This document shows positions 1 to 64,000 of a stretch of 64,000 nt of DNA, piece after piece. Under the pieces are notes generated by a model. That model was not told where the DNA came from. It did no database searches and worked only from the letters and a program-made list of their open reading frames with translations. Positions within the stretch are counted from its first letter, which is position 1. The number at the start of each line of letters is the position of its first letter. This DNA is from Acidilutibacter cellobiosedens (GTDB lineage Bacteria; Bacillota; Clostridia; Tissierellales; Acidilutibacteraceae), in assembly GCF_004103715.1 (NCBI RefSeq), contig NZ_CP035282.1, positions 2,656,673-2,720,672 on the forward strand, in the 5' to 3' direction. A program made the translations under genes and the position numbers.

Positions 1-3000
1 TTGAAAATTCCACCTTATACTTTTCGGGAATTACATTAGTCGGCTCATAGGTATTAGACCAGAATTTATTCCTTTTCAGGTCGGAAATATATACAAAATT
101 CCCGTAACTTTTAGTTAAAAAATCTTCTCTCCATCTGTTTATATATATATCGCCTTTTTTTGAAAATCCGCTTCCTCTGTTCGTAATCATCAAAGAATAG
201 TCTCCCGATGACAATACATGGCATTTGGTATAGGAAAGACTTCTTTCATCATACCTTCTTATAATATTCATCTCATTTTTCTTGGCTTTTTCTTCTGTAC
301 GAATAAGATTTTCGGTTTCCTTTGCCACAATAGCTCTTAAAGGTATTTTTTCCTGAAGAAACAGCTCTCCGCATTTCATCTCCGGATCTCGGTGAAATCT
401 CTTAACCATGGAATTATCCTTCAAAAAATTGTCTATGGATACGAATATCATTCCCTGATGATGGGTCATATAACTTTTAACTACAGCTTTATCCATATTC
501 ATAGGAAGTCTGCTGTAAGTATAATCTATGGATTCAAAAAATCCGTATTCTCCTTCCAAGTTTTCCTCTATTAATTTTCTTATATTCTCTAACGCAGCCT
601 CATAGTTTATGTTCAAAGACAGAATAGTAGAATAAGGGGATACTACGGTATCGTCCTTTAGTCCTCTTTTAAATCCCAAAAATGGAACTCCAAAGGCTTT
701 ATATTGGTAGTTCAAATTGGAATCAAAGGCAAAGAAACACGACTCGGATATTCCCCAAGGTATCTTTTTATCCGTTCCATAGTCTATATGAATTTTAACC
801 GAAGTTTTATAGGTTTCATCCAAAAGCGTATTTTTGTAACTCTTTATTGTCAAAGCAGGCATCAAATATTCAAACATGGTTCCTGCCCAAGATGCTAAAC
901 TTCTGAACCCTTTTTTCACGACCAAAGGTCTCCCCAGTTTAAACCAATGGTCCGCGGGTACTTCTCCTCTCGATAAAGATATATAGCTGGCCGTTCTTGC
1001 TTCAGAAGCCAATAAATCGTAATAGGAATTTACAATCTTTTTATCCTCAACATTATATCCAACGGAAAATAAACATTTTTTGTTATCGTATAAAGGTTTG
1101 AATTTTGTTTCGGATATTAAATGTTCAATATTGTCTATCAGATTCTTACATCTTTCTATAAAATCCTCAGCATTACATTTCAATCTAAAAAGGTCTTTAT
1201 ATGAATCACTTTCTGCTTCCTCTTCATTAATCAGTTCTTCATAATATTTAACTAATTCTGCAGGTTTTAACTCAAATGTATCTTCTATATTGCTGTCAGA
1301 AAAAAATTCGGTATATTCAGCTTTTAGATCTTTGATAAATCCTATAGAATTTTCTAACCACTTATCTTTTTTATTTTCATTATTATCTTTACAAACAATA
1401 AATTTATTTTCTATATCGGTTAATTCCTTTTCCCTTATCTTAGACACGGAGTTAAATTCATTCAAAATCAAATTTCTTACTTCATTATCCTCAATTAAAA
1501 CCCCCGTATCAATAAAGCCGTCAATAATACTTCCTTCAAAAAACGGTCTGTTTAAATATTCCTTAATTCCCTCTTTCAGCACTATCAAATAAGCTACAAA
1601 ATTTCCGCTGTCTACGGTCGAAATAAAATAAGGTCTTAAGGGTTTTAAATCCAAAGTTCCGTACCAATTATATAAATGGCCTTCCCACTTATCCATTTTG
1701 TTAATAGTATAAATAGTTTTTTCTATCAAATCGATCATACGTTTAGTACTTATATATCCAAAATCCCTTGCCGAAAGTACCGCTAAAAGATAAAATCCTA
1801 TATTGGTCGGAGAGGTTCTGTAAGCCAATCCGTTATATGGATATTCCTGAAAATTATCCGGCGGAATAAAATTGTTTTCTTCATTTGTAAATTCTTCATA
1901 ATAATTCCAAGTTTTTCGAGATATTCTCCTCAAGGTTCTTAAATCCTTTTCTGATATCATCTTTTTTTCATCTTTATCTTCATTGCTTATTTTAAAAGCC
2001 GCTATGGGAGAAATAAACCACAAAAAGCTTATTATCAATCCTATCCATATATTATGGGGATTTAATATATAAACCAACGCTAAAGTCAATACGCTAATTA
2101 ATACACCTTTATTCATCAACTCAAAATAGCTTTTTATATCATTGGTAAGTTCTTTTTCTACATCAAAAGCTGTGGTCCATTGGATTAAGTTTTTCTTTGT
2201 AATAAAAACTCTGCACAAAGTTCTTATTATGGCATCAGCCATCATATAACTTTCATAAGGTAAAAACATGAATGAAAGTGTTCCTTGGTATATCAGCCCT
2301 TTCCAGCCTGTAATTATATTTCCGTTAATTTTGATCATACTTATCCTGAAATTTCTATATAATATGGATTCTATAAATCCGATTATAAAGGGCATAAATA
2401 AAGAAATCAGACTTATTCCTATCCATATGTATTTATTCCCCGGGAAAATTATAATTCCCAATATCAAAGTCAGCATAGTGGCAATGGGAGAAATACTTCT
2501 TCTCATATTATCCCATATCTTCCATCGGGAAATAGCGTTTATTGACCTATCCCGAGAAAACAAAAATTTTATTAGCTGCCAATCTCCTCTTACCCATCTA
2601 TGTTGCCTCATTATATACGAATTATATTTCCATGGATATTCGTCTACCAATTCTATATCTGAAGCAAGGCCTGCTCTCAAATAAATTCCTTCTATTAAAT
2701 CATGGCTTAAAATGCTGTTTTCCGGTATCTTATCCTTCAAACCTTGCTGAAATGCATTGATGTCATATATTCCCTTACCTGTAAATATTCCTTCTCCAAA
2801 AACATCCTGATATACGTTGGATACGGATGTTGTATAAGGATCTATTCCTCCATGGCCTGCATAAATCCTTGTAAACAATGACTTGTTTGCACTTTCCATA
2901 TTTACCGTTATTCTCGGTTGAATAATTCCGAATCCTTCACGAACGATATCTCTATATTTATAAACTTCGGGGGAATTTAAGGGATGACTTATAGTCCCTA

Positions 3001-4909
3001 CTAACTTATTAACGCCTCCAATGGGGATTTTAGTATCAGCATCTAAAGTAATAACATATTTGATTTTTTCCGTTAAATTTTCTACATTACCGGAAATAAC
3101 ATAAAATGTAGTGTCTTTTTCTCCTGAAATAAGGTTATTAAATTCTACTAAAGCTCCTCTTTTTCTTTCCCATCCTGTCCATTTTCCTTCAGTTTTTGAA
3201 TAAACCCTTCTTCTGTGAAAATAATAAAATATATTTTCATCTCCGGCATATTTTTCGTTAAGTTTATTAATCCATTTTAGTCCTTCTTCTGTTATCTCGT
3301 GATCATCTTCCATCTCTTCTTTTTCAGAATCCGCAAAATCTCCTATTATCCCAAAATAAATATTTTTCTCTTTATTAGACAGATAATGGGTTTCAAGATT
3401 TTCCGCAAGCTCTTTAACCCGTTTCTTATTGGTAATAAGAGTTGGAATAACCAAGAATGTTTTACATTTTTCAGGTATCCCTTCTTTAAATTCAATTTTA
3501 GGAAGAAGTTTCGGTTTGTATACTTTGGAATATATTTCATTAACAACTGCAGTTGAAATAGTCATAAAGGGAATAAATACAGTTAAAAATATAACTACTC
3601 CCATACTCGTTCCATTTCTTAAAAAACCATATCTCGCCAATATACCACTCATAAGCAGAGATAATAATACAATCGGAATTATATAAAGAAATGAATTGTT
3701 CAAATACATAAGTGATGATTTCCCTGTATATCCTAAACTTTCAAATATTTTTTTTCTTCCCTTATCAAGTATATAATATCCAACGTGACTTTCTCTGCCC
3801 ATATTTTTCTTGTCATTTTCTTCTTTCGCCAATTCTATAGCTTTTCTTGCTATAAAAGTCTCCTGAGTATTTAATTTTTCGGCTAATTTTTCTACCTGAT
3901 ATCTATAATAATTTTTGGATTCTTTATCCATATTTTGATATACTTCCATAGGGTCTTCCTTTAATATTTTTTCTACGACGCATAATGATTCAAATATGTA
4001 ATTCCAATCCAAGTTCGATATGGATTTCATACTTGTTATTCCATTCCCTATGGATATTTTCATATGGCCTTGTTTTTTATATTCTTTCTCCAATACTGTT
4101 TTTATATCTGTCCCCAGATAAGTAATCTTCTTCTCCAACAAATTTGCATACAAATTTCCATCTTCTTTTTCTTTTTTCACTCTTTTAAGAAGATGTTCAA
4201 TAAAGGAGGTATTTACCTTTCCATACTTATCTATATACTTTTCAATTTCATCTATATCACTTAATGGTACTTCTTCTGCTTCCTTCCACACTCTTTGAGT
4301 TTCGTCTGTTTTTATTGAAATATTTCTTACATATTCCATAAGGGCAAGAGTAAACATAAGAGATAAAGCTGATATTTCCTTTATGGAAAGAATGGTTTCT
4401 CTTTGATAAAAATTTATGAATTTAATAATGTTTTCCTCTGTAATTATTCCTTCAGAATGGGATATCAGCTCTAAGGCTACCCTGTACACTCTTGGATAGC
4501 CCTTAAGAGGCCCTGCAGTCAAAGTTCTGAGTTTGAATTTTTTTTCTCTTTCAAGATTTTGTCTGACCATTTTATATTGAAGTTCAACAATATAGAAATT
4601 GTCCAAAAGCCATTCGGAGGCTTTTGGCAATTCTCTTTTTTTATTAAACTCTTCATTCAGATTTAAATATATGTCCTCAATATCTTCAAAATTTCTATCT
4701 AATCTATTGAGCAGACAATATTTAACATCCATACTCTTTTCCCCTACATCTATTCTTCCGATTTCCCTCGCATGTTTAAAAAGTTCTTCATTATTTAACA
4801 ATACATCTGCCACTTCAATATATTCTTTGTTATCCTTTCTTAAATAAATAACAATGTATATGATAAGCAATAACAAAGTAGCAAAATACATGAAAAAAAG
4901 CTGCCACAT
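1..4909 (-). CDS. Cyclic beta-1,2-glucan synthase-like protein (NdvB/ChvB family), C-terminus beyond window
   Basis: The frame is open for about 1,636 codons from an ATG at 4909 (preceded by GGGAGGAAGA) to the left edge, so the 3' part is missing. An N-terminal membrane segment (residues 1-22) is followed by more hydrophobic stretches near residues 395-460, 805-870 and 915-975. The glycosyltransferase core shows DDHE (about 535), LDADTKIP (about 622), HDLIEG (about 736) and RQHRWVRGDWQ (about 770). A glucoamylase-like domain follows near 1020 (YRTSPTNIGFYLLAVLSARD), and the last residues seen, WSNTYEPTNVIPEKY, match the start of the GH94 phosphorylase region of NdvB-type enzymes. In that family UDP-glucose is polymerised on the protein and cyclised at the membrane. 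The gene starts 27 nt after the nucleotidyltransferase/mutase gene, so the two are probably cotranscribed. The family assignment is firm. The exact glucan linkage is inferred. Confidence 0.85.
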   Translation of the reverse strand, partial: MWQLFFMYFATLLLLIIYIVIYLRKDNKEYIEVADVLLNNEELFKHAREIGRIDVGEKSMDVKYCLLNRLDRNFEDIEDIYLNLNEEFNKKRELPKASEWLLDNFYIVELQYKMVRQNLEREKKFKLRTLTAGPLKGYPRVYRVALELISHSEGIITEENIIKFINFYQRETILSIKEISALSLMFTLALMEYVRNISIKTDETQRVWKEAEEVPLSDIDEIEKYIDKYGKVNTSFIEHLLKRVKKEKEDGNLYANLLEKKITYLGTDIKTVLEKEYKKQGHMKISIGNGITSMKSISNLDWNYIFESLCVVEKILKEDPMEVYQNMDKESKNYYRYQVEKLAEKLNTQETFIARKAIELAKEENDKKNMGRESHVGYYILDKGRKKIFESLGYTGKSSLMYLNNSFLYIIPIVLLSLLMSGILARYGFLRNGTSMGVVIFLTVFIPFMTISTAVVNEIYSKVYKPKLLPKIEFKEGIPEKCKTFLVIPTLITNKKRVKELAENLETHYLSNKEKNIYFGIIGDFADSEKEEMEDDHEITEEGLKWINKLNEKYAGDENIFYYFHRRRVYSKTEGKWTGWERKRGALVEFNNLISGEKDTTFYVISGNVENLTEKIKYVITLDADTKIPIGGVNKLVGTISHPLNSPEVYKYRDIVREGFGIIQPRITVNMESANKSLFTRIYAGHGGIDPYTTSVSNVYQDVFGEGIFTGKGIYDINAFQQGLKDKIPENSILSHDLIEGIYLRAGLASDIELVDEYPWKYNSYIMRQHRWVRGDWQLIKFLFSRDRSINAISRWKIWDNMRRSISPIATMLTLILGIIIFPGNKYIWIGISLISLFMPFIIGFIESILYRNFRISMIKINGNIITGWKGLIYQGTLSFMFLPYESYMMADAIIRTLCRVFITKKNLIQWTTAFDVEKELTNDIKSYFELMNKGVLISVLTLALVYILNPHNIWIGLIISFLWFISPIAAFKISNEDKDEKKMISEKDLRTLRRISRKTWNYYEEFTNEENNFIPPDNFQEYPYNGLAYRTSPTNIGFYLLAVLSARDFGYISTKRMIDLIEKTIYTINKMDKWEGHLYNWYGTLDLKPLRPYFISTVDSGNFVAYLIVLKEGIKEYLNRPFFEGSIIDGFIDTGVLIEDNEVRNLILNEFNSVSKIREKELTDIENKFIVCKDNNENKKDKWLENSIGFIKDLKAEYTEFFSDSNIEDTFELKPAELVKYYEELINEEEAESDSYKDLFRLKCNAEDFIERCKNLIDNIEHLISETKFKPLYDNKKCLFSVGYNVEDKKIVNSYYDLLASEARTASYISLSRGEVPADHWFKLGRPLVVKKGFRSLASWAGTMFEYLMPALTIKSYKNTLLDETYKTSVKIHIDYGTDKKIPWGISESCFFAFDSNLNYQYKAFGVPFLGFKRGLKDDTVVSPYSTILSLNINYEAALENIRKLIEENLEGEYGFFESIDYTYSRLPMNMDKAVVKSYMTHHQGMIFVSIDNFLKDNSMVKRFHRDPEMKCGELFLQEKIPLRAIVAKETENLIRTEEKAKKNEMNIIRRYDERSLSYTKCHVLSSGDYSLMITNRGSGFSKKGDIYINRWREDFLTKSYGNFVYISDLKRNKFWSNTYEPTNVIPEKYKVEFS

Positions 4910-4936
4910 GAATATTTCTTCCTCCCAAACAAAATA

Positions 4937-7384
4937 TTATCTTTTGTCTTCCAAAAGTCTTTTAATTTTTTCATAGTAGAAATCCGATATTTCTTCTGCA
5001 AATTCTTCGGTACTACCTTCAGCATATAAATTAAAAGTAGGTTTCTCAATATCAGGAAGTATTAATGCCCAACCGTTTTTATCTAAAAACCTTACTCCTT
5101 CAAACATCTCCAGTTGCTGCTTTTTATCTTCCGACAAAAGTCTTACAATCTTCCCTTTATCTTCCCACTTGCATGGTATTTCTTTCTTTATAAAATGAAA
5201 ATCCGGTATCTCTGAGGCAATATCTTTCAACTTTATATTTTTATAGGATACATAATCTATTATTTTCCCTGCAGCAAATAGAGCATCAAAACTTAATATA
5301 TATTGGAAATGCGAATCATCTTTTTCCATTTCCTTCATTATCTCAGACACATTCGTTTTTGTTATAGATATACTTCCTCCGTAATTTTCCGCCAATGAAA
5401 CAGCTGTCCTTGGAAAATTATAAGGAATGACTATGTTTTTAATCTTCTTAGTTTCCAATCCTATCAAAAAAGTAAGGAAATTATATTTTTCGTCTTTTAT
5501 AAAATTTCCTTCGTGGTCAATTAAAATAATATTTTCCCCATTCTGGAAAACTATTATACCCATATCTCCCTTTACAGATATAATTTTTTCTTTTATCTCC
5601 TTTAATTCTTCTTCTAATATGGAAACAGTATTACAGCCTATATTCTTTAAATATTTCTCTGCCAGACCAATAATATATTTTGATTTTGAGCCTATAACGA
5701 TTTTAGGCCTTTTCTCCTTTATTGATGAAATATGATCAAGAATCTCCTCTCCGTATTTTAGATAAAGAGACGAAAAATTTGAAATTTCAATTATATCCTT
5801 TATTTTGCCCCCATTTGTTCTATTAAAATCTCCGATAGAAAATTCATTTTCAATTTTTCTTTCTTGAGTTCTGTCAATATTTTTCCCTTTATCATCAAAA
5901 AACTCTATTGATATTGTGTCTGAATTTGAATCTCCGCAGCTTACAAAAATACCTCCGTCTCCTTTAAGGTAATTGACAGCATATCTTACCATGGGAACAG
6001 TTCCTACACGAATATCCACCATTCTTCCTCCCGCGGAAACTACTCCCGAATTTAATGCATTTTTTATGATTTGAGATGAATCTTTCTCATCGGAAGCTAT
6101 GACAAATAAACTTTTTCCTTGATATAATGAAGCAAATGCTCCTCCCAATTTTGACGAAAACTCCGTTGTTATATCCTGATTAAATATTCCGGATACGCCT
6201 CTTTTCCCAAATATATTTTTAGAAACACCGGTACCCCAGATCAAATCATTTTTAACAACCATATCCCTTTCAACTCTTTTTTCAGGCCATACTTTAACAT
6301 TAGATTTTATAACAGCGTTATCCTTAATTATGGATGAAGTGCCTATTACCGAATTTTCAAATATCCTTACTCTATCGGATATCCTCACACCATCACACAA
6401 GACCGATTTTCTTATCTCGGCATTGTTACATATATGGACATTCTTCCATAGGATACTCTTCTTAACAGATGTATTTTCGCCTAAGTAGCAATTATCCCCT
6501 ATTACGGTACAACCATAAATCTTTGAATCCTTCTTTACTATAGTATTTTTTCCTATATAAACAGGAGGAAACAGTTGAGCGCCTTCTTCAACTATTGTTC
6601 CCCTGCCTATCCATATGCCTTTTTTTACTTCTTCGGCATCCTCTACAGGAAAAACTTTTTTCTCCAAAAAATCAACGTGAGTATTCATATAAGAATGTAA
6701 ATCTCCGACATCACACCAATAATCTGAAGTTATATATCCATACATTGGAATACCATCTTTAAGCAAACGAGGAAACAAATCCTTGCCGAAATCAAAATTT
6801 TCTCCGGCCTTATAATAATTCATTACTTCCGGTTCAAGAATATATATTCCCGTATTGATAGTATCGCTGAATACTTCTCCCCAACCGGGTTTTTCTAAAA
6901 ACTTCTTTATCCTCCCATCTTCGCCGGTAATTACTACACCATATTCTAAAGGTATGGGCTCTTTTTTTAAAATTAAAGTAGCTTTTGAATTATTTTCCTT
7001 ATGGAATTTTACGGCCTTGGTTATATCAATATTTGTAAAGGCATCTCCACTTATTACTAAAAACGTGCTGTCTAAAAATCCTTTAGCATTTTTTACACTT
7101 CCTCCAGTTCCGAGAGGGACATCTTCTATAAAATAACTCATATGAACCCCATATTTTTCTCCTTCGTTGAAATATTCCGTTATTTCGTTGGGTAAATAAT
7201 GAAGAGTCACAGCTATATCATAAATATTGTGACTTTTCAAAAGTTTAATTATATATTCCATAACGGGTTTATTAAATATAGGAACCATAGGTTTTGGAAT
7301 CTGACATGTAAGAGGTCTGAGCCGAGTTCCTTTTCCTCCGGACATTATTACTGCTTTAATTTTTATCACTCCCATCTTATTCAT
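4937..7384 (-). CDS. Sugar-phosphate nucleotidyltransferase fused to a degenerate phosphohexomutase
   Basis: This 815-aa fusion begins with a nucleotidyltransferase domain (residues 10-235; SGGKGTRLRPLT at 15-26, and the EKPGWGEVFSDTINTGIY block near 164-181). A left-handed beta-helix of hexapeptide repeats follows (about 255-370), then a phosphoglucomutase/phosphomannomutase fold from about 385. Proteins with this layout are usually annotated mannose-1-phosphate guanylyltransferase. In the mutase part the usual phosphoserine motif (S/T-A-S-H-N) reads VSCGDSNSD (481-489), and the usual DGDxDR metal loop appears only as LIDHEGN, so mutase activity is doubtful. It probably feeds nucleotide sugar to envelope glycan synthesis with the adjacent glucan synthase. 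The start is uncertain: family members begin at KAVIMSGGKG, and a GGGAGTG site lies just before the IKIKAV codons, where no standard start codon occurs; the upstream ATG is used here. Confidence 0.75.
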   Translation of the reverse strand: MNKMGVIKIKAVIMSGGKGTRLRPLTCQIPKPMVPIFNKPVMEYIIKLLKSHNIYDIAVTLHYLPNEITEYFNEGEKYGVHMSYFIEDVPLGTGGSVKNAKGFLDSTFLVISGDAFTNIDITKAVKFHKENNSKATLILKKEPIPLEYGVVITGEDGRIKKFLEKPGWGEVFSDTINTGIYILEPEVMNYYKAGENFDFGKDLFPRLLKDGIPMYGYITSDYWCDVGDLHSYMNTHVDFLEKKVFPVEDAEEVKKGIWIGRGTIVEEGAQLFPPVYIGKNTIVKKDSKIYGCTVIGDNCYLGENTSVKKSILWKNVHICNNAEIRKSVLCDGVRISDRVRIFENSVIGTSSIIKDNAVIKSNVKVWPEKRVERDMVVKNDLIWGTGVSKNIFGKRGVSGIFNQDITTEFSSKLGGAFASLYQGKSLFVIASDEKDSSQIIKNALNSGVVSAGGRMVDIRVGTVPMVRYAVNYLKGDGGIFVSCGDSNSDTISIEFFDDKGKNIDRTQERKIENEFSIGDFNRTNGGKIKDIIEISNFSSLYLKYGEEILDHISSIKEKRPKIVIGSKSKYIIGLAEKYLKNIGCNTVSILEEELKEIKEKIISVKGDMGIIVFQNGENIILIDHEGNFIKDEKYNFLTFLIGLETKKIKNIVIPYNFPRTAVSLAENYGGSISITKTNVSEIMKEMEKDDSHFQYILSFDALFAAGKIIDYVSYKNIKLKDIASEIPDFHFIKKEIPCKWEDKGKIVRLLSEDKKQQLEMFEGVRFLDKNGWALILPDIEKPTFNLYAEGSTEEFAEEISDFYYEKIKRLLEDKR

Positions 7385-7431
7385 ATAAGAAATATTCTTT
7401 GATAGAAAGCAAAAATCTATTCATGAAAAAG

Positions 7432-7458
7432 AAAAAACCTTGGAATATACCAAGGTTC
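7432..7458 (-). terminator. Rho-independent terminator downstream of the ABC exporter pair
   Basis: An 8-bp perfect stem AACCTTGG / CCAAGGTT (7436-7443 with 7450-7457) around a 6-nt loop is followed on the minus strand by TTTTTTC. It lies 105 nt after the stop of the last exporter gene and 48 nt before the nucleotidyltransferase ORF. It can therefore end the peptide-cluster transcript or attenuate the downstream gene. Confidence 0.8.
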
Positions 7459-7494
7459 TAAATCAAAACTATTTTTTGAATTATCCATCATAAT

Positions 7495-7530
7495 ATAGGT
7501 GGCTCTCACCGTACCGCACTGGCGGCTCTG
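7495..7530 (-). other. Candidate structured RNA: two adjacent hairpins between exporter and nucleotidyltransferase
   Basis: On the minus strand two GC-rich hairpins sit three bases apart in otherwise AT-rich DNA. One is CCGC-CAGT-GCGG (7514-7525) and the other GGTG-AGAGC-CACC (7498-7510). The 9-nt string AGAGCCRCC occurs twice around them. A terminator follows about 40 nt downstream, an arrangement compatible with a leader RNA or riboswitch for the 4937-7384 gene, or with a 3' UTR structure of the exporter operon. I do not recognise it as a known riboswitch class. Confidence 0.35.
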
Positions 7531-7563
7531 CTGAACAAGAATATTTCCCATTATTTAAACACA

Positions 7564-9249
7564 TCAGTTTCCAAAATATAATTGATAAAAATGGCTTTTC
7601 TTATCTATGAGATCTTCAAATCTTCCATTTTCAACTATTTCTCCATTTTCTAAAACAATAATATCATCATATTTTTCTAAAATATTTTTATCTAGTCTAT
7701 GGGTAACTGTAATTAATGTTATATCTTTTTCTAAAATATTATTTTCAACTATATTATAATTTTTACCATCTAACGCAGATGTGGCTTCATCTAAAATAAA
7801 AATTTGTTTACCCTCTACTACGGATCTGGCAATACCAATCCTTTGTTTTTCACCCCCAGAAAGTTCTGAAACAGTTCTATCTATTTCAGTATCTAATTTA
7901 TTAGGTAGGCTCTGTATTTTCTTGTATATATTTGCAAATTCTAATACTTCTGTTAGTTTCAATTTTGTATTTGATTTAAAATAACTTAAATTATCTCTAA
8001 TTGTTCCTTGGAAAAAGGATACACTTTGTGGAACATATGAAATATTGTCATATACACTATTTATATTTATAGTTCTCAATTCTAACCCATCTACAAAGAT
8101 ATCCCCGGAATAGTCGTAATAATATCCCAATATACTCTTCACTAACGAGCTTTTACCGCTCCCGCTCCCACCTACTATAGCATATTTTTTACCAATTTCA
8201 AAAGTATAGTTAACATTTTTTAAAATTGGTTTATTGATAGTTAAAAAGTAATTTTTAAATTCTATACCTTTATTAATATTGTTCAGTTCTACTAATTCAT
8301 CTTTCTTATATTCTTCGTTATTGAATTTTTGAATGATTTTTTTACTGCCTTTAATATTTGAAAAATTGCTACTAATTGTACTGAGAGGAGCTGTAATATT
8401 ACTGGATATAAAAGTTATAGCAAAAACTTCACCTACTGTTAGAATACCGTGAATAGATAAAAACATGCCGATTAATAATGCTCCCATCATTACAAAAATC
8501 GAAGTTATGGCTGCAATATTGGATACAATCCCCAAAAAATTATATGCATTTCTTTTTGTAGTCAAAGCTGCTTCATTGATTTCATTATGTCTAAACTTTA
8601 TAGAATCCTCTGCATTATAAGTTTTTATTACATCATAACCTTCTAATAGTTCATTTAGATTCATAGTGTAATTAGATATACCGACACTATAGTTTGAAAA
8701 TTTTTCTGATAGCTTTTTTGTAAAAAGGTTTGGTATTAATACAGGGATGAAACTAGCAATAATTATAAATATAGTGATTCCCACATTAATTTGTATTACA
8801 AACACTATAGCTATTATCAGCTTAATCACATGATTATAGGTAAGCCTTACGGGGTTAAAAAATTGTTCTTCTAATAATTTTACATCATTAATAAGTGAAG
8901 AGCTATATTCTCCACAATCCTTTTCAATAAATTTATATAATGGTTTCTTACCTATTTCATTAAAGATACCAAGCCTAGTTCTCTTTAAAGTTTCAAAATA
9001 ATATTTTTGCTCAAATACATTGGCTAAAAATTGAAATGCCAATAAAAGTGCAAGAGTTAGAGTTATTTTAATAGCATAATCTTTAAAATCATTAGTTGAT
9101 CCGCTGATTCCAATATCAAATGCAGTTCCTAAATCCTTGCTTAAAATGTTTACAAAAATTGCCGTAAATATGTATAATATCGTAAGTCCAAGTATCTTTA
9201 AGGGACTATGAAAAAGTGCTTTCAGAACTACATTGTTTCTTTTCTTCAT
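7564..9249 (-). CDS. ABC exporter half-transporter (membrane domain + ATPase), second of a pair
   Basis: This 561-aa protein has an N-terminal ABC exporter membrane domain (about residues 1-300, several hydrophobic segments) and a C-terminal ATPase with Walker A GGSGSGKS, signature LSGGEKQR, Walker B IFILDEATSALD and an H-loop (VTHRL). It has no C39 peptidase domain. It overlaps the preceding half-transporter by 44 nt, has its own GGGAGGGG site, and most likely forms a heterodimer with it. As the last gene of the cluster running from the M16 peptidase, it is inferred to export the modified peptide. Alternative roles, such as self-immunity by efflux, cannot be separated by sequence. Confidence 0.85.
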   Translation of the reverse strand: MKKRNNVVLKALFHSPLKILGLTILYIFTAIFVNILSKDLGTAFDIGISGSTNDFKDYAIKITLTLALLLAFQFLANVFEQKYYFETLKRTRLGIFNEIGKKPLYKFIEKDCGEYSSSLINDVKLLEEQFFNPVRLTYNHVIKLIIAIVFVIQINVGITIFIIIASFIPVLIPNLFTKKLSEKFSNYSVGISNYTMNLNELLEGYDVIKTYNAEDSIKFRHNEINEAALTTKRNAYNFLGIVSNIAAITSIFVMMGALLIGMFLSIHGILTVGEVFAITFISSNITAPLSTISSNFSNIKGSKKIIQKFNNEEYKKDELVELNNINKGIEFKNYFLTINKPILKNVNYTFEIGKKYAIVGGSGSGKSSLVKSILGYYYDYSGDIFVDGLELRTININSVYDNISYVPQSVSFFQGTIRDNLSYFKSNTKLKLTEVLEFANIYKKIQSLPNKLDTEIDRTVSELSGGEKQRIGIARSVVEGKQIFILDEATSALDGKNYNIVENNILEKDITLITVTHRLDKNILEKYDDIIVLENGEIVENGRFEDLIDKKSHFYQLYFGN

Positions 9250-10939
9250 CGTTTTCCCCTCCCTTGCTATCTTGGATTAGATTGTAAAAATATGTGTCTT
9301 TCTTAAGCAATTCATCATATAAACCGTGTTCCGCTATTTCTCCATCTTTAAAAACTATAATATCATCATATTTATATAGATTATCGTTAGGTCTATGGCT
9401 AATCATTATTATAGTCTTATCAATGTCCAAAATATTCTTTTCAATTTCCATAGAATTTTTATTATCAAGTGCAGAAAAGCTTTCATCTAATAAGAAAATA
9501 GATTTATCTGATAGTAACGCCCTAGCCAATGAAATTCTCTGCTTTTCTCCTCCTGAAAAATTCTTTCCGCCTTCCTCTATATATGTATCGATACCATTAG
9601 GTAGGCTTTTTATTAATCCATCAAGTCCTGAAAATTTAACGGCTTTATTTATCTCATCATCTGTATATTTATTTGAGAATAAAGTTATATTATCCTTTAA
9701 GGTTCCACTCATTATGAACACTTTCTGTTGAATATATGCCATTTGTTTCCAAAGTGAGCTGTTTTTAATTGTTTTCAGCTCCATATCATTAAAAAATATC
9801 TGACCGTCATAAGTTTTATAAAAACCCATAATAAGTTTTATCAATGTACTCTTACCGCTGCCGCTGCCACCAAAAATTGCATATTTATATCCTTTATTAA
9901 ATGTAAAATTAATATTTTTTAAAACTTGTGTATCATTATAGGAAAAACTTAGATTTTTAACATCTATTCTTTCAATATCATCAATATCGTCTAATGAATC
10001 TTCAAAATCATTTCCCTCATTTAAAAAAGTATCTACTTTTTCTTTAACATTTTTACTTGCATTGATTTTTTCATAATAGTCCAGTATGGATGATACAGGG
10101 TTACCTATATTATTTGCATATCCAAACAAGGCTGTAGCTGCAGAAACTTCTATTAATTTAGCTACAACATCATTTACAAAGACTATCAAAGCTCCAACTT
10201 TTAAAAAATAAATTACAACAGCTGCCAAAACAAAGTTTATTGCACCTAGGAATTTTTCATTATATCTGGTATCCTCCAATTTAAAAACATCATCTTTAAA
10301 TTTTTCTTGAAATATAGTATGTTTATTGCTTGTTGTGATTTCTTCCATACCATAGATATATTCATTAGTTTTATCATTGTATCGAGTCATTGCCTTTGAA
10401 CTATTAAGCCCAGCTATACCAATTTTTTTCTTAAGTAAAGAAGGTTGTATTAGAGAAGGTATGGTCAATAGCAAAATAATAAATACATACTTTAAATCAA
10501 TTTTTGCAATAAAAAATATCATAACCAAAATTTGAATTACTTCTCCAATGATATCGACTAAACTCATATAGTATTCATTTTCTAGAATATCAACATCATT
10601 TACAATCATGGAAGAATAGTATACATTATCCTTCTCATAGAAACTATTATAGTTTAAATCAAGTAATTTGTTTACCATATCTCCCCTTAAGGATTTTGAA
10701 ACTCTATAAAGAATATATCTTTCAATAAAAAACATAATGATTACAAAAATTAACATCCCTAAAAGCATTAACATAACTTGAATGGTAACAACTTTTCCTT
10801 GAGCAAGATCATTATTTAATGCAATATCTGTTATCCAAGAATATGAAGTAAATATTAAAGTTAGAAAAGCATAGGTCACAAGGGAAAATATCCCATAGAT
10901 AAATAGAAGTAATTTGTTTTTTCTTAAATAATTAATCAT
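9206..10939 (-). CDS. ABC exporter half-transporter (membrane domain + ATPase), first of a pair
   Basis: This 577-aa half-transporter starts at an ATG behind AAGGGGG. Its hydrophobic membrane domain covers about residues 10-290. The ATPase carries Walker A GGSGSGKS, signature FSGGEKQR, Walker B IFLLDESFSALD and an H-loop ISHR. The Walker B is followed by ESF where the partner has EAT, a small divergence typical of paired half-transporters. It begins 25 nt after the radical SAM gene, and its 3' end overlaps the partner. It is predicted to move the cluster's peptide product across the membrane. Confidence 0.85.
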   Translation of the reverse strand: MINYLRKNKLLLFIYGIFSLVTYAFLTLIFTSYSWITDIALNNDLAQGKVVTIQVMLMLLGMLIFVIIMFFIERYILYRVSKSLRGDMVNKLLDLNYNSFYEKDNVYYSSMIVNDVDILENEYYMSLVDIIGEVIQILVMIFFIAKIDLKYVFIILLLTIPSLIQPSLLKKKIGIAGLNSSKAMTRYNDKTNEYIYGMEEITTSNKHTIFQEKFKDDVFKLEDTRYNEKFLGAINFVLAAVVIYFLKVGALIVFVNDVVAKLIEVSAATALFGYANNIGNPVSSILDYYEKINASKNVKEKVDTFLNEGNDFEDSLDDIDDIERIDVKNLSFSYNDTQVLKNINFTFNKGYKYAIFGGSGSGKSTLIKLIMGFYKTYDGQIFFNDMELKTIKNSSLWKQMAYIQQKVFIMSGTLKDNITLFSNKYTDDEINKAVKFSGLDGLIKSLPNGIDTYIEEGGKNFSGGEKQRISLARALLSDKSIFLLDESFSALDNKNSMEIEKNILDIDKTIIMISHRPNDNLYKYDDIIVFKDGEIAEHGLYDELLKKDTYFYNLIQDSKGGENDEEKKQCSSESTFS

Positions 10940-10964
10940 TGGAACCCCCTTAATAAAATATTTA

Positions 10965-12767
10965 TTATATCTTTTTTACACTGACTTTATTGTTTGGCTT
11001 TTTACTAATACATACTTTTGTAGTTTTATACTCAACAGACTTAGTTTTTGTATTTTGTAGCGAAATAACATCAACTGGATATTCAACTATAACTTGAGTT
11101 TTATACTTATCAAAATTCAGCATAAATGCTTCCTTACCTAGATGAAACATAAATATAATATTTTTGTTATTTGTATGACTTGCCAAAGAATAAGAAATAA
11201 TTTCAATAAATTTAAGAACTACTTGAAAAAATTCATCTTTTAAATTTTTATATGTCGAGTCAATATCAACATTATTAATAATATTAATTAAATCACTTTT
11301 ATAATAATCATAAATATCATAAATGTATTTGTTTTCAAATTCTCTTATTAAATAATAATAAACGTAGTTAAAAAACCTATATAAAAATACTAATGAATAT
11401 ACAAACTCAGAGAGATAATCAGTATTTTCTCTAACCGGAGTATTAAATTCACAAAAATTTGTAAAACAATTAATATTATTGGAAATAAGAGATTCATATT
11501 TTTTTATAAATTTTTTATCATAAAAAAAACCATTAATTCTATTTTTATCAAAGTATAAATCATTTATAACCAAATCTAATTCTGTAGTACTTGGAAAAGG
11601 TGTAAATCTATGCAACTGTATATTACTAATTTTTAATTTTATCATCTCATTAATAAAATACAGTGTAAGATGTAGGTCTTCGAGTGTCTCTTCTTTAAAA
11701 CCGTACATGAAGGACATAGTTATCTTAACATCTTTTGTACTTAACATCTTGATTTTTGTTAATGCATCATTTATATTGATGTTTTTATTAATTATTTTCT
11801 GCATACGTTGAGAACCCGTTTCAATACCAATATAAATAGCCTTGCAACCAACATCAAGCATTATATCAATTAGTTCTTCATCGATAGTATCTATTCTTGC
11901 AGAACAACTCCATTCAATATCAATATTACTTTCCTTTAGTTTTTTACAAAAATCAATCACTAAATCCCTATTAACAGTAAATAAATCATGTTCGAATGTG
12001 AACGTATTAATATTATAATTATTTTTAATATATAATATTTCTTTAATTATGTTATTATTAGTTTTTAATCTAAATTTGCGATTCCAAAACTTGCTAGTGC
12101 AACAAAAACTACAGGAAAAAGGACAGCCTCTCCCCACATCTATTGGATAAGACACTATTTTCTCCTTGACAATAAATTTATCTAAAAATATGGGTTCAAT
12201 AAGTTGAATTGAATTAACATCTACCATAGATGTATCTCTATCGGTAAATAAAATTTTACCTTTATTTCTATATGCTAAATTAGGAACAGACTTCAATTCA
12301 TCTAATGAATTATTCAAAATTGATTTCACAACAGCTAAAATATTTCCTTCTCCTTCTCCAATCATTATCATATCAATACATAAAAAACTTTTCATGGTAT
12401 CTTCAGCAGATAATGAGGCTTGTGGCCCTCCTAAAATAATATAAATATCATCTAATTTGTCATTTTTAATTCTATCTTTAATTCTATTAGATAAATCAAT
12501 AACAAAGGGGTAGTTATCATTCATAGCCGTAAAACCTAAAACTGTTGGGCTTATATCAATGATATCATCAACTATTTGTTCAAGGATTTCATCATGTACA
12601 TTTGAAAACTTCTTGTTATTAACGTACTTTTCATAAGAAAAATCATATATATCCACTGCAATATCGTTTCTGTATAAAATGCTTGCTAAATTTAGTAAGC
12701 CAATATTCGGAAATTCGCGGTAATCGGCGTTCCCAATATTTAAATTATTAACTAACAACATATCCAT
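10965..12767 (-). CDS. B12-binding-type radical SAM enzyme, putative peptide maturase
   Basis: This 600-aa protein has an N-terminal Rossmann-like region of the cobalamin-binding radical SAM type (about 1-165; NIGLLNLASILYRNDIAVDIYDF, ILGGPQASLSAEDT, MIGEGEG). The radical SAM core follows, with the cluster motif CPFSCSFC (C215, C219, C222), and then a long region of unknown function with few landmarks. B12-dependent members often C-methylate unreactive carbons; other members do different chemistry without methylation. It sits 110 nt downstream of the 56-aa candidate precursor and just ahead of two exporter genes, so peptide modification is the natural inference. The specific reaction is unknown. 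Start at ATG 12767 behind AAAGGG. Confidence 0.75.
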   Translation of the reverse strand: MDMLLVNNLNIGNADYREFPNIGLLNLASILYRNDIAVDIYDFSYEKYVNNKKFSNVHDEILEQIVDDIIDISPTVLGFTAMNDNYPFVIDLSNRIKDRIKNDKLDDIYIILGGPQASLSAEDTMKSFLCIDMIMIGEGEGNILAVVKSILNNSLDELKSVPNLAYRNKGKILFTDRDTSMVDVNSIQLIEPIFLDKFIVKEKIVSYPIDVGRGCPFSCSFCCTSKFWNRKFRLKTNNNIIKEILYIKNNYNINTFTFEHDLFTVNRDLVIDFCKKLKESNIDIEWSCSARIDTIDEELIDIMLDVGCKAIYIGIETGSQRMQKIINKNININDALTKIKMLSTKDVKITMSFMYGFKEETLEDLHLTLYFINEMIKLKISNIQLHRFTPFPSTTELDLVINDLYFDKNRINGFFYDKKFIKKYESLISNNINCFTNFCEFNTPVRENTDYLSEFVYSLVFLYRFFNYVYYYLIREFENKYIYDIYDYYKSDLINIINNVDIDSTYKNLKDEFFQVVLKFIEIISYSLASHTNNKNIIFMFHLGKEAFMLNFDKYKTQVIVEYPVDVISLQNTKTKSVEYKTTKVCISKKPNNKVSVKKI

Positions 12768-12792
12768 CTGAATCCCTTTACCCCCTTAAAAA

Positions 12793-12811
12793 AATAACGG
12801 TCTCTGTATAA
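12793..12811 (+). repeat. Left arm of inverted repeat flanking the precursor gene
   Basis: AATAACGGTCTCTGTATAA on the plus strand matches the minus-strand sequence at 13068-13087, with one substitution and one single-base gap. It lies between the precursor and radical SAM genes. Confidence 0.6.
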
Positions 12812-12877
12812 AGGATCATATTTATCTACATAAATTTACATATACTAAAATTTAGACGTTAGATACTATTGAAAAAA

Positions 12878-13048
12878 CTACGTTATTTCAATACTAATCT
12901 TGATACCGTCTTTAGTTTCTTCTCCATCAATTAAAAATTCCTCAGATTCAATGGCATTTGCTAATTCTTCATTATCAATAATTATTTTACCATTGCTAAC
13001 ATTAAGATCATTTTCTTTTATAAATACATCTTTCCTCTTTTTAGTCAT
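12878..13048 (-). CDS. Candidate RiPP precursor peptide, 56 aa, Cys-free
   Basis: A strong AGGAGGTGAAAAT site directly precedes the ATG at 13048, and the frame runs 56 codons to TAG at 12878. The peptide begins MTKKRKDVFIKENDLNVSNG, continues with an acidic middle (NEELANAIESEEF, DGEET) and ends KDGIKISIEIT. It lacks Cys, Trp, Tyr, His, Pro and Gln, which excludes thioether, lanthionine and Trp/Tyr-crosslink chemistries. The C-terminus alternates Ile with polar residues. Its position between a winged-helix gene and a radical SAM gene, inside a cluster with a peptidase and exporters, is that of a RiPP precursor. No homologue is recognised. A small structural or regulatory protein is the alternative. 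Confidence 0.6.
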   Translation of the reverse strand: MTKKRKDVFIKENDLNVSNGKIIIDNEELANAIESEEFLIDGEETKDGIKISIEIT

Positions 13049-13067
13049 ATTTTCACCTCCTCTGCTA

Positions 13068-13087
13068 TTATATCAGAGACCATTATT
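13068..13087 (-). repeat. Right arm of inverted repeat flanking the precursor gene; contains extended -10-like sequence
   Basis: The minus strand reads AATAATGGTCTCTGATATAA, the near-identical partner of 12793-12811. It ends in an extended -10-like TGATATAAT, whose last base is at 13067, only 18 nt before the precursor ATG. It may therefore be part of a promoter or operator for the peptide gene. Confidence 0.5.
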
Positions 13088-13133
13088 AACATAACTAACA
13101 CCGTTAAAGTTTGTATCAAAGTTTCAAAACGGT

Positions 13134-13640
13134 TTAAATTTTTTTAAATTTCCCAATTGCAGATACAAAAGCATATGAGTCTTCTGAGTTTGAATCTTCT
13201 ATACTCTCAAATTTCTTCAATAGCTTATTATATTCTTCAAGAAAGCTATATACTGTGTCTTTATTACATTTAATAATTATATTATGTGCAGTCCCAAATT
13301 CATCCGAATATATATTATTTATTAATTCTTTAATAACATCAGAAAAATATTTTATCATTTCAATAGTATCGCTAAACTTTCCATTATCAATGAAGTCTAA
13401 ATTCTCTTGTAATTTATACGTTTTCTTTATCATATTATTTGAGTCAATATCAGATTCAACAATTATGAGACCGTTTTCATCAAGTGAATTCAATATTTGT
13501 TGAACTTTGAATTTGGAGATATTTGTTTCATTACATATAGAATTTATGCTTTTGTAATCATTAAAAATAGAAAGTATAACATTGAATACGTTCTTATCAA
13601 CAATATTTATATTTGGTAACGATTTATTAGCTATACTCAT
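13134..13640 (-). CDS. Winged-helix protein of the peptide cluster (regulator or precursor-binding protein)
   Basis: This 168-aa soluble protein starts at an ATG behind AGGAGGG. Residues 15-75 look like a winged helix-turn-helix (INSICNETNISKFKVQQILNSLDENGLI followed by a beta wing). The C-terminal half is helical and acidic, with no recognised motif. It lies 25 nt downstream of the M16 peptidase and 85 nt upstream of the precursor. It could regulate the cluster through the inverted repeats at 12793 and 13068. RiPP recognition elements also have a winged-helix fold, so a role in binding the precursor leader is possible. Neither is proven. Confidence 0.55.
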   Translation of the reverse strand: MSIANKSLPNINIVDKNVFNVILSIFNDYKSINSICNETNISKFKVQQILNSLDENGLIIVESDIDSNNMIKKTYKLQENLDFIDNGKFSDTIEMIKYFSDVIKELINNIYSDEFGTAHNIIIKCNKDTVYSFLEEYNKLLKKFESIEDSNSEDSYAFVSAIGKFKKI

Positions 13641-13665
13641 AATTACCCTCCTATAGTAATTATAT

Positions 13666-14940
13666 TTAACTAATCTTTTCTAAATTTTCTATAACTATAT
13701 CCATATTAGTATCACCTATTATAGCTAGTCCAAGATTATTATACCTTAAAATATTTTTACTTTTCTTAACCACATCATCCAACTGTATTTTCTTAATCTT
13801 CCTTATAGTATTCTCTAAAAAATACAGCTGATTATATGAAGCATATTTCCCAAAATATATCAACTTTTTACTTAGGTCATTAAAATCGAGATTTTTTTCA
13901 GTAATAAGAGACATTTTGGCTCTATTAAATTCTTCATCATTAATACCTTCTCCTAACAAATGATTAATTTCTTCAACAATAATACCAGTTGCTTCTTCAA
14001 CATCTTCATGTTTACAAACCACAGAGATTGCAAGGGTTGAAAAATCTTCATATTCAGTAACAAAACCTCCAACATTGTACGCAATACCCTTTTCTTGTCG
14101 AATCTTTTGAGTAATTCGTTGGCTCATTATAGGATCTGCAAGAATTTTAATTAACATTTCAGATATTAAAATATCTTCTATATTACCATTCTTAACTTTA
14201 AAACCTAACGAGAGAACGCTGTTGGAAGTATTGGGAGTTTTTTTGTAATAAATGCCAGGTGTATCGATAATATTTTCATTAATCTTAAACGTTGGAGTGT
14301 CTTCCCAATCTTCAAATATATCCTCGATTAATTTTATACTTTTATCATAATCAATATCCCCTATCAAAATTAGAACAGCATTTTCTGGTGTGTATGTATT
14401 CGAAACTATTTTTTCAACATCTTCAAGTTTTATATTGCTAATATTATCTAAAGACCCTAAAATATTTCTTCCAACTGAATAGTTGCCATAAATTGCTTGA
14501 TTAATACATTCAACAATTTGATTAAAAGATGCATAATATGACCTAGCTTCTTGAAGAATTACTTTTCTTTCATTAAGAAATATTTCCTTATCAAATTTAG
14601 TATTATTAACAACAATAGATTTAATAGTTTTTAAGCAAATATCAAGGCTCTCTTTTAAACCTTTAAAATGATAGTATGTATACTCCTTTGTTGTAGTGGC
14701 ATTATAAGTAACTCCAAAATCATTTAAACTTTGGAAATTTCTCTCAATATCCTTGTTATTACTATTATTTCTATTAAATGCCATATGTTCTGTATAGTGA
14801 GAAATTCCATTCATTTCATCGTTTTCATTCTTGCTGCCTTGTTTTATCCATATTCCAGTAGCTATCATTTTTATATTAGGAATTTTATGTAAAAGTACTT
14901 GTAGTCCGTTTTCAAGATAGAAGTTCAAAACCTCATTCAT
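13666..14940 (-). CDS. M16-family zinc metallopeptidase
   Basis: This 424-aa protein carries the inverted zinc motif HxxEH as HYTEH (near residues 48-52) with the downstream glutamate in ERKVILQEARSYY, followed by the second M16 half (YNVGGFVTEYED region). This is the single-chain length typical of processing-peptidase or PqqF/ZP-type M16 enzymes. Start ATG 14940 with AGGGAGGTGATAAT. As the first gene of the cluster it is inferred to remove the leader from the 56-aa peptide, since the exporters lack a C39 peptidase domain. The upstream 130 nt to the IS21 element is very AT-rich and should hold the cluster promoter. Confidence 0.8.
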   Translation of the reverse strand: MNEVLNFYLENGLQVLLHKIPNIKMIATGIWIKQGSKNENDEMNGISHYTEHMAFNRNNSNNKDIERNFQSLNDFGVTYNATTTKEYTYYHFKGLKESLDICLKTIKSIVVNNTKFDKEIFLNERKVILQEARSYYASFNQIVECINQAIYGNYSVGRNILGSLDNISNIKLEDVEKIVSNTYTPENAVLILIGDIDYDKSIKLIEDIFEDWEDTPTFKINENIIDTPGIYYKKTPNTSNSVLSLGFKVKNGNIEDILISEMLIKILADPIMSQRITQKIRQEKGIAYNVGGFVTEYEDFSTLAISVVCKHEDVEEATGIIVEEINHLLGEGINDEEFNRAKMSLITEKNLDFNDLSKKLIYFGKYASYNQLYFLENTIRKIKKIQLDDVVKKSKNILRYNNLGLAIIGDTNMDIVIENLEKIS

Positions 14941-15166
14941 ATATTATCACCTCCCTAAACCATTATCTATATATATATTTATGAATAAATATTATATATA
15001 CTCGTTCACACTTATAAATACTATATTAATTTTACTGTATAATTAATATTAAGTTACTATATTTGTATTTGTCAACCGAAAATTAGGTCAAAAGACCATT
15101 TAATTTTAGGTCACTTTCTTGTAAATAAATGTGCCTCTAAAATTTGTGTACAAAGGCACAAATACT

Positions 15167-15931
15167 TTAAGCTGTTAAAGATTTAATAGATGCACCATTT
15201 TCTCTTAATGTTTCTCTTAGCCGATAAGAATCACCCTCCATGTCGACAAGAATTGCCTTGTAAGTAAGTCTATCTATCATCGCACTTGTAACTGTCGGAT
15301 CACCGAAAACCTCAATCCAACGCTCAAATGAAAGGTTAGAAGTAATTATTGTTGATTTCCTTGCTGCCCTTAAAGAAAGATTATTAAACAGCAGATCTGT
15401 CCCTTCCCGGTCAAACGAGGTGTACCCAAGTTCATCTGCCACTACAAGGTCATATTTTTCAAATCTATTCTCAAAATATCTCAAGGTCTTAGCGCTATTG
15501 CTTTCCTTCAATGTAGTAACCAGTAGTGGAATTGTCGTGAACAGAACCTTATAACCTGCCATGCAAGCCTTTAATGCTAAAGCAATACTAACCATAGTTT
15601 TTCCGGTTCCCGGGTTACCGGTCATTATGATATTTTTGCCTTTTTCGATAAAATCAAGTGTTGCTAACTCAGGAAGTCTTTTCTGCATATCTACTGGGAG
15701 ACAGTCAATTTCAATATCTTCAATATATTGCCTGTAAGGCAAATGTGCATTTCGAATACGACATTCAATGGAACGCTTATCCTTTTCTTCCATCTCATAA
15801 GTTAAAAGCTTATGAAGAAAATCCTCATAATCAGCCGCTTCAGATATTACTTCTTCATAGTGAGTTTTAATTCCTTTAAGTTTCAATATATTACAGTATT
15901 CTTTAATCTCTTCATTTAATTTAACCTTCAT
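15167..15931 (-). CDS. istB: IS21 helper ATPase IstB
   Basis: This AAA+ (DnaA-like) ATPase assists the IstA transposase in target selection. Walker A is TGNPGTGKT and Walker B region is DLVVADELGYTS. The start at 15931 (MKVKLNEEIKEYCNILKLKGIK) is chosen because AAGGAGG precedes it and IstB proteins begin with such a helical segment; this leaves a typical 254-aa protein. An in-frame extension to 15985 would run back into istA. The ATG sits next to the istA TAG, indicating translational coupling. Confidence 0.92.
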   Translation of the reverse strand: MKVKLNEEIKEYCNILKLKGIKTHYEEVISEAADYEDFLHKLLTYEMEEKDKRSIECRIRNAHLPYRQYIEDIEIDCLPVDMQKRLPELATLDFIEKGKNIIMTGNPGTGKTMVSIALALKACMAGYKVLFTTIPLLVTTLKESNSAKTLRYFENRFEKYDLVVADELGYTSFDREGTDLLFNNLSLRAARKSTIITSNLSFERWIEVFGDPTVTSAMIDRLTYKAILVDMEGDSYRLRETLRENGASIKSLTA

Positions 15932-15932
15932 A

Positions 15933-17516
15933 CTATACAGCCTCCTTGTTAAGCTTTCTTGATTGGAGTGCTGCAAGTTTATCATAAATCGATAATGTGC
16001 TCCTTGATTTTTCAGTTAGATGATCATTTAATGGAACAGTAACGCAAATTTCTTTTTCCTTTCTACTTTCACAAATCACCTTAACCTTATCAGCACTCAT
16101 ATCCATTGGTGACAGTTTTTCAAGTTCCCTTAAAGCTTCTGTCACAGCATGGATTCCTTTTTCATAAATAATTTCTAAAACTTGTAGAAATGTCTTGGCA
16201 TCTTTGGTATAATACTGTTCATAGATATATTTGATCTGGGTGTCCGTTTGGAGCAGTGCTGTGCTTCCTTTGAGGGCACCTGGTTTTTTATGTAGAGTTC
16301 TAAGATAATGATGAATCTCAATTTTCCAGTCATGCAGTTTAAAACTGCGGTCATGTTTAGCTACAATGCTGTTATCGTAGTAGATAATTATCTTATCTGT
16401 AAACATCTTCACTTTTACCATTTTACCAACTAATGTATCCGGCACAGAATAATGATTTTGACTTACCGTTACGGTCGAATATTTGTCAACACGGTTTTCT
16501 GAATAAATACTGCTTTCAAACTTAGGTAAGTTAGGAAACAAGTGTTTTTGCTCTTCTTTAAAGATTTCCATCGGCACCAATCCGTTAGATGTTTCTTTAT
16601 TATTAAGCTTCATACATTCTTCAAAAAGAAACTTGTTTGCTTCTGCAAGAGTGTCGAATTTGTCATTACCCGGCTCACTGAATACTTTTCTTCTAACATA
16701 TTCTACACTTCTCTCAACGTGGCCCTTTTCATTGCCTTTTGCAATATTCGTGAACCTAAAGTTGAATCCATAGTATATTGATAATTCTGTCAATGCTTTT
16801 GTTGGCTCTTTTTCGAACAATCCAACAAATTTCTTAACTGCAACCCTCATATTATCATAGACCATTGTTCTAAAATTACCTTTGCAAAATGAGAAAAATT
16901 CTGCATGTGATTGTTGAAATGCTGGAGTATCTTGAGATTTAAAAAGCATTGAATATCTGATTCCGCTTTTAGCAGGAGTAAAAACTGCCATTTGATAAGC
17001 TTTATATCCTTCTCCCCCTATATCTAATTTTGCCGTACCCCAGTCAAATTCACATACATCTCCAAGAACATATTCTTGTCTTATGAAAGCTTCACGATGC
17101 CTATCCTCGATTGTTTTAACTAATCTTTTAACTGATGAATAACTAATATTAAAATTTTTCTTTAACAAGTATTCATGAATATCAATTTTTCTCATTTGCT
17201 GCTTTGACATACCGTTAGCACGCTTCCATTCATTAACCTTTAAGCATTCTTCAATTACTTCAATCATCTCAGATGTTACCTTGTTTGGCCCTCTGTTTTC
17301 AGAATTGTATTTTGGTTTTTCAACAATTGCTTGAATTAATTCTTTTGTATCTGTTTCAGGATTTTTTGCTAAAAGTTCTTGCTTTTGATTTTCATACTCA
17401 TTTACATATTTATTTACAGTATCCTTGCTCATGTGAAGCTCACTGGCAATGCTTCGATTGCTCATACCGTCAATATGTTTAAGTATGATTTTTTGTTTTT
17501 GATTCAATTTTATCAC
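15933..17516 (-). CDS. istA: IS21 transposase IstA
   Basis: This 527-aa DDE transposase has an N-terminal helix-turn-helix (SNRSIASELHMSKDTVNKYV) and an integrase core with acidic residues in CEFDWGTAKLD, VYDNMRVAVKKF and NEKGHVERSVEYVRR. The C-terminal beta-rich region (VDKYSTVTVSQNHYSVPDTLVGKMVKV) is typical of IS21. No frameshift or stop was seen, so the element may still be active. Confidence 0.92.
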   Translation of the reverse strand: MIKLNQKQKIILKHIDGMSNRSIASELHMSKDTVNKYVNEYENQKQELLAKNPETDTKELIQAIVEKPKYNSENRGPNKVTSEMIEVIEECLKVNEWKRANGMSKQQMRKIDIHEYLLKKNFNISYSSVKRLVKTIEDRHREAFIRQEYVLGDVCEFDWGTAKLDIGGEGYKAYQMAVFTPAKSGIRYSMLFKSQDTPAFQQSHAEFFSFCKGNFRTMVYDNMRVAVKKFVGLFEKEPTKALTELSIYYGFNFRFTNIAKGNEKGHVERSVEYVRRKVFSEPGNDKFDTLAEANKFLFEECMKLNNKETSNGLVPMEIFKEEQKHLFPNLPKFESSIYSENRVDKYSTVTVSQNHYSVPDTLVGKMVKVKMFTDKIIIYYDNSIVAKHDRSFKLHDWKIEIHHYLRTLHKKPGALKGSTALLQTDTQIKYIYEQYYTKDAKTFLQVLEIIYEKGIHAVTEALRELEKLSPMDMSADKVKVICESRKEKEICVTVPLNDHLTEKSRSTLSIYDKLAALQSRKLNKEAV

Positions 17517-17619
17517 TTCCTTCTCTTCCTCCTCCCAGTTTATACTGAAAGGATACCATATTTTCTTAAGAAAGTGACCTAATTTTCAATGAGCCAGCTG
17601 ACCTATTTTTAGATTAGCA

Positions 17620-18027
17620 TAAACAATATTCAAATCTCGCTGTAGTTTTAAGACTTATTTATTAAATTTTATTAATTATGTCTATATTTAAAAATTTAAT
17701 AAAAAATAACACTCATATTTTACACGATATCTTTTCCGTTAAACTAACGTACTCTTCAAATTTAACTAACTAATGATATTATATCAATAATATCATAAAA
17801 ATTATAACGAGTAAAGATATTTCCGTAATTTTTTTTACTTATCATAACTTTTTAAAAATTCTCTCAGATAGGCATCGTCACGGAGCTCCCCAAAATTCAT
17901 ATCAAAACAAATCATGAAATTAGAACACAAATATTTGGATAAACTGCTACTTCTGGGAATGAGTAAAAAAATGAAATTAGCAAAATATTAATGTATTTAG
18001 CAAACGAATTTTTTTAAAATAAATTTT
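17620..18027. other. Intergenic region beside IS21, no intact gene
   Basis: About 400 nt of AT-rich DNA lie between the IS21 right end and the phosphoglucomutase terminator. The only coding-like trace is a short minus-strand fragment at 17835-17915. A plus-strand 25-codon ORF near 17914 has no ribosome site and is not supported. Confidence 0.6.
17835..17915 (-). pseudogene. Possible nitrilase-superfamily gene fragment
   Basis: Twenty-six codons encode MICFDMNFGELRDD followed by AYLREFLKSYDK and TAA. ICFDMNFGELR resembles the catalytic-cysteine block of carbon-nitrogen hydrolases (G-x-x-I-C-[YF]-D-x-x-F-x-E-L-R). Nothing else of the domain is seen in the flanks, so this would be a remnant next to a mobile element. 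The match is short and may be chance. Confidence 0.3.
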
Positions 18028-18056
18028 GACGGTAAAAATTTTATCTTTTTACCGTC
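18028..18056 (-). terminator. Terminator of the amidohydrolase-pgcA operon
   Basis: GACGGTAAAAA and TTTTTACCGTC form an 11-bp perfect stem just after the pgcA stop, followed on the minus strand by AAAATTTATTTT. Confidence 0.75.
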
Positions 18057-18070
18057 ATGAATAATTCAGG

Positions 18071-19789
18071 TTATTTTTTAATTCTATCCATAATCTTTCT
18101 TTCAATAAGGGATATGTTCTCATTCGAATGGTTTTCGCTTTTACCTGTAGAATAAATATATATTTTGATTTTGGGTTCCGTTCCCGAAGGCCTTATCGCA
18201 TACCAGCTGCCGTCATCAAATTTATATTTAAGTACATTTGATTTTGGCATATGAGTTTCCTCTACAATCCCTTTCTCTAAGTCTTTAATCTCTCCATTTA
18301 AATAATCCATAGTCATAATGAGTTTTTTGTCTCCGATTTGAGTAATGGGATTTTCTCTGATTTCTTTCATTATACTTTCAAATTTTTCTTTACCTTCCAA
18401 TCCTTCCAATACTATAGATATCAGTTTTTCTTTGTAATATCCAAATTCCCTATATAACTCTTCCAACACATCCAGCAAGGTTTTGCCTTCTTTTTTATAA
18501 TAAGCGGCCATCTCTGATATAAGCATGGAAGAAATAACTCCGTCTTTATCTCTTACCATCGTTCCATACACATATCCTATACTCTCCTCAAACCCAAATA
18601 TAAAAGTATGTTCCTTAGTTATATCAAATTCGTTGGCTTTGCTGCATATATGTTTAAACCCCGTTAAAGTTTCTATGGTTTCCACATTGTACTTCTCTGA
18701 AATTCTTCTGCTTAAATCTCCCGTAACTATTGATTTTACTATCACTCCATTTTGAGGAATTGTATTTTTCCTACTTCGTGATGATAAAATATAGTTTACC
18801 AAAAGAGCTCCTGTTTGATTTCCGTTCAAAAATACATATTCTCCCTCTTTATTTTTAACCATGCATGCAACCCTGTCACAATCAGGATCTGTTGCTATTA
18901 ATATATCTCCGTCTACTTCTTTACCCAATTTTTGAGCGTAATCGAATACCTTGGGATTCTCAGGATTGGGATAACCGACTGTAGTAAAGTCAGGGTCAGG
19001 ATTCTCCTGTTCCGGCACTACAAATATATTTTTAAATTCTCTCTCTTTTAATACTTCTCTTACAGGTCTGTTGCCGGTGCCGTTTAACGGAGTATATATA
19101 ATATTTATATTTTTATCTATATTGTCATTAAGAGACAATCTTAATACATTTTCTATGTATTCATCTTCTACTTCCTTCCCTATTATATTTAAAAGTCCTT
19201 TACCCAGGGCTTCTTCCTTACTCATAGTCTTAATATCTTTAAAACTTTTTATAGCCTTAATATTTTTTAGTATTTTCTCGGCTATATTATCAAGTATTTG
19301 AGAGCCTTCTTTCCAATATACCTTGTACCCATTGTAATCCTTAGGATTATGACTTGCCGTAATGACTATTCCGGATAATGTCTTAAGTCTCCTTATTGCA
19401 AAGGAAAGTTCCGGCGTAGGAGCTATATCCTCAAATAGATATACTTTGATTCCGTTAGCGGCTAAAACCAAAGAGGCTTCTGTTGCAAAATCTTTAGAAT
19501 AATGTCTGATATCATAGGCTATTGCAACTCCCATTTTTTTTGCTTCTTCCCCAAAACCAGCTATAGTATCCGCTAATCCTTGAGTTGCTAAAGATACGGT
19601 ATATTTATTCATTCTATTTGTTCCGGCTCCGATTTTTCCCCTAAGCCCTGCAGTTCCAAAACTTAAATCCGTATAAAACCGATCTTCTATTTCCTTAGCA
19701 TTATCTTTAATAGATAAAAGTTCTTCTTTGGTATTTTTATCAAAATAATCTTCTTTTAACCATGATTTATACTTATCTATGTAATTCAA
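18071..19789 (-). CDS. pgcA: Phosphoglucomutase (alpha-D-phosphohexomutase)
   Basis: This 572-aa enzyme interconverts glucose 1-phosphate and glucose 6-phosphate. The phosphoserine loop is intact (TASHNPKDYNGYK), as are the metal loop (ATDPDCDR), the substrate loop (FGFEESIGY) and the phosphate-binding end (RPSGTEPKIKIY). The start is TTG at 19789 behind AAGGAGGG. Nineteen nucleotides separate it from the amidohydrolase gene, so they share a transcript. It contrasts with the degenerate mutase domain at 4937-7384 and may supply glucose 1-phosphate for glucan precursor synthesis. Confidence 0.93.
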   Translation of the reverse strand: MNYIDKYKSWLKEDYFDKNTKEELLSIKDNAKEIEDRFYTDLSFGTAGLRGKIGAGTNRMNKYTVSLATQGLADTIAGFGEEAKKMGVAIAYDIRHYSKDFATEASLVLAANGIKVYLFEDIAPTPELSFAIRRLKTLSGIVITASHNPKDYNGYKVYWKEGSQILDNIAEKILKNIKAIKSFKDIKTMSKEEALGKGLLNIIGKEVEDEYIENVLRLSLNDNIDKNINIIYTPLNGTGNRPVREVLKEREFKNIFVVPEQENPDPDFTTVGYPNPENPKVFDYAQKLGKEVDGDILIATDPDCDRVACMVKNKEGEYVFLNGNQTGALLVNYILSSRSRKNTIPQNGVIVKSIVTGDLSRRISEKYNVETIETLTGFKHICSKANEFDITKEHTFIFGFEESIGYVYGTMVRDKDGVISSMLISEMAAYYKKEGKTLLDVLEELYREFGYYKEKLISIVLEGLEGKEKFESIMKEIRENPITQIGDKKLIMTMDYLNGEIKDLEKGIVEETHMPKSNVLKYKFDDGSWYAIRPSGTEPKIKIYIYSTGKSENHSNENISLIERKIMDRIKK

Positions 19790-19808
19790 AATAATGCCCT
19801 CCTTTATT

Positions 19809-20984
19809 TTAATTTCTATTTAAAAAATTTAAAACATTTTGCACTTGAACCATTACCCCATAAACAAGACAATCTTCATCTATATCAAATTTAGGGGTAT
19901 GATTTCTATATACAATATTTTTTTCTTCATTTTTAGAACCAAGAAGGAAAAAACCTCCGCTGCATTTTTCCGAGAAAAATGAAAAATCCTCCACCCCGAA
20001 ACTGGGATATTTTATTTTTATCACATTTTTCTTTTCAAGAAATCCTTCTCCGCTTTGCTTTATGATATCTACCATTTTATCATCATTAATCAAAGCATTA
20101 TAACTTTTTCTCCTTTTGATTTCTCCTTTTCCTCCCATACTTTCAGCTACTTTCTCAACTATATTTTTAATTCTTTCTATAGTCCTTTCTCTCGTCTCCT
20201 CATCTAATGTCCTGACTATTCCTTCAATTTCAACTCTATCAGCTATAATATTACCTGCATATCCTCCATTAATAACGCCGAGAGAAATTACTCCTGAATT
20301 TCTGGGATCGGTATTTCTGCTTATGATAGTTTGAATTGCGGTTATTACATAAGCAGCAATAGCTATAGCATCTACTCCCAAATCAGGATATGCTCCGTGG
20401 CTGTTTTTACCTTCTATTATTATTTTAATCATATCCGATGCAGCATTCATTTGACCGTATCTTATTCCTATCTGTCCCGCATCCAATCCGTTATCTACAT
20501 GAAGTCCAAATATTCCGTCTACCTTTGGGTTTTCCAATACTCCTTGTTCTATCATGGGCTTTGCACCGCCTGTCGTTTCTTCGGCAGGTTGAAAAAATAA
20601 TTTAACATTTCCTTTTAGTTCATCCTTTATATCGTTTAATATTCTGCTCACTCCCAATAATATGGCACTATGAGCGTCATGGCCGCAAGCATGCATCTTT
20701 CCTTCAACTTTTGATTTGTATAAAACATCATTTTTCTCCTTTATGGGAAGGGCATCCATATCTGCTCTTAAAGCAACAGTTTTTCCTCCTTCCTTTCCTC
20801 TTATAATTCCTACAACTCCTGTGTTGGCAACTATTCTATATTCTATACCGATTTCTTTTAAATTTTCTATTATTTTATCTCTGGTCCTGTATTCTTCAAA
20901 CCCTAACTCCGGGTGCATATGAAAATCTCTTCTTATACCTATGACCCAATCCTTTATATCCATAGCTCTGCTCTTTATATCCAT
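19809..20984 (-). CDS. M20-family amidohydrolase (HipO/IAA-amino-acid hydrolase type)
   Basis: This 391-aa metal-dependent amidohydrolase has the motifs ADMDALPI, HACGHDAH and FFQPAEE, plus the dimerisation region NSHGAYPDLGVDAI and the C-terminal FGVEDFSFF. Family members remove acyl groups from N-acyl amino acids or hydrolyse N-acetyl-diaminopimelate. The substrate here is unknown, but amino-acid release suits an amino-acid fermenter. Start ATG 20984 behind GGAGGCATAAT. Confidence 0.85.
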   Translation of the reverse strand: MDIKSRAMDIKDWVIGIRRDFHMHPELGFEEYRTRDKIIENLKEIGIEYRIVANTGVVGIIRGKEGGKTVALRADMDALPIKEKNDVLYKSKVEGKMHACGHDAHSAILLGVSRILNDIKDELKGNVKLFFQPAEETTGGAKPMIEQGVLENPKVDGIFGLHVDNGLDAGQIGIRYGQMNAASDMIKIIIEGKNSHGAYPDLGVDAIAIAAYVITAIQTIISRNTDPRNSGVISLGVINGGYAGNIIADRVEIEGIVRTLDEETRERTIERIKNIVEKVAESMGGKGEIKRRKSYNALINDDKMVDIIKQSGEGFLEKKNVIKIKYPSFGVEDFSFFSEKCSGGFFLLGSKNEEKNIVYRNHTPKFDIDEDCLVYGVMVQVQNVLNFLNRN

Positions 20985-21069
20985 ATTATGCCTCCATATA
21001 ATTATTCTTTTTTCACAATAATTATTATAATATTTTACCTTTCAAATTCATACAGCAGTTTTTAAAATC

Positions 21070-21924
21070 TCATATTATTATATCCGCTCCTGTAGCATCA
21101 ACGCTAAGTTGCCACAATTTATCGGCTATTTCTTTGTCGTGGGAGAGATTTGAAGTCCTTTTTATTTTCTTTCTTATAAAATATTTCCCCGTAATTTTCT
21201 CGACCTCCGGAGAACATGCTAAATATACTAAGGTCTCACAACCTTTTTCCGGCGGTATAGCAAAGGGATTTTTCAATCTCCTTATAAACTTACCATTACC
21301 ATTTTCCCTATTAATTCCTATTTCTGTCCTTACAAGTCCGGGGTGGAGGGCATTAACAGAAACTCCTTTATCGGCCAACTTTTCTGAAAGGCTTTCGGTA
21401 AAAAATATAACTGCTAATTTTGATTGGGTATAGGCTTTATATTTGGAATATCCCCTATTAAAGTTAATATCACCAAAATTAATTTTTCCGTATTTATGCA
21501 TAGCCGATGAAACGTTTATTATCCTTGAAGGTGTACTTTTAATTAACAAGTCCAGCATAAGATTTGTAAGAAGAAATTGACTTAAATAATTCACTTGAAA
21601 CTGCATCTCATATCCGTCTTCTGTTATCTTTCGTTCCAGCTGATTCATTCCGGCGTTATTAATGAGAACATCCAGCCTCCCATTCCGCTCTTTAAATTCT
21701 TTAGCAGCTCTTCTTATACTTTTAAAACTGCTCAAATCACATAATATATATTCTATCCTATTATTGCCCGTTTTTCTTACTATATCCTCAACTGCTCTTT
21801 TTACTTTTTCTTCATTTCGAGAAAATATGACTATCTTCCCGCCTTCTTCTGCCAACTTTATTGCAACAGCCTTTCCAATGCCTCCGCTTCCTCCAGTAAT
21901 AATTGTCACCTTATTTTTATTCAC
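21070..21924 (-). CDS. Short-chain dehydrogenase/reductase
   Basis: This 284-aa Rossmann-fold oxidoreductase has the cofactor motif TGGSGGIG, the NNAG motif (LINNAGMNQ), a catalytic Ser in NVSSAMHKYG and the YxxxK pair in YTQSK. The sequence resembles retinol dehydrogenase or WW-domain-oxidoreductase-like SDRs. The start is GTG at 21924 behind GGAGGGATTATT. Its substrate is not evident, and it lies apart from any recognisable pathway. Confidence 0.85.
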   Translation of the reverse strand: MNKNKVTIITGGSGGIGKAVAIKLAEEGGKIVIFSRNEEKVKRAVEDIVRKTGNNRIEYILCDLSSFKSIRRAAKEFKERNGRLDVLINNAGMNQLERKITEDGYEMQFQVNYLSQFLLTNLMLDLLIKSTPSRIINVSSAMHKYGKINFGDINFNRGYSKYKAYTQSKLAVIFFTESLSEKLADKGVSVNALHPGLVRTEIGINRENGNGKFIRRLKNPFAIPPEKGCETLVYLACSPEVEKITGKYFIRKKIKRTSNLSHDKEIADKLWQLSVDATGADIII

Positions 21925-21968
21925 AATAATCCCTCCAATAAAGGGTAGTAAATAAAAGGTAAAATTAC

Positions 21969-22604
21969 CTAACGAATAAAATTCATAGATAGTTTCCCTT
22001 CTGCCTCCGGTTCCTTAACTCTTCCCTTTCCGTTTTCAACTAATTTCATAAGCCATGCCATATTTTTCCCGAGAACTCTCATTATCTGCATACCCTCTTT
22101 ATCTCGTAAAACCTCTCCGGGCTCTTCCCCATAAATAACATTCCAATAATTTGAATCCGGCATTAACATCTCCGAATATCCAATATAATTATTTAATTGG
22201 TTAAAGGTCGGCATCCCGCCACAGCGCCTTACCGCAACAACCGATGCTCCGACCTTATGTCTCAACATCCTGTTATTCCCACCTGCAACATAAAAAGTTC
22301 TGTCCAAAAAGCATTTCATAGTACCTGCAATTGATGAATAATAAACGGGAGAACCTAAAAGTATCCCATCTGCTCCTTTCATCTTTTGAATACATTCATT
22401 TACTCCATCATCAGGAAGAATACACTTTTCGTCCTTGTTTTTTCTGCATTTCTCACAGCCAATACATCCTCTGATTGGTTTTCCGCCTATATGAACTATT
22501 TCCGTTTCTATGCCTTCCTTTTCAAGCTCTTCCAAAACCATTTTTATTGCATAATAAGTATTTCCCTTCTCATTAGGGCTTCCGTTAAAAGCCACAACTT
22601 TCAT
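21969..22604 (-). CDS. Flavodoxin-fold NAD(P)H-dependent FMN reductase / iron-sulfur flavoprotein-like
   Basis: This 211-aa protein begins with the FMN phosphate loop GSPNEKGNT. A cysteine cluster CIGCEKCRKNKDEKC (about residues 47-61) resembles archaeal and clostridial iron-sulfur flavoproteins. It then has GADGILLGSPVYYSSIAGTMKCFLDR, typical of the NADPH-dependent FMN reductase family. ATG 22604 follows AGGAGGTAAAATAA. A redox role in anaerobic electron transfer is likely; the partner is unknown. Confidence 0.8.
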   Translation of the reverse strand: MKVVAFNGSPNEKGNTYYAIKMVLEELEKEGIETEIVHIGGKPIRGCIGCEKCRKNKDEKCILPDDGVNECIQKMKGADGILLGSPVYYSSIAGTMKCFLDRTFYVAGGNNRMLRHKVGASVVAVRRCGGMPTFNQLNNYIGYSEMLMPDSNYWNVIYGEEPGEVLRDKEGMQIMRVLGKNMAWLMKLVENGKGRVKEPEAEGKLSMNFIR

Positions 22605-22643
22605 TTATTTTACCTCCTCTTTAATAAATACTTTCTAAATCTT

Positions 22644-23054
22644 TTATTTTCCCATATTCTCTATATGTTCGAAAAGCTTAGGAGTTATATCGGGATAAGT
22701 TAAATCCTTTGGGAGTTTATCAAATGAGTTTACTTCCTCCATTTCACTCTCAGGCATATTACCTAATTTAACAATGTCGGCAAAGAAAACCATTCCATTT
22801 GCCCCGGATATCTCATCCCCTGCCCAATAATCAAAAACCGGCTTTATAGAAAATTCAATTGCTCCGGATTCCTCAAATAATTCACGTTTTGCGGCATCTA
22901 AGGGCGCTTCCTCTTTTTCTATATGTCCTCCTTGAGTTTCCCAGGAATTTCTGCCTTTGTGTCTGCTCAGAAGCCATTTTCCCTTAAACCGAGATATAAT
23001 CACAACAAATTTATAACTTTTAAGCTCATTTAATTTATGTATCATACATTGCAT
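22644..23054 (-). CDS. Nudix hydrolase
   Basis: The Nudix box is complete: GGHIEKEEAPLDAAKRELFEES, preceded by WLLSRHKGRNSWETQ. The start at ATG 23054 (MQCMIHKLNELKSYKF) is favoured because AGAGGGATGAAATT precedes it; the frame could also extend to a TTG at 23090. The protein is about 136 aa. Substrate is unknown; the 8-oxo-dGTP/MutT-like subgroup is plausible. Confidence 0.8.
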   Translation of the reverse strand: MQCMIHKLNELKSYKFVVIISRFKGKWLLSRHKGRNSWETQGGHIEKEEAPLDAAKRELFEESGAIEFSIKPVFDYWAGDEISGANGMVFFADIVKLGNMPESEMEEVNSFDKLPKDLTYPDITPKLFEHIENMGK

Positions 23055-23150
23055 AATTTCATCCCTCTTTTTTGCCATAATATTATCCAATTAATTATAT
23101 CATAAAATAAAAATCATAACATTACCTGAATCGGCAAAACCCAAGGCGAT

Positions 23151-23196
23151 AAAAAATGGCATCATGTTTTATCATAGTAACATGATGCCATTTTTT
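23151..23196 (-). terminator. Strong hairpin terminator (16-bp perfect stem)
   Basis: AAAAAATGGCATCATG and CATGATGCCATTTTTT pair perfectly around a 14-nt loop, with T tracts on both strands, so it could act in either direction. On the minus strand it closes the region containing the nuclease remnant. Confidence 0.8.
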
Positions 23197-23226
23197 ATCA
23201 TAGTAAGTTAGTATCGAAGAAAATGT

Positions 23227-23700
23227 TTATTCCATTTTCTTTGCTATTTTTTTTACTTCTTCATATGGTAATCCCGTTATATATACTATTTGTTCTAACT
23301 TCATATCCATTTTAACTAATTTTCTTGCTACTTCTATCTTACTCTGTCTTGTTCCCAGTTCCAACCCTTTCTCCATTCCTTTTAAAAGTTCTCTTTCTTC
23401 TCCTTCTTTCCTGAGCTTTTCGACTAAAGTCATCGCTACCTCACTTTCTTCCGGATAAATACTTTTAACCCAATCCATGTAATATATTATTTCAACATAA
23501 ACTCCGATTAACTTTGCTGACTTTTCAGAAATAACAAAAATCTTAAAACAGCAACTTCTTTGATTATTTATCATTTTAATAAACTCTTTCAAACAAACTG
23601 CCTGGCAATTGGGATGAACAACCCTTTTATCGGTACGAACATCCTTTTTATCGGGATGAATTATTTTTTGGCATTGATATAAATAAGTCAGCAGTACTTC
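23227..23700 (-). pseudogene. Remnant of a PD-(D/E)XK (Rpn-type) transposase/nuclease
   Basis: The C-terminal part (YMDWVKSIYPEESEVAMTL, EERELLKGMEKGLELG, LEQIVYITGLPYEEVKKIAKKME) matches the tail of Rpn/PD-(D/E)XK nuclease-family putative transposases. The first two-thirds of such a protein, including the catalytic core, is missing. The open frame extends upstream into the end of the PstS-like gene (to 23748), which argues that the true start has been lost. I read it as a decayed gene. Confidence 0.65.
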
Positions 23701-23711
23701 GATCTGTTTGT

Positions 23712-24686
23712 TTAAGTTACAGGATATAATCCACTGCGGCGAATGCATTTTCCCCCGTCATCTGTTTTCAGCCATTCAATTATTTTACGTGCTGCATGAT
23801 CTTTAGGCAAATCTTTTCTTACGACCGCATAATAATTTGAAACTAAAGGGTAGCTGCCATCTTTAATGGTTTCCGAAGTAGCGGGAATGCCCTCATAATT
23901 TAAGATTCTCAATTTTTCGCCGATGCCGGTAATCCCGTCTACATTTTGCAGATAGTGATACAAAGTATAGCCCAATCCAAAACATTCTTTTTCAGAGACA
24001 TTATGATAAAAAGCCACTTGTTCCAGCAGACCATCCATAGTAAGTTCCACAAAATTCTCTTTGATCCGTTCATTCATAGGTTGACCTTTTAAGATCAGGT
24101 TGTCAAGCTGAGACTGACTGCCGCTGTCTGCGTTCCTGCATAAGGGTATCAGTTCCTTGTCTGGCCCTCCTATTTCTTTCCAGTTATCTATTGCATAATC
24201 AATATAAATGTTGCGTACCTGTTCTTCAGTGATATTTTGTGCTGTATTATCATTACTTGTAATGAAAATCAAAGCTTCTGTCGATACGGGAAAAAATTCC
24301 AATTTCACCTCTTGAGTTTTCGCTTCTTTTAAAATATCCTGGGAAGCATAAGGAACAAATATCATATCTACTTCTCCGGCAATTAATTTTTTATAGGAAG
24401 GTACTGTTTTCGATGGGGTTTGAGGTAAATTCAACCACTCTTCTCCTTCTCCGGTTGGTACAACCATAGCTTTGTAGATTTCCTGTACAAGAGGCAGAGT
24501 AGAAGTTGAACCATCTATAGAAGGGTAATTTTCCGACGTGAGTCCAAGCTCTAAACCTGTATTACTAACAGCTATACCTTCTTCTGATGGCTTTATCGAT
24601 TTGGTATCTTCATCTTCCTTACAGCCAGCTAACAATAAAGATAGCATAAATAAGATACATAGAAATATTCCATGCCGCTTTTTCAT
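23712..24686 (-). CDS. PstS-like phosphate-type substrate-binding lipoprotein
   Basis: This 324-aa protein has a lipoprotein signal (MKKRHGIFLCILFMLSLLLAG then Cys22). The mature part carries the PBP-like fold of PstS-type proteins: YPSIDGSTSTLPLVQEIYKA and DSGSQSQLDNLIL, where the serine/threonine-rich loops would contact phosphate. No pstCAB permease genes are adjacent, so it may act as a sensor or orphan binding protein. The C-terminus ends CIRRSGLYPVT, as expected for the family, so the gene is intact. ATG 24686 follows GGAGAGGATGTA. Confidence 0.8.
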   Translation of the reverse strand: MKKRHGIFLCILFMLSLLLAGCKEDEDTKSIKPSEEGIAVSNTGLELGLTSENYPSIDGSTSTLPLVQEIYKAMVVPTGEGEEWLNLPQTPSKTVPSYKKLIAGEVDMIFVPYASQDILKEAKTQEVKLEFFPVSTEALIFITSNDNTAQNITEEQVRNIYIDYAIDNWKEIGGPDKELIPLCRNADSGSQSQLDNLILKGQPMNERIKENFVELTMDGLLEQVAFYHNVSEKECFGLGYTLYHYLQNVDGITGIGEKLRILNYEGIPATSETIKDGSYPLVSNYYAVVRKDLPKDHAARKIIEWLKTDDGGKCIRRSGLYPVT

Positions 24687-24783
24687 TACATCCTCTCCTC
24701 ATAAATAATTTCACTTCAACAAATATCATATCTATTTTTAAATGTCATATTTATAAAAAAGGTTTTCTATTAAAATTATAAAT

Positions 24784-24858
24784 TAAGGATGCCTTTTTTG
24801 AAACCCACTTAACGGAAAATTTATATTAAGGAAATCTTGATTTTCCTATGGGTTATAA
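24784..24858 (-). repeat. Dispersed ~75-nt structured element, copy A
   Basis: This is nearly identical in layout to 58680-58753. On the minus strand it begins TTATAACCCATAGGAAAATC and later has AAGTGGGTTTC. AACCCA and TGGGTT can close an outer stem around an inner GGAAA/TTTCC hairpin. It directly abuts a terminator (24857-24897). Confidence 0.6.
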
Positions 24859-24897
24859 AAAGGCCGTATATAAAATTAGCATATATACGGCTTTTTC
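24857..24897 (-). terminator. Terminator downstream of the RCK genes
   Basis: AAAAAGCCGTATATAT ... ATATACGGCCTTTTT on the minus strand forms a stem of about 14 bp ending in a T run. It lies about 75 nt past the last trkA-type gene. Confidence 0.75.
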
Positions 24898-24924
24898 AAC
24901 GTTTTTAAATAAAAAACGCAAAAA

Positions 24925-24943
24925 GGACAAATGAAACGTCCCC
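24925..24943. repeat. REP-like palindrome without a local RAYT gene
   Basis: GGACAAATGAAACGTCCCC has the GTCC...GGAC / GGGACGTTTCATTTGTCC form seen near REP-associated tyrosine transposases in Clostridia. It is followed by a short tandem duplication of CCCACGTCTTG (24941-24951, 24952-24962). Confidence 0.45.
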
Positions 24944-24971
24944 ACGTCTTGCCCACGTCTTGCGTCTTGGT

Positions 24972-25631
24972 TTAGCTGAAAATTTTCTTCAATTCTTTAC
25001 GGCCATTTTCGTCTGTCAATGCCAATATACCATCATCAGCTAAAATTTGTGTGTTTCCCTTTGGAATCAATACGGATTCATTTCGGATAATCGCAATAAG
25101 TACCGTTTTACTCGAAATAGACAGATTTTTTAACAATTGGTCGGCAGCCTTAGCATTTTTTTGAACTTTCATTTGAACTATGGAATAATCTCCGCGGCCG
25201 AGCTTTAAAATCGTAAACATATCCTTCATATTCATTTCTTCTACCACGAAATACGATATCAGTTCTGCTTGGTTAACGCCTATATCCACACCCATTGTAC
25301 TGTTAAACAGCCAAGCATTTTTAGGATTGTTAACGCGGGCAACTACCTTTGGTATGCCGAACTCCATTTTGGCAAGAGTAGAAATCACCAAATTAGTTTC
25401 ATCAGCTCCGGTAACGGCAGCTACTACATCAGCCGAATCAATGCCTGCTTTTTCCATTACTTCAGGATCCGAACCATTGCCGAAAATCAGCATTTCATTA
25501 GGCAGTTCCTTCTGCAAATTTTTATATATATTTTCACGATTTTCAATTATACGTATCTCATGACCATTAGATGATAATAAGGAGGCAAGGTAGGCTCCGA
25601 CTTGACCTCCACCTACAATTATGACTTTCAC
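24972..25631 (-). CDS. TrkA/KtrA-type RCK potassium-uptake regulator (second of two)
   Basis: This 219-aa cytoplasmic protein has an N-terminal NAD-binding RCK domain (GGGQVGAYLASLLSSNGHEI, acidic end IENRE) and a C-terminal TrkA-C domain (about 135-219, LSISSKTVLIAIIRNES). Such proteins gate Trk/Ktr potassium channels in response to nucleotides. It lies 15 nt downstream of a second RCK gene, but no TrkH/KtrB membrane subunit is present in the window. The pair may gate a distant channel or work with the adjacent ATPase. Confidence 0.85.
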   Translation of the reverse strand: MKVIIVGGGQVGAYLASLLSSNGHEIRIIENRENIYKNLQKELPNEMLIFGNGSDPEVMEKAGIDSADVVAAVTGADETNLVISTLAKMEFGIPKVVARVNNPKNAWLFNSTMGVDIGVNQAELISYFVVEEMNMKDMFTILKLGRGDYSIVQMKVQKNAKAADQLLKNLSISSKTVLIAIIRNESVLIPKGNTQILADDGILALTDENGRKELKKIFS

Positions 25632-25646
25632 ACTAATTCCTCCTTT

Positions 25647-26297
25647 TTATATTAATCCCAACATTGATCTCAATTTATTAGCGGCAGAAGAAATGACCGA
25701 AATATAGAGGATATCTTCTGCATTCAACTTGGTCCCGGTTGTTGGAATAAAAGTTTTATTATTACGATTAATGGCAACCATATGGATTTCACCAATAACC
25801 GTTAAATCATTTACGGTACGATTAACTAACAGAGACGGTACTTCAACGCGTACTATATTCACATTCCCATTTCCTATTTCATATACGCTGTCTAATTGAC
25901 GATATGATAAAATCTCTGATGCCCTTTCAATTCCCCAAGTTGTCGTAGAAATGGTTTGAATCCCTATTCGATGATAAATATCCGCCTTTCTGGGATCATA
26001 GAGCCGTGCAATCACATAAGGCACACGATAAATATTTTTTGCTATCCTTGCAATAACAACATTTGCTTCGTCGCTTGCCGTACATGCTACTATAGCATCT
26101 ACTTGGTCTATTTTAGCTTTTTTTAATACATCTCGGTCAAAGCCGATACCGGCTATTTTCAAGCCGTTAAAATTTTTCCCCAACTTTTTAAAAGTTTCAG
26201 GGTTCAAGTCAATCACTGTTACCTGATGACCTTTTTTTACAAGATCAAGTGACAGGCCTATACCCATTCTTCCTAAACCTACTACAATAACTTTCAT
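25647..26297 (-). CDS. TrkA/KtrA-type RCK potassium-uptake regulator (first of two)
   Basis: The start at ATG 26297 (MKVIVVGLGRMGIGLSLDLVK) is favoured because AGGGGTGAAC precedes it and RCK proteins begin at this beta strand; the open frame reaches 26336 without a good site. The NAD-binding motif is GLGRMGIGLSLD with acidic end VIDLN. A TrkA-C domain occupies the last 80 residues. It follows the P-type ATPase by 16 nt, so the ATPase and both RCK genes form one operon. Confidence 0.85.
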   Translation of the reverse strand: MKVIVVGLGRMGIGLSLDLVKKGHQVTVIDLNPETFKKLGKNFNGLKIAGIGFDRDVLKKAKIDQVDAIVACTASDEANVVIARIAKNIYRVPYVIARLYDPRKADIYHRIGIQTISTTTWGIERASEILSYRQLDSVYEIGNGNVNIVRVEVPSLLVNRTVNDLTVIGEIHMVAINRNNKTFIPTTGTKLNAEDILYISVISSAANKLRSMLGLI

Positions 26298-26313
26298 GCC
26301 GTTCACCCCTCTA

Positions 26314-29139
26314 TTATTTTTGATAGTTCTTGGCATTTTTTCTGTAACTCCATGCTTTTCTTACTTCTTCAATCAACAAGATCAGCGGTGGCCAAACACA
26401 AAGTAAAAGCCAATCTGACGAATCCAGTCCTAAAGTATGAAAAACGGATTGGAGTGGTGGTAAATAAACCAATGCAATAATTAATGCAACCTCAAAGATA
26501 ATACCAAAGTTCACTTGTTTATTACTGAATAATCCAACTTTAAAGACAGACTGCTTTTCTGTACGACAATTGAACACAGCTCCGATTTGACTAAAGACAA
26601 TAGCCGCAAGAGTCATAGTAGTCGCTTTGATATATACCGGATCAATTCCCCGAGCAAGAGGCACTGCCGGCCAGCCGTTTTCCATATTGACAAAGAAATA
26701 AGAAAAAGTGGAAGTAATAGAGCCCAATAATCCGTACCATAAAAAAGCTTTCATTATTAATTTTTTAGTTAGTAACGGCTCTTTTTGATTTCGCGGCGGT
26801 TGGTCCATAACTCCCTTTTCAGGCCTTTCAGTTCCTAAACCTAATGCAGGCAACATATCGGTACCTAAATCAATCGTAAGAATCTGCATTACTGTCAACG
26901 GCAACGGAATAGCTCCACGAGAAAACAGAAACAGAGCAGAAGGCACAGCTTCCGGCATATTTGAATTCAAAATATACAACAGAAACTTACGAATATTACT
27001 ATAAACAGCACGACCTTCTTCAATAGCATGAACAATAGAAGCAAAGTTATCATCCGTCAAAATCATATCTGCTGCTTCCTTCGCCACATCTGTCCCAGCA
27101 ATACCCATGGCAACCCCAATATTTGCCTTTCTTAAAGCCGGAGAATCATTGACGCCATCCCCTGTTACAGCAACAACTTCACCCATTTCCTGCAGATTGG
27201 ATACAACACGTAATTTCTGTTCCGGTGCCACACGAGCAAAAATAATTTCATCCTTTAAATATTCCTTTAATTGCTCGTCTGAAAGTTCTTCCAGCTCCAA
27301 TCCTGATACCACCCGAGGATTAGTACCTTTTACAATTCCAATACGTTTTGAAATACTTTCGGCAGTTAAACCATAATCTCCGGTAATCATGATGATACGA
27401 ATACCGGCATGATGACATTCTTCAACGGCAGCCGCTACTTCCGGACGTGGAGGATCAGCCATTGCAATTAACCCCACAAACACCAGATCATGCTCAATAA
27501 TTTCGGGAGTATAGGCACTCATAGCCTTTGGAATATCATCATCTTTATGAAGTAAACGATAGGAAACTGCCAACACACGTAACCCTTCACGAGCATATCC
27601 GTCATTTGCTTTCATAATTTCTGCACGCATTTCTTCCGTAATAGGTTGAACTTCACCGTTTATGCGGATAGATTCACTTAATTTCATTACCTCTTTAGGT
27701 GCTCCCTTTACGTATGCAATACGTACAGTACCTTCAACAGGCTCGCTCAATTGGTGAATTGTCGTCATCCTTTTACGACGTGATTCAAAGGGCAATTCTC
27801 TTAAACGCGGAGTCGTTCTTATCTGTTCCTGTACATCAATACCTGCTTTTTCGGCTACAACACCTAAGCAGGCTTCTGTCGGATCTCCTAATACAGTATA
27901 TCGCGGAGATTCTTCATCCGGCGGCAATAGACGGGCATTGCTGCATAAAGCTGCAGCTGTTAATAAAAGCTTCATATCTTCATCATCGTCAGCCACAAAT
28001 TTTTTTCCGTCCTTTAAAATATCACCTTTAGGCTCATATCCAACACCCGTAACTTCATATTCCTTTCCTGCCAGCCATAAATGATTAACTGTCATTTCAT
28101 TTTGTGTTAAAGTACCGGTTTTATCAGTGCATATAACAGAAGTGCTTCCCAATGTCTCAACAGAAGAAAGTTTTTTTACTAATGCATTTCGTTTGACCAT
28201 ACGTTGTACAGCCATAGCAAGGGACAATGTAACTGTTGGGAGTAATCCTTCGGGTATAAAGGCAACGACCATACCTAAAGCAAATATAAATGAAGAAGCC
28301 ATAGGTTCTTTTACTAAAAATAATGCCGCAGCAAAGAAAAAAATTCCAAAAGCAATAGCAATAATCGATATTTGCTTTGTCAGACGATTCAGTTCCCTTT
28401 GTAATGGGCTATCCTCTTTTTTCATATTTTGAGTTAAATCTGCAATCTTTCCAAATTCGGTTTTCATCCCAATTTCTATGACTACGGCTTTCCCGTTGCC
28501 TGCGGAAACACTGGTTCCTGCAAAAATTAAATTAGGAATTTCAGCTCTTGTTAAATTATTCTTTAATATAGAATCATTTATCTTCGAAACCGGATTCGAT
28601 TCACCGGTAAGTGTCGATTGATTGACTTGTAAATCATTGCATCCAACTAATCTAGCATCCGCGGAAATCTTATCGCCCTCTTCTAATAAAATTATATCAC
28701 CGACAACTAGATCTTCAGCTAAAATCTTTTCTTCTTTTCCGTCACGAATAACTCGCACATATGAAGGCAGCATATTCTTCAATGCATCTGTTGCCTTACC
28801 GGCACGATATTCCTGCCAAAAACTAAAAACACCGTTAATAATGTTTACTAACCAAATGGCGATTCCCAATTGAGGCATACCAGCCACAAAAGCTACTGCA
28901 CCTCCAACCCATAGTAAGATAGCCATTAAATGGGTGAAACTTGCAAGGAAAATAAGTATAGTAGACTCTTTTTTCTTCTCATCAATAAGATTTTTTCCTT
29001 CTTCTTTCTGCCTTTGTTCGGCTTGAGCCTGCGTTAATCCTTGAGGGCTTGTTCCTAATGCCTCATAAACTTCATCAACTGAAATTTTATAAATATCTTT
29101 TCTAATATTTGCTGTATCTTTATCCAATTGTTTTGTCAA
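26314..29139 (-). CDS. P-type cation ATPase, Na,K-ATPase-like (P2C-like)
   Basis: This 941-aa ion pump has the phosphorylation motif DKTGTLTQNEMTV (about residue 340), TGES, the nucleotide-binding KGAPKEV and hinge TGDGVNDSPALRKA. The M4 segment reads IPEGLLPTVTLSLA and M6 reads IDLGTDMLPALGL. These match the Na,K-/H,K-ATPase (IIC) pattern (PEGLLATVT, DLGTDMVPA) better than SERCA-type calcium pumps (PEGLPAVVT, NLVTDG). The N-terminal cation-ATPase domain begins YKISVDEVYEALGTSPQGLT. No beta subunit gene is seen. The start is TTG 29139 after AAAGGGAGGG. Operon position before two potassium RCK proteins supports monovalent-cation transport; a calcium role cannot be excluded. Confidence 0.85.
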   Translation of the reverse strand: MTKQLDKDTANIRKDIYKISVDEVYEALGTSPQGLTQAQAEQRQKEEGKNLIDEKKKESTILIFLASFTHLMAILLWVGGAVAFVAGMPQLGIAIWLVNIINGVFSFWQEYRAGKATDALKNMLPSYVRVIRDGKEEKILAEDLVVGDIILLEEGDKISADARLVGCNDLQVNQSTLTGESNPVSKINDSILKNNLTRAEIPNLIFAGTSVSAGNGKAVVIEIGMKTEFGKIADLTQNMKKEDSPLQRELNRLTKQISIIAIAFGIFFFAAALFLVKEPMASSFIFALGMVVAFIPEGLLPTVTLSLAMAVQRMVKRNALVKKLSSVETLGSTSVICTDKTGTLTQNEMTVNHLWLAGKEYEVTGVGYEPKGDILKDGKKFVADDDEDMKLLLTAAALCSNARLLPPDEESPRYTVLGDPTEACLGVVAEKAGIDVQEQIRTTPRLRELPFESRRKRMTTIHQLSEPVEGTVRIAYVKGAPKEVMKLSESIRINGEVQPITEEMRAEIMKANDGYAREGLRVLAVSYRLLHKDDDIPKAMSAYTPEIIEHDLVFVGLIAMADPPRPEVAAAVEECHHAGIRIIMITGDYGLTAESISKRIGIVKGTNPRVVSGLELEELSDEQLKEYLKDEIIFARVAPEQKLRVVSNLQEMGEVVAVTGDGVNDSPALRKANIGVAMGIAGTDVAKEAADMILTDDNFASIVHAIEEGRAVYSNIRKFLLYILNSNMPEAVPSALFLFSRGAIPLPLTVMQILTIDLGTDMLPALGLGTERPEKGVMDQPPRNQKEPLLTKKLIMKAFLWYGLLGSITSTFSYFFVNMENGWPAVPLARGIDPVYIKATTMTLAAIVFSQIGAVFNCRTEKQSVFKVGLFSNKQVNFGIIFEVALIIALVYLPPLQSVFHTLGLDSSDWLLLCVWPPLILLIEEVRKAWSYRKNAKNYQK

Positions 29140-29305
29140 CCCTCCCTTTAATGATAGATAAAAAAGTAAATATTCTTTTAACCATATTCTATCATATATT
29201 TAAAAATTCGACATTTCAAAATAAGGTACATGTTTTATTATACCACAAATTAAATTAATTACATCATTAATTTAATACCACAATAAAGTGCATGATCTCC
29301 ATAGG

Positions 29306-29332
29306 AAAAAGCCCAGCACCGCTGGACTTTTT
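29306..29332 (-). terminator. tmRNA terminator
   Basis: AAAAAGTCCAGCGGTGCTGGGCTTTTT on the minus strand forms a GC-rich hairpin with a T run about 40 nt past the tmRNA 3' end. Confidence 0.85.
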
Positions 29333-29370
29333 CACCGTTCATTATCACATTTTATTGTGGATTCGGGTAG

Positions 29371-29722
29371 TGGAGGCGGTGGGTGTCGAACCCACGTCCA
29401 AAAATATTTCCACAGAAACCTCTCCGAGTGCAGTCAGTATTTTTATATTCCCTCGGCAAGACCCCTACTGACAGGGTTCAGGCTTTGGTAGCTTCATTAT
29501 TTCCGTTCCTTACTCAAAGCTTTGTAGGGCTCGGTTCCCCACTACGTTGACGCCCTATTCCAAATCGTGGGATTTTTGGATAAGACGAGCTGTCTAACTA
29601 GGCAGCTAAAGCGTAATTATTATCGTTTGCGTTTAATTTTAATTTGCCATTTTTAACGTTGTTTGGCGACAACGACTCGCTATTTCCGCTTCTATATCCC
29701 TGTCGAAACCAAATTCGCCCCC
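29371..29722 (-). ncRNA. ssrA: Transfer-messenger RNA (tmRNA)
   Basis: The minus strand starts GGGGGCGAATTTGGTTTCGACAGGG-like sequence (29722 downward) and ends with a T-arm, GTTCGA, and CGCCTCCA. The 5' GGGGGCG and 3' CGCCTCC form the acceptor stem. CCA is not encoded (the next bases are CTA), so it must be added by CCA-adding enzyme. The tag frame ends GCA AAC GAT AAT AAT TAC GCT TTA GCT GCC TAG, giving ANDNNYALAA. It lies just downstream of smpB, its protein partner, and rescues ribosomes stalled on broken mRNAs. Confidence 0.93.
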
Positions 29723-29735
29723 AAATAATATAAAA

Positions 29736-30197
29736 TCAATATCTTTCTTTAACCTGTCTTTGAATCCTTCTTTCAGCATCCTTTTTTGCAATATCTTCTC
29801 TTTTGTCATACAGTTTTTTACCTTTTGCTACGGCTAATTCTATTTTCACCAGTCCATTCTTAAGATAAGCCGATAAAGGAATTATCGCATACCCCTTTTG
29901 CATTATAAGGGAAGATAATTTTCTGATTTCTCTTTTATGAAGAAGAAGCTTTCTTTTTCTCATAGGATCTACATTATAAATATTTCCTTGTTCATAGGGG
30001 CTAATATGCATGCTGTAAACAAATACTTCTCCATTTTCTACAATAGCATAGCTATCTTTTATGTTCATCCTTCCTTGTCTTACAGATTTTACTTCTGTTC
30101 CCGTAAGAGCAATGCCGGCTTCAAAAGTATCTTCCACGAAATACTCATGTCTTGCTTTTCTGTTTGTTGCAACTATCTTTATATTTTCTTTATTCAT
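29736..30197 (-). CDS. smpB: SsrA-binding protein SmpB
   Basis: This small basic beta-barrel protein binds tmRNA and places its tail in the empty decoding site. Hallmarks are [28 protein letters not shown], and the C-terminal [22 protein letters not shown] helix. [16 protein letters not shown] at 30197 is taken as the start; the frame opens slightly earlier at 30209. It is followed 14 nt later by ssrA. Confidence 0.95.
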
Positions 30198-30264
30198 ATT
30201 TACCACCACAACTTCTATAGTCCATTTTACAGTTTAACAACTTTTTTTCAGTCTGTCAACTTCT

Positions 30265-32379
30265 TTAATCTGTTAAAACAAAATCTACTGACCTTCTTAC
30301 GACATCTGCACCAATTACCTTAATTTTTACCATATCTCCGATTCTATAAATTTTATGAGTTCTTTCCCCTACAATACAATATTTATCATCATCAAAATAA
30401 TAATAGTCATCTACCATATTGCTAAAATGAATTAAACCTTCAATAGTATTATCCAATTGAACAAACATTCCAAAGTGGGTGAGAGATGAAACCATTCCCT
30501 CATAAACACTTCCTATTCTTTTAGACATATATTCGGCTTTCTTTAAATCATCTACATCCCTTTCCGCTTCATCAGCTATTTTTTCCATTCCCGAGGATTG
30601 ATCCGCAACCATCGGAAGCCTTTTTTCTAAATATTGAATTTTGTCAGGGGTCAATCTTCCGTTTATATAACTTTTTATTATTCTATGAATCTGTAAATCG
30701 GGGTATCTCCTTATAGGGGAAGTAAAATGGCAATAATATTTTGCAGCCAAACCAAAATGTCCTTCGGCTTTGTTGCTATATCTGGCTTTTTTCAGGGATC
30801 TCAACATCAAATTGCTAATTAATGCTTCCTCTTTTTTGCCTTCAATTTTTTTTAACAATTCCTGAAGTTCTTTTGGATGAATTTCTTGATTGCCCTTTAA
30901 ATTGTATCCAAAATTGTGTATGAATTTATTAAAATCACCTATCTTTTCCGAATCCGGATTTTCATGTATTCTGTACACAAAGGGAATATCTGCCCATGTC
31001 ATATCTTCTGCTACGGTTTCATTGCAGGCAAGCATAAACTCCTCTATTATTCTATTAGCTATTCTTCTATCATCTTTTTTTATATCAACAGGCTTTCCAT
31101 CATCGTCTAATATTATCTTTGCTTCTGGAAAATCAAAATCTATACTTCCTCGGAGTTCTCTCTTATCTCTTAGTATGTAGCATAACTTTTCCATGTTCTT
31201 TAAATCTTCATATATATCTTTATACTCCCTGACTATATGTTCTTCACCTTTTTCCAGCAAATCCGAAATATCATCATAAACTAATCTTCTCTTGCTTCTT
31301 ATAACACTCTCCTGTATTTTATGATCAACTATGTTGCCATTATTATCTATTTCCATAAATACACTTAAAGTAAGCCTATCAACATTCGGATTCAAACTGC
31401 ATATTCCATTGGAAAGTTCCAACGGAAGCATAGGAATTACCCTGTCAATTAAGTACACGCTTGTTCCCCGTTTCAACGCTTCCTTATCCAAAGGAGAATT
31501 CTCCTTTACATAATGAGTTACATCCGCAATATGAACTCCAAGCAAAAAATTTCCATTATTCATCTTCTCTACGGATACCGCATCATCAAAATCCTTTGCA
31601 TCTTCTCCGTCTATTGTAAAAATATTTTTCTCTCTTAAATCCAGCCTTCTTCCTATCTCTCTTTCTTCAATTTCTTGAGGGATAGCTTGGGCCTGAGATA
31701 TTACGTTATTCGGAAATTCTTCCGGTAATTTATATTGTTTAATTATAGAAAGGATATCCGTTCCCTTTTCTCCCGTATATCCTAATATTTCCGTTATTTT
31801 TCCTTCGGGACTTCTTCTGTAATCACCCCAGCTGAGTACTTCCACAACTACCTTTTGGTTTGTTTTAGCACCGTTGATATAGGCCTTGGGAATAAATATA
31901 TCCACATTTATTCTTCGATCATCGGGAACAACAAAGCCAAAATTTTTATTGTCTTCAAATGTTCCGACAATCTCCTTATTGGCTCTTTCTAATATTCTTA
32001 TTATCTCTCCTTCTTCTCTCTTATCTTCATCTTTTTTTCTTGTTATTCTTACAATTACTTTATCTCCGTTGAGAGCTCCATTAATACTGTCTGCAGGTAT
32101 AAATATATCCTCTTCGCCTTTCTCTTCAGGCACTACAAAGCCAAATTTCTTTTCCGTTCCGTCAAGTATCCCTACTACAAGATTCATCTTTTCCGGAAGT
32201 CCGTACCTGTCGCTTCTTGTTTTAACTATTATTCCTTCCTTTTCCATGCTGTTTATTACTTTATAAAAAACTTTTAGTTCCTTCCTCCCTATTTCAAAAA
32301 CTTCAGCAAGTTCTTCCTTAAGCATGGGTTTATACAGTTTTTCTCTCATCAGATCTATAATATTATCTCTTATACTCAT
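30265..32379 (-). CDS. rnr: Ribonuclease R
   Basis: This 3'-5' exoribonuclease of about 704 aa has an N-terminal winged helix (MSIRDNIIDLMREK), two cold-shock domains (FVVPEEKGEEDIFIP, FVVPDDRRINVDIFIP), and the RNB catalytic domain with the metal-binding aspartates in TIDGEDAKDFDDAVS. A C-terminal S1 domain (GSVYEGMVSSLTHFGMFVQLD) completes it. ATG 32379 is chosen because GGAGG AAAAT precedes it. RNase R works with tmRNA-SmpB in mRNA decay, which fits the gene order rnr-smpB-ssrA. Confidence 0.95.
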   Translation of the reverse strand: MSIRDNIIDLMREKLYKPMLKEELAEVFEIGRKELKVFYKVINSMEKEGIIVKTRSDRYGLPEKMNLVVGILDGTEKKFGFVVPEEKGEEDIFIPADSINGALNGDKVIVRITRKKDEDKREEGEIIRILERANKEIVGTFEDNKNFGFVVPDDRRINVDIFIPKAYINGAKTNQKVVVEVLSWGDYRRSPEGKITEILGYTGEKGTDILSIIKQYKLPEEFPNNVISQAQAIPQEIEEREIGRRLDLREKNIFTIDGEDAKDFDDAVSVEKMNNGNFLLGVHIADVTHYVKENSPLDKEALKRGTSVYLIDRVIPMLPLELSNGICSLNPNVDRLTLSVFMEIDNNGNIVDHKIQESVIRSKRRLVYDDISDLLEKGEEHIVREYKDIYEDLKNMEKLCYILRDKRELRGSIDFDFPEAKIILDDDGKPVDIKKDDRRIANRIIEEFMLACNETVAEDMTWADIPFVYRIHENPDSEKIGDFNKFIHNFGYNLKGNQEIHPKELQELLKKIEGKKEEALISNLMLRSLKKARYSNKAEGHFGLAAKYYCHFTSPIRRYPDLQIHRIIKSYINGRLTPDKIQYLEKRLPMVADQSSGMEKIADEAERDVDDLKKAEYMSKRIGSVYEGMVSSLTHFGMFVQLDNTIEGLIHFSNMVDDYYYFDDDKYCIVGERTHKIYRIGDMVKIKVIGADVVRRSVDFVLTD

Positions 32380-32458
32380 ATTTTCCTCCAATATATTGCC
32401 TGAGCATTCAATATTTTTTTCATATTATAGGTTACCCCTTATGAACCATTTTTAATCT

Positions 32459-33616
32459 TTATGCTTTACCCCCAAATTGTATTTTATTAAATAGATCTTC
32501 ATTATAAGAATACATATTCTTATTTTTATCATCATGTGCTTTAAAAGCTATATCAATCATTTTATCAATCAAGGTTTTAAATGAATATCCTTTCCCTTCC
32601 CATAAATAATAAGCAATAGACCCGGGCATTGTATTGATTTCATTAATATAGATCTTCTGATTTTTATCAAGGAGAAAATCTATTCTTGCATTTCCTCTTC
32701 CATCTATTACTTGGAAAGCATTTTTAGCTATCTTTTCGATTTCGGCTCTTATTACATCTTCCAAATCCGCAGGTATCCTTCTTTTTTCGGTTTTGTTGTT
32801 TTTTATATTGCTTTTTATATATTTATCTTCATAGGATAAAAGTTCTTTCCAGCCCAGGGGTTCTTCACATAATGACACATCCACATTATCTTCATATCCC
32901 ATAACTGCACAGTTAATCTCTCTGGGTTCTTCCACGGCCTTTTCTATAATTATCTTTCTATCATATCTTACAGCAATTTCAATAGCACTTATCAGGCTGT
33001 CCTCATCCTTTGCTTTAGATATCCCCACGCTTGAACCTAAATTAGCGGGCTTTACGAAAAGAGGAAATTCAAGTTTATTTTTTATATTATTTATTATTTC
33101 ATTTCTATTTTCTTCCCACATAGATCTATAGAACCAGACATAATTTACTACAGGAAGGTTATTTGCTTTAAACACATCCTTCATAAGTACCTTATCCATT
33201 CCAACACTTGAAGACAATACTCCGCCACCAACATAAGGAATATTCATTAATTCAAAAACTCCCTGAATTGTTCCGTCTTCTCCGTTTGTTCCATGGATAA
33301 CTGGAAAAGCAACATCAACACTCTCTATAATTTTTTTCCCAAACAATCCGACACTTTCAGGCTGTGTATATAAATTATAATCATTATTTGTGGGAACAAC
33401 TACTATTTCCTTTAAATCATTCAAATTATTTTCCTTATAATTTTTAAATTTTCTCAAACTGTCCCCCGTAAACCATTTACCTTCCTTATTTATATAGAGC
33501 GGGACAGCTGTATATTTACTCTCATCTATATTTTCAAGTACCTGAAGTCCGCTTATAACCGACACCTCATGTTCAACACTTCTTCCGCCAAATATAACTG
33601 CTACCTTTTTTTTCAT
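32459..33616 (-). CDS. ddl: D-alanine--D-alanine ligase
   Basis: This 385-aa ATP-grasp enzyme makes the D-Ala-D-Ala dipeptide of peptidoglycan. It begins VAVIFGGRSVEHEVSVISG and has HGTNGEDGTIQG, the grasp region FPLFVKPANLGSSVGISKA, and the Mg-binding end DFLLDKNQKIYINEINTMPGS. It is followed, in transcription order, by rnr and preceded by the MurF-like gene, which uses its product. Nothing marks it as a D-Ala-D-Lac type. Confidence 0.93.
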   Translation of the reverse strand: MKKKVAVIFGGRSVEHEVSVISGLQVLENIDESKYTAVPLYINKEGKWFTGDSLRKFKNYKENNLNDLKEIVVVPTNNDYNLYTQPESVGLFGKKIIESVDVAFPVIHGTNGEDGTIQGVFELMNIPYVGGGVLSSSVGMDKVLMKDVFKANNLPVVNYVWFYRSMWEENRNEIINNIKNKLEFPLFVKPANLGSSVGISKAKDEDSLISAIEIAVRYDRKIIIEKAVEEPREINCAVMGYEDNVDVSLCEEPLGWKELLSYEDKYIKSNIKNNKTEKRRIPADLEDVIRAEIEKIAKNAFQVIDGRGNARIDFLLDKNQKIYINEINTMPGSIAYYLWEGKGYSFKTLIDKMIDIAFKAHDDKNKNMYSYNEDLFNKIQFGGKA

Positions 33617-33633
33617 CTATTTCCCTCCTATAT

Positions 33634-35259
33634 CTATTCATTATAATTGTCAGGCAGATCATTTTCAAAAAGTACAATGTCCTTAGGCTTAACTATTTTT
33701 TGGATTTGATCCGTAGCTTCATTTAAATCATTTACAACAAAAATATTTTCCTTTGTATATCCAAATTCCATTAATCCTCTATATATTGGTTCTGTTCTTT
33801 TTTCTCCCACCAAAATTACATAATCGCAAACCTTGCCTATTTGAGTTCCAAACTCTTTATTGGCAGCCTCTTCTCTTTCTCCCAATTCTACCATTCCGGG
33901 AGTAACTATTATCTTTTTGCCTTCTTTAAATTGGCTGATAACATCCAAAGCCGCTTTTGCCCCAATAGGATTTGAATTAAAAGCATCATCTATTATTATA
34001 ATTCCCGTACTAGGGGTAATTATATTTAATCTGTGTGGAACTGGTTGAATCTCTTCAATTCTATCCCTTATTTCTTCAAAAGACAATCCCAAGACTCTTC
34101 CAACCGCGACTCCTGCCAATATATTATATATATTGTGTTTCCCTAATAACTTCGTTGTACATCTTATCTTATTTCCGTCTTTATCGTTAATGTTAAAAGA
34201 TGAACCAAGCTCAGATATCTCTATATCCGTAGCATATAAATCCAATTTTTCGGAATCTCCAAGACCATAAAGCAATTTTTCCTTAAATGTCTTATCGGCT
34301 AACTTTCTAACATATTCATTATCATAATTAAATATGGCCACTCCATCCGCCGGAAGCCCCTCTATAAGCTCATATTTAGTTTTCATTATATTTTCTAAAT
34401 TTAGGAATGTCTCCAGATGAGTTTCTCCTATTGAAGTGATTATCCCTATTTTAGGGTGAACAAGTTCAGTCAGTTCTTTTATGTCTCCAATATTTCTTGC
34501 TCCCATTTCTGCAACAAATATTTCGTAATCTTCATTTAAATCATTGTTTATAACCTTGCTTATACCCATAGCCGTATTATAGCTTTCCGGAGTATTTAAA
34601 GTTTTAAACTTCTTTTCAAGTATTGTGGCAACTATAAATTTAGTACTGGTTTTCCCAAAACTTCCTGTTATACCTATTGAAGTTAAATTCTTTAAAGATT
34701 TTATTTTCGCCTGTGCTTTTAAATAAAAATGTCTGTTAATTTTTATTTCTATCGGTTCTACTATCATATTTCCGAGAATAATATTCAATGGTTGAAAGTA
34801 ATATATTAGTGTCTCTGCAAATAAAATAATAGGAAAGTAGTATTGTCTGTTATTTACCGTCATAAAAAATACAGCTAAAATAATTCCTATCTCAATCAGA
34901 TCTACAAAAATCAAACTTACATACAGCCTCATTGCTCTTTTAGTAAATACCAACTCTTTTTTTACTTCTTCCTCTTTCCATTGAACCGAATAATCCATAA
35001 ATATGATCCATATTACAAGGTATCCGTATAATAGGTAATTATTTTTCAAAAATATTGATAAAAAAATATACACTGCCGTAAAAAAAGTCAGAACAGAAAC
35101 AGATACTCTAACTTTTCTCGGGTATACTCTCGATGAACTATTCATCCATTTAATAAATTGTTTGTTTTTATATCCTTCAATCTGAAGCATATGAAGAAAA
35201 AATTTACCCCTTTTAAGAATTACAATTACTCCTACCAAAAAAACCAAAATACTAACCAT
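33634..35259 (-). CDS. MurF-like Mur ligase with N-terminal membrane segments
   Basis: The C-terminal portion is a Mur ligase: P-loop GITGSFGKTSTK, MGARNIGDIKELTELVHPKIGIIT, HNIYNILAG and DDAFNSNPIGAKAAL, the last being characteristic of MurF. Instead of a normal UDP-MurNAc-binding domain, the first ~170 residues are hydrophobic, with several predicted membrane helices (MVSILVFLVGVIVILKRG, VSVLTFFTAVYIFLSIF, IGIILAVFFM). The protein is about 541 aa. The ATG at 35259 overlaps the hydrolase stop region (TGAAATG) and has GGGAGG. Placement before ddl suggests addition of D-Ala-D-Ala to a lipid-linked or membrane-bound precursor, but the acceptor is not known. Confidence 0.8.
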   Translation of the reverse strand: MVSILVFLVGVIVILKRGKFFLHMLQIEGYKNKQFIKWMNSSSRVYPRKVRVSVSVLTFFTAVYIFLSIFLKNNYLLYGYLVIWIIFMDYSVQWKEEEVKKELVFTKRAMRLYVSLIFVDLIEIGIILAVFFMTVNNRQYYFPIILFAETLIYYFQPLNIILGNMIVEPIEIKINRHFYLKAQAKIKSLKNLTSIGITGSFGKTSTKFIVATILEKKFKTLNTPESYNTAMGISKVINNDLNEDYEIFVAEMGARNIGDIKELTELVHPKIGIITSIGETHLETFLNLENIMKTKYELIEGLPADGVAIFNYDNEYVRKLADKTFKEKLLYGLGDSEKLDLYATDIEISELGSSFNINDKDGNKIRCTTKLLGKHNIYNILAGVAVGRVLGLSFEEIRDRIEEIQPVPHRLNIITPSTGIIIIDDAFNSNPIGAKAALDVISQFKEGKKIIVTPGMVELGEREEAANKEFGTQIGKVCDYVILVGEKRTEPIYRGLMEFGYTKENIFVVNDLNEATDQIQKIVKPKDIVLFENDLPDNYNE

Positions 35260-35260
35260 T

Positions 35261-36028
35261 TCATTTACCTCCCAGTAAAAAGGCATTTAAAACAATTGAA
35301 AATCTTCTAAAATCTTCAATATAAGAATAATGTCCTGCTCCTTCAAAAACTACTAATCCACTATCCTTTATTTCCCTTTTCATTCTCTCTCCCATATAAA
35401 GAGGAGTCGCCGTATCCTTCTCTCCCCAAATGATTAAAGTAGGTGCCTCTATATCTCTTAATAAATATTCAAAATTCTCATTAACAGCTTTAACAAAAAT
35501 TTGGCGCATAATTCCCGATGAATTTTTATAATCCTCCGAGCCAAATTTGTCCTGAAATTTTTTCATTGCCTTATCTTTATTTCCCCAGGAAAAACATGAC
35601 TTATACAATAATTTTAATATCTTGAAACTATAAACCTTTATATAATACTTTACAGTTCTTTTAGGAATTAATCCAGCACTATCAATTAAAACTATCTTAT
35701 CTATAATATTTTTATACTTGCTTCCAAGTATTATCGATATTTTCCCGCCAAAAGAATGGCCTATAATCACTACCTTTCTCATTTTTAACTTATTCATAAA
35801 ATCATATACTATCTTTGCGTAATCCTCCCCGCTAAAAACCTCCTTTGGCTCATCACTTTTACCAAACCCGGGAAAATCTATTGCATAGACCTTAAAATTT
35901 TTTTTTAACAGATTAAATATGGGCATTACAGTTTCAATACTGCATCCCCACCCATGAAGAAGTAAAACTTCAAAGCCTTCCCCTTCAACAACATAATTAA
36001 TATTAAGACCGTCTATATCTATGATCAT
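35261..36028 (-). CDS. Alpha/beta hydrolase
   Basis: This 255-aa protein has the alpha/beta-hydrolase fold: oxyanion region LLHGWGC, nucleophile elbow GHSFGGK (Ser), acid in IWGEKDTATP and catalytic His in GAGHYSYIED. It has no signal peptide. It is translationally coupled to the MurF-like gene (1-nt gap), so a role in envelope precursor metabolism is possible, although the substrate cannot be told from sequence. Confidence 0.85.
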   Translation of the reverse strand: MIIDIDGLNINYVVEGEGFEVLLLHGWGCSIETVMPIFNLLKKNFKVYAIDFPGFGKSDEPKEVFSGEDYAKIVYDFMNKLKMRKVVIIGHSFGGKISIILGSKYKNIIDKIVLIDSAGLIPKRTVKYYIKVYSFKILKLLYKSCFSWGNKDKAMKKFQDKFGSEDYKNSSGIMRQIFVKAVNENFEYLLRDIEAPTLIIWGEKDTATPLYMGERMKREIKDSGLVVFEGAGHYSYIEDFRRFSIVLNAFLLGGK

Positions 36029-36157
36029 ATATGTAGTACCTTCCTCATAAATTAATTCCCTTAAATAATAATATTATCTCATACTATATGATTATAACAA
36101 ATAATCGCATTTTTTAAAACCATAATTCTTATAACTATAAAATTATATAATATATTT

Positions 36158-36193
36158 AAAAAAGCTGGTAGAATTTTCCCTCTGCCGGCTTTT
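36158..36193 (-). terminator. Probable terminator downstream of secG
   Basis: On the minus strand AAAGCCGGCAGA ... CTACCAGCTTTTTT forms an imperfect stem followed by a T run, about 120 nt past the secG stop. The rest of the 36029-36316 gap shows no gene. Confidence 0.6.
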
Positions 36194-36316
36194 ATATGTA
36201 AAAATTTAAAATTAATAGTTTCCACTTTTATGCAAAAACAAATTGCAGTAGGAAATTAATCACTACCGCTAATATTGCTGAGAATATAATTCTATGATTC
36301 GAATTTAATTTTATAT

Positions 36317-36544
36317 CTATTGAAGAGATGCAAGTATTAAAGAAGATACCATAAATATAACAGCACAAACTATAGTTATTCTCTTAAGAGTATCTTCAAA
36401 ATTTCTGCCTTTATTCTTTCCCCATGTACTTGTATTTCCTCCGCCTATTGCCCCTAATCCTTCGGATTTACTGGGCTGCAACATTACGGCTACAATCAAT
36501 ACAATACCTACCACTAATACCAATATCGATAGAAAAGTATTCAT
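36317..36544 (-). CDS. secG: Preprotein translocase subunit SecG
   Basis: This 75-aa protein has two membrane helices (NTFLSILVLVVGIVLIVAVMLQ and VCAVIFMVSSLILASLQ) separated by the SecG loop PSKSEGLGAIGGGN. It is part of the SecYEG protein channel. The start at ATG 36544 is set by GGAGGTGGAATTA. Location right after the glycolytic operon is a recurrent arrangement in Firmicutes. Confidence 0.92.
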   Translation of the reverse strand: MNTFLSILVLVVGIVLIVAVMLQPSKSEGLGAIGGGNTSTWGKNKGRNFEDTLKRITIVCAVIFMVSSLILASLQ

Positions 36545-36635
36545 TAATTCCACCTCCAAAATAAAATTATATAATTTCCCCTTTAAACATTATTATTTTA
36601 ACATAGCCCGTTTATAAAAGCAATAGTAAGTCACA

Positions 36636-39492
<2,857 letters not shown>

Positions 39493-39505
39493 ATTTACTC
39501 CTCCA

Positions 39506-40249
39506 TCAAAAATTTATAAGCTTTAGAAAATCTTTTGTCAGACTTGCCCCTCCAACCAATGCTCCATCTATTTCTTCTTCTTTCATCAATTCGGCAATGT
39601 TGGATGGTTTTACACTCCCACCATATTGTATTCTAATTTTATCCTTTGTTTTTTCACTATATATCTCTCCTATAGTGTTTCTTATAAAACCTATCATTTT
39701 GTTAGCATCCTCATTGGATGCTGTCTTTCCTGTCCCTATGGCCCATATGGGTTCATAAGCAATAACTATTTTTCCCATTGATTCTTCTTCTATTCCATCA
39801 AAAGCTTTCTTTATCTGATTTCCCACTATAGTTTCTTCAATTCCCTTTTCTCTTTCTTCTAATGTCTCTCCTACACATACTATCGGCTTAATATTATGAT
39901 TTAAGGCTGATTTAATTTTTTTGTTTACAGTATCATCTGTTTCGTTAAAATATTGTCTTCGTTCAGAGTGACCGATTATCACGTAATCTACCCCTATTTC
40001 ATTGAGCATCAAAGGAGAAATTTCTCCGGTAAAAGCTCCTGATTCTTTCCAATGCATATTTTGAGCACCCAACTTAATGTTGGTTCCCTTTAAAGCTTCC
40101 TTCACACTGATCAAATCCGTATAAGGTACACAAAGTACTACTTCCACACTATCTTTCTTCTCGCCATTTTTGATTATTTCAACTAATTCCAACGCTTCTT
40201 TTATATTCTTATTCATTTTCCAGTTTCCAGCAATTATTGGCAGACGCAT
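39506..40249 (-). CDS. tpiA: Triosephosphate isomerase
   Basis: This 247-aa TIM barrel has Lys in AGNWKMNKN, catalytic His in IIGHSERRQYF, catalytic Glu in AYEPIWAIGTGK and the phosphate-binding end IQYGGSVKPSN. It interconverts glyceraldehyde 3-phosphate and dihydroxyacetone phosphate. It lies 12 nt after pgk in the operon. Confidence 0.97.
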   Translation of the reverse strand: MRLPIIAGNWKMNKNIKEALELVEIIKNGEKKDSVEVVLCVPYTDLISVKEALKGTNIKLGAQNMHWKESGAFTGEISPLMLNEIGVDYVIIGHSERRQYFNETDDTVNKKIKSALNHNIKPIVCVGETLEEREKGIEETIVGNQIKKAFDGIEEESMGKIVIAYEPIWAIGTGKTASNEDANKMIGFIRNTIGEIYSEKTKDKIRIQYGGSVKPSNIAELMKEEEIDGALVGGASLTKDFLKLINF

Positions 40250-40261
40250 ATTAATGACCTC

Positions 40262-41455
40262 CTATTTATCACTTATAGCCGCAATCCCCGGAAGTTCTTT
40301 CCCTTCAAGAAACTCAAGACTTGCTCCTCCTCCGGTAGATATATGGGTTATTTTATTTGCATACCCTGCCTTTTCAACAGCAGAAGCACTATCTCCTCCG
40401 CCAACTATGGTTACAGCAGCAGACTCGGACATTGCTTTTGCTATGGCATTAGTACCCTTGCTGAAGTTTTCCATTTCAAAAACTCCCATAGGACCATTCC
40501 ATACTATAGTTTTCGCTGTTTTAATTTCATCGGTAAATAATTTTATTGTTTTTTCTCCGATATCCAATCCCATCATATCATCCGGAATAGCATCCGAATT
40601 AACTGTTTTAAACTCGGTATCATTTTTTAATTCCTTACCGACTACTGTGTCCACCGGAAGAAGTAATTTAACTTTCTTCTCTTCGGCCTTTGCAATTAAC
40701 TTCTTAGCAAATTCCACTTTATCTTTTTCCAAAAGAGATTTTCCTACATTATATCCCTTTGAATTTAAGAAGGTAAATGCCATTCCTCCGCCAATAATTA
40801 TAGTATCAACTTTATTTAACAAATTCTCTATTACACCGATTTTATCAGAAACTTTTGCTCCTCCAAGAATTGCTATAAATGGTCTTTCGGGATTTTCCAA
40901 TGCTTTTCCCATAACTTCTATTTCCTTTTGAACTAAGAACCCAGCTCCGGAAGGTAGATAAGTCGATAATCCTACATTAGAAGCATGAGCTCTATGAGAA
41001 GTTCCGAAAGCATCGTTTATATAAATTTCTCCGAGAGAAGCCAATTCCTTTGCAAATTCTTCTCCATTCTTTTCTTCTTCTTTTCTATACCTTGTATTCT
41101 CTAATAAAACTATATCTCCGTTTTTCATTTCTGATACAATATTCTTTACCTTGTCACTGACTACTTTATCGTCTTGTGCAAATATTACATTTTTTCTCAC
41201 AAGTTCAGAAAGCCTTTTAGCCACAGGAGCTAAAGAATATTTTGGATTCGGCTCTCCCTTTGGTCTTCCAAGGTGGGAAAGTAGTATTATTTTTGCGTCA
41301 TTATCAATTAAGTATCTTATTGTAGGCAAAGCACTGACTATTCTTCTGTCATCCGTAATATTTTGATTTGCATCCATAGGTACATTAAAATCACATCTAA
41401 CCAATACTTTTTTTCCTCTAACATCAAAATCCTTTATAGATTTTTTGTTTAACAT
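40262..41455 (-). CDS. pgk: Phosphoglycerate kinase
   Basis: This 397-aa monomeric kinase has the N-terminal substrate domain ([20 protein letters not shown]) and the C-terminal ATP domain ([39 protein letters not shown]). It makes ATP from 1,3-bisphosphoglycerate. A large hairpin separates it from the upstream gap gene. Confidence 0.97.
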
Positions 41456-41478
41456 AAGATCACCTCGTTATAATTAAT

Positions 41479-41529
41479 CCATTCCGGTTTTAACGGAAAA
41501 CTTTTTTAGCTTACCTAAAACCGGAATGG
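41479..41529 (-). other. Long hairpin in the gap-pgk intergenic region
   Basis: CCATTCCGGTTTTA (41479-41492) and TAAAACCGGAATGG (41516-41529) are a perfect 14-bp inverted repeat with a 23-nt loop. There is no following T run on the minus strand, so it is more likely an mRNA stability or processing structure than a terminator. It could set gap expression apart from the downstream glycolytic genes. Confidence 0.65.
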
Positions 41530-41544
41530 TTTTAAATATCAGAA

Positions 41545-42555
41545 TTATTTTTCTTTATTTGCAATATAGCTTGCAAGATCCACAACTCTGTATGAATATC
41601 CCCATTCATTATCATACCAAGAAACTACTTTTACCATGTCGTCAATAACCATAGTTGATAATCCGTCAACTATTGATGAACGAGGATCTCCCTTATAATC
41701 TACTGATACTAAAGGTTCATCTGAATATCCAAGGAATCTTGATATCTTGCCTTCACTTGCCTCTTTAAGTACTTTATTTACTTCTTCAGTTGTAGTCGGT
41801 TTTTCAACTTGGAACACCACATCTACTACAGAAACTGTAGGAGTAGGAACTCTCATTGCAAAACCATTTAATTTACCTTTAAGTTCCGGTATAACCAATG
41901 CAACAGCTTTTGCCGCTCCGGTAGTTGTAGGAATAATCGATTCCGCTGCTGCTCTTGCTCTTCTAAGATCTTTATGCCTCTTATCAAGAATTTGTTGGTC
42001 ATTTGTGTATGAATGAACTGTAGTCATCAAACCTTTTTTAATTCCAAAATTCTCAAGAATTACCTTTGCAACAGGAGCAAGGCAGTTAGTAGTACATGAA
42101 GCATTTGATATAATGTTGTGTTTATCCTTATCATACTTTTCTTCATTGACTCCCATAACTATAGTAATATCCTCATTCTTTGCAGGAGCAGTAATCAATA
42201 CCTTTTTAGCTCCGGCTTTTAGATGTTTCGATGCTCCTTCTCTGTCTCTAAATGCACCCGTAGACTCAATTACCAATTCTACTCCAAGATCTTTCCAAGG
42301 AATTTCTTCAGGATTCCTGTGATTAACAACCTTTATTTTCTTTCCATTTAAAATTAAATAATCGTCTTCAACTTCTATTGTGCCTTTAAATTTTCCATAA
42401 AGAGTATCGTATTTAAAAAGATGTGCTAAATCCGGTAAATTACCTGAAGCGTTAATTGCTACTACATCAAAATCTTTTATGCCCTCTTGAGCATAAATTC
42501 TTAATACATCTCTTCCTATTCTTCCAAATCCGCTAATACCAACCTTCATTGTCAT
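41545..42555 (-). CDS. gap: Glyceraldehyde-3-phosphate dehydrogenase
   Basis: This 336-aa NAD-dependent enzyme has [11 protein letters not shown] for cofactor binding, the catalytic cysteine in [12 protein letters not shown], His in HSYTNDQQ and [11 protein letters not shown] at the end. AAGGAGG lies before ATG 42555; a second Met follows two codons later. It is the first enzyme gene after the cggR regulator. Confidence 0.97.
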
Positions 42556-42582
42556 AAAAATTCCTCCTTGTTTTTTATTAAT

Positions 42583-42601
42583 AAACTGTTTTAAACAGTT
42601 T
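42583..42601. other. Palindrome between cggR and gap
   Basis: AAACTG-TTTTAAA-CAGTTT is a perfect inverted repeat just upstream of the gap ribosome site, beside the cggR stop. It may be an mRNA processing element; cggR-gapA transcripts are known to be cleaved in Bacillus subtilis. Confidence 0.45.
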
Positions 42602-43623
42602 TAAACCAAATTTAATATTCTTCTTCCTGCACCTTCATCGGTTATTAAAACTAAGTTACTTTTTAAAGAACAAATAGAAATTATTGCTTCTGCCTTACCT
42701 TCCCCACCGCCAACTCCTATGACATTTTCAATACCATTAAAATCGGCAAGAGAAAGCCCTACTGTTGTTGCTTCTCCTACTATATTGCCTTTCATGTCGA
42801 AATAATGCCCAAAAGCCTCTGCTACAGCACCTCTGCTCAATAATTCATTTATGGTTTCCTCTTTAAGATTCCTTCTTCTTGCCATAACGTCTGCTCTTCC
42901 CATTCCGAAAACCAAAATATCAATTTTTTTAATCATATCAATAATTTCTTTAATTTCCGGATTTTTAATCATAACCTTTAAATCATCCTGTTTTATATTG
43001 TCAGGCATATGGAGAAGTTTATAACTTCCGCCCAGCTTATATGCCAATTTGGCGGCAATAATGTTGGCCTGAGTTTCCACTCTCTCTCCAAGTCCTCCTC
43101 TGGCAGGTATTACAACTATTCCTTCCTTTTTCTTTTCATCAGGCATTCCTTCAGCTACATAAGCCATAGTACTTCCACCTGTAATTCCTATAATCTGATT
43201 GTCATTTATAATGTTTCTTAAGTACATAGCAGTAGTTTTTCCCATATCTTTTAAAGCTAATTCATCCTCATCACAATTTCCAGACACTATAATCGCTTTT
43301 TTTATCTTTAATGCCTTTTCCAGTTTTCTTTCCAAATTGTCAAGGCCTTTCATTTCATAGATGACGCCCTTTAAATCATCTAAAAGCTGCTTTCCTTCCT
43401 CCGTTAAATACATACCCATTGATTCAATTTTTATTAACCCTTGTTCTTTTAAAATATTAACTTCCGTTCTTGCAACCCTTTCTCCAACTTTAAGTTCATT
43501 GGCAAGAGCTCTTCTTCCAATGGGTTGATGATAAAAAATAATTTTTAATATTTCATATCTTTTTCCCATAATTTCTAAAATTTCCGGCACTATTTTCTTT
43601 TCAGTCTCAATCAGCCTATTCAT
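42601..43623 (-). CDS. cggR: Central glycolytic genes repressor CggR (SorC family)
   Basis: This transcriptional repressor of about 340 aa has an N-terminal winged helix (ILKIIFYHQPIGRRALANELKVGERVARTEV) and a SorC sugar-binding domain (IIGITGGSTMAYVAE, VIPARGGLGERVETQANIIAAKLA). In Bacillus, fructose 1,6-bisphosphate releases CggR from DNA. ATG 43623 is chosen because AAGAGGTGTTCTT precedes it. It is first in the operon cggR-gap-pgk-tpiA-gpmI-eno and is expected to repress its own promoter at 43714-43748. Confidence 0.93.
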   Translation of the reverse strand: MNRLIETEKKIVPEILEIMGKRYEILKIIFYHQPIGRRALANELKVGERVARTEVNILKEQGLIKIESMGMYLTEEGKQLLDDLKGVIYEMKGLDNLERKLEKALKIKKAIIVSGNCDEDELALKDMGKTTAMYLRNIINDNQIIGITGGSTMAYVAEGMPDEKKKEGIVVIPARGGLGERVETQANIIAAKLAYKLGGSYKLLHMPDNIKQDDLKVMIKNPEIKEIIDMIKKIDILVFGMGRADVMARRRNLKEETINELLSRGAVAEAFGHYFDMKGNIVGEATTVGLSLADFNGIENVIGVGGGEGKAEAIISICSLKSNLVLITDEGAGRRILNLV

Positions 43624-43713
43624 AAGAACACCTCTTATTAGTATATATAACACTAATATTATGTATATATTAACCTTTAATAATTCAAAAATGTAAAGAT
43701 TAGGGCCTTAAAA

Positions 43714-43748
43714 TGTCCCTTATATTGTAATAATTGTCCCACCGTCAA
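43714..43748 (-). promoter_or_regulatory. cggR operon promoter with CggR operator
   Basis: On the minus strand a -35 TTGACG (43743-43748) and -10 TATAAG (43719-43724) are 18 nt apart. Two direct GGGACA repeats (43735-43740 and 43714-43719) are spaced 21 nt, matching the tandem GGGAC-type repeats of the known B. subtilis CggR operator. One repeat lies in the spacer and one touches the -10, as expected for repression. Confidence 0.75.
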
Positions 43749-43816
43749 TCTTATTATAAAATACCTTATATATTTTTTCAAGCTTATTTTACAGAAATAA
43801 AATATTATTAATTTGT

Positions 43817-43847
43817 GATAAAACCAGAGCTTTTCTATGTGTTATAA
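43817..43847 (-). repeat. Possible diverged partial copy of the dispersed element (copy C)
   Basis: The minus strand reads TTATAACACATAGAAAAGC right after the rpoN terminator, resembling the TTATAACCCATAGGAAAATC start of copies A and B in the same position relative to a terminator. The remaining sequence does not match well. Confidence 0.35.
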
Positions 43848-43853
43848 AATAAA

Positions 43854-43876
43854 GCCTGTAATATTTAATTACAGGC
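43854..43876 (-). terminator. rpoN terminator
   Basis: GCCTGTAAT-ATTTA-ATTACAGGC is a perfect 9-bp stem directly after the rpoN stop, followed on the minus strand by TTTATTTT. Confidence 0.8.
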
Positions 43877-43879
43877 CTA

Positions 43880-45259
43880 CTAAAATCTTCTTCTCATAGA
43901 TGAAGAAGCTATATTCATTTCCTCTCTATATTTTGCAACAGTCCTTCTCGAAATACTGATACCCTTTTCCTTAAGCAAATTAGATATTTGTTGATCACTC
44001 AACGGTTTTTTATGATTTTCATTTTCTATTAAATCCTTAAGGGTTGATTTAATGCTAATCGCTGAAACATCTCCCTTTTCTCCGCTTACACCACTGGAAA
44101 AGAAATATTTTAATTCAAACACTCCCCTGGGGGTTTGCATATACTTTCCGTTAGTTGCTCTGCTTACGGTAGACTCATGAACTCCGATATCATCAGCAAC
44201 TTCTTTTAAGGTAAGAGGTTTAAGAAATTTCTCTCCCTTTTCAAAAAAGTCCAACTGAAATTTCAGTATAGATTTTACAACTCTGTATATTGTCGTTCTA
44301 CGCTGTTCAATACTTTTTATAACCCACAAAGCGGAATTCAATTTTGAATTTAAAAATTGTGATATCTGAGGATCGTTAGTTTTAGATACCAATTCCTTAT
44401 AAAAGCTATTAATATTCAATCTGGGTCCTGTTACATCATTTAAAACTACAATATATTCACCATCCACATGCTGAAGAGTAATATCAGGAACGATATATCT
44501 AATATTATCCGAACTTCCGCCGAACCCTCTGCCGGGTTTTGGTTCCAAACTTCTGATAACATCACATATTTTTTGAACTTCCTTAATATCAATGTTTAAC
44601 TCCTTTGATATTTTCATCATTCTGTTATTGGCGATATCCTCAAGATAGTTTTCAACGACAGTAAATACATTTGGGTCCTCAATCTTTCTATCTATAAGCT
44701 GAATAATTAAACACTCTTTTAAATCCCTTGCCCCTACTCCTACCGGGTCAAAGGTTTGAATTTGAAATAAAACATTTTCCGCATACTCAAAAGAAACACC
44801 CAATTCTTCAGCAATGGAATCTAATGAAACGGCAAGGTATCCGTTTTCATCTACGCTCTCAATTATAAACTGTCCTACATTTTTTTCCTTCTCGTCCATA
44901 TTAGTTAAATTCAGCTGAGATAACAAATATTCCTTTAAAGATGGAGAATAACTAATAAAATTTTCATAGGTAACTTCTTTAATATTTTTATCTCTTCGCT
45001 CCGTATAACTTATGTCGTCATATTTACCAAGAAATTCTTTCCAATCAATATCCTCAGCTTCTTTCCCAAGTTCTTCAATATTCTCATGTTCAATAGAATT
45101 ATTTGCTACTTCCAGCATGGGATTTGATTCCATCTGGATTTCCAAATATTCATTTAATTCTAAACTATTATATTGAAGCAGTTGAATAGCCTGTCTCAAC
45201 TCAGGCGTCATTACCAATTTTTGAGCTTGTTCAAGAGTTAAATCATAACCTAATCTCAT
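43880..45259 (-). CDS. rpoN: RNA polymerase sigma-54 factor
   Basis: This sigma factor of about 459 aa recognises -24/-12 promoters and needs enhancer-binding activators. Region I is Gln/Leu-rich (MRLGYDLTLEQAQKLVMTPELRQAIQLLQ). The core-binding region follows, then the helix-turn-helix (LKEVADDIGVHESTVSRAT), and the RpoN box reads SRRTVAKYREEMNI near the C-terminus. The ATG at 45259 has a GGGGGAGAG site; the frame opens 24 nt earlier at a TTG without one. It is upstream of cggR on the same strand but separated by its own terminator. Confidence 0.95.
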   Translation of the reverse strand: MRLGYDLTLEQAQKLVMTPELRQAIQLLQYNSLELNEYLEIQMESNPMLEVANNSIEHENIEELGKEAEDIDWKEFLGKYDDISYTERRDKNIKEVTYENFISYSPSLKEYLLSQLNLTNMDEKEKNVGQFIIESVDENGYLAVSLDSIAEELGVSFEYAENVLFQIQTFDPVGVGARDLKECLIIQLIDRKIEDPNVFTVVENYLEDIANNRMMKISKELNIDIKEVQKICDVIRSLEPKPGRGFGGSSDNIRYIVPDITLQHVDGEYIVVLNDVTGPRLNINSFYKELVSKTNDPQISQFLNSKLNSALWVIKSIEQRRTTIYRVVKSILKFQLDFFEKGEKFLKPLTLKEVADDIGVHESTVSRATNGKYMQTPRGVFELKYFFSSGVSGEKGDVSAISIKSTLKDLIENENHKKPLSDQQISNLLKEKGISISRRTVAKYREEMNIASSSMRRRF

Positions 45260-45321
45260 AAAGCTCTCTCCCCCATCAATCAATTAATAATCTTTATTTA
45301 AAATATTATTTCTTTAATTAT

Positions 45322-45350
45322 ATTATACCAGATAGTATCATAAAGCACAA
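45322..45350 (-). promoter_or_regulatory. Probable rpoN promoter
   Basis: The minus strand has TTGTGC (45345-45350), a 17-nt spacer and TATAAT (45322-45327) preceded by TGG, i.e. an extended -10. The start of transcription would be about 55 nt ahead of the rpoN ATG. The rest of the 45260-45565 gap shows no gene. Confidence 0.65.
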
Positions 45351-45565
45351 AAATATTTATTTTCCAATAAAAATAAATATCATACAACTATTGATAACAA
45401 TACTTTTCAAAATAATTATAAAATAATGTAGTAACAGGAAATAAATTATAATAATTTAAATCAAGAAAATTTTTGATCTATTTATTAATTTTTTGTAACA
45501 ATTAATAGTTTAAATATAATTATGTATTTCTCACATATTCCAGCAACGGATTTATTTTGATAAAA

Positions 45566-45605
45566 AAGTAATTTCCTTTACTTAAAAATATCTTTATGAT
45601 ATAAT
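45566..45605 (+). promoter_or_regulatory. Promoter and candidate operator of signalling module 1
   Basis: TTTACT (45577-45582), 17-nt spacer, TATAAT (45600-45605). An inverted repeat AAGTAA-N6-TTACTT (45566-45583) overlaps the -35. The same arrangement is found at 47523-47562 before module 2. Confidence 0.7.
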
Positions 45606-45638
45606 TAATTAAAATAAATTTTACTGGGGATTGATATT

Positions 45639-46964
45639 ATGAATGAGAGTATAAGTCTGTCTGTCGGACAAAACTTAAAGAGGATTCGAAAGGAATTGAA
45701 TTTAAAACAGTATGCCATCACCGGAGGCAAAATTACCCGAAATTTAATAAGTCTTATAGAAAACGACAAAACTCCATTGTATGAAGATAACGCAAAGATA
45801 ATCGCGGAAACTATGAATATCGCATTGGAAGAAAAAAAATTGGATATCATCATTGAGCCGGAAGACATCTTAAATCCAGCTCGATACGACGCCAAAAAAA
45901 GAGCTGACGAATACATAGAAGAGTTAAAAAACTTTTTAGATGAAAAAAATTTCGAAATTAAAGAGGAAAAGCTGGAAGAAATCGAAAGATTTTTAAATCA
46001 TTGGAACTTAAGCGATAAAAAAGCTACCATATATGAACTGATAGGCGATTTATGTTATTACAAACATGATTTGGACAACGAATATAAGTATTTGACAAGG
46101 GCTTTGGATTATTCCTTTATATATCCTCAAAAAAAAGATGTTTATAAAATAGTATTAAAGTTAGTAGCCAACTATATTAATACCGGAAAATATGAAGAAG
46201 CTATCAGATTAGGAAACTTCGGCCTTGGGAGCCAAAAAGAGATGACAGACCGTTCAAAGGGGTTATTCTATTACAATATAGGACTTGCTTACAGCCATTT
46301 AAAGAGGCCTGATAATTGTTTAGAACAAGTAAATATGGCAAAAAAATATATTAAGAATGTAAATGATAATGTAGCAATAAGAATAATGATATTGGAAGGC
46401 AATTCCTTTACAAAAAAGAAAGAATACGATAAAGCTTTAGAAGCATATGCTCATGCTTTAGAAATGTTAAGAGATCATCAAAATGACTATGAGGGGTTGT
46501 ATTTAGTATATATAAATTCAATAGAGGTATTTATAAATCAAAAAAATCATTCTAAAGTTACCGAATATTTAGATCTTATCATGAATGTTTTCCCTCATTT
46601 AACAAAAATGCCACACTATATAACAAATGCTTACTTAGATGTCTCTGATGCATATTCTTTTTTAAAAAAATATGATTCTTGTGAGAAGTATTTAAAAATT
46701 GCATTAAAATCAGCTAAAAACAAAAATGAAAAAGAACTACAGTCAAGAATTTTGTTGAAGATGTTCGACTTTTATACTGAAAGAGATGAAGATGAAAAAG
46801 TTGATTATGTCATGAGGGAATTAACAGAATATATATCAAATATTCCTAAAGACGACAAAACCGCGTTATCAGCGAAGTTAATTTTATATTATCTTAAAGA
46901 TAAAGATGAAGAAAAGGCTAAGAAATTAGCTCAAAAAATAATAAATAAGGGAGGAAATGTATAA
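45639..46964 (+). CDS. HTH-TPR regulator (RRNPP/NprR-like), module 1
   Basis: This 441-aa cytoplasmic protein has an N-terminal XRE-type helix-turn-helix (about 8-60: SVGQNLKRIRKELNLKQYAI, RNLISLIENDKTPLYEDNA). About 300 residues of TPR-like helical pairs follow (TGKYEEAIRLGNFGL, YYNIGLAYSHLKR, KEYDKALEAYAHALEML). Size and layout match the NprR/PlcR group, in which a re-imported short peptide binds the TPR domain and changes DNA binding. Its last codons (NKGGNV) contain the GGGAGG ribosome site of the peptide gene, whose ATG shares a base with the TAA stop. It is therefore translationally coupled to its presumed ligand. Its targets are unknown; the AAGTAA-N6-TTACTT repeats are a likely site. 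Confidence 0.75.
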   Translation: MNESISLSVGQNLKRIRKELNLKQYAITGGKITRNLISLIENDKTPLYEDNAKIIAETMNIALEEKKLDIIIEPEDILNPARYDAKKRADEYIEELKNFLDEKNFEIKEEKLEEIERFLNHWNLSDKKATIYELIGDLCYYKHDLDNEYKYLTRALDYSFIYPQKKDVYKIVLKLVANYINTGKYEEAIRLGNFGLGSQKEMTDRSKGLFYYNIGLAYSHLKRPDNCLEQVNMAKKYIKNVNDNVAIRIMILEGNSFTKKKEYDKALEAYAHALEMLRDHQNDYEGLYLVYINSIEVFINQKNHSKVTEYLDLIMNVFPHLTKMPHYITNAYLDVSDAYSFLKKYDSCEKYLKIALKSAKNKNEKELQSRILLKMFDFYTERDEDEKVDYVMRELTEYISNIPKDDKTALSAKLILYYLKDKDEEKAKKLAQKIINKGGNV

Positions 46965-47317
46965 TGAAAGATCATAAAAGGTCATTCATAAAATTACTGG
47001 TATTATTTATGATATTAATGAGTATATGGATCATGAGCCCATTTAGCACAGGTCCAGACCCCATTAGAGCTGAAGGAACCTTCTCTGACACAGGTCCAGA
47101 TCCTATCAGAGCTGAAGTGAACCTCTTCACCGTAGGTCCAGATCCTATCAGAGCTGAAGTGAACTTCTTCACCGTGGGTCCAGATCCTATCAGAGCTGAA
47201 GTGAACTTCTTCACCGTAGGCCCAGACCCTATCAGAGCTGAAGTGAACTTCTTCACCGTAGGCCCAGACCCTATCAGAGCTGAAGGTATTATGAGCAATT
47301 ATACCATAAATATTTAG
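46964..47317 (+). CDS. Secreted repeat-peptide precursor with six GPDPIRAE units (candidate pheromone), module 1
   Basis: This 117-aa protein starts MKDHKRSFIKLLVLFMILMS, a basic-plus-hydrophobic signal sequence. Six copies of GPDPIRAE follow, at 42-nt spacing from 47051 to 47261; the last four units read GPDPIRAE with TV before and V/G after, joined by VNFFTV or VNLFTV. A short tail GIMSNYTINI ends it. A secreted precursor that releases many copies of one 7-9-residue peptide is a known design for peptide signals. PDP-I resembles the KPDI core of the NprX signal, though this is only an analogy. Reading frame, coupling to an HTH-TPR regulator and the signal sequence all support export and signalling. 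The exact mature peptide ends are not known. Confidence 0.7.
   Translation: MKDHKRSFIKLLVLFMILMSIWIMSPFSTGPDPIRAEGTFSDTGPDPIRAEVNLFTVGPDPIRAEVNFFTVGPDPIRAEVNFFTVGPDPIRAEVNFFTVGPDPIRAEGIMSNYTINI
47051..47284 (+). repeat. Six 42-bp tandem coding repeats
   Basis: Units start at 47051, 47093, 47135, 47177, 47219 and 47261. Units 3-5 are nearly identical in DNA and differ mainly at silent positions such as GGT/GGC and GAT/GAC. This indicates recent unit duplication within the peptide gene. Confidence 0.95.
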
Positions 47318-47374
47318 GCCTCTCTATCCCATTTAAAATTTTTATAATTAATTTACAGACTTTATTCTACAAAA

Positions 47375-47401
47375 GAGTTTCTAATTTAAAATTAGAAACT
47401 C
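47375..47401 (+). terminator. Hairpin downstream of module 1
   Basis: GAGTTTCTAATTT and AATTAGAAACTC form a near-perfect palindrome followed by TCTTTATAT. The T run is weak, so termination may be partial. The rest of the 47318-47522 gap holds no gene. Confidence 0.55.
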
Positions 47402-47522
47402 TCTTTATATCCAATAGGAATGTTCTATTTACTTTAATATACCGATGTTTTGATAAAGGTTTTTTTACATAGATACATTTTCCTATTACATATAAAATTT
47501 TATATAATTTTTTATATATTTT

Positions 47523-47562
47523 AAGTAAATCTCTTTACTTGTATATCTAATTATGATATAAT
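47523..47562 (+). promoter_or_regulatory. Promoter and candidate operator of signalling module 2
   Basis: TTTACT (47534-47539), 17-nt spacer and TATAAT (47557-47562), with AAGTAA-N6-TTACTT (47523-47540) over the -35. Spacer ends TATGA in both modules (T-TATGATATAAT shared). Confidence 0.7.
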
Positions 47563-47592
47563 AAAATAAAAACTGATAAAGGGACTGATATC

Positions 47593-48900
47593 ATGGTTAA
47601 AGATGAGAATATTACTGTTGGTCAAAATTTAAAAAGAATCAGAAAAGAATTGGAATTAAAGCAATATTCAATAACTGGCGGAAAGATTACAAGAAATCTA
47701 ATAAGCCTCATAGAAAATGATAAAACCCCATTATATGAAGATAATGCAAAGATAATTGCAGAAAATATGAATAGCAATGCAATGGAAAAAAATATGAATA
47801 TATATATCGAGCCGGAGGATATATTAGATCCAAAGCGATATGATGCTAAAAAAGATGCAGATGTATATATCGAAGGATTGAGGAAACGTTTGGAGGAAAA
47901 CCATCTTGAAATCAGACCTGAAGAACTGCAAAAAGTAGAACTGTTCTTAAATAATTGGAATCTAAGCGATAAGAAGATAATAATATATGAACTCTGGGCA
48001 GATATGTATTATAAGGCTCGCGATTTTGAAAATGAGCATATGTATTTGACAAAGGCTTGGGAATACTCCTTCATGTACCCGAAGAGAAAAGGAAACTACA
48101 GAATAATATCAAATCTAATATCCAATTGTATCAACAGCGGAAAATATGAAGAAGCAATCAGACTCGGAAATCTCGGGCTTTTAAGCCAAAAAAATTTGAC
48201 GGACAATGATAAAAAGGTATTCCATTACAATAATGCCCTTGCCTACAGCTATTTAAATAAATTTGATGACGGATTAAGAGAATTAGCAATTGCAAAAAAA
48301 TATAATTTGAATGCAAACGACAAATTGGAACGAAAGATATTGGTTTCGGAAGGATTTTGTTATGTAAAAAAAGGAGAATATGGCAAGGCTTTAAATGCTT
48401 ATAATCTTGCATTGAGAATGTTAAACACTAACAAAAATTATGATGAATTATGCTTAATCTACACAAATATGATGGAGGTTTTCGTAAAAAGTAAAGACAG
48501 CAAAAAAATTTCCGAATATTTAAATCTTGTTATTAATTTATTGCATGATTTAGAAGATAACTCTTCTTATATAATAAAAATTTATTTAGAAATAGCTAAT
48601 GCATATCTTTTCTTAAAAAAATACAATTCCTCGGAAGAATATTTATTAAAGGCTCTTAAAGTAACACGAATTAACGATGAGAAAGATTTGCATTCAAAGA
48701 TTCTATTAAAATTATTTAATTTATATATTGAGAAAAATGAGATCAAAAAAATTGATGATCTTATGGAAGAATTTGTTCAGGAAGTTTCAAACATTCAAAA
48801 AGACGACAGGTTTGTTTTATTACTAAACTTGATTTTATATAACAAGGAAGAAAAAAATAAGGATTTTGTTCAAAAAATACTTAATAAAGGAGGAAAATAA
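47593..48900 (+). CDS. HTH-TPR regulator (RRNPP/NprR-like), module 2
   Basis: This 435-aa paralogue of 45639-46964 has a nearly identical helix-turn-helix (VGQNLKRIRKELELKQY, then RNLISLIENDKTPLYEDNA) and a diverged TPR part (SGKYEEAIRLGNLGL, YYNNALAYSYL-like, KGEYGKALNAYNLALRML). Conserved DNA-reading residues with a divergent ligand domain suggest both regulators see the same DNA site but different peptides. The gene ends in AATAAAGGAGGAAAATAA, so its final NKGGK codons supply the ribosome site of the next small gene. Its function is inferred from architecture. Confidence 0.75.
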   Translation: MVKDENITVGQNLKRIRKELELKQYSITGGKITRNLISLIENDKTPLYEDNAKIIAENMNSNAMEKNMNIYIEPEDILDPKRYDAKKDADVYIEGLRKRLEENHLEIRPEELQKVELFLNNWNLSDKKIIIYELWADMYYKARDFENEHMYLTKAWEYSFMYPKRKGNYRIISNLISNCINSGKYEEAIRLGNLGLLSQKNLTDNDKKVFHYNNALAYSYLNKFDDGLRELAIAKKYNLNANDKLERKILVSEGFCYVKKGEYGKALNAYNLALRMLNTNKNYDELCLIYTNMMEVFVKSKDSKKISEYLNLVINLLHDLEDNSSYIIKIYLEIANAYLFLKKYNSSEEYLLKALKVTRINDEKDLHSKILLKLFNLYIEKNEIKKIDDLMEEFVQEVSNIQKDDRFVLLLNLILYNKEEKNKDFVQKILNKGGK

Positions 48901-48902
48901 AA

Positions 48903-49067
48903 ATGAAAAAATGCAGGAAATTATTTGCAGTATTATTCTTATCACTTATACTATCAATAGGCTTAAACATAGTAAGTCCTTCAACAATACTTCCAGATCC
49001 GGAAAGAATAAACAGTATAATTATAGTAAATCCCTTAGGAATACTCCCGGATCCGGAAAGAATTTAA
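48903..49067 (+). CDS. Secreted repeat-peptide precursor with two ILPDPERI units (candidate pheromone), module 2
   Basis: This 54-aa gene lies 2 nt after the regulator stop and begins at ATG 48903 behind AAAGGAGG. The product starts MKKCRKLFAVLFLSLILSIG (signal sequence), then has STILPDPERINS, a linker IIIVNPLG, and a second ILPDPERI that is the exact C-terminus. PDPxR is shared with the GPDPIRAE units of module 1. A second copy ending at the C-terminus would need only one cleavage. It is too small for many gene callers, but the context is strong. Confidence 0.7.
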   Translation: MKKCRKLFAVLFLSLILSIGLNIVSPSTILPDPERINSIIIVNPLGILPDPERI

Positions 49068-49130
49068 ATTTCAAAACTCATTGTGCTTAACCCCCATTTA
49101 AATTTTTTTACTATTTAACTAAATCTAAAG

Positions 49131-49172
49131 ATCAAAGTACCTGTCCCCCTTTTTGAGGACAGGTACTTTGAT
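49131..49172. terminator. REP-like palindrome acting as terminator between convergent genes
   Basis: ATCAAAGTACCTGTCC and GGACAGGTACTTTGAT form a perfect 16-bp stem around CCCTTTTTGA. It lies between module 2 (plus) and the flavodiiron gene (minus), where a bidirectional terminator is needed. The CAAAGTACCTGTCCCC form resembles REP sequences mobilised by RAYT transposases, none of which is in the window. Confidence 0.65.
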
Positions 49173-49181
49173 TTTCACCCA

Positions 49182-50384
49182 CTATTTCATCGAATTGCAG
49201 ATGGACTCTGCCAATTTATCGAATTCCCCTTCCTGCTCTTTTTTCATAGATGATTTAATTTCAAGGGGCGTACCGACAATTTCCATGTTCTTCATTCCTT
49301 CAAGGAGTTCCTCCATTATTTTTACAGCTCTGTTAGCCCATGTACCATTGCCGATTAACGAAACTTTTCTCTTTTGAAAATTCAATCTCGCCATTTCACG
49401 GATAAGAAATTCCATTCCATAATATAATCCCATATTATAAGTGGGAGAACCAAAAACAATGTTGCTGTATTTCCATGCATCCGCAATAATGTAGGAAGGA
49501 TGAGTTTTGGAAACATCATATATTCTCATATCTTTAACTCCCCTTTCCGACAATTTATTGGCAATAATACTTACGGCATTTTCCGTGTGCCCGTACATAG
49601 ATGCATAAACTAATATAACTCCCTGTTTTTCCGGTTCGTAGTTACTCCATTTATTGTATTTATCTAAAATATAATTTAGATTTTTCCTCCATATGGGTCC
49701 GTGAAGAGAGCAAATCATGTTTATATCGGTATCGGAAAGTTTTTTTAATATATTCTGTACTTGAGGCCCATATTTTCCTACAATATTTGTATAATATCGC
49801 CTTGCTTCCGAAAGATAAACAGGCTTAAAATCAATCTCATCACTAAATATGTTGCCGTTTAAAGCTCCAAATGTACCAAAGGCATCGGCGGAAAATAAAA
49901 TTTTCTTCTTTGTTTCATAGGTAAACATAACTTCAGGCCAATGAACCATAGGCGCAAAATAAAACTTCAAAGTATGTTCTCCCAAACATATTTCGTCCTG
50001 TTCCTTTACTTCATAATAATCATTTTTTTTATCAAAATTAAAGAGCTGTTCTATAAATTGAAAAGTTTTTGAATTACCGACAATCTTTACCTTTGGATAT
50101 CGGAATACAATATCTTGAATATTGGCACAATGATCCGGCTCCATATGATTAATAACCAGATAATCCAATGTCCTTCCATTTAACACATGTTCAACATTTT
50201 CCAAATACAAACTGCTGATAGAAGAATCTGCAGTATCTAAAAGAGCTGTTTTTTTATCCAAAATTAAATAGGAATTATAAGAAATACCGTTAGGCAATGG
50301 AAACATATTCTCAAAACGCTCCAATCTCCTATCGCTGCCTCCTACCCAAAAAATTTGAGGACTAACTTCCTGAACACAATACAT
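49182..50384 (-). CDS. Flavodiiron protein (FprA-type)
   Basis: This protein of about 400 aa has a metallo-beta-lactamase-like diiron domain (NHMEPDHC with the HxExD ligands, HWPEVMFTYE, SLHGPIWR) and a C-terminal flavodoxin domain (VYASMYGHTENA, GSPTYNMGLYYGMEFL). Members reduce O2 or NO to protect anaerobes. ATG 50384 (MYCVQEVSPQIFWVGG) is chosen because AGGAGTATT precedes it; the frame opens slightly earlier. Downstream of it on the other strand is the peptide-signalling locus. Confidence 0.92.
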   Translation of the reverse strand: MYCVQEVSPQIFWVGGSDRRLERFENMFPLPNGISYNSYLILDKKTALLDTADSSISSLYLENVEHVLNGRTLDYLVINHMEPDHCANIQDIVFRYPKVKIVGNSKTFQFIEQLFNFDKKNDYYEVKEQDEICLGEHTLKFYFAPMVHWPEVMFTYETKKKILFSADAFGTFGALNGNIFSDEIDFKPVYLSEARRYYTNIVGKYGPQVQNILKKLSDTDINMICSLHGPIWRKNLNYILDKYNKWSNYEPEKQGVILVYASMYGHTENAVSIIANKLSERGVKDMRIYDVSKTHPSYIIADAWKYSNIVFGSPTYNMGLYYGMEFLIREMARLNFQKRKVSLIGNGTWANRAVKIMEELLEGMKNMEIVGTPLEIKSSMKKEQEGEFDKLAESICNSMK

Positions 50385-50456
50385 AATACTCCTGACCTCC
50401 CACATAAAATTATTTCTATTATTATTTGAATTTCCTTTTCATATATTCTTCAATAT

Positions 50457-50963
50457 TTATTTTAACATATTAATAACGGATTTCATAAACAGCACCAAAT
50501 CCTTGGGAGTTCTGGAAGTAATTAAATTTCCGTCTACTACAACTTCCTTATCCACGAATATTGCTCCCGCATTTGTCAAGTCATCCTTTATGGATATAAA
50601 TGAGGTAACCTTTTTTCCCTTTAATTTACAGCAGGAAGCCAGCATCCACGGACCATGACATATAGCTCCTATGAGTTTTCCTTCTCTGTCCATTTCCTTT
50701 ACAAATTCTACAGTTTCCTTACATCTCCTCATGTAATCCGGAGAATATCCACCAGGAATTATTACGCCGTCATAATCTTTGCTGCTTACTTCTCTCGAAG
50801 CATGAGTACTTTTCACGGGATATCCGTTTTTCCCTTTATAAACTTTATCTTTTTCCGTTCCTACCACATCAACTTGATATCCCTCCTCCAAAAGACGATA
50901 ATAAGGATACATAAGCTCCATATCTTCAAATTGTTGTTCTGCGAGAACAGCTATTCTTTTCAT
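50457..50963 (-). CDS. DJ-1/PfpI family protein
   Basis: This protein of about 168 aa has the PfpI fold: IAVLAEQQFEDMELMYPYYRL, DGVIIPGGYSPDYMR, the nucleophile Cys in GAICHGPWMLAS and TSFISIKDDLTNAGA. Members are deglycases, proteases or chaperones in stress defence. ATG 50963 has AGGAGG; an earlier in-frame start lacks a site. It is cotranscribed with, or next to, the flavodiiron gene, which suits an oxidative-stress role. Confidence 0.85.
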   Translation of the reverse strand: MKRIAVLAEQQFEDMELMYPYYRLLEEGYQVDVVGTEKDKVYKGKNGYPVKSTHASREVSSKDYDGVIIPGGYSPDYMRRCKETVEFVKEMDREGKLIGAICHGPWMLASCCKLKGKKVTSFISIKDDLTNAGAIFVDKEVVVDGNLITSRTPKDLVLFMKSVINMLK

Positions 50964-51076
50964 ATTATAAAACCTCCTTAATCTCATTGATTTCACTTAT
51001 CTCTTTAATATCAATCTTACCCTAACTTTTATGCTTGAAACATTAAGCTCCTAATCTTAAGATTAAGAGCTTTTTA

Positions 51077-52024
51077 TCAGCCTTGATTCTTCTCATAAGG
51101 AACACCGTCTGCAGCAGGCCCTGAAGATTTCCCTACAAAACCCATCAGGACTATTATTGTTAATACATATGGTATCATTGCAAGAAGTTGAGACGATATT
51201 TGAAGTTTTGTTCCTCCTAAGTACACAACCAATCCTTGCGCCATTCCAAACAAAAGACAAGCCCACATTGAACCTTGAGGTTTCCACTTTCCGAAGATCA
51301 TAGCTGCCAATGCTATAAATCCCTGTCCCGAAATAAGTGTAGCTCTAAAATTTGAAACCACCGCTATACTCATTGCAGCTCCTCCAAATCCCGCAAATAT
51401 TCCGGATAAAATAACCGAGATATATCTTATTTTAAAAACATCAACTCCCAAAGTATCTGCCGCTCTCGGATGTTCTCCGACAGCTCTTATTCTCAGCCCC
51501 AGCCTTGTTTTATATAAAATAAACCAAAGAACAAATACCAGGATAAAGGCCATGTATACCGTTGCATACTGATTGAACACCAAGTCCATAAAGCTTCCCG
51601 GAGAAAATATTCCATTTAAAGGCCTGGGCATCTTATCTTCCAATTTTATGGTTAGAGTCATTGTCGCCCCGTTAAAAAATATTCTGCTTAAGAAAAGAGC
51701 AAGTCCGGGACCTAAAAAATTAATGGCAGTTCCCGATATAATCTGATCGGCGCCAAAAGTGACACTTGCTATGGCATGAAGAAGAGCAAGAACTCCCGCC
51801 GATAATCCTGCCGCAATAAATGCTAACCATGGACTATGGGAATAATAGCATACTGTTGCTCCTATGAATGCTCCCATGGTCATCATACCTTCAAGGCCTA
51901 TATTAACTACTCCCGAATTTTCAGATATTACTCCTCCTAAAGCCGTATACATAAGAGGTGCGGCATACATTAAAGTGATCCCGATTATAAGTCCCAAATC
52001 ATTTATCAGATTCAACTTTTTCAC
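51077..52024 (-). CDS. Nucleoside-type ABC transporter permease (NupQ-like)
   Basis: This permease of about 315 aa belongs to the BPD_transp_2 branch (PLMYTALGGVISENSGVVNIGLEGMM, VGEHPRAADTLGVDVFKIRY, GLVVYLGGTKLQ). It overlaps the previous permease gene. The start is either GTG 52024 or TTG 52015; GAGAGGTGA precedes the latter. It completes a BmpA-type nucleoside importer with the three upstream genes. Confidence 0.88.
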   Translation of the reverse strand: MKKLNLINDLGLIIGITLMYAAPLMYTALGGVISENSGVVNIGLEGMMTMGAFIGATVCYYSHSPWLAFIAAGLSAGVLALLHAIASVTFGADQIISGTAINFLGPGLALFLSRIFFNGATMTLTIKLEDKMPRPLNGIFSPGSFMDLVFNQYATVYMAFILVFVLWFILYKTRLGLRIRAVGEHPRAADTLGVDVFKIRYISVILSGIFAGFGGAAMSIAVVSNFRATLISGQGFIALAAMIFGKWKPQGSMWACLLFGMAQGLVVYLGGTKLQISSQLLAMIPYVLTIIVLMGFVGKSSGPAADGVPYEKNQG

Positions 52025-53123
52025 CTCTCTTCACAATCTTAAAATTTCCTTTTCTATCAACTATCATCTGAACAAATTTAGGCATAGCTATAAAAAATAC
52101 TATAGTACCTATCATTATATTTATTACTTCGGAAGGTGCTCCCATTATAGGCTGCAGCTTATGGCCTCCATAAGTTAATCCTCCGAATAAGAGCCCTGCA
52201 AATATGCAACCTATGGGATTATTCCCTGCAATAAGAGAAACCGCCATACCGTTAAATCCATTGCCTTCCATTGCGGCGAGAACAGATATTTCATTGGAAA
52301 CTCCAAGTACATGAAGAGCTCCTGCCGCTCCTGAAATTGCCCCTGATATCATCATAGCCACTACTATATTTCTTTTAACATTTATTCCTCCATATTCTGA
52401 TGCATCCTTGTTGAATCCGACTGCTCTCAGTTGATATCCCAATGTGGTGTTATTTAATATATAATTTATAAGAAAAGCCAATAATATGGCAACTATAAAT
52501 CCTATGTTTATAGGAGGATCAATAAATCCACCGATCAACGGGTGATTTGATATCCAAGTTCTTCCGGCCTCTGTAAGTTTCCAATTAGTGAGTATACTGC
52601 TTTGAGCACTTTCAAGAATTTTATATGATGCCTCGCTGTTAGGCCTTTTAAATTTATCCCAAAATATAACATAATTATTTAAATAAAGAGCTATCCAATT
52701 CAGCATTATAGATGTAATTACTTCATTAATCCCAAATTTTGATTTTATGGCTCCTGCAATTCCTCCCCAAATTGCCGCTGCAATACAAGCTGCAGAAAAT
52801 GCAACTATTACATGTACAATAGGAGGGAGGTGCCAAAAATAACCTACTAATGTGGCTGCCATTGCTCCGATTATAAACTGTCCTTCCGCACCTATATTGA
52901 ATAATCCCGTTCTAAAGGCAAATGCTACAGAAATACCCGTAATGATAACAGATGTAGATCTTATTATTGTCCAGGAAATATATTTTGAACTGCCAAAGAC
53001 TCCGGTGATCATTATCCAATATGCTTCAAAGGGATTAAATCCGCTTACTCCAAGTATAATTGCTCCTACTATCAAACCAATTAAAATTGAAATAGCAGTA
53101 TATTTAAATCTGTTTTTTTTCAT
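51999..53123 (-). CDS. Nucleoside-type ABC transporter permease (NupP-like)
   Basis: This membrane protein of about 374 aa begins MKKNRFKYTAISILIGLIVG at 53123 behind AGGAGGTTCAGAAG. The in-frame extension to 53180 lies inside the ATPase gene and is rejected. The family pattern is seen in FRTGLFNIGAEGQFIIGA, YQLRAVGFNKDASEYGGINVKR and GNGFNGMAVSLIAGNNPIG. It is paired with 51077-52024 in a heterodimeric permease. Confidence 0.88.
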   Translation of the reverse strand: MKKNRFKYTAISILIGLIVGAIILGVSGFNPFEAYWIMITGVFGSSKYISWTIIRSTSVIITGISVAFAFRTGLFNIGAEGQFIIGAMAATLVGYFWHLPPIVHVIVAFSAACIAAAIWGGIAGAIKSKFGINEVITSIMLNWIALYLNNYVIFWDKFKRPNSEASYKILESAQSSILTNWKLTEAGRTWISNHPLIGGFIDPPINIGFIVAILLAFLINYILNNTTLGYQLRAVGFNKDASEYGGINVKRNIVVAMMISGAISGAAGALHVLGVSNEISVLAAMEGNGFNGMAVSLIAGNNPIGCIFAGLLFGGLTYGGHKLQPIMGAPSEVINIMIGTIVFFIAMPKFVQMIVDRKGNFKIVKRGEKVESDK

Positions 53124-54666
53124 CTTCTGAACCTCCTGCCATAAGGTATCCCAATTTTTTCTCATCAACTGTTTTGGCATCTAAAACATCAACTATTTTC
53201 CCATTAAATATTACTGCGATTCTATCGGAAAGATCTACTATCTCATCTAATTCAAAGGAAATAAGAAGAACTGCTTTACCATTATCCCTTTGTTCTACCA
53301 AGTACTTATGAACAAATTCTATAGCTCCTACATCAAGCCCTCTTGTAGGCTGAGCCGCTATAAGTACTTCCGGATCATTGGATATTTCTCTTCCGATTAT
53401 TACTTTCTGCTGGTTTCCTCCTGAAAGGGAGCCCGCCTTTGAAGTTTCATCTATAGGCCGTATATCAAATTTTCCTATAATTTCTTTCGCATATTTTTTT
53501 ACTTCTTCTCGATTAATTCTTCCTTTATAAGAAAACGGCTCTTTATCATACTTTTCAAGAATCATATTTTCCGATATATCAAAGTCTAATATTAAACCTC
53601 TTCTCTGCCTGTCCTCAGGAATGGCACACATTCCTCTTTCTATTATTTTTTTAGGTATGTAATTAGTTATATTTTCGTTTTTTAAATAAACTTTCCCTTT
53701 CTCAATTTTTCTTAATCCCATCAACCCTTCAATTAACTCGGCTTGTCCATTTCCGTCTACTCCCGCAATACCCAATATCTCTCCTTTATGAAGGGTAAGA
53801 GAAAGGTCATTTACCACACTTAAATTTCTATTGTCCTTGATTACAATGTTATTTATCTTAAGTATTTCTTCGCCTTTTTCTTTCTCTTTTTTATCAACTT
53901 TAAAACTTACTTCTCTCCCAACCATCATTTCCGCTAATTCCTCTTCAGACACATCTTCAACTTTTACCGTGCCAACCTTTTTCCCTCTCCTGATAATAGT
54001 ACAATAATCCGCTGCTTGTTTTATTTCTTTTAATTTATGAGTAATAATAATTATTGTTTTGCCCTGTTCGGTTAATTTCTTCATTATCTGAATAAGTTCA
54101 TCTATTTCCTGAGGAGTCAATACTGCTGTAGGCTCATCAAGTATTAAAATATCCGCACCTCTATAAAGAGCCTTTAATATCTCAACCCTTTGCTGCATAC
54201 CCACAGTTATATCTTCAATTTTTATTTCGGGCTCAACAAAAAGTCCGTATTTTTTAGACAGCTCTTCCACTTCTTTTTTAGCCTTATTCATATCCAAATA
54301 CCCTGAATCCTTAGAACCCATTTTTTTGGTCGTTTCCATGCCTAATATTATATTTTCCACTACAGTGAAGGTATTTATCAGCATAAAATGTTGATGAACC
54401 ATGCCTATTCCGTTTTTTATCGATACATTTGGATTTGTGACATTTACTTTTTTTCCATTTATAAATATTTCTCCTGATGTAGGCTGGTATAATCCATAAA
54501 GAATATTCATAAGCGTAGTCTTGCCTGCTCCGTTTTCTCCCAAAAGCGCATGAATTTCCCCTTTATGAACTGTTAAATCTATACCGTCGTTTGCAACAAA
54601 ATTGCCGAATTTTTTAGTTATCTTTTTCATTTCCAGGACTTTGGTTGAAAAATCAATCCTATTCAA
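53104..54666 (-). CDS. Nucleoside-type ABC transporter ATPase (NupO-like, two ATPase domains)
   Basis: This ATPase of about 520 aa has two ABC domains: the first with GENGAGKTT, QRVEIL and LILDEPTAVLTP, the second with GVDGNGQAE, SGGNQQKVIIGRE and AAQPTRGLDVGA, the variant motifs typical of sugar/nucleoside importers. The start is probably TTG 54666 (LNRIDFSTKVLEMKK), which has AGGAGGT; the longer frame to 54708 runs through a hairpin. It energises uptake with the two permeases. Confidence 0.88.
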   Translation of the reverse strand: MNRIDFSTKVLEMKKITKKFGNFVANDGIDLTVHKGEIHALLGENGAGKTTLMNILYGLYQPTSGEIFINGKKVNVTNPNVSIKNGIGMVHQHFMLINTFTVVENIILGMETTKKMGSKDSGYLDMNKAKKEVEELSKKYGLFVEPEIKIEDITVGMQQRVEILKALYRGADILILDEPTAVLTPQEIDELIQIMKKLTEQGKTIIIITHKLKEIKQAADYCTIIRRGKKVGTVKVEDVSEEELAEMMVGREVSFKVDKKEKEKGEEILKINNIVIKDNRNLSVVNDLSLTLHKGEILGIAGVDGNGQAELIEGLMGLRKIEKGKVYLKNENITNYIPKKIIERGMCAIPEDRQRRGLILDFDISENMILEKYDKEPFSYKGRINREEVKKYAKEIIGKFDIRPIDETSKAGSLSGGNQQKVIIGREISNDPEVLIAAQPTRGLDVGAIEFVHKYLVEQRDNGKAVLLISFELDEIVDLSDRIAVIFNGKIVDVLDAKTVDEKKLGYLMAGGSEDEKKQI

Positions 54667-54701
54667 TAAGGTTGACCTCCTATCTTTAATATCAAACAGC
54701 C

Positions 54702-54715
54702 CAGGCATTTGCCTG
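54702..54715 (-). other. Short hairpin between bmpA and the ATPase gene
   Basis: CAGGCATTTGCCTG is a perfect 5-bp stem with a tight 4-base loop, without a T run. It lies between the binding-protein and ATPase genes, where such hairpins often protect the upstream transcript and give excess binding protein. Confidence 0.5.
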
Positions 54716-54731
54716 AGCCGCCTATCAATTT

Positions 54732-55757
54732 TTATTGTAAGGTTTTTATAAACTCCTTGTAAGTATCTTCATTATACGGAACTACAATTTTCCCATCTAT
54801 TATATCTTTTTTCAATTGCTCAACTTCGTCAAGTATTTCCTTTGGAACGTGTTTATCCGAAGTCGGAGCAATATCTACGGCTCCTTCTTTCAACCCATAA
54901 ACTACGGTAGTCCCTCCTGGGAACTTACCTTCCTTTAAATCTTTAACTACATTATATACTCCGACATCAACTCTCTTCATAGCAGATGTAATAACATTAT
55001 CCGGAGCCTTGAAATTCTGGTCCTTGTCAACACCTATTGCATACTGGTCCTGTTCTTTGGCCGCTTCTATAACACCGTCTCCAACTCCTCCTGCCGCATG
55101 AAACACTATATCCGCTCCCTGCTGATACATTGATGTCGCTATGGCCTTCCCTTTTGCCGCATCAGTATAGGATTCCGCATATTGTCTCAAAACTTCCGCA
55201 TCCTTATTTGCATATTTAACTCCTGCCTGATAACCGTAATCAAAAGCCCATATTACATCTCCTTCCATACCGCCTACAAAACCGACTTTGTTCGTCTTTG
55301 TCATTTTTCCTGCTATGTACCCTACTAAGAATGACGGCTGTTCTTGTTTAAATACTATCCCAACTACATTATCGGGAGTACCGCCTGGAGTATCATCATA
55401 AGAAAAATCTACAATAGCATATTTTATCTCTGAATTCTTCTCAGCAGCCTCTTTAATAGCATCCGACAACTTATAACCGATACCGATTATCAGATTGTTT
55501 CCTGCATCTGTAGCTGCCTCAATATTAGGTTGAAAATCCGCATCTTGATGAGATTCCTGATAAGATACTTTCACACCCAATTCTTTTCCTGCTTTCTGTA
55601 AACCTTCCCACGCCGATTGGTTAAAAGATTCATCATTTACTCCGCCTACATCAGTAACCATGCTTACCTTTAAATCTGAATTTCCACCATCTTTAGAACA
55701 TCCTACAATACCTAAGACAAGTACCGAGATAATTAAAATCGATACAATTTTCCTCAT
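54732..55757 (-). CDS. BmpA/Med-type nucleoside-binding lipoprotein
   Basis: This 341-aa protein has a lipoprotein signal (LVLGIVGC, Cys20). The mature part has KVSMVTDVGGVNDESFNQSAWEG, ADIVFHAAGGVGDGVIEAA and VGVYNVVKDLKEGKFPGG, typical of BmpA/NupN binding proteins for purine nucleosides. It is the first gene of the importer operon, 116 nt past grdD, and may be read from its own promoter or from grd read-through. RBS AGAGGGGGAG before ATG 55757. Confidence 0.9.
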   Translation of the reverse strand: MRKIVSILIISVLVLGIVGCSKDGGNSDLKVSMVTDVGGVNDESFNQSAWEGLQKAGKELGVKVSYQESHQDADFQPNIEAATDAGNNLIIGIGYKLSDAIKEAAEKNSEIKYAIVDFSYDDTPGGTPDNVVGIVFKQEQPSFLVGYIAGKMTKTNKVGFVGGMEGDVIWAFDYGYQAGVKYANKDAEVLRQYAESYTDAAKGKAIATSMYQQGADIVFHAAGGVGDGVIEAAKEQDQYAIGVDKDQNFKAPDNVITSAMKRVDVGVYNVVKDLKEGKFPGGTTVVYGLKEGAVDIAPTSDKHVPKEILDEVEQLKKDIIDGKIVVPYNEDTYKEFIKTLQ

Positions 55758-55873
55758 CTTAACTCCCCCTCTAAATATATTAACTCATATTTCTATTCTA
55801 CATATCTTTTATAATTCCTGCTCTCTATCCATATATTTTAGCAAAAATGTTTTCAGAAGTTTCGGAAAAACAA

Positions 55874-57061
55874 TTAACATTGAATATTTGATTCTCTTGA
55901 TATATATCCTTCCTTTGACAAAATATTCACAGCCTTCGGCAGTTTCTCCTCATTAACCATTAATATAGGTCCCGTACATCCCATTCCGCTTTCTGCATAA
56001 ACTCCGTTTTTCCACAAAACTTTTACTGCATTTTCCAACTCCATAATATCTATCCCCGCAATAGACCCTGTAACTACTTCTTTCAATGGAGCTTGAACTT
56101 CTTCATACTCATTTTTGTCTTCTTTTTTTGTATCCTTTGTCACATCTTTTAAAATTTCTTTCAATCCTGCATTGTTAGCTCTTGAAAATTCTTCTTCTTG
56201 TTTCTTTCGAATTTCTCCGTCTATTATATTTTTTCCGTACAATATGGCATTTTTAACTACTGGAGCTCCTGATGCTCTTGATATTATAAGTATCTTCCTG
56301 TCATACCCTTCTCCTATACTCGGCCCATATCCGTAACCCAAAGATTCATAGCTGCCTCCCGTTGTAAATGACGAAAATAATTTTGAAAGAATATTTCCCG
56401 TCAAAGTATCGGTAACAATTACATCAGCCGAACCTGTAAGAAGATCATTTCCTCTCATGATACATCCTCCGTCGGCTCTCATGGATTCGGCAAAATTAAT
56501 TTTATATCCGTTGGAATTCAGCCTTTCTAATGCCCTCTCAACTTGATTTGCCCCATCTACATTTAATATGCCTACTTTGGGATCTTCAATTCCCATGGAT
56601 TTAGCCGCTATTATACCCAATATTCCATTTTTAATCATAGCTTCAACCCTATGAGATGATGAGGTTCCTGTGGTTGTGGCTATAAATATTTCTTTTCCCG
56701 TTCCCGGGCTTACAGTTCTTCCTACAGTCGATACCCCAACCGGAAAACTATAATGCATGGTAACTGCACAATCTATTTTTCCGCTGTCAAGAAGTTCTTC
56801 CATTTTTTTATATCCTTCTTCTTCATCTTTTACTGCTTCTTGAATTAAAGAACTGTCCACTTTTGGTCCTATCAATATTACTTCCACGGTTTTATCTGAT
56901 TTCTGTGCCATCTCCGCACCTTTGACTACATTTTCAACTCCATGTTCACTGCCAAAAGTTGTTATTCCTACTCTTACCTTTTTGCCTGTACTTCTGCCTT
57001 CCAAAATATCTGCCATGTCGTTAAAAATCTCACCTATCATTTTATTTACATTGTCTGACAT
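55874..57061 (-). CDS. grdD: Glycine/betaine reductase complex component C subunit alpha (GrdD)
   Basis: This protein of about 395 aa forms with GrdC the acetyl-phosphate-releasing component C. Segments include VRVGITTFGSEHGVENVVKGAEMAQ, TATGTSS-like THRVEAMIKNGILGI, VDGANQVERALERL and MGCTGPILMVNEEKL near the C-terminus, with conserved cysteines. ATG 57061 follows AGAGGTGATAAA; the frame opens six codons earlier. It overlaps the end of grdC, so the two are coupled. Confidence 0.9.
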   Translation of the reverse strand: MSDNVNKMIGEIFNDMADILEGRSTGKKVRVGITTFGSEHGVENVVKGAEMAQKSDKTVEVILIGPKVDSSLIQEAVKDEEEGYKKMEELLDSGKIDCAVTMHYSFPVGVSTVGRTVSPGTGKEIFIATTTGTSSSHRVEAMIKNGILGIIAAKSMGIEDPKVGILNVDGANQVERALERLNSNGYKINFAESMRADGGCIMRGNDLLTGSADVIVTDTLTGNILSKLFSSFTTGGSYESLGYGYGPSIGEGYDRKILIISRASGAPVVKNAILYGKNIIDGEIRKKQEEEFSRANNAGLKEILKDVTKDTKKEDKNEYEEVQAPLKEVVTGSIAGIDIMELENAVKVLWKNGVYAESGMGCTGPILMVNEEKLPKAVNILSKEGYISRESNIQC

Positions 57062-57071
57062 TTTATCACCT

Positions 57072-58610
57072 CTAATCATCTATTAAATGAGATGCAAAAT
57101 CTCTCATAGCTTCTGCTATAAGTTTTTTAATATTTTCCTGGGAAACTTCCTTGTCTTCCTTTTCAATTCCATGATTTTTCTCTATAACTATAGATACTCC
57201 GTCGAATAAATTAGTCATTCTTCCAAGGAAAAGACTTCCCTTACCTACTATCATGACTCTGTTAATGTCCCCCGCAAGGATGCCTTCTCTTGCAAGTCCC
57301 ACATATGGCACGCCCGAAGGAATATGACCTTGAGTTGGTGCCCATCCTTCCATTCCGTGTTTCTCAATGAAAGAATTTATTTCCGTCCTTTGAATATCAT
57401 TTCTCTTAACTCCCAATGCCGCTATCATCTTATAATTAGCTTTCGGCACATCTCCTGCTCCCGCAGGTTTCGTTATATCCGGATTTTGCATTTCTACCGA
57501 ATATTTATCTATATCCGTAATCTTCAGATTTCCTCTATCCAGAGGTGCGGTTACCAAGGAAGTAATTACTGCCTGAGGCGAAGAACCTGTTCCTACGGTA
57601 TGTCTCCCGACTAAATCCGTTCTCAGTACGGGATTTACTCCGTCATTTTCTCCTATGAGAATTGCAAAACCTCCCAACACATCCTCCAATATGGGTAATC
57701 CCTTTTTCACATGATCTTTCCCGTTCATCCCCAGTTTAGCGGTTGAACCTCCGCCAACCACAACCACGTTCTTATATATCTTTGATTGGACTAAAGCAGC
57801 AGCCTCTATTATGGAATGGGTAGGACCTGCACAAAAGCCTCTCGTATCTGAGCCCGTAGCATTTATAAATTCTGCTACTTCGGCTATGGATTTGGCAAAA
57901 TTTCCTCCTCCTCTTTGATTCATATCACCGCAAGCCTCTTCCGAACATTCAATTATATACTCAACGTCTTCAGGATTGATATTATTCTTGTCAATCAGAT
58001 TTAATGCTGCTATCGCTCCTGAAGCTTTAACCGCAATGTTTTCAAACATTACATGAGCACTTAGATTGATGTCAATATCATGAGCTCTCTTTATACAGCC
58101 TACAAGTTCATTATTGAAGAAAAGTCCTTCTGCCCCTTGCTCGTTTATTAATCTCTCTATTTCAGTTTTTTCTTCTCCTTTTTTAATTTTTGAAACCAAC
58201 TCTTCTTTTATAAAATGATGCTTCAAAAGTTTTTCTTTGGCACTGTTGCTGAAATTATCGGTGAGCTTTACAAGATCAAAGGTATCAACTATCTTCATAA
58301 AGCCTATAAATTCATCTTCCGGCATTATTTCTCCAAATTTTCCTATCTTATTTGCTTCTTTCACTTTTTTATCATACCACGGTTCTCCATAATTTTTTAA
58401 GTCCTCCGGAGTGATATTTCCAATATATGTTTGGTTAGGAGGATAACTAACAACGTCTTCAAAGCTGCGAAGATGATTTGGCAGCTCTTTCAGATAATCT
58501 GAATTTGGATTTATAATCCTTTCTGTTGTCTGCGTTGTACCATTGTGTATAACCATATCTGGAGTATGAATCAAGACATACCCGGCTCCTTTAACTACAG
58601 GATAATTCAT
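57072..58610 (-). CDS. grdC: Glycine/betaine reductase complex component C subunit beta (GrdC)
   Basis: This 512-aa subunit has a thiolase/FabH-like fold: YVLIHTPDMVIHNGTTQTTER at the start, YIIECSEEACGDMNQRGGGNFAKSIAE and GSDTRGFCAGPTHSI with conserved Cys. With GrdD it turns the carboxymethyl-selenoether on GrdA into acetyl phosphate and so ATP. Unlike grdEAB it is preceded by a 198-nt gap with two hairpins and a dispersed repeat. Confidence 0.93.
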   Translation of the reverse strand: MNYPVVKGAGYVLIHTPDMVIHNGTTQTTERIINPNSDYLKELPNHLRSFEDVVSYPPNQTYIGNITPEDLKNYGEPWYDKKVKEANKIGKFGEIMPEDEFIGFMKIVDTFDLVKLTDNFSNSAKEKLLKHHFIKEELVSKIKKGEEKTEIERLINEQGAEGLFFNNELVGCIKRAHDIDINLSAHVMFENIAVKASGAIAALNLIDKNNINPEDVEYIIECSEEACGDMNQRGGGNFAKSIAEVAEFINATGSDTRGFCAGPTHSIIEAAALVQSKIYKNVVVVGGGSTAKLGMNGKDHVKKGLPILEDVLGGFAILIGENDGVNPVLRTDLVGRHTVGTGSSPQAVITSLVTAPLDRGNLKITDIDKYSVEMQNPDITKPAGAGDVPKANYKMIAALGVKRNDIQRTEINSFIEKHGMEGWAPTQGHIPSGVPYVGLAREGILAGDINRVMIVGKGSLFLGRMTNLFDGVSIVIEKNHGIEKEDKEVSQENIKKLIAEAMRDFASHLIDD

Positions 58611-58650
58611 ATTATTACACCTCCAAAAATTATATTACGAAAATTATTAA

Positions 58651-58691
58651 AAAGGCTTTTATCGAAACATCAATAAACTAATGAAGCCTTT
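58651..58691 (-). other. Hairpin with T run in the grdB-grdC gap
   Basis: AAAGGCTT (58684-58691 read on the minus strand) and AAGCCTTTTTAAT (58651 side) form an 8-bp stem followed by Ts, about 40 nt ahead of grdC. With the hairpin at 58762 it could reduce read-through into grdC/grdD. Confidence 0.5.
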
Positions 58692-58753
58692 GTTGAAACC
58701 CACTTAAGGTCAAATATATATTAATGAAAATTGGATTTTCCTATGGGTTATAA
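58680..58753 (-). repeat. Dispersed ~75-nt structured element, copy B (inside the grd operon)
   Basis: This matches copy A at 24784-24858. Shared blocks include GAAACCCACTTAA, TATATTAA and GATTTTCCTATGGGTTATAA (plus-strand sense). The inner hairpin is kept by different bases (GAAAAT/ATTTTC here, GGAAA/TTTCC in copy A), suggesting structure is conserved. Confidence 0.6.
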
Positions 58754-58761
58754 GAATTATA

Positions 58762-58801
58762 GTTTTTAAATGGGTGATAATTCTACCACCCATTTAAAAA
58801 C
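58762..58801 (-). terminator. Hairpin downstream of grdB (partial terminator)
   Basis: GTTTTTAAATGGGTG and CACCCATTTAAAAAC form a perfect 15-bp stem right after the grdB stop. Because grdC and grdD follow on the same strand, it may act as an attenuator lowering their expression relative to grdEAB. Confidence 0.6.
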
Positions 58802-58808
58802 AAATATA

Positions 58809-60119
58809 TTATTCTTCAAAAACAGTCTGTTCTTCTACTTCTGTTGATAAAGCCTTCAAAGCTCTTTCTACAAGCTTTCTTCTCAATTCTTTCTCCTCTT
58901 TTTTGTCCAGACTCGGATTCCCAAGAGGATGAGGAATTGCAACTGTAGGTACTATTCTGTTAGCTCCTACAGTTAAAGATATAGGAACTATAGTACACAT
59001 ATGAACAACAGGAATTCCTGCTCTTTCAATTTCCTTCACCATTGTTGCACCGCAACGTGTACAGGTGCCTCAAGTGGAGGTTAATATAACTGCATCTACT
59101 TTATCTGCCACCAAATCTTTTGCAATATTCGCCGCATATTTTTTTGCATTGGCTACTGCTGTTCCATTTCCGACAGTAGCATAATAATATCTATGCAAGC
59201 TTCCTATTTTACCTTCTCTTTCCAAATCCCTCATTATATCCACAGGCAGAACCCTGTCAGGATCGTCATTGGCATATACAGGATCATACCCGCCATGAGC
59301 TGTCTGATATGTTTCAGAGGTTAGATCATTTACTCCCTCGATATCATACTTCCCATATTTAGATGCACTGGAAGATTCAATATGATCGGGATTTCCCTTT
59401 GGAACTATTCCTCCCGATGTAACCAATGCAATTTTAGCGTGAGCAATATCCTTTATAGGAGGATTCGGCTTAACTCTGTCAAATTTCGGCATAGGAAATT
59501 CTGTTGTGAATTCCTCTCCCTTTAATTTTTTAATCATCATATCTACTGCTCTTGCAGAACCTCGTTCTTCTGCAAAATAGTTTTTCCTGATTCCCCGCGG
59601 TATATATTCTTCTTCTTCCGGCATTCCTATTTCTTCTCCCTTGGCAAGCTTAAGTGCCAAAGGAACCATTTTCTTTACTGCGTCTCTCATTCCTGCAGCG
59701 CTATTTTTAGTTGATACTATATATATACTTTTCTTAAACATATCTGCTCCGGGATTTTCTACATACATTCCGGTTAAAACAGGTATTCCAAGTTCTTTAT
59801 ATACAGCATCTGCTATTGTGCCGCAGGCAACTCCGTATCTTCCTGCATTGAAAGCCGGTCCTGCTATAAACATATCCGGATTATAGCTTTTTACCATCTT
59901 AATTATTTCAGCCTTTGCTTCTTCAATGTTTTCGTTGAAATAACTGTCGCCGCATATAATTGTGGCCACTATCTCAACTTCTCCCTTAAAGCCAGCATTC
60001 AAAGCCATACCGGGACCTACAAACCCTTTTCTTATTTCCGGTTTATAATCAGCTTTTTCTTCTCCTCCTATACCTGCAAAAAACTGATTTATATAGTGAA
60101 CAACTTTAATCTTTCCCAT
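58809..60119 (-). CDS. grdB: Glycine reductase component B gamma subunit GrdB, selenoprotein
   Basis: One 436-aa selenoprotein is read through a UGA at 59070-59072 (residue 350). The residues around it, TST-U-GTCTRCGATMVKEIERAG, are the classic GrdB motif, and the downstream frame continues to 58809. Conventional ORF calling splits it into 59070-60152 and 58809-59042. ATG 60119 (MGKIKVVHYINQFF) is chosen because GGAGAGGGTGAG precedes it. GrdB binds glycine as an imine on the GrdE pyruvoyl group and transfers the carboxymethyl group via selenocysteine to GrdA. Confidence 0.95.
59047..59072 (-). promoter_or_regulatory. grdB UGA (Sec) codon and SECIS-like hairpin
   Basis: Immediately after the UGA, GCACC and GGTGC can pair around a 12-nt loop, a bacterial SECIS-like stem starting within two nucleotides of the codon. 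SelB would bind it during decoding. Confidence 0.55.
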
Positions 60120-60151
60120 TATTCTCACCCTCTCCTTTGTCCACGGGGGCA

Positions 60152-60628
60152 CTAATCTTTAAATATTGTATATTCATCTCTTATAGTTTTAACTTCTTTC
60201 CTTATTTCATCTACGTCTAAAACCATTTCCATCATTCCTATTTGCTCGTCATAAACTTCGGGATTAACTTCCTTTTTAAATTCCGGTTCTACTGCATGAT
60301 AAACTCTGAGTCCCAACTGGACTCCTGCCAATGGACCTGCATAAGTAGGATCACCAGCTGTAACGGTTTCGGCAGCTAATCCGGCAGCTTCTGCTTCTGC
60401 ACCGCCGATTATAACTACTGTATTTTCCGGACCGTATTTTTCAGCTAATTCTTTAACCCTCTTCTGATTCTCAAGATCCATTGCTCCTGCTGCAGTTCAG
60501 ACAAAGCATTCTGTTGATGAGAATACAACTTCGCATCCTGTTCCCTTTAGACATTCTTCTATTGCGGGACCCGGTATACCGTCTCTGTCTCCGATGATTA
60601 TAACCTTTTTCCCTTCCAACATTGACAT
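60152..60628 (-). CDS. grdA: Glycine reductase complex selenoprotein A (GrdA)
   Basis: This 158-aa selenoprotein starts at ATG 60628 ([20 protein letters not shown]) and reads through UGA at 60497-60499 as residue 44, within [15 protein letters not shown], the conserved GrdA site. ORF callers see only the 109-aa part after the UGA. GrdA carries the carboxymethyl group from component B to component C as a selenoether and is re-reduced by thioredoxin. It lies 28 nt after grdE and directly before grdB. Confidence 0.95.
60497..60499 (-). other. grdA UGA codon read as selenocysteine
   Basis: The frame from ATG 60628 passes 43 codons to this UGA and then continues 114 codons to the GrdA stop. Downstream bases offer only a weak short hairpin (TGC ... 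GCA), so the SECIS is less clear than in grdB. Confidence 0.9.
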
Positions 60629-60656
60629 GTTCTCACTTCCTTTCTTCTACATATTA

Positions 60657-61943
60657 TTAATATCCTTTTACCGACATTTTATTAAAGCCCATTTCATTAG
60701 TAGCACCAGTAATAGCTTGAAGTTCTACTACTACGGAACCGTCTTTATTTAAATTACCTACAAATCCTCCGGCTATGGCTTCAACCTGTCTTATATCCCC
60801 TATGACTTTTTCCATTGGAGGTAGTGTAATAAGTTCATTTGCATTGCCTCCCGTTACTACAGCATTGGCCGATACGTCTGCATCTGCCAATGACTGGCTT
60901 GCTCCGTCTCTTCCGGCATATTCATCGGTAATTATTACTGTTTTAATTCCCTTATTTTCTATCTTCTTGCAATTCATAATAAGATCAGTATCGGGATTTC
61001 CAAATCCTTCTTGGGAAACAATTGCTCCGTCTGCTCCCAAATACTCAGCTAATTTTGCTGTCCAATTAGAAGATCTCTCTTTATCTGCCAAATAAACATT
61101 TTCATTGGTTATTATTACTCCTACAAAGTTAAGTTCCTTTCCATGTTTTTTAAACAAATCCTCAATTACAGGATTGTTTAAATGATGGTAGGTAGTATTT
61201 TTATCGCAGGCAGAAACACAATTCCCGCTGATTATAGCCCCATCCATCAATTCTGTAGGATACACTATCGTAGGAACCATACGCTTTGCATCTACACCAT
61301 AAACATAAGTATCATGAAGCAATCCTTGACTTTGAAGCATTAAAACATAAACTACTTTAGGTAAATCAGGATATGCTTTTATGCCCTCCAATAGAGGTAA
61401 TGTCTCAAAACTTTCTACCTTATCGGGAACTAATTGGGAAGCTGATTTCCCTACATAAGTTGCGGCTTTCAAACCTGCAATTCTCAGGGCATGTTCATAT
61501 TCATGTTGTTTCAGCCCTTCTTTAGGTTGAAATGCCAATACTATATTATTAAGCTTTGAAAAAGGAGTATATTCTGCTCCTACGCCGGTCATGTCAATAA
61601 TGCCTTCCTGAAATCCTACTATCTTTCCTGTTGTAACTATAGCGCAGCCTTTTAACACATTTGTTCTGCCACTTCCGACGGTTTCCACCTTTGAAATTAC
61701 TCCCGGAAAAATTCCTCCTGCACCTTCTACTTTAACTCTCGGTTCAATGACATCTTTTACCGGTGTAATTCTTATGCTTTCTCCCGGTCTTGCAAGTTCA
61801 ACTTTTACATCTTCTATATGCTCGTCTTCTTTTATTAAAGATATCAGTTCTTCCTTATTAACATATAATACTCCATTTTCCACTTTAGTTTCCTTGCCAA
61901 ACTGAACATCTTTAATAAATATATAACCCAGATCAAGCTTCAT
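60657..61943 (-). CDS. grdE: Glycine reductase component B proprotein GrdE (pyruvoyl precursor)
   Basis: This proprotein of about 428 aa is cleaved to the alpha and beta subunits of component B. The cleavage Cys lies in SGNCVSACDKNTTYHHLNNP, where a pyruvoyl group forms. MKLDLGYIFIKDVQFG at 61943 is the likely start, with AGGAGGTGAAGAAAT; a GTG four codons earlier overlaps that ribosome site. It precedes grdA and follows trxA, the order typical of grd operons. Confidence 0.94.
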   Translation of the reverse strand: MKLDLGYIFIKDVQFGKETKVENGVLYVNKEELISLIKEDEHIEDVKVELARPGESIRITPVKDVIEPRVKVEGAGGIFPGVISKVETVGSGRTNVLKGCAIVTTGKIVGFQEGIIDMTGVGAEYTPFSKLNNIVLAFQPKEGLKQHEYEHALRIAGLKAATYVGKSASQLVPDKVESFETLPLLEGIKAYPDLPKVVYVLMLQSQGLLHDTYVYGVDAKRMVPTIVYPTELMDGAIISGNCVSACDKNTTYHHLNNPVIEDLFKKHGKELNFVGVIITNENVYLADKERSSNWTAKLAEYLGADGAIVSQEGFGNPDTDLIMNCKKIENKGIKTVIITDEYAGRDGASQSLADADVSANAVVTGGNANELITLPPMEKVIGDIRQVEAIAGGFVGNLNKDGSVVVELQAITGATNEMGFNKMSVKGY

Positions 61944-62013
61944 ATATTTCTTCACCTCCTTAGTTGTTTAAATATATATTTTAATTCCATGAAGGAATTA
62001 AAAACAATTTGAA

Positions 62014-62331
62014 TTAAATATATTTTTTGATCATCTCTTCTACAGATTTTACGGTAGCATCATCTTTTATCTTTTCATCAATTTTTTCTCCGTCTTTATA
62101 TATAGCTATTACAGGTAATCCCAAAACCTTTTGCCCTATAGCGACTCTTCTTGCTTTCGTTATATCCAATTCACAAAATTTAATCTTATCACCATATGTT
62201 TTTTCCATTTCTTCAACATGAGGTTTTAATGCCTTACATGGTTCACAACCTTGAGACCAAAAATCTACCAATGCATAACCCTTTGACTTTAATACTTCTT
62301 CTTCAAAATTAGTTTTGTCAAGACTTAACAT
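62014..62331 (-). CDS. trxA: Thioredoxin of the glycine reductase operon
   Basis: This 105-aa thioredoxin has the active site GCEPC in FWSQGCEPCKALKP instead of the usual WCGPC, plus the cis-Pro loop GLPVIAIY. Non-standard active sites are known for thioredoxins encoded with glycine reductase. It passes electrons from thioredoxin reductase to GrdA. It lies 25 nt after trxB. Confidence 0.93.
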   Translation of the reverse strand: MLSLDKTNFEEEVLKSKGYALVDFWSQGCEPCKALKPHVEEMEKTYGDKIKFCELDITKARRVAIGQKVLGLPVIAIYKDGEKIDEKIKDDATVKSVEEMIKKYI

Positions 62332-62356
62332 TATTTATTCCTCCTCTTTATTATAT

Positions 62357-63301
62357 TTAAACATCAAATGTATCCGCAATATATTTTTCAGCTTCAACAG
62401 CTGCTATTGCCCCATCGGATGTTGCGGTAACTACTTGCCTCAATGACTTCACCCTGCAGTCTCCCGCCGCAAATACTCCGGGAATATTCGTTTTCATATT
62501 TTCATCGGTTTTTATATAACCTCTTTCCATGTCCAATATTCCTTCAAAGAGCTGAGTTACAGGATTGTATCCAATAAACACAAATATGCCGAAAGTACCA
62601 TCGTCTTCATCTGCAAATATTTCTTTTTCCTCTCCCGTTATTGTATTTTTTACAATCATAGACTGTACTACTCCATCGCCTTTTATTTCTTTAACAGCTG
62701 CATTCCACAAAAACTGAATCTTGGGATTCTTAAAAGCCTTTTCCTGAATTGATTTAGCCGCCCTTAATTTATCTCTTCTGTGAATTATTGTTACTTTTCT
62801 TGCAAACTTAGTAAGATACATAGCTTCTTCTACAGCCGCATCTCCTCCTCCTACTACAAATACCTCCAGATCCGTAAAAAAGTCGGCATCGCAAGTAGCA
62901 CAATATGATACCCCTTTCCCCGTGAATTCTTTTTCTCCAGGGCATCCAATCGGTTTGGATTTTGCACCTGTTGCTATTATTACTGCCTTTGCTTTATAAT
63001 TCCTTTTTTCTCCCTTAAGTACCTTTATCTTTCCATCAATTTGAACTTCCGTTATCGTATCAAGAGTTCTTTCAGCTCCAAATGCATCTGCTTGTTGAAC
63101 CATTCTGGCGGTTAAAGACGGTCCGCTTGCATTTTCTATAGAACCCGGATAATTAGCAACTTCTTCTGTCATCACAATTTGTCCTCCGGATTTCTCTTTT
63201 TCCACTATAAGTACATTTAGCTTGGCTCTTGCACCGTATAGTCCGGCAGATAATCCGGCAGGCCCTGCCCCGATAATTATTAAATCATAAACTTCTTTCA
63301 T
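62357..63301 (-). CDS. trxB: Thioredoxin reductase
   Basis: This 314-aa flavoenzyme has the FAD motif GAGPAGLSAGLYGA, the redox-active CATC in SYCATCDADFF, the NAD(P)H motif GGGDAAVEEA and the C-terminal GDCRVKSLRQ. It supplies electrons for glycine reductase through TrxA. It lies 74 nt downstream of grdX. Start ATG 63301 behind a purine-rich GGGAGGG site. Confidence 0.95.
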   Translation of the reverse strand: MKEVYDLIIIGAGPAGLSAGLYGARAKLNVLIVEKEKSGGQIVMTEEVANYPGSIENASGPSLTARMVQQADAFGAERTLDTITEVQIDGKIKVLKGEKRNYKAKAVIIATGAKSKPIGCPGEKEFTGKGVSYCATCDADFFTDLEVFVVGGGDAAVEEAMYLTKFARKVTIIHRRDKLRAAKSIQEKAFKNPKIQFLWNAAVKEIKGDGVVQSMIVKNTITGEEKEIFADEDDGTFGIFVFIGYNPVTQLFEGILDMERGYIKTDENMKTNIPGVFAAGDCRVKSLRQVVTATSDGAIAAVEAEKYIADTFDV

Positions 63302-63375
63302 CCTTACATCCCTCCCAACATATACTATATGTCATTATAATAATTAAATCTATCAATGTTAAAAAAAATTAATTT

Positions 63376-63756
63376 TTAAAATAAATTATCCTTTATTGCA
63401 GAGTTCATAAGGGATAAATCTATTATCTGAAAATCCTTAAGGACACTTTCATTCCATTTACAAGGCCTTTTTCCCTTCAAAAACTTTTCAGCAGTCATAA
63501 TACTGTTTTCAATAATTGAGAGGGAATCCAAGTCAAGTGCATCTCCATAGCACATAATAATAGATTTATATGGAGTTTCATTTGGCTTTACGCTTCCTGA
63601 CAGAGGATGAGTCCCAAGTTTATATCCTAAATGAATCTTATCCCTTGCATATTTTAATATACCCAATAAATCAACACTGAAATATTGTACTTCAAACTCT
63701 TTATAATATCTATCTCTCACCATTGGGTTGTTTGTCAATATAAAAAATTTTTTCAT
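63376..63756 (-). CDS. grdX: GrdX family protein
   Basis: This 126-aa protein matches the conserved small protein found at the start of many grd operons (MKKFFILTNNPMVRDRY, GTHPLSGSVKPNETPYKS, the C-terminal helix with SLMNSAIKDN). No enzymatic motif is seen and its function is unknown; a regulatory or assembly role has been proposed from its position. Confidence 0.88.
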   Translation of the reverse strand: MKKFFILTNNPMVRDRYYKEFEVQYFSVDLLGILKYARDKIHLGYKLGTHPLSGSVKPNETPYKSIIMCYGDALDLDSLSIIENSIMTAEKFLKGKRPCKWNESVLKDFQIIDLSLMNSAIKDNLF

Positions 63757-63770
63757 ATAAATTCTCCTTA

Positions 63771-64000
63771 CTAACCAATTCCGGGGAAATCCAATTGTCT
63801 TAAAGCTTCATAAAGAATAATATTTACCGAATTAGATAAGTTTAAAGATCTTTTAATCTCCAATCTCATGGGAATTCTAATAGTCCTGTCCCAGTTTTTA
63901 GACAACAACTCCATAGGAAGTCCCCTTGTCTCCTTGCCAAATACTAAGAAACAATTATCAAAATACTTCATATCCGTATATCTTTGCTTTCCCTTAGTAG
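63771..64000 (-). CDS. tRNA (cytidine(34)-2'-O)-methyltransferase TrmL-like, 5' end beyond window
   Basis: The frame is open from the right edge (TKGKQRYTDMKYFDN ...) and has LVFGKETRGLP, IRIPMRLEIKRSLNLSNSVNIILYEALRQ, the SAM-binding trefoil-knot motifs of SpoU/TrmL. Only the C-terminal ~76 residues are in the window. It modifies the wobble base of leucine tRNAs in known members. It is 14 nt upstream of grdX; cotranscription is possible but functional linkage is not implied. Confidence 0.85.
   Translation of the reverse strand, partial: TKGKQRYTDMKYFDNCFLVFGKETRGLPMELLSKNWDRTIRIPMRLEIKRSLNLSNSVNIILYEALRQLDFPGIG

Follow-up and report, generated by a model that had tools for sequence, protein, structure and literature searches.

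Does a pair of regulator genes, each trailed by a small open reading frame (ORF) of repeated peptides, encode peptide signaling of the RRNPPA type, and, if so, do the two copies work as two systems or share one output? The pair lies in a 64,000-nucleotide stretch of the Acidilutibacter cellobiosedens genome (contig NZ_CP035282.1), hereafter the window. RRNPPA signaling has been studied thoroughly for Bacilli and for a few species of Clostridium. A family that combines a legible P-x-P peptide code, a conserved operator, and repeated lineage duplications offers a test of how receptor–peptide pairs split while keeping one output, and a direct test of what multi-copy propeptides are for.

Organization of the Locus

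Two genes on the plus strand encode HTH-TPR proteins of 441 and 435 aa, and directly behind each lies a small ORF with a signal sequence and tandem peptides. Regulator 1 (positions 45,639–46,964 of the window, plus strand) carries its HTH at about residues 8–61 and TPR helices at about residues 109–436; its stop codon is overlapped at 46,964 by the start of propeptide 1 (46,964–47,317, plus strand, 117 aa). Its sister, regulator 2 (47,593–48,900, plus strand), is followed by propeptide 2 (48,903–49,067, plus strand, 54 aa). Each propeptide has a K/R-rich start, a hydrophobic stretch, and then exact repeats. In propeptide 1, six copies of GPDPIRAE recur with a constant 14-aa period, encoded by an array at 47,051–47,284 (plus strand) whose 24-nt cores begin at 47,051, 47,093, 47,135, 47,177, 47,219, and 47,261, i.e., every 42 nt. 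Propeptide 2 has two copies of ILPDPERI (48,987–49,010 and 49,041–49,064), the second forming its C-terminus. The original prediction of two paralogous HTH-TPR genes with small signal/repeat ORFs is borne out for all four genes. It had also called this the only plus-strand stretch of genes in the window, which is almost correct: among the 44 non-overlapping ORFs that reach 120 aa, three lie on the plus strand, namely both regulators and a doubtful 138-aa ORF at 2268–2684.

The repeats have kept their amino acids while their codons changed. Pairwise comparison of the six GPDPIRAE cores gives 27 synonymous and no nonsynonymous differences, in four variable columns, in contrast to ~12 synonymous and ~32 nonsynonymous differences among the five spacers of the same propeptide; the ILPDPERI pair differs by three synonymous substitutions and none that are nonsynonymous. 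Judged by these counts, the repeat cores are under purifying selection. Because the P-x-P copies differ only synonymously, the working part of the small protein is probably the peptide after the hydrophobic stretch. This bears on a reading in which each small ORF is a hydrophobic toxin, paired with an HTH repressor as antitoxin, and the repeats are incidental. Such a pair would account for an HTH gene being next to a small ORF whose product has one hydrophobic stretch, and for a palindrome over the promoter (described below), but it places the working part where the selection is not, and two relatives (G008 and G024) keep the peptide gene with no HTH in open frame; we regard it as very improbable. 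Orphan copies of propeptide 1 were absent from its own genome at E ≤ 10, and tblastn of propeptide 1 on plasmids gave two matches (E 0.2 and 0.001) in unrelated organisms.

Fold and Kinship of the Regulators

The two regulators are 54% identical to each other. TPR families scored above the Pfam cut-off in both, while the HTH_19 and HTH_3 matches stayed below theirs. Both predicted models consist of an N-terminal HTH-like helical domain (residues 9–65) and a TPR superhelix of helical pairs (mean pLDDT 88.2 for the AlphaFold2 model of regulator 1 and 88.5 for the regulator 2 model), and the TPR helices carry two invariant Asn. The TPR structure that would form the ligand groove asked for by the original prediction is present in the predicted models. 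Both proteins also fit the RRNPPA receptor format of 250–500 aa, an optional HTH, and a C-terminal TPR part.

Fold comparison of the TPR part retrieved NprR (Z 21.8, rmsd 6.2, 329 residues aligned), RapI (Z 21.2), and PlcR (Z 18.5). The top matches, however, were mammalian LGN TPR domains (Z 26.0), with the HTH part barely covered; since LGN outscores NprR, the fold alone does not prove RRNPPA membership. Profile searches were similarly divided, with RapH at 4.4e-10 and NprR at 1.5e-8, and eukaryotic TPR proteins equally good (LGN, 2.7e-10). None of the Pfam and NCBIfam matches of the regulators was an NprR-named model, although NprR ranks high by fold. By tblastn, RstA of Clostridioides difficile is 23.7% identical to regulator 1 (E 2e-6). 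In a midpoint-rooted tree of TPR parts, which omits the fragments G247f and G025c, the two window copies are sisters (support 96/87). An origin from a mobile element was considered and rejected, as there was no phage match and only two distant matches to plasmid records, one of them RstA.

Peptide Genes behind Related Regulators

The order Tissierellales holds at least 47 related regulators in at least 35 of 249 genomes. A signal-like small ORF starting between −70 and +250 nt from the regulator stop was found behind 42 of the 47, and 33 of the 47 also had a P-x-P core there; five lacked a signal-like small ORF in this range. ‘Signal-like’ here means passing a simple test of hydropathy, as both window modules do. 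Of 120 other gene ends, 20 also pass but none combines this with P-x-P; in shuffled sequences the corresponding counts were 199 and 6 of 1840. The P-x-P pattern had been spotted in 29 relatives and 25 named loci before counting, and these overlap the 47. Up to seven candidates were scored per genome in the order and up to four in a class-wide sample, which makes the counts lower bounds. Kept in the count are a spurious 30-aa ORF (+241; G247f, among the 42) whose regulator is interrupted, a doubtful case at +98 (G058), a peptide cut by a contig end (G052), and a P-x-P match that falls in a spacer (G061), while a P-H-P-W ORF at +310 (G016) lies outside the range. A re-run without one row that had too little downstream sequence gave 41 of 46 signal-like ORFs and 33 of 46 with P-x-P. 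The co-occurrence of peptide gene and regulator, proposed earlier as a check on the locus, thus speaks for the RRNPP-like reading within the order.

The precursors vary in length and copy number. The shortest has 37 aa and a single short P-x-P core; that of G037 has 117 aa, like propeptide 1; six-, three-, and eight-copy propeptides occur within the order, and at least four genomes contain sets of sister paralogues. Of eight P-x-P-W peptides behind relatives, seven belong to a group of 11 rows that the midpoint-rooted tree places opposite the group of the window. Further away the association fades. A search for related loci with a single protein returned none and one with an alignment returned 25 named loci; by eye, 17 of these regulators are followed by a small signal-like ORF. 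By the same inspection, the other eight had no such ORF: L051 and the seven most distant, L057–L063, which are mostly Clostridium (L063 ends soon after the gene). In the class-wide sample, at least 2 of 390 other genomes matched at E ≤ 1e-20; in one of these, three regulators stand in tandem and the gaps hold no signal-like P-x-P ORF, which counts against a universal P-x-P code.

The arrangement of the modules goes beyond chance, because the cores differ only synonymously and the layout recurs in relatives. Precursors of repeated peptides are known outside quorum sensing too. The propeptides could accordingly be secreted repeat peptides of another role, e.g., bacteriocin-like or surface peptides, whose production the HTH-TPR proteins merely control, all the more as receptor–peptide binding is a prediction. 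We consider this improbable: a small peptide gene sits directly behind most of the 47 regulators, even with one core in 37 aa, and the TPR superhelix resembles those of NprR, Rap, and PlcR. In addition, the QsrB system of Clostridium acetobutylicum is described with the same layout, and its active heptapeptide contains P and W (PMC7376267). Altogether, the RRNPP-like, dual character first proposed for the locus is supported by the co-occurrence, the operator, the TPR fold, and the selection acting on the cores of the peptides, and on this sequence evidence each module is very probably an RRNPPA-type receptor with its own pheromone precursor.

A Probable Shared Operator for the Two Receptors

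Both module promoters carry the same palindrome in the same place, over the −35 box. It is an exact inverted repeat, AAGTAA-N6-TTACTT, at 45,566–45,583 in module 1 and at 47,523–47,540 in module 2; its core, GTAA-N6-TTAC, precedes the start codon by 71 and 68 nt, respectively. (The locus of the original prediction starts at 45,566, exactly where the module 1 palindrome does.) The palindromes overlap promoter-like sites, TTTACT-17-TATAAT with TG before the −10, at 45,577–45,605 and 47,534–47,562 (both plus strand). One terminator-like stem-loop follows module 1 (47,374–47,402, plus strand), and another separates module 2 from the opposing gene (49,131–49,172, scored on the minus strand, with a symmetric stem). 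By itself, the promoter scan is weak, because its 31 promoter-like sites compare with a shuffle mean of 25.5; the terminator-like sites, three in the region against a mean of 1.5, are likewise weak by themselves.

Of the 30 related regulators that contain an [IV]TRNLIS stretch, 25 have GTAA-N6-TTAC within 220 nt upstream, as against 1 of 17 other regulators and 11 of 122 other genes, so that the core is not rare before ordinary genes; the comparison of operators used 23 sites and set aside G016, G030, and G023. Within the genome, exact AAGTAA-N6-TTACTT has three sites (control, two), which are the two module promoters and one inside a coding frame. The variant GTAAA-N4-TTTAC has four (control, 16), i.e., module 2, two in predicted coding frames, and one other (L038), and the operator plus −10 with one mismatch allowed gave 17 sites against 17 in the control. 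A wider regulon drawn from such searches was rejected, as the other operator-like sites of the genome are no commoner than in the control.

The DNA-binding halves of the receptors are as alike as their operators. Their HTHs agree at 49 of 54 residues, compared with 187 of 374 in the rest of the protein. In the HTH, pS is 0.85 and pN 0.046, against 0.66 and 0.27 elsewhere. With synonymous sites saturated and amino acids held, the likeness appears to be kept by selection and not to be a leftover; recent gene conversion is rejected on the same saturation. Regulators with an intact HTH from 19 chosen genomes served for comparison: the HTH identity of the window pair (91%) exceeds the maximum of 83% among 31 between-genome pairs of like divergence, while between-genome pairs 60–80% identical elsewhere reach 96% in the HTH, and the HTH excess is weaker in paralogues of other genomes. 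New here are the near-identical HTHs of the two receptors together with the same palindrome over the −35, whose core also occurs in relatives.

If the receptor–pheromone reading holds, both receptors probably act on one common operator, since HTHs and operators are near-identical while TPR parts and peptides have diverged. Within that reading, the modules could instead be two independent systems, each receptor answering solely to its own peptide and regulating a gene set of its own, their HTH and operator likeness being a residue of duplication. The divergence of TPR parts and peptides would suit independence, as would the layout as two units, each having a promoter-like and a terminator-like site to itself, but we hold it to be rather unlikely given the synonymous and nonsynonymous rates in the HTH, an HTH identity above all 31 comparable pairs, and the identical palindrome at an identical position in both promoters. 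The shared palindrome and the near-identical HTHs, neither of which figured in the original prediction, point to a single output for both receptors and not to two systems that work apart.

A Model for the Two Modules

Gene order, signal-like N-termini, selected repeats, the conserved operator and HTH, and recurrence in relatives are read from the DNA, and they allow a mechanism to be sketched. A duplication within the lineage would have produced two paralogous RRNPPA-type modules, each probably transcribed as one unit (operator over the −35, extended −10, receptor, propeptide, terminator). Sec would export the propeptide, and cleavage would release from it several copies of a short P-x-P pheromone (approximately GPDPIRAE in module 1, ILPDPERI in module 2), which could re-enter through an oligopeptide permease; the genome encodes ten oligopeptide-binding proteins over the cut-off. 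Once inside, the peptide would occupy the TPR superhelix of its receptor and change HTH binding to the palindrome, and each receptor would control its own module and its neighbor's. These steps, from export and trimming to re-import and peptide binding, are inferred, as are the cross-control and the direction of response. The output might, at a guess, be sporulation or stationary-phase entry, by analogy with QsrB of C. acetobutylicum and given the one Spo0A of the genome.

A more tentative extension, which we put forward as possible though somewhat doubtful, is a two-input, one-operator circuit. After duplication, TPR half and peptide would have diverged while selection held the operator and the DNA-binding half fixed, so that two pheromones are added or opposed at the same promoters. 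Copy numbers of six and two could set signal dose, the 42-nt repeat could vary between strains by slippage, and the route would have been taken several times in the order. If this circuit is true, Tissierellales are a natural test bed for the splitting of pheromone specificity.

Comparison with Known Systems

Taken together, the sequence evidence supports the RRNPPA-type reading well, and the locus appears as a Tissierellales branch of RRNPPA signaling that has repeated propeptides, P-x-P as its peptide code, and duplicates apparently sharing an operator. Repeated RRNPPA propeptides in Bacilli and RRNPP systems in Clostridium are already published. As in the window, NprR-NprX and other RRNPPA systems of Bacilli are described with an HTH and TPR receptor (NprR), several identical or near-identical pheromones per propeptide, and conserved cores between variable spacers (PMC9765709, PMC11343458). 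The multi-copy design, first taken to be undescribed, is therefore known, with up to six (PMC9765709) or up to eight copies (PMC11343458) in Bacilli. All but one of the genera given in the RRNPPA survey belong to Bacilli (PMC9765709, PMC11343458), whereas the window belongs to the order of Schnuerera (Tissierellales) and has another peptide code, P-x-P-I-R and P-D-P-E-R.

The Qsr/Qsp systems of C. acetobutylicum (QsrB-QspB etc.) and QssR-QssP of C. saccharoperbutylacetonicum likewise place a short ORF behind an HTH-TPR regulator, with a positive N-terminus, a hydrophobic stretch, and a C-terminal peptide; several paralogues per genome and a conserved proline in the peptides are also common to both (PMC7376267, PMC7206700). 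Qsp precursors, however, measure 39–50 aa and conserve Leu, Pro, and Trp, and the descriptions consulted mention no repeats (PMC7376267, PMC7206700), while the window peptides are repeated. GPDPIRAE and ILPDPERI have no Trp and fall outside the C-terminal Leu/Pro/Trp pattern of Qsp, Qsr being compared here by description (PMC7376267). RstA, another clostridial RRNPP protein, is reported to repress its own gene via an inverted repeat over the promoter, but it is an orphan receptor with no adjoining peptide gene (PMC6414698).

RRNPP_detector finds candidate receptor–propeptide pairs by the same logic as ours and lists one case each from Tissierellaceae and Peptoniphilaceae, among systems beside biosynthetic clusters (PMC10075063). 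In full-text literature on RRNPP, supplements aside, this was the only paper found to name Tissierell-. The window family may be one of its 21 novel candidate subfamilies, as an unnamed cluster (PMC10075063). Its strict propeptide limit of 10–100 aa would leave out the 117-aa propeptide 1 (PMC10075063), and a 100-aa limit leaves out the most highly repeated members of the family, the propeptide of G037 included.

A parallel to a shared operator is Rgg2/Rgg3 of Streptococcus pyogenes, two paralogous receptors reported to bind one conserved DNA motif in a common set of promoters, those of the peptide genes among them (PMC5007282), where for the window pair common binding is deduced from HTH and palindrome. 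Rgg proteins belong to a five-TPR clan whose peptides are described as exported by PptAB or an unknown route (PMC12700828), whereas each window receptor is followed by its own repeated, Sec-like propeptide.

Organization of the Twin Modules

The two regulator and propeptide pairs lie on the plus strand and are built alike. Module 1 opens with the palindrome AAGTAATTTCCTTTACTT (45566–45583), followed by a promoter-like TTTACT-17-TATAAT with a TG, the HTH-TPR gene of regulator 1 (45639–46964; 441 aa), the propeptide 1 gene (46964–47317; 117 aa), whose ATG overlaps the stop codon of the regulator; a terminator-like stem-loop closes the module. The same order recurs in module 2, with the palindrome AAGTAAATCTCTTTACTT (47523–47540), a promoter-like sequence of the same form, regulator 2 (47593–48900; 435 aa), propeptide 2 (48903–49067; 54 aa), and a terminator-like stem-loop; the promoter- and terminator-like sites come from scans that are weak by themselves. 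Two minus-strand genes flank the modules: one before them (43880–45283), whose start we take to resemble the sigma-54 factor RpoN, and one after them (49182–50405), presumably flavodiiron-like. A search of the organism's own genome (3.74 Mb, one contig) with regulator 1 at E ≤ 0.001 returned only the places of regulators 1 and 2. The window is otherwise almost wholly minus-strand; a plus-strand ORF of 138 aa at 2268–2684 may not be a gene.

Propeptide 1 carries six copies of GPDPIRAE with a period of 14 aa, and propeptide 2 carries two copies of ILPDPERI, the second forming its C-terminus. The six GPDPIRAE cores (24 nt each) vary in four columns, all synonymous (27 synonymous and no nonsynonymous differences pairwise), and the five 18-nt spacers vary in 11 columns, mostly nonsynonymous (about 12 synonymous and 32 nonsynonymous pairwise), the copies being related to one another and the pairwise counts not independent events. 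The two ILPDPERI copies are three synonymous changes apart, with no others. Because changes in the cores are synonymous only and those in the spacers mostly nonsynonymous, the octapeptide cores are kept by selection while the DNA drifts.

Recurrence of the Regulator–Propeptide Pair

A profile built from 18 regulators (E ≤ 1e-30), run on 249 genomes of the order, the own genome included, with at most seven candidates scored per genome, matched at least 47 regulators in 35 genomes. A simple rule (charged start, hydrophobic stretch) placed a signal-like small ORF, starting −70 to +250 nt from the regulator stop, at 42 of the 47; at 33 of the 47 it contained a P-x-P core, the candidate pheromone motif, which had been noticed in 29 relatives and 25 named loci prior to counting. 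The controls gave 20 signal-like ORFs, none with P-x-P, at 120 other gene ends, and 199, six with P-x-P, in 1840 dinucleotide-preserving shuffles. Judged by eye, 17 of the 25 named loci have a signal-like ORF, and none was seen at L051 or at the seven most distant loci (L057–L063, mostly Clostridium). Since some HTH-TPR relatives have no peptide ORF, the pairing is a trait of this branch and not of all such relatives.

Locus L125 (2900–7880) of G603, a genome of the same class and a different order, holds a tandem row of three paralogous HTH-TPR regulators whose intervening spaces contain no signal-like P-x-P propeptide. The minus-strand regulators of L083 and L084 (G008 and G024; 361 and 367 aa) have no HTH in open frame, and both genomes retain the peptide gene (IDPPPLKN and LDPPPLKN); this is perhaps a Rap-like state reached independently, and a split gene is another possible reason for the missing HTH. 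Interrupted or truncated extra regulator copies occur in G247 (L117, contig 36) and G025 (L113, contig 57), two genomes with intact regulators as well, which suggests turnover of duplicates.

Peptide Code and Repeat Number

The cores of relatives fall into P-x-P-I-R-D/E (e.g., VPPEPIRD, INPEPIRE), P-x-P-E-R (e.g., AKPDPERV, IDPEPERI), P-x-P-W (e.g., DDPEPWSV, VVPEPWSV), and other P-x-P forms (HTPDPVMP, IDPTPMTC). Seven of the eight P-x-P-W regulators sit in an 11-row group across the midpoint root from the window's side of the tree, and the eighth, from G037, is basal on the window's own side. As the active heptapeptide of C. acetobutylicum QspB likewise contains Pro and Trp (described in PMC7376267), we infer from this midpoint-rooted tree that the P-x-P-I-R and P-x-P-E-R types may derive from a Pro-Trp type.

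Internal repeats are present in 10 of 42 propeptides: eight copies in G037; six in propeptide 1 and two in propeptide 2 of the window; three in one and two in another propeptide of G038; a pair in each of two G247 paralogues; a pair in G061 and another in G245; and two or more in the truncated propeptide of G052. Each species is represented by a single genome in the collections, and these copy numbers therefore compare species with one another. Because repeat-bearing propeptides are spread over several separate branches, repeats and copy-number growth seem, from these sequences, to have arisen more than once. The related but unequal peptide pair of G244a falls outside the script's count of ten. 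The G037 propeptide, probably that of Thermohalobacter berrensis (117 aa; L055 4306–4659, also L076), has eight VVPEP(W/R)S-type repeats, with R in the first and W in the other seven, the highest copy number among those examined.

Predicted Receptor Fold

The models of regulators 1 and 2 (mean pLDDT 88.2 and 88.5) both show an N-terminal HTH-like bundle followed by helical pairs up to the C-terminus. In VIA-align, run for regulator 1 only, the top matches were LGN TPR domains (Z 26.0); others included apo NprR (Z 21.8, rmsd 6.2, 329 aligned), RapI (21.2), NprR-NprX (20.5), and PlcR-PapR (18.5), mostly spanning residues 75–441, with the HTH outside. RRNPPA proteins are not set apart by the ranking of this predicted fold. 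Two Asn residues, N213 and N293, do not vary across 18 sequences (18 of 18) and reach at least 90% conservation across 25; in TPR numbering both would occupy position 6 of helix A, by analogy with an Asn at that place in the peptide clamp of Hop.

A Probable Shared Operator

Of the 30 regulators whose HTH has an [IV]TRNLIS stretch, 25 have the palindrome core GTAA-N6-TTAC no more than 220 nt upstream; the 17 with a different HTH or none give one case, and 122 other genes give 11. In both modules, this core stands 18 nt before TATAAT, its right arm overlapping the −35 hexamer; a loose search for TAnnnT at 25 sites gave the same spacing in 12 and 16–21 nt in the others.

Regulators 1 and 2 are identical at 49 of 54 residues in the HTH (residues 8–61) and at 187 of 374 in the remainder, with pS 0.85 and pN 0.046 in the former and pS 0.66 and pN 0.27 in the latter. 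This high pS against low pN shows the HTH likeness to be maintained by purifying selection; recent gene conversion is ruled out as its source. Among 31 between-genome pairs with 45–52% identity in the remainder, HTH identity averages 67% and peaks at 83%. Paralogue pairs of other genomes are 81–96% identical in the HTH and 62–77% in the remainder; their HTH excess is modest, because 20 between-genome pairs at 60–80% in the remainder average 82% and reach 96%. The operators of same-genome paralogues (only four pairs) differ at 4, 1, 3, and 1 of 18 bases, and the 249 between-genome pairs at 4.8 on average, with 41% differing by four or fewer. These operator and HTH comparisons make one common predicted operator the most likely target of both receptors.

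One regulator family with a changed HTH (G243, G244a, G245, G061, and G244b; L078–L081 and L112) shows the reverse of the usual pattern, G244a and G245 being 63% identical in the HTH and 83% in the remainder. Its HTH has apparently decayed; the exact operator was found upstream of none of the five, and four of the five peptides have an RP core.

Proposed Mechanism

On sequence and predicted structure, the evidence base throughout, the propeptide would be exported by Sec, cut into octapeptide-sized pheromones, and taken back up through an oligopeptide-binding system, the genome having 10 SBP_bac_5 proteins that score above the cut-off; binding in the TPR superhelix would then bring about a change at the palindrome. 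The position of the palindrome on the −35 suggests that both modules are repressed by whichever receptor form binds DNA. Searches of the genome by sequence for operator-like sites found no function beyond autoregulation.

Comparison with Known Systems

In the published literature searched, neither the Tissierellales family, its P-x-P code or operator, nor duplicates with a fixed HTH and diverging TPR were found. The RRNPP_detector of PMC10075063 yielded 21 novel candidate subfamilies, given in its figures and supplements, and the window's family may be one of them; its strict propeptide definition of 10–100 aa would leave out propeptide 1 and the equally long propeptide of G037 (117 aa each). 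RRNPP systems of Clostridium are already published (PMC7376267, PMC7206700, among their contents). For Bacilli, passages of PMC9765709 describe multi-copy propeptides with up to six copies, and repeats in every NprR-type propeptide of atypical length (17 of 17, all long); a passage of PMC11343458 reports up to eight copies and, for two Rap systems, that the pheromones of both copies are produced and active. A precedent for two receptors reading the same operator is Rgg2/Rgg3 (as outlined in PMC5007282).
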